11,011 bases of DNA from Actinomycetota bacterium (GTDB lineage: Bacteria > Actinomycetota > Actinomycetes > Nanopelagicales > Nanopelagicaceae), in the NCBI GenBank assembly GCA_009698975.1, contig WLPB01000017.1:1-11011 (forward strand), read 5' to 3'. A model generated the notes under the pieces. The model searched no databases. It was given only the letters and a program-made list of their open reading frames with translations, and was not told the origin of the DNA. Shown here in pieces: positions 1-11,011 of the stretch (the stretch's first letter is position 1; each line of letters begins with the position of its first letter). A program made the translations under genes and the position numbers.

Positions 1-1
1 A

Positions 2-490
2 ATCACATTGGTCGGCAACCTCGTTGACGATCCAGAGCTTCGCTTTACACCCTCGGGTGCGGCGGTAGCTAAATTCCGCGTTGCTTCAACCCCTCGTTAC
101 CTCGATAAGAACACTAACGAGTGGAAAGATGGCGAGAGCCTCTTCCTTCAATGCAATATCTGGCGTCAAGCTGCTGAGAATGTTGCTGAGTCATTGACTA
201 AGGGAATGCGCGTCATTCTCACAGGTCGTCTCAAGCAACGTTCATATGAGACAAAAGAGGGCGAAAAGCGCACAGTCTTTGAGGTAGAAGTTGATGAAGT
301 AGGTCCATCGCTTCGCAATGCAACAGCTAAGGTCACACGTACCCAGCGCGCTGCAGGCGGAACTGGTGGAGGGGGCTTTACAGCTCCAGCTACTGACTTC
401 AATGAAGATCCATGGGCTGCAGCATCGACTTCACCAGCCGGTGGCGGATGGGGATCAACTCCATCAACAACCGACGAACCACCTTTCTAA
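2..490 (+). CDS. ssb: Single-stranded DNA-binding protein SSB (5' end outside window)
   Basis: Binds and protects single-stranded DNA during replication, repair and recombination, and recruits partner proteins through its C-terminal tip. The frame is open to the left edge (codons ATC ACA before the TTG at 8), so the true start, probably fewer than about ten residues upstream, is missing; the TTG at 8 is internal. Visible: the OB-fold opening [22 protein letters not shown], the segment around [21 protein letters not shown], and the strand [17 protein letters not shown]. These cover about the first 110 residues. A Gly/Ala/Pro-rich disordered linker follows, then the acidic tip DEPPF, the actinobacterial variant of the canonical DDIPF tip. 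It is the first visible gene of the ssb-rpsR-rplI group; rpsF is expected just upstream but is not in view. Family assignment is secure. Confidence 0.96.
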
Positions 491-524
491 TAATAGAAAA
501 GTAATTATCCGTAACTACACCATT

Positions 525-538
525 CCTACTCAGGTAGG
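525..538 (+). other. Small hairpin in the ssb-rpsR spacer
   Basis: CCTAC (525-529) and GTAGG (534-538) form a perfect 5-bp stem with a TCAG loop, 20 bases before the rpsR start and just upstream of its Shine-Dalgarno sequence. There is no T tract, so it is not a convincing terminator. It could affect rpsR translation or mRNA processing. I do not see the bulged CCG element of the known S6:S18 leader motif, so autoregulation is only a possibility. Confidence 0.3.
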
Positions 539-546
539 GCCCGAAA

Positions 547-552
547 AGGAGC
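547..552 (+). promoter_or_regulatory. rpsR ribosome binding site
   Basis: AAGGAG lies six bases before the ATG at 559. It is a strong Shine-Dalgarno sequence and fixes the rpsR start. Confidence 0.75.
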
Positions 553-558
553 ACCACA

Positions 559-846
559 ATGGGAGCAAGAAATAACCGTAACCTCAAAGAGGTTAAGAAT
601 AAGGGCGCTAAAGCAGCTGCTCTTAATAAGAAGTTCAAGAAGAAGCCTTGCAGCTTCTGCCGTGACAAGGTCTCATATATCGATTACAAAGATATTGCGA
701 CCCTTCGTAAGTACATCTCAGATCGCGGCAAGATCCGCGCTCGCCGTGTCACCGGTGCATGTACTCAACATCAACGTTCAGTAGCAACAGCGGTCAAGAA
801 CAGCCGTGAAGTAGCGCTACTGCCTTACACATCTTCAGCGCGATAA
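559..846 (+). CDS. rpsR: 30S ribosomal protein bS18, zinc-binding (C+) form
   Basis: Small-subunit ribosomal protein that pairs with bS6 on the 30S platform. The 95-aa length is slightly long for the family. An Arg/Lys-rich N-terminal tail precedes the conserved core with [22 protein letters not shown] and [12 protein letters not shown]. Cys31, Cys34, Cys68 and His71 make a plausible zinc site, so this is the C+ type. Many actinobacteria also keep a Cys-less paralog that replaces it under zinc starvation; none is visible here. The start follows a strong ribosome binding site. The gene lies 68 bases after ssb and 12 bases before rplI, so it is very likely co-transcribed with both. Confidence 0.97.
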
Positions 847-858
847 GGGGAATTTGAT

Positions 859-1305
859 ATGAAACTCATTCTTACTCGCGAAGTTGCAAAGCTCGGCACA
901 GCCGGAGACGTTGTAACAGTTAAAGATGGATATGCACGTAACTTCCTCCTTCCACGCGGTGCAGCAATTGCATGGACACTTGGTGGAGAGAAGCAAATCG
1001 AAGGAATTCGCCGCGCACGTAGCGCACGCGAAATCCGCGATATCGATCACGCTAAAGAGGTTAAGGCTTCACTCGAAGCCGCAACTATCTCAGTTACTGT
1101 GAAGACAGGTACTGCAGGGCGTCTCTTCGGTTCAGTAACCGATAAGGACATTGCAGCAGCTATCAAGTCAGTAACAAAGCTTGATATCGATCGCCACAAC
1201 ATTAAGACATCCGGTCACATCAAGAAGACTGGTTCATACACTGTAAAGGTTTCACTGGGACATAGCGTTGTCGCATCTGTTGCCATCACAGTTGTTGGTG
1301 CTTAA
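859..1305 (+). CDS. rplI: 50S ribosomal protein bL9
   Basis: Large-subunit ribosomal protein that binds 23S rRNA near the L1 stalk base and limits frameshifting. The 148-aa length is normal for the family. The N-terminal RNA-binding domain shows the signature LGTAGDVVTVKDGYARNFLL, close to the canonical bL9 pattern. A long connecting helix spans roughly residues 45-75, and the C-terminal domain contains AGRLFGSVTDKDIA. An AAGGGG Shine-Dalgarno element precedes the ATG, only 12 bases after the rpsR stop, indicating one operon. A strong hairpin terminator follows 19 bases after the stop. In many actinobacteria dnaB lies next or nearby; here two minus-strand genes intervene. Confidence 0.97.
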   Translation: MKLILTREVAKLGTAGDVVTVKDGYARNFLLPRGAAIAWTLGGEKQIEGIRRARSAREIRDIDHAKEVKASLEAATISVTVKTGTAGRLFGSVTDKDIAAAIKSVTKLDIDRHNIKTSGHIKKTGSYTVKVSLGHSVVASVAITVVGA

Positions 1306-1324
1306 TTAGCTTCTAGATTCAAAT

Positions 1325-1360
1325 AGATAAGGCCCGTCACGAAAGTGGCGGGCCTTATCT
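1325..1360. terminator. Strong intrinsic terminator, probably bidirectional, after rplI
   Basis: Arms AGATAAGGCCCGTCAC (1325-1340) and GTGGCGGGCCTTATCT (1345-1360) form a 16-bp stem with one G-T wobble, closed by a GNRA-type GAAA loop. The plus strand then reads CTATATTTAATTTT, a T-rich tail. It lies between the convergent ends of rplI and the metallopeptidase gene. The minus strand has a weaker T-rich tail (CTATTTGAAT), so it may stop transcription from both sides. Confidence 0.9.
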
Positions 1361-1393
1361 CTATATTTAATTTTAAGATGTCTTCATTAAGTT

Positions 1394-2605
1394 TCAAAGA
1401 ATCTTCAAACCCCAATATGCAAGATACGGTGTTAATTTTTGGTAGAAAGTTGATACTTCGATACCAAAGGTGGAGAGGAAGTTTGCCCTCCAATCTTTGG
1501 AACTTTTGAAACTTATCATGTACTCCGCAATCTTTTCCTGGCCGAAGGTAGCTGTAAGCGCTTCAAATGCAAGACCGCCCAATAGATAACAGCTACTTGG
1601 ATTTCCTCCGCCGCCAGGGGTTTCGATTTCTCTAAAGAGTGCAGTAATTTTCTCCATAGAACCTTCAGCCATGATTCTTGGAAGAGTGCGAGCATTCTGC
1701 GGATTTCCTTTTCCCCGATCATAATTATATGTCTGACCGATATACATATTGAGTCGCTCTTTGCCATTGGGATCTTGAAGTGAATACCCGACAGCATTTC
1801 CATAGAAGTGAGCCATGCCTTCTGTTATCCAACAAGGCGAGTAATCCGGTAGCGAATTGTTCGAGTATTGGAAAAAGTGCGTGTACTCATGAGGCCCCGT
1901 TTGAAGATTTCCGAGCCCCTGACCAGTAGCTAAACATTGAATATTTGTATAAACACCACCAGGTCGGGCACCGAGCGCAAACCCACAGTTATTTTGAGTA
2001 ATCATTAGAGTTATTGATTGATAAAGCATCGAATTGAGTTTTTCAGAGAGAACAATACTTTCAGCCCATTCCGAATCTTTCTCGCTTACATAAACAAACC
2101 TAACTTTCTCTGGCATGAAGTAAGGACTCCAAAGGCCAGCAATTCGGTCGATACCTAGTTTCTCTTCAGATAAACGCTTGGGATCAACCCCCGGACCGAC
2201 AATGTACGTGATGTTTAATTTCGATGAATCAAAGGCAATTATCTTCTTATTAACCACCCGAAATGCAATTATCGAAGTCCACTCTGGATCAAGATTATCA
2301 AGGGTAATTTCATTGGTTGGACCTGTTGGCGTCGGCGAAGGAGTTGGCGTCGGAGAAGGAGTTGCCGTCGGAGAAGGAGTTGCCGTCGGAGAAGGAGTTG
2401 GTTTTACGACTACACCCTTATTCCACAGTAACTTTTTTCCACTTTTTACGCAGGTGTAGCTCTTATTCAAGTAACGAACTTTTTGATTCATTACTTTACA
2501 GATAGTTCCGGGAGTAACTTTCTGTGCGGAATCAGCGTTAACAGGAAGTAGCACTACAGCCAAGGCAATCAAAAGCGCTTTGGTAACTCTCCCTTTAGCT
2601 CGCAT
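1394..2605 (-). CDS. Predicted secreted zinc metallopeptidase with Pro/Thr/Ser linker
   Basis: 403 aa with a likely Sec signal peptide: basic n-region (Arg2, Lys4, Arg6, Lys9), hydrophobic core about residues 10-20, and a plausible VNA cleavage site at 24. A small module follows with Cys36 and Cys52 and the ending SGKKLLWNKG (55-64), which could be disulfide-bonded outside the cell. Residues about 69-96 are a Pro-Ser-Thr linker with hexapeptide repeats. The C-terminal region carries HEYTH (239-243) and then TEGMAHFYG with Glu262, an HExxH-x(18)-E arrangement as in gluzincin zinc peptidases, with H239 and H243 as zinc ligands, E240 as catalytic base and E262 as third ligand. I do not recognise a named family or substrate. 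The ATG at 2605 starts the signal peptide correctly, but no clear Shine-Dalgarno sequence precedes it. Expression independent of the plus-strand ribosomal operon is expected. Confidence 0.72.
   Translation of the reverse strand: MRAKGRVTKALLIALAVVLLPVNADSAQKVTPGTICKVMNQKVRYLNKSYTCVKSGKKLLWNKGVVVKPTPSPTATPSPTATPSPTPTPSPTPTGPTNEITLDNLDPEWTSIIAFRVVNKKIIAFDSSKLNITYIVGPGVDPKRLSEEKLGIDRIAGLWSPYFMPEKVRFVYVSEKDSEWAESIVLSEKLNSMLYQSITLMITQNNCGFALGARPGGVYTNIQCLATGQGLGNLQTGPHEYTHFFQYSNNSLPDYSPCWITEGMAHFYGNAVGYSLQDPNGKERLNMYIGQTYNYDRGKGNPQNARTLPRIMAEGSMEKITALFREIETPGGGGNPSSCYLLGGLAFEALTATFGQEKIAEYMISFKSSKDWRANFLSTFGIEVSTFYQKLTPYLAYWGLKIL
2325..2396. repeat. Four 18-bp tandem repeats encoding the PSPTxT linker
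   Basis: Four consecutive 18-bp units begin at 2325, 2343, 2361 and 2379. The consensus is GTTGSCGTCGGAGAAGGA; the units differ at only two positions, and the last two are identical. On the minus strand they encode the Pro-Ser-Pro-Thr-Ala/Pro-Thr linker between the N-terminal module and the peptidase domain. Near-identity at DNA level suggests recent expansion by slippage, so copy number may vary between strains. Confidence 0.9.
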
Positions 2606-2675
2606 ACCAAAAGGGTAATAGGCAGATTAACTCTTGTGGGGTTTTGAACAGTCATACCTGCCCTCTACCCCAAAA

Positions 2676-3143
2676 TTAATTTCTCGTTAAGTAACCCCAA
2701 GCGAGTGAGGCTGCAATCGCTATCCAAATTTGATAAGGAACCAGCAGCCACCCCATAACTACTGAGGCTCTAAACGTTAAATAAAGAAGAGGAATTGTCA
2801 GCAGTGCAGCTGTTACCAACGAGATGGTTGCTAACGTGAAGTTATGGGGAACGTAGAATTGGTAAGCCCACATTAAAGCTGCAAAAATACTTAACCCGAA
2901 AAAAGATAACCAAGCTATATTTTCTAATCGCGTTAAAGATTTAGAAACTTGATAAGAAGCGATGCCAAGGACCATAAAGTTATAAGGCCAGATAAGTCCA
3001 ATTACATAGCTAGGCGGCTGCCAGGGTGGTCGTTTGAGAGTTAAGTACCAACCAGGAGAGGAAGAGACCCAGATCCCTGAACCAAAGGCATAGACGAAGA
3101 CAAGGAGAATTCCAATTGCTGCAAAAAGGGTTCTGGAATCCAT
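2676..3143 (-). CDS. tspO: TspO/MBR family tryptophan-rich membrane protein
   Basis: 155 aa, normal for TspO. The family is a five-helix inner-membrane protein that binds porphyrins and related ligands and is linked to tetrapyrrole handling, stress and, in some bacteria, control of photosynthetic pigments. Visible family marks: WYLTLKRPPWQPPSYVIGLIW at 32-52 (the WY..L..PPW.PP loop) and PYQIWIAIAASLAWGYLTRN at 136-155, matching the usual PYxxWxxfAxxLNxxI ending with Trp in place of the usual Asn. Hydrophobic segments lie near residues 5-25, 47-66, 76-95, 104-123 and 130-150. The ATG at 3143 lacks a good Shine-Dalgarno sequence, so a leaderless transcript is possible. The metallopeptidase gene starts 70 bases further downstream on the same strand; co-transcription is possible but not shown. 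Confidence 0.85.
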   Translation of the reverse strand: MDSRTLFAAIGILLVFVYAFGSGIWVSSSPGWYLTLKRPPWQPPSYVIGLIWPYNFMVLGIASYQVSKSLTRLENIAWLSFFGLSIFAALMWAYQFYVPHNFTLATISLVTAALLTIPLLYLTFRASVVMGWLLVPYQIWIAIAASLAWGYLTRN

Positions 3144-3194
3144 CCCAAAACTCTAACGAGTAATGCCGAGAGGGTTACCAACGGCTTGCCCGCC

Positions 3195-3228
3195 ATTGCC
3201 TCACTATGTGAGATTGCAGTGAGGCAAT
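3195..3228. promoter_or_regulatory. Perfect 11-bp inverted repeat in the tspO-dnaB intergenic region
   Basis: ATTGCCTCACT (3195-3205) and AGTGAGGCAAT (3218-3228) are perfect reverse complements with a 12-base spacer. Inside, CTCAC (3200-3204) can instead pair with GTGAG (3208-3212) across a 3-base loop, so two mutually exclusive hairpins exist. There is no T tract. It lies 51 bases upstream of tspO on the minus strand and 33 bases before the DnaA-box array, between divergent genes. An operator for a dimeric regulator or a leader RNA switch would fit. Confidence 0.5.
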
Positions 3229-3261
3229 TGCATCCACAGTAATCCACGCTTATTGGGCGAG

Positions 3262-3346
3262 TTATCCACCGTTATCCACACTTCTCCACAACTTATCCCC
3301 ACCCTTACACACAGGAAATCGCTACTTACCCACACCTTTACCCACA
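3262..3346 (+). promoter_or_regulatory. Cluster of seven same-orientation DnaA-box-like sites upstream of dnaB
   Basis: Compared with the DnaA box TTATNCACA: TTATCCACA at 3272 is perfect. TTATCCACC (3262), TTCTCCACA (3282), TTATCCCCA (3293), TTACACACA (3305), TTACCCACA (3326) and TTACCCACA (3338) each differ at one position. All are on the plus strand, and starts are spaced 10, 10, 11, 12, 21 and 12 bases, about one helical turn (or two). Weaker two-mismatch copies at 3230 and 3240 continue the phase. The last site ends 43 bases before the dnaB start, where a promoter should lie. This would suit cooperative binding of DnaA as regulator or titration site. No adjacent AT-rich unwinding element was seen, so a replication origin is not claimed. 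Confidence 0.7.
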
Positions 3347-3364
3347 CCCACCTTCGCTTTTGTC

Positions 3365-3387
3365 GGTGGAAGGGGGCAAGCTCCACC
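3365..3387 (+). promoter_or_regulatory. Hairpin presenting the dnaB Shine-Dalgarno sequence in its loop
   Basis: GGTGGA (3365-3370) and TCCACC (3382-3387) are perfect reverse complements. The 11-base loop holds AGGGGG, the only good Shine-Dalgarno match before the GTG at 3390. The linear spacing from that purine tract to GTG is long (13 bases); forming the stem would change this geometry. It may tune dnaB translation. It also supports the GTG start over the TTG at 3360. Confidence 0.45.
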
Positions 3388-3389
3388 TC

Positions 3390-4874
3390 GTGAGTATCGC
3401 TGAATTCCCAACTAATACCCCTCGTAGCGTCGGGGCTGAATTCGAGCGCACTCCTCCCCAAGATCTGCAAGCAGAACAATCAGTTCTTGGCGGAATGCTC
3501 TTATCTAAAGATGCAATTGCAGATGTTGTCGAACATTTACGTGCACGCGACTTCTATCGCCCCGCACACGAACTTATCTTCGAAGCAGTTCTTGATCTCT
3601 ACGGTCGCGGCGAACCAGCCGATGCAATTACCGTCTCTGCAGAACTTACAAAGCGCGGAGAAATTGCTCGCGCAGGTGGTGCGCCATACCTTCACACTTT
3701 AATTTCCTCAGTACCAACAGCTGCAAATGCTGGTTACTACGCAAAGATTGTTCTTGATCATGCAATCATGCGCAGACTCGTTGAAGCAGGAACGAAAGTT
3801 GTACAACTTGGTTACGATCAAAATGGCGAAGTTGATGATGCAGTCGATGCAGCGCAAGCCGAAATCTACGCAGTAACCGAGCGACGTTCATCTGAAGATT
3901 ATGTTCAACTCAGTACCTTACTTCCACAGGCACTCGATGAGATTGAAGCAATCTCTAAAGGAACAGGCATCGAAGGAGTTAAGACTGGTTTCCGCGATCT
4001 CGATCTTTTAACTCACGGATTGCATCCAGGAAATATGATTATTCTCGCTGCACGTCCTGCTGTTGGTAAATCAACACTCGGACTTGATATAGCACGGCAT
4101 GCATCTATTCACGATAACCAAACTTCTGTCATCTTCTCTCTCGAAATGTCGAAGTCTGAAATCACAATGCGTATGTTGGCAGCTGAAGCCCGAGTAGGTC
4201 TTAACAATATTCGCTCAGGACAACTTAGCGATGACGAGTGGGCAAAGCTTGCACGTCGTATGGGCGAGATCTCTGACGCACCACTCTTTATCGATGATTC
4301 ACCAAATCTTTCAATGATGGAGATTCGCGCAAAGGCCCGTCGCCTTAAGCAGCGTCACGATCTCAAACTCATTGTGATCGACTACCTACAGTTGATGTCA
4401 TCAGGTAAGCGCGTTGAAAACCGCCAACAAGAAGTCTCTGATTTCTCTCGCCAAATTAAGTTGATGGCGAAAGAGCTCAATGTCCCTGTTATTGCTATCT
4501 CTCAGCTCAACCGCGGCCCAGAACAACGCTCTGATAAGAAGCCTATGCTCTCCGATCTTCGTGAATCAGGTTCAATCGAACAAGACGCTGACGTTGTTAT
4601 CTTGCTTCACCGTGAAGATATGTATGACTCACAGAACCGCGCAGGCGAGGCTGATTTAATTATTGCTAAGCACCGTAACGGTCCTACCCGCACGATTCCT
4701 GTATCAGCCCAGCTGCACTTTGCGCGCTTCTTTGATCTGGCACAGAATAATTCACCGCGTCAGTGGGGCACACCAGATTCACCTCCCGCAACAGCACCTG
4801 CTGGTTATGTTCCCGAATCACCATATGGCGATCAACAACCAGCCGAACCCGGCGATGGCGGTTGGAACGAATAA
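3390..4874 (+). CDS. dnaB: Replicative DNA helicase DnaB
   Basis: Hexameric 5'-3' helicase that unwinds the chromosome at the fork and recruits primase. 494 aa from the GTG at 3390. The frame reaches a TTG at 3360, but that has no ribosome binding site, while GTG gives MSIAEFP, like other actinobacterial DnaB starts, after a purine tract. Domains: helical N-terminal domain from about residue 20 (PPQDLQAEQSVLGGMLLSKDAI) to 125, linker, then the RecA-like core from about 190. Walker A is ARPAVGKST (221-229, Lys227), the catalytic Glu is 252 in SLEMS, Walker B is LIVIDYLQL (Asp331), sensor AISQLNRG includes Gln372, and RESGSIEQDAD (391-401) and KHRNG (427-431, arginine finger region) are present. 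The last about 40 residues are a Pro/Gly-rich tail. No intein, although dnaB often hosts them. DnaA-box-like sites lie just upstream. Confidence 0.97.
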   Translation: MSIAEFPTNTPRSVGAEFERTPPQDLQAEQSVLGGMLLSKDAIADVVEHLRARDFYRPAHELIFEAVLDLYGRGEPADAITVSAELTKRGEIARAGGAPYLHTLISSVPTAANAGYYAKIVLDHAIMRRLVEAGTKVVQLGYDQNGEVDDAVDAAQAEIYAVTERRSSEDYVQLSTLLPQALDEIEAISKGTGIEGVKTGFRDLDLLTHGLHPGNMIILAARPAVGKSTLGLDIARHASIHDNQTSVIFSLEMSKSEITMRMLAAEARVGLNNIRSGQLSDDEWAKLARRMGEISDAPLFIDDSPNLSMMEIRAKARRLKQRHDLKLIVIDYLQLMSSGKRVENRQQEVSDFSRQIKLMAKELNVPVIAISQLNRGPEQRSDKKPMLSDLRESGSIEQDADVVILLHREDMYDSQNRAGEADLIIAKHRNGPTRTIPVSAQLHFARFFDLAQNNSPRQWGTPDSPPATAPAGYVPESPYGDQQPAEPGDGGWNE

Positions 4875-4879
4875 TTTAA

Positions 4880-5182
4880 ATGGAGATCACCTTTACCTCT
4901 GAAGTGATTGAGTGGCGAGGACCGGCACCATTTCTCTTCGCACCTATTCCAGCAAAGTACACAGCCGAGATTAAAGAAGCCTCAAAGACGGCGAGTTATG
5001 GCTGGGGATGTATTCCTTGCGGGATCACAGTGGGCAAGACATCAACTACGACCGCACTCTTTCCTAAAGATGGAAGATACTTACTACCAATCAAAGTAGC
5101 GATTCAGCGAGCAGAGGGCGTTGGCCTCGGAGATAAAGTTACCGCGACGTTTTCGATCGATCTGCCAGGTAAATACCTATAA
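4880..5182 (+). CDS. DUF1905 domain protein
   Basis: 100-aa single-domain protein that looks like the DUF1905 family, whose members form a small beta barrel of unknown function. Visible pattern: TFTSEVIEWRGPAPFLFAPIP at the start, YGWGCIPCGITVGKTSTTTALFP (40-62) with the family's G-[WS]-G and FP marks, then YLLPIKVAIQRAEGVGLGD (67-85) and an alternating final strand. No catalytic residues can be named. It begins 5 bases after the dnaB stop with little Shine-Dalgarno signal, so translation may be coupled to dnaB. Its last 44 bases overlap the end of the convergent permease gene, and no terminator is seen between them. Confidence 0.78.
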   Translation: MEITFTSEVIEWRGPAPFLFAPIPAKYTAEIKEASKTASYGWGCIPCGITVGKTSTTTALFPKDGRYLLPIKVAIQRAEGVGLGDKVTATFSIDLPGKYL

Positions 5183-6056
5183 GAACCACAACGGCACCTA
5201 CTAATTGAATGCCGTCCCAACTCTGACCTAGCCAAACCCAAGCAAAGGCACCAGCTAAGACAGGTTCTAGCATTCCAATGACACTGCTCTTCGATGCGCT
5301 CAGAATACGAAGACCACTAATCACAAAAATATAAGGAACGATTGTTCCCATCACAATCACCCAGAGCAGCAGTAACCATCCAGGAAAAAGATGACCAGCC
5401 AGGTAACCATGGAGATCCATCTCCATTGTGAAAACTTCAGTAGGAAAATTCCAAACAGGAAGTACGACTAACCAGAAAGAGGCTGCAAAACCGAGACCGA
5501 TAATGGTCGAACTCAAAGGGTGTCGATTAGCTCCGAACTTATCTCCGAGAAGGAAGTAGGTCGTGAGAGCAAAGGCGCTACCAAGAGCTCCAGCCAAGCC
5601 CAATAAGTCGAATTTAAAGCCGTCCCAGATCTTGGTGACCAGCACCAGCCCAACGAGAGATAAACAGATAGCGAACCACATATCCCCTGCAACAAAGCCT
5701 TTACGGACATATTTGATCCAGAGCGCAATCCAGATTGCAGCGGTGAATTCGAGAACAAGAACTAGTCCGAGCGGTAATCCACGTTCAATACCGAGAAAAT
5801 AACCAACATTTACCAAGGCGAATCCCACGATGCCATAAGCGGCAGCAATTGGTAAATCCTTACGACTGAGGCGAAGAAGTTCACGGCGAAAGAGAAGCGC
5901 GCATATTGCCATGATTGAGAAAGCGGCAATTGCACGAATCTGTGCTAATCGAAAAGCTGACATATGTTCTAGGACGACAGTTGAGAAAATTCCGTTAACC
6001 GAAAATGTCACCGCGCCGAGAATAAGATAAAGCTCGCCGCGATGTTTCTTTAACAT
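5139..6056 (-). CDS. EamA/DMT-superfamily permease
   Basis: 305 aa, normal for a ten-helix drug/metabolite transporter with two EamA repeats. Hydrophobic segments occur throughout. The first repeat runs from about residue 7 to 140 and includes LGIERGLPLGLVLVLEFTAAIW. The second runs from about 150 to 297 and ends with the typical ASKSSVIGMLEPVLAGAFAW and GIQLVGAVVVLIGIYLADR. The substrate cannot be read from the sequence; relatives export amino acids, metabolites or drugs. The acyl-CoA dehydrogenase stop lies 35 bases upstream on the same strand with no terminator between, so they may share a transcript. The ATG at 6056 has only a weak ribosome binding site. The 3' end overlaps the DUF1905 gene tail to tail. 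Confidence 0.88.
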   Translation of the reverse strand: MLKKHRGELYLILGAVTFSVNGIFSTVVLEHMSAFRLAQIRAIAAFSIMAICALLFRRELLRLSRKDLPIAAAYGIVGFALVNVGYFLGIERGLPLGLVLVLEFTAAIWIALWIKYVRKGFVAGDMWFAICLSLVGLVLVTKIWDGFKFDLLGLAGALGSAFALTTYFLLGDKFGANRHPLSSTIIGLGFAASFWLVVLPVWNFPTEVFTMEMDLHGYLAGHLFPGWLLLLWVIVMGTIVPYIFVISGLRILSASKSSVIGMLEPVLAGAFAWVWLGQSWDGIQLVGAVVVLIGIYLADRSKTSR

Positions 6057-6091
6057 CTGGCGAGCTTATCTTAATTATTGATTTAAAAGGC

Positions 6092-7918
6092 CTAGAAGGC
6101 GGATTCAGCAATATCCATAATCGCGCTATCTGTTGCTTCTACAATCTTTCGATCTGCAGTGATATGTGGAAGAACGTTATGAACAAAGAAGTGAGCTGCA
6201 GCAATTTTGCCGGTATAGAAATCTACATCTTTGCCGGTTGCAGTCGGTAGCTTCTCAGTAGCAATATCAGCTTGTCGTAGCAACAACCAAGAGGTAATGA
6301 TGTCACCGACAGCCATGAGCGCACGCGATGTATTGAGGCCCACCTTGTAGATTTCATCTGACTTCTCTTGTGATGCCATTGCATGGCCAACAAGAACGCC
6401 GATAATTCCGTTGAGATCACCCACCGCTTTAAGCAAGACTTGCTTCTCTGCAACATTTGCGCCGCCAGCCTCAGCAAAAGCAGCAATCTCTTTAGCAAGT
6501 GAACCGAGAGCCTTGCCTCCATCTTTAACAACTTTGCGGAAGAAGAAGTCGAGCCCTTGAATCGCAGTTGTGCCTTCGTACAAAGTATCAATCTTTGCAT
6601 CACGAACATATTGCTCGAGTGGCCAATCGCGGGTGAAGCCGGCGCCGCCAAATGTTTGTAGTGATTCGGTGCCAAGAAGTGTCCACGATTTTTCAGAGCC
6701 GTAACCCTTCACAACAGGAAGCAATAAATCATTGAGTGCAATCATCTGTGCGGCACGTTCTTTATCGCCAGAGATTTCAGCAAGTTCGATCTCATCTTGA
6801 ATAGAAGCGGTGTACAGCACTAGCGCGCGCATACCTTCTGAGTAAGACTTCTGGACCATCAAGGAACGTCGCACATCAGGATGCTTAATGATCGTTACGC
6901 GAGGAGATGCCTTGTCATTCATCACCTTCATGTCACCACCCTGCACGCGCTCCTTTGCATAGGAGAGAGCCTGCATATATCCGGCGGATAGCGTTGCAAT
7001 TGCTTTTGTTCCCACCATCATGCGGGCAAATTCGATGACCTTAAACATCTGTGCAATACCTTCATGCACCTCACCTAGCAAATAACCGACAGCAGGCTCT
7101 TTTTCACCTAAGTTAACTTCACAAGTCGCTGAAACATTGAGACCCATTTTGTCTTCAAGTTGCGTTACGTAAACGCCATTGCGCTTACCCATTTCGCCTG
7201 TTTCGATATCGAACATAAATTTAGGAATGAGGAAGAGTGAGAGACCCTTTGTTCCTGGTCCGCCACCTTCACGACGTGCAAGAACAAAGTGCACAACGTT
7301 GTCATAGAAGTCAGCATCGCCTGAAGTTATATAACGCTTTGTTCCAGTGATGTGCCATGTTCCATCAGCTTGTTGCACAGCCTTTGTGCGACCTGCACCA
7401 ACATCAGAACCTGCATCAGGTTCTGTAAGCTGCATTGTTGCACCCCAGTGCTTATCAACCATGTGCTTTGCAATCTTCTTCTGCTCATCTGTTCCAAGAA
7501 CATAGGCAACCTGCGCGAAAGCGTAACCAGATGCATATATGTGAATTGCAGGATTTGAACCCAAAACCATCTCAGCGATCGCCCAACGAACTGATGGTGG
7601 AATCTTCATTCCGCCGAGATCTACTGGTGCATCAACACGCCACCACTCGCCATCGATATATGCCTTATATGACTTCTTAAAACTTTCCGGCAAAGTTACA
7701 TTGCCAGTCTCTTTATTAAGAATTGCTCCAACGCGATCGCCTTCAACAAAAGATGCAGCTAAATCGTTTTCACATAAACGCTTCATCTCTTCAAGCATTC
7801 CCATTGCAGTGTCGCGATCAACTTCACCGTATGGATTAGTGCCCATAACTTTCTCGCGACCCAAAAGGTCGAAGAGGCAAAATTCAATATCGCGGAGATT
7901 GGCTGTGTAATGGCTCAT
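6092..7918 (-). CDS. Acyl-CoA dehydrogenase, long form (~600 aa, DmdC-like architecture)
   Basis: FAD enzyme that makes the alpha-beta double bond in an acyl-CoA, passing electrons to ETF. 608 aa, about 200 longer than classical acyl-CoA dehydrogenases. It has a short N-terminal extension (YTANLRDIEFCLFDLLG, 4-20), helical N-domain to about 155, a beta domain with QLTEPDAGSDVGAG (163-176) and ITGTKRYITSGDAD (190-203), a C-terminal helical domain with QTFGGAGFTRDWPLEQYVRD (421-440) and YEGTTAIQ (447-454, Glu448 the likely catalytic base), and a further helical extension to 608. This layout is shared with the dehydrogenases acting on methylmercaptopropionyl-CoA (DmdC) and with several fatty acyl enzymes, so the substrate is open. 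An AGGA about 11 bases before the ATG at 7918 supports the start. It is divergent from dcd, with 82 bases between. Confidence 0.93.
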   Translation of the reverse strand: MSHYTANLRDIEFCLFDLLGREKVMGTNPYGEVDRDTAMGMLEEMKRLCENDLAASFVEGDRVGAILNKETGNVTLPESFKKSYKAYIDGEWWRVDAPVDLGGMKIPPSVRWAIAEMVLGSNPAIHIYASGYAFAQVAYVLGTDEQKKIAKHMVDKHWGATMQLTEPDAGSDVGAGRTKAVQQADGTWHITGTKRYITSGDADFYDNVVHFVLARREGGGPGTKGLSLFLIPKFMFDIETGEMGKRNGVYVTQLEDKMGLNVSATCEVNLGEKEPAVGYLLGEVHEGIAQMFKVIEFARMMVGTKAIATLSAGYMQALSYAKERVQGGDMKVMNDKASPRVTIIKHPDVRRSLMVQKSYSEGMRALVLYTASIQDEIELAEISGDKERAAQMIALNDLLLPVVKGYGSEKSWTLLGTESLQTFGGAGFTRDWPLEQYVRDAKIDTLYEGTTAIQGLDFFFRKVVKDGGKALGSLAKEIAAFAEAGGANVAEKQVLLKAVGDLNGIIGVLVGHAMASQEKSDEIYKVGLNTSRALMAVGDIITSWLLLRQADIATEKLPTATGKDVDFYTGKIAAAHFFVHNVLPHITADRKIVEATDSAIMDIAESAF

Positions 7919-7931
7919 GGAGGTATGTTCC

Positions 7932-7962
7932 TACCCGCCAGTAACTTATGCAAGGGTGGCGG
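7932..7962. promoter_or_regulatory. Candidate operator dyads between the acyl-CoA dehydrogenase gene and dcd
   Basis: Two overlapping symmetries are visible in the short divergent spacer. TACCCGCCAGTA (7932-7943) is an imperfect 12-bp dyad with matching TAC/GTA ends. CCGCCA (7935-7940) and TGGCGG (7957-7962) are a perfect 6-bp inverted repeat with a 16-base spacer, followed by a T run (7971-7976). The first resembles the short palindromes bound by TetR-type regulators of acyl-CoA genes; that link is inference. The T run makes it look terminator-like on the plus strand, but no plus-strand gene ends here. Confidence 0.3.
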
Positions 7963-7989
7963 AGAAGTATTTTTTCTGCGCCTATGTAT

Positions 7990-7996
7990 AAGGTGG
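7990..7996 (+). promoter_or_regulatory. dcd ribosome binding site
   Basis: AAGGTGG lies four bases before GTG at 8001, supporting this non-ATG start. The upstream TATGTATAA (7984-7992) could include a -10 element, in which case the leader would be very short. Confidence 0.5.
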
Positions 7997-8000
7997 CGCC

Positions 8001-8579
8001 GTGCTACTAAGTGACCGCGATATCCGTGCCCAAATCAGCGAAAAGCGTGTGGGAGTCGAGCCTTTTGACGAGGCGATGATCCAGCCTTCATCTGTTGATG
8101 TCCGCCTTGATAAGTTCTTCCGCGTCTTCGAAAACCATAAGTACGAGGTAATCGATCCAGCACTTGAACAGCCTGAGCTGACCCGCGAAATCGTGGCCGA
8201 AAATGGCGAAGCCTTTATCTTGCACCCAGGCGAGTTCGTTCTCGCATCAACCTATGAAGTCATCACTTTGCCAGACGATATCGCCGGCCGCCTCGAAGGA
8301 AAGTCATCGCTCGGTCGCTTGGGGCTACTTACTCATTCGACCGCAGGCTTTATCGATCCAGGATTTTCAGGCCACATCACCCTTGAACTTTCAAATGTCG
8401 CAAACTTGCCGGTCAAGCTCTACCCAGGAATGAAGATCGGTCAGCTCTGCTTGATCAAGCTCTCATCCCCTGCAGAACATCCATACGGTTCAGCGCAGTA
8501 CCTCAACCGTTACCAAGGTCAACGCGGGCCAACCCCAAGTCGCTCCTTTATGAACTTTCACCAAAGTAAGATTAAGTAA
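8001..8579 (+). CDS. dcd: dCTP deaminase, probably bifunctional (dUMP-forming)
   Basis: Converts dCTP toward dUMP for dTMP synthesis. 192 aa, the normal length. GTG start gives [12 protein letters not shown], the usual actinobacterial N-terminus. Active-site segments: [20 protein letters not shown] (96-115), with Ser102 and Arg106 matching E. coli S111 and R115, and [12 protein letters not shown] (121-132), with Glu129 matching the catalytic E138. The [11 protein letters not shown] stretch near residue 172 caps the nucleotide site. From memory it is nearly identical along these segments to the Mycobacterium tuberculosis enzyme, which both deaminates dCTP and removes pyrophosphate, so bifunctionality is likely here. 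It acts as a homotrimer in the cytoplasm. lemA follows after 43 bases. Confidence 0.96.
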
Positions 8580-8583
8580 GGCA

Positions 8584-8602
8584 GCTGGGAATACAACCCA
8601 GC
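8584..8602 (+). other. Hairpin in the dcd-lemA spacer
   Basis: GCTGGG (8584-8589) and CCCAGC (8597-8602) form a perfect 6-bp stem with a 7-base loop. It lies 4 bases after the dcd stop and just before the AAGGGG Shine-Dalgarno sequence (8606-8611) of lemA. There is no T tract, so read-through into lemA is expected. It may protect the dcd message or act as a weak attenuator or processing site. Confidence 0.4.
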
Positions 8603-8622
8603 GATAAGGGGTTGGAATTACT

Positions 8623-9174
8623 ATGGAAATAATCATCGCTCTTGCCGTCGTCGGACTTCTCGTACTCTTTTTTATCGCGCAATACAACCGCCTTATTCGC
8701 CTCAACATCACAGTCGATGAGGCATGGGCCCAGATTGAGGTTCAACTCAAGCGCCGCGCAGATCTAATCCCTAATCTTGTCGAAACAGTTAAGGGATATG
8801 CCAAGCACGAACAAGGAACACTCGATGCTGTTATTACTGCGCGCGCCGCAGCAACATCGGCCACATCGATTGGTGATGTAGCAAAGGCAGATGGCGCACT
8901 TACAAATGCGTTGCGCGGATTACTCGCTGTCGCCGAGGCTTATCCAGATCTTAAAGCATCAACAAACTTTCTCTCATTACAAGAAGAGCTCTCAACAACC
9001 GAGAACAAAGTTTCATTTGCCCGTCAGTTCTATAACGACACTGTGCGCTCGCTTAACCAAGCTGTTGCAACTATTCCAACAAGTTTCTTCGCCGGCTTTG
9101 CAAAGGTTAGCGCTCGCGCTTTCTATGAAGTAGAGAACGCTGCAGATCGCAACGTCCCAGACGTTAAGTTCTAA
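8623..9174 (+). CDS. lemA: LemA family membrane protein
   Basis: 183 aa, typical for LemA. One N-terminal membrane segment (residues 2-19) anchors a helical-bundle domain; family topology has a very short outside N-terminus and a cytoplasmic domain. Conserved marks include YNRLIRLNITVDEAWAQIEVQLKRRADLIPNLVETVKGYAKHE (21-63) and the segment YPDLKASTNFLSLQEELSTTENKVSFARQFYNDTVRSLN (107-145). The C-terminus ends in the usual ENAADRNVPDVKF-like tail. Its molecular function is not settled. The neighbour htpX, 21 bases downstream, suggests a joint role in membrane stress or membrane protein turnover; lemA-htpX pairing is common. AAGGGG eleven bases before the ATG is the ribosome binding site. Confidence 0.94.
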   Translation: MEIIIALAVVGLLVLFFIAQYNRLIRLNITVDEAWAQIEVQLKRRADLIPNLVETVKGYAKHEQGTLDAVITARAAATSATSIGDVAKADGALTNALRGLLAVAEAYPDLKASTNFLSLQEELSTTENKVSFARQFYNDTVRSLNQAVATIPTSFFAGFAKVSARAFYEVENAADRNVPDVKF

Positions 9175-9195
9175 TTCAAGCAACGGAGTTAATTT

Positions 9196-10116
9196 ATGGC
9201 GCCTAGCTCAAACTTTCGCGAGCAGCAATCGGCAAATAAAGGCAAGACCTATTTTCTCCTTGCCTCAATGGGTCTACTCACATGGCTTATTGCATATGCC
9301 GCACTGACGTACTTTGGCGCCGGAACAACAACTGCGATTGTCCCTATCGCAGTAGGTATCGCACTTGTTGGCGTCTGGGGCTCTTATTACGGTTCAGATA
9401 AGTTAGTAATCACAATGACAGGCGCAAAGTTAATTCAACGCGAAGATGCCCCCGAACTCTTTAATCTCATTGAAGAAGTTGTCATTGCATCGGGCCTTCC
9501 CATGCCTAAGGTTGCCATCGTTGAAGATACTGCGCCAAATGCATTTGCCACTGGACGCAATCCAGAACACGCCCTAATTGCATTCACTACCCGCATTCTT
9601 GAGGTTATGGACCGTGACGAATTGCAGGGCGTGATTGCACATGAGATGAGCCACGTTGCTAACCGCGACACCTTGGTTTCAGCAGTGGCTGCAACTACAG
9701 CGGGTGCAATTGCAATCTTGTCTGACTTCATGATGCGCATGATGTGGTTCGGTGGCGGACGAGACCGCCGCGACGGTAATTCAAATCCAGTGATGCTTAT
9801 AGTTTCACTGCTGGTCATGATTCTTGCGCCGATTGCTGCGGTGCTTCTTAAGTCAGCAATTTCTCGTAAGCGTGAATCACTCGCTGATGCCACCGCAGTT
9901 TCATTCACTCGAAACCCTGCAGGTCTTCGTAAAGCACTTGAAGTTCTAGCATCAGATACAACAGTTGTTCGTCAGAAGTCGAATGCAGTGGCACATATCT
10001 GGATCGAGTCTCCACTCGATAGCAAGGCTGTCTCGAAGATGTTTAGTACCCACCCACCCATTGAAGAGCGCATCGCCACACTGCGTGCGATGGAATCTCT
10101 CGGTCCTACTCAGTAA
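9196..10116 (+). CDS. htpX: Membrane zinc metalloprotease HtpX (M48 family)
   Basis: Integral-membrane endopeptidase that degrades damaged membrane proteins. 306 aa, slightly above the usual 280-300. Membrane segments near residues 19-40 and 45-64 precede the protease domain. The zinc site is HEMSH (149-153) with Glu150 catalytic; the third ligand is Glu227 in RESLAD (226-231). NAFATGRNPEHA (115-126) and STHPPIEERI (284-293) are further M48B marks. Two more hydrophobic stretches (about 161-184 and 199-220) flank a Gly/Arg/Asp-rich cytoplasmic or outside loop. GGAG seven bases before the ATG is a good ribosome binding site, and the 21-base gap to lemA indicates co-transcription. Confidence 0.95.
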   Translation: MAPSSNFREQQSANKGKTYFLLASMGLLTWLIAYAALTYFGAGTTTAIVPIAVGIALVGVWGSYYGSDKLVITMTGAKLIQREDAPELFNLIEEVVIASGLPMPKVAIVEDTAPNAFATGRNPEHALIAFTTRILEVMDRDELQGVIAHEMSHVANRDTLVSAVAATTAGAIAILSDFMMRMMWFGGGRDRRDGNSNPVMLIVSLLVMILAPIAAVLLKSAISRKRESLADATAVSFTRNPAGLRKALEVLASDTTVVRQKSNAVAHIWIESPLDSKAVSKMFSTHPPIEERIATLRAMESLGPTQ

Positions 10117-10151
10117 TACCTGACCAGTCACCGAGCGAAGGCTCTTCCGAA

Positions 10152-10157
10152 TACAAT
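10152..10157 (+). promoter_or_regulatory. Candidate -10 element for the zinc-ribbon gene
   Basis: TACAAT, one base from the TATAAT consensus, lies 22 bases before the ATG at 10180, within a CCGAA/TTCGG inverted repeat (10147-10151 and 10162-10166). No good -35 and no Shine-Dalgarno sequence are seen. Transcription from here would give a leader of about 15 bases. Confidence 0.3.
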
Positions 10158-10179
10158 TAGGTTCGGCAATAATTACCTT

Positions 10180-10509
10180 ATGACTCTTGAAAACTCATGC
10201 CGTAGATGTGGTGCATCGCAAGGGGTAGAGCTGACCACAAGAAACGAACGTTCTGGCTGCATAGTTTCATCGACCACATATTGTCGAGCATGTGATAACC
10301 AGATTGATGCAGAACAAGAAGCGCGTGAATATGCTGCCGCACATTTCTGCAGCAGTTGCAATTCAAAATATAAGAGACCGTATTATAAAAATAGAAAATA
10401 CTTAAGAGTTGGAAGCAATTTTAATTCCTACATAGTGTCGCTTTGTCCAAGATGCTTTGACTCTAAATCAGAAACCGCCATCGAATCCATCCATAAATCC
10501 ACCAGTTGA
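10180..10509 (+). CDS. Small double zinc-ribbon protein, unknown function
   Basis: 109 aa, not recognised. Four CxxC knuckles are visible: CRRC (7-10), CRAC (35-38), CSSC (57-60) and CPRC (89-92). These would make two four-cysteine zinc ribbons, each binding one Zn. Between knuckles two and three is an acidic helix (about 42-55), and a basic, Tyr-rich loop (KYKRPYYKNRKY, 63-74) could contact nucleic acid. No signal peptide or membrane segment, so probably cytoplasmic. Codons such as AGA and ATA and the AT-rich middle differ from the neighbouring htpX. Its last 42 bases overlap the convergent gene that also carries a zinc ribbon. Reality of the gene is supported by the ordered CxxC spacing; function is open. 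Confidence 0.6.
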   Translation: MTLENSCRRCGASQGVELTTRNERSGCIVSSTTYCRACDNQIDAEQEAREYAAAHFCSSCNSKYKRPYYKNRKYLRVGSNFNSYIVSLCPRCFDSKSETAIESIHKSTS

Positions 10510-11011
10510 ATCTGCGGCACCATCCTGATATAGGTTCTGTGCTTCAAGTTCATTTTGAATTTCACCTAATTGGTAGCGCATTGCTGTGGTTCCGAGAACA
10601 ACTCCTGCAGCTGTGGCGATCATGGGATTCTGGAAAGTTGAAGCAATAGCTCCGCCGCGGGTGAATTGATTATTCACATTTAGTGGTGTGCCCTTTGTTG
10701 CCTCGTGCCAATCTGGCTGAAGCTCGCGCCACTGTTGGTACTTGAGCTCCTCAATTTCCTTAGCAAGTCGTTCACGATATTGAGAAACCGTCACTTCGCC
10801 GAGGCTGTTATCTACCAACTCTCTCCTTCTCGCATCCGCATCAGGTACCGGAAGTTTTGAAGTTGAAGATGCCTCTATCGCAGTTGGCTGCCAAATATCT
10901 TGTGGAGCGATAGCAGGAGCACCCTCAGGAGTAGGTAGCCAGCTGTCGACTATTCCGCAGTGCGGGCAGTAAATTGCGGTCGATTGAACATCTGCAAAGC
11001 ATTTTCCGCAG
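10468..11011 (-). CDS. Zinc-ribbon protein with Gly/Phe-rich tail (5' end outside window)
   Basis: The minus-strand frame stays open from the TGA at 10468 to the right edge, giving 180 visible residues with the start missing. The TTG at 10816-10818 is internal, not a true start. Reading from the edge, the first part holds CGKC, then CPHCG after about eleven residues, a four-cysteine zinc ribbon (about 10954-11010). A Pro/Ala-rich linker follows, then a charged segment with SQYRERLAKEIEELKYQQW that could form a coiled coil. A small-residue stretch (MIATAAGVVLGTTAM) is weakly hydrophobic. The tail ends GGFMDGFDGGF. No named family is recognised; similar N-terminal ribbon plus Gly-rich tail proteins occur in bacteria, often near membranes. 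It overlaps the zinc-ribbon gene at 10180 tail to tail by 42 bases. Confidence 0.7.
   Translation of the reverse strand, partial: CGKCFADVQSTAIYCPHCGIVDSWLPTPEGAPAIAPQDIWQPTAIEASSTSKLPVPDADARRRELVDNSLGEVTVSQYRERLAKEIEELKYQQWRELQPDWHEATKGTPLNVNNQFTRGGAIASTFQNPMIATAAGVVLGTTAMRYQLGEIQNELEAQNLYQDGAADSTGGFMDGFDGGF

Follow-up and report, generated by a model that had tools for sequence, protein, structure and literature searches.

What does a closely packed, one-directional run of DnaA boxes do when it lies directly in front of dnaB, the gene for the replicative helicase? Such a run was seen in the window, the whole stretch of 11,011 nucleotides analysed here from a member of the Nanopelagicaceae, and an earlier note on this DNA proposed that it places helicase supply under DnaA control, or else serves as a DnaA titration site or a second, origin-like element. 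DnaA control of helicase supply is the leading reading, as the array is conserved together with dnaB and as both DnaA binding and an effect on dnaB expression are reported for mycobacteria (PMC7738170). With a probability that we put at roughly 0.7, the array is bound by DnaA and controls the dnaB promoter from upstream, so that helicase supply would follow DnaA activity.

The array in the window

Gene order in the window is ssb, rpsR and rplI on the plus strand, followed by the genes for an unknown protein and a TspO-like protein on the minus strand and by dnaB on the plus strand. The boxes occupy the intergenic region in front of dnaB:

3144..3389, plus strand: intergenic dnaB promoter region, between the divergent TspO-like gene and dnaB (ORF list, family matches)
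3230..3238, plus strand: weak DnaA box GCATCCACA, two mismatches, in phase
3240..3248, plus strand: weak DnaA box TAATCCACG, two mismatches, in phase
3262..3270, plus strand: DnaA box TTATCCACC, one mismatch
3272..3280, plus strand: DnaA box TTATCCACA, perfect
3282..3290, plus strand: DnaA box TTCTCCACA, one mismatch
3293..3301, plus strand: DnaA box TTATCCCCA, one mismatch, a variant found in the arrays of many relatives
3305..3313, plus strand: DnaA box TTACACACA, one mismatch
3326..3334, plus strand: DnaA box TTACCCACA, one mismatch
3338..3346, plus strand: DnaA box TTACCCACA, one mismatch, starting 23 bp before the -26 element
3390..4874, plus strand: dnaB, replicative helicase, GTG start at 3390 (TIGR00665 540 bits; PF00772, PF03796)

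The earlier note had placed seven boxes within 85 bases, all on the plus strand, and this was verified at 3262-3346, with starts at 3262, 3272, 3282, 3293, 3305, 3326 and 3338, one box perfect (3272) and six with one mismatch; the weaker copies that it had named at 3230 and 3240 were likewise found. No minus-strand DnaA box was detected in 3230-3346. Dinucleotide shuffles of this segment (n=5000) contained 0.28 boxes on average and 3 at most, none having seven, and the clustering of DnaA boxes directly upstream of dnaB exceeds chance. The remainder of the 11-kb window holds five boxes, both strands counted, which brings the window total to 12; window-wide shuffles had a mean of 8.79 boxes, and 35 of 200 reached at least 12. 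The total is therefore not unusual, and the signal lies in the clustering. Helical phasing was only suggestive from the window alone, the best coherence (R 0.93 at 10.9 bp) being reached by 273 of 20,000 random non-overlapping packings.

Other features of the window were recorded alongside the array. An inverted repeat, GCCATTGCCTCACT / AGTGAGGCAATTGC, with 14-nt arms that are 93% complementary and 12 nt apart, lies at 3192-3231 and overlaps the first weak DnaA box; it may serve as an operator for dnaB or for the divergent TspO-like gene. Within the minus-strand ORF at 1394-2605, the protein of which has no Pfam match, an 18-bp tandem repeat of 4.3 copies (2325-2401) encodes a proline/threonine-rich stretch. 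No RNA families were found in the window at gathering thresholds.

Conservation and helical geometry in relatives

The nearest DnaB relatives of the window were freshwater Planktophila/Nanopelagicaceae-type genomes (acI; L001-L035, 78-91% identity), and each of these 35 loci carried two to six plus-strand boxes upstream of dnaB. Eight MAG records among them (L003, L011, L015, L019, L024, L029, L030 and L035) have Bifidobacterium breve, Streptomyces griseus or Clavibacter titles; the DnaB of these mistitled-looking records is Nanopelagicales-like, with 79-86% identity to that of the window.

For the order set, which partly overlaps these loci, 61 genomes were searched, 59 matched and 55 were used together with the window, giving 56 loci, related and hence not independent, with 450 bp of upstream sequence examined; G282, G292 and G304, in which dnaB is split or lies at the end of a contig, were left out, as was G005. 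The earlier note had suggested that dnaB upstream regions of relatives be aligned, and the array was found to be kept, with at least two plus-strand boxes in 55 of the 56 loci and at least three, a count reached by 0.5% of shuffles, in 51. Fewer than three were present in the other 5. Within this set, 235 boxes run in the direction of dnaB and 13 against it. The class set was built from 118 searched genomes, 115 of which matched (8 of these in the order); 65 were used and 42 not taken, many of the latter having dnaB in two pieces. At least two plus-strand TTRTCCACA boxes were seen in 46 of these 65 loci and at least three, which no shuffle reached, in 25, and 19 had fewer than two. Direction was less strict here (140 plus, 38 minus), and many Nocardioidaceae had a pair of boxes on opposite strands, separated by 14-15 bp. 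A distant set was made up of the best-scoring loci of the phylum outside the class draw (21 used, DnaB identity 47-55%; L140 and L155 were dropped for short upstream sequence), and two plus-strand boxes were present in none of these 21, the totals being 1 plus and 11 minus.

Two further words were noticed in these upstream regions. Of the 56 order regions, 21 have a TCTCA-N5-TGAGA palindrome, placed 188-296 bp before dnaB; none of the 65 class regions has it. Repeated GACACGCCG words were seen by eye upstream of the array in the Pseudonocardiales loci L050, L055, L067 and L071; in the class set this word occurs on the plus strand in 5 of 65 regions and on the minus strand in 6.

For 27 loci the nearest upstream ORF of at least 100 codons was recorded; 20 of these ORFs are plus-strand and 7 minus-strand, and they are of different kinds, rplI among them. 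As the upstream gene varies while the array stays before dnaB, the array belongs to dnaB. The genome-wide comparison of box density that the earlier note had asked for was made with IMCC25003 as a stand-in: in a 400-kb sample (20 stretches of 20 kb, 30% of the genome) the density was 0.605 boxes per kb, and at least three boxes within 110 bp occurred in only one of the 20 stretches, the one that holds dnaA, compared with five boxes within 75 bp at the dnaB array. The DnaA of IMCC25003 carries the DNA-binding domain PF08299, and the same DnaA box is used by the oriC of relatives. GC skew over the 20 sampled stretches was too noisy for origin placement.

The one-direction, helically phased geometry proposed for the window was strongly borne out across relatives. 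The order set yields 178 spacings of at most 80 bp from one box to the next, and 171 of them fell within 2 bp of multiples of 10.55 bp; with each spacing pattern counted once, 118 of 122 were in phase (period 10.60; null 0/1000), as were 59 of 64 class spacings at 10.9 bp, and in each phase test the observed coherence was reached by none of 1000 random sets. Related sequences share spacings by descent, so that the test on distinct values matters: 21 of 24 distinct spacings were in phase for the order and 17 of 20 for the class (0/1000 null), although the margin was smaller in this test, the coherence R being 0.76 against a null maximum of 0.66 for the order and 0.73 against 0.69 for the class. 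The commonest start spacings in the order were 12 bp (45 cases) and 11 bp (24), which leave gaps of 3 and 2 bp; E. coli DnaA is reported to prefer boxes 2 or 3 bp apart in vivo (PMC11317965).

That the array is a plain slippage tandem repeat with no DnaA function is scarcely credible. Tandem Repeats Finder does give a 10-bp repeat at 3262-3302 and a 12-bp repeat at 3326-3348, but the boxes are kept across the order though their spacings differ, with 38 unique patterns among 55 loci, and when box loss was looked for in close relatives the boxes were found to be kept. A tandem-repeat artefact was ruled out by this diversity of spacing with phase retained.

The core before the start codon and an element shared with oriC

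Beyond position 3346, where the earlier note had ended, a second conserved feature lies between the array and the start codon, at 3361-3382 in the window and 7 nt before the GTG:

3361..3368, plus strand: TGTCGGTG, -26 element of RecA-NDp/PafBC type (TGTCRG-N10-NAnnnT layout)
3377..3382, plus strand: CAAGCT, a weak -10 by prediction (of 53 unique order sequences, 52 have A at position 2 and 52 have T at position 6)

The TGTCRG-N10-NAnnnT layout, with the first T relaxed, was found downstream of the array in 53 of 56 order loci and was absent in 3, and each of twelve alternative spacings of the core motifs fitted only 0-5 loci. When the sequences were aligned on the first motif alone, position 5 of the -10 and most bases after the T varied freely. 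From the final T of the -10 to the start codon, 33 loci have a distance of 6 nt and 18 one of 7 nt; the 2 others have neither. As a conserved element the core is well supported.

Its reading as a PafBC promoter is only moderately supported. RecA-NDp/PafBC promoters are reported to have TGTCRG with 10 nt to the -10 (PMC8151990), and the -26 motif to be read by PafB (PMC11804915). Adjacent WYL-protein genes were present in five of five relatives, and in IMCC25003 the second of these, with an HTH_PafC domain (PF19187), is followed by tatC; the full motif precedes recA in 21 of 30 loci of the order. Upstream of dnaB, however, full TGTCRG-N10-TAnnnT was found in only 1 of 56 order loci, the window not among them, because the dnaB -10 (GAGGTT, CAAGAT and similar forms in the order) lacks the first T. 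The G-rich hexamer of many loci could be a ribosome-binding site instead of a -10, although the CAAGAT loci keep the A and the T without a ribosome-binding site. Furthermore, M. tuberculosis dnaB is described as raised, not lowered, in a recA-deleted, pafBC-silenced strain, a rise tied to an SOS-box-like motif (PMC8151990), and these data do not support PafBC damage induction of dnaB. The missing first T, the possible ribosome-binding site and the M. tuberculosis result together keep the PafBC reading at this moderate level. Use of the core as a promoter is suggested by its layout, and the dnaB mRNA is predicted to be near-leaderless, with transcription starting at or near the GTG.

A PafBC core was not supported for the class as a whole, the full motif being present in 5 of 65 loci and TGTCRGTR within 300 bp in 18 of 65. 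A housekeeping promoter, TTGCCT-N18-TAGCGT, after the array in Pseudonocardiales was read by eye only and is not claimed.

The last box of order arrays lies 23-165 bp from the core. Rigid phasing between array and core was weak when tested, with a per-array R of about 0.3 (nominal p 0.008-0.03, 43 unique arrays). The varied distance and weak phase argue against one rigid DnaA-RNAP contact.

In many relatives a third element accompanies the array. The word TGACCTGC, absent from the window, has plus-strand copies in 23 of 56 order loci and minus-strand copies in none (shuffles 0.4%); in 22 of these 23 loci it is followed by a DnaA box that starts at 40 or 41 bp, and in 15 a box starts 33-35 bp before it. 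In the class it is present in reverse orientation in 27 of 65 loci, with boxes at recurring offsets of -28, +36/37, +81 and +101 to +104. In ten order genomes CTGACCTGCNNTTT has 11 exact matches, confined to three sites: five precede dnaB, one lies in the dnaA-dnaN region of IMCC25003, and five follow one conserved gene located elsewhere. With one mismatch allowed, 83 matches were found against 33 for a reversed control pattern, so that the one-mismatch matches are largely background; two of them lie at the same place in dnaA-dnaN, 44 bp before the DnaA-trio, and weaker likenesses were seen by eye in the dnaA-dnaN regions of P. lacus and G005. That the dnaB array and oriC have an element in common suggests an additional partner of DnaA.

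The word CTGACCTGCG(C/G)TTTTACC was observed near base 1500 of L300, L304, L306, L307 and L315, five of the ten genomes, downstream of one conserved gene and far from dnaB. A DnaA-like box lies 17 bp beyond it in four of the five, and the gene that follows looks by eye like one for a small membrane or secreted protein.

Readings of the array and known systems

A second, origin-like element at dnaB, as the earlier note had also envisaged, is highly improbable. The DnaA boxes are dense, and in IMCC25003 the lowest 40-bp GC is 0.30 both beside the dnaB array and near the dnaA clusters, at all three sites alike, so that AT-richness does not discriminate there. However, both strands carry boxes in the dnaA-dnaN region of relatives, and five of seven relatives (IMCC25003, P. 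lacus, G005, G176 and G221) have a DnaA-trio run, made of CTA repeats, between dnaA and dnaN; the L083 stretch showed none, and L081 had one only at an unrelated place. No such run was seen in any of 121 dnaB upstream regions, a contrast that the idea did not survive. In the window itself the lowest 40-bp GC within 3012-3596 is 0.325, at 3499 inside dnaB, and the array has no AT-rich stretch beside it. The oriC of several relatives (L310, L314, L317, L084 and L085) passes from a DnaA box through a GC-rich stretch and a DnaA-trio-like TTACTACTACTA run to an AT-rich stretch, which resembles the basal unwinding layout.

The array is a DnaA-box cluster outside oriC, as are those of E. coli datA and B. 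subtilis. A titration or DnaA-ATP-hydrolysis site of the datA or DBC kind, with dnaB as a mere neighbour, would double soon after initiation and lower free active DnaA. In IMCC25003 five boxes lie at dnaB and five at dnaA-dnaN, with two perfect ones at the former and none at the latter; there and in P. lacus, dnaB and its array are some 21-22 kb from dnaA with oriC. The non-DnaA element TGACCTGC holds a nearly fixed place between boxes in the 23 order loci that have it; datA contains an IHF site, which this arrangement recalls. We nevertheless regard this explanation as rather improbable, as the array stays with dnaB while the upstream gene changes and is unidirectional in the order, and as a mycobacterial dnaA mutant with less binding is reported to under-express dnaB (PMC7738170). 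Titration near the origin is possible as a side effect. It is somewhat unlikely, too, that DnaA represses dnaB through a filament that blocks the promoter when DnaA-ATP is high. The E. coli dnaA gene is described as repressed by DnaA-ATP (PMC8203912), and the last box of the window starts only 23 bp before the -26 element; yet 36 of 43 unique order arrays have 44-165 bp between the start of the last counted box and the core, 23 bp being the shortest such distance in any, and the mycobacterial DnaA I282T result points to activation (PMC7738170).

Activation by DnaA is likelier than repression, a view favoured because I282T is reported to bind less and to under-express dnaB (PMC7738170) and because the core lies downstream of the counted boxes; the sign of regulation is borrowed from one mycobacterial mutant. 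Under DnaA control of helicase supply, DnaA, which we infer to bind the array in this organism and which is probably ATP-bound, would assemble cooperatively on the same-direction boxes along one helix face. This assembly would alter, and most likely raise, transcription from the downstream core TGTCRGTG-N8-NAnnnT, and the supply of replicative helicase would thereby follow DnaA activity. Bending, looping or local melting by the filament would tolerate the varied array-core distance.

Evenly spaced DnaA sites together with a damage-type-looking promoter before dnaB suggest a helicase supply tied to the start of replication. A more elaborate and tentative picture, to which we give rather less than even odds, is a two-input dnaB promoter in which the phased DnaA filament site would report initiation potential and the PafBC-type core with its weak -10, giving a near-leaderless mRNA, would report single-stranded DNA at damaged or stalled forks. 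As TGACCTGC is common to oriC and the dnaB array in many relatives, one nucleoprotein assembly may act at both. If true, the initiator, and possibly replication stress as well, would be coupled with helicase supply in a group that is dominant among freshwater bacteria and in a large part of its class. The arrays form a natural series, strict in phase yet varied in box number and distance, on which the action of DnaA as a transcription factor could be tested.

The earlier note knew of no described actinobacterial dnaB control of this type, which needs correction, since Hicks et al. 2020 (PMC7738170) mapped DnaA to the region before dnaB, using IDAP-seq for M. tuberculosis and ChIP-seq for M. 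smegmatis, with the I282T variant showing less binding there and a unique under-expression of dnaB. The mycobacterial site (Rv0057 region) is alike in gene, in binding outside oriC and in its link to dnaB expression; it differs in that the available part of that report describes neither a one-direction phased array nor a PafBC-like core, and the comparison is one of descriptions (PMC7738170). In Caulobacter crescentus, dnaB is assigned to the DnaA regulon, found by delaying dnaA transcription, and has predicted DnaA boxes upstream (cited in PMC8203912); this is another phylum, and the likeness lies in the gene and its predicted boxes. Within PubMed Central (titles, abstract starts and term counts; few subscription journals), no report of Nanopelagicales dnaB control or of DnaA and PafBC acting jointly at dnaB was found.

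The DnaA-box clusters of E. coli datA and B. subtilis share with the present array their position outside oriC and, in many relatives of the window, a second element among the boxes, whereas the Nanopelagicales array is tied to one gene and unidirectional. Mycobacterial RecA-NDp/PafBC promoters (PMC8151990, PMC11804915) share the TGTCRG motif with 10 nt to the -10, and IMCC25003 has a PafC-type gene, but the Nanopelagicales dnaB -10 is without the first T. DnaA control of dnaB is thus already known in mycobacteria and Caulobacter; new, as far as the sources consulted go, are the one-way helical array across an order and much of its class, the PafBC-like core that accompanies it and, in relatives, an element found at oriC as well.
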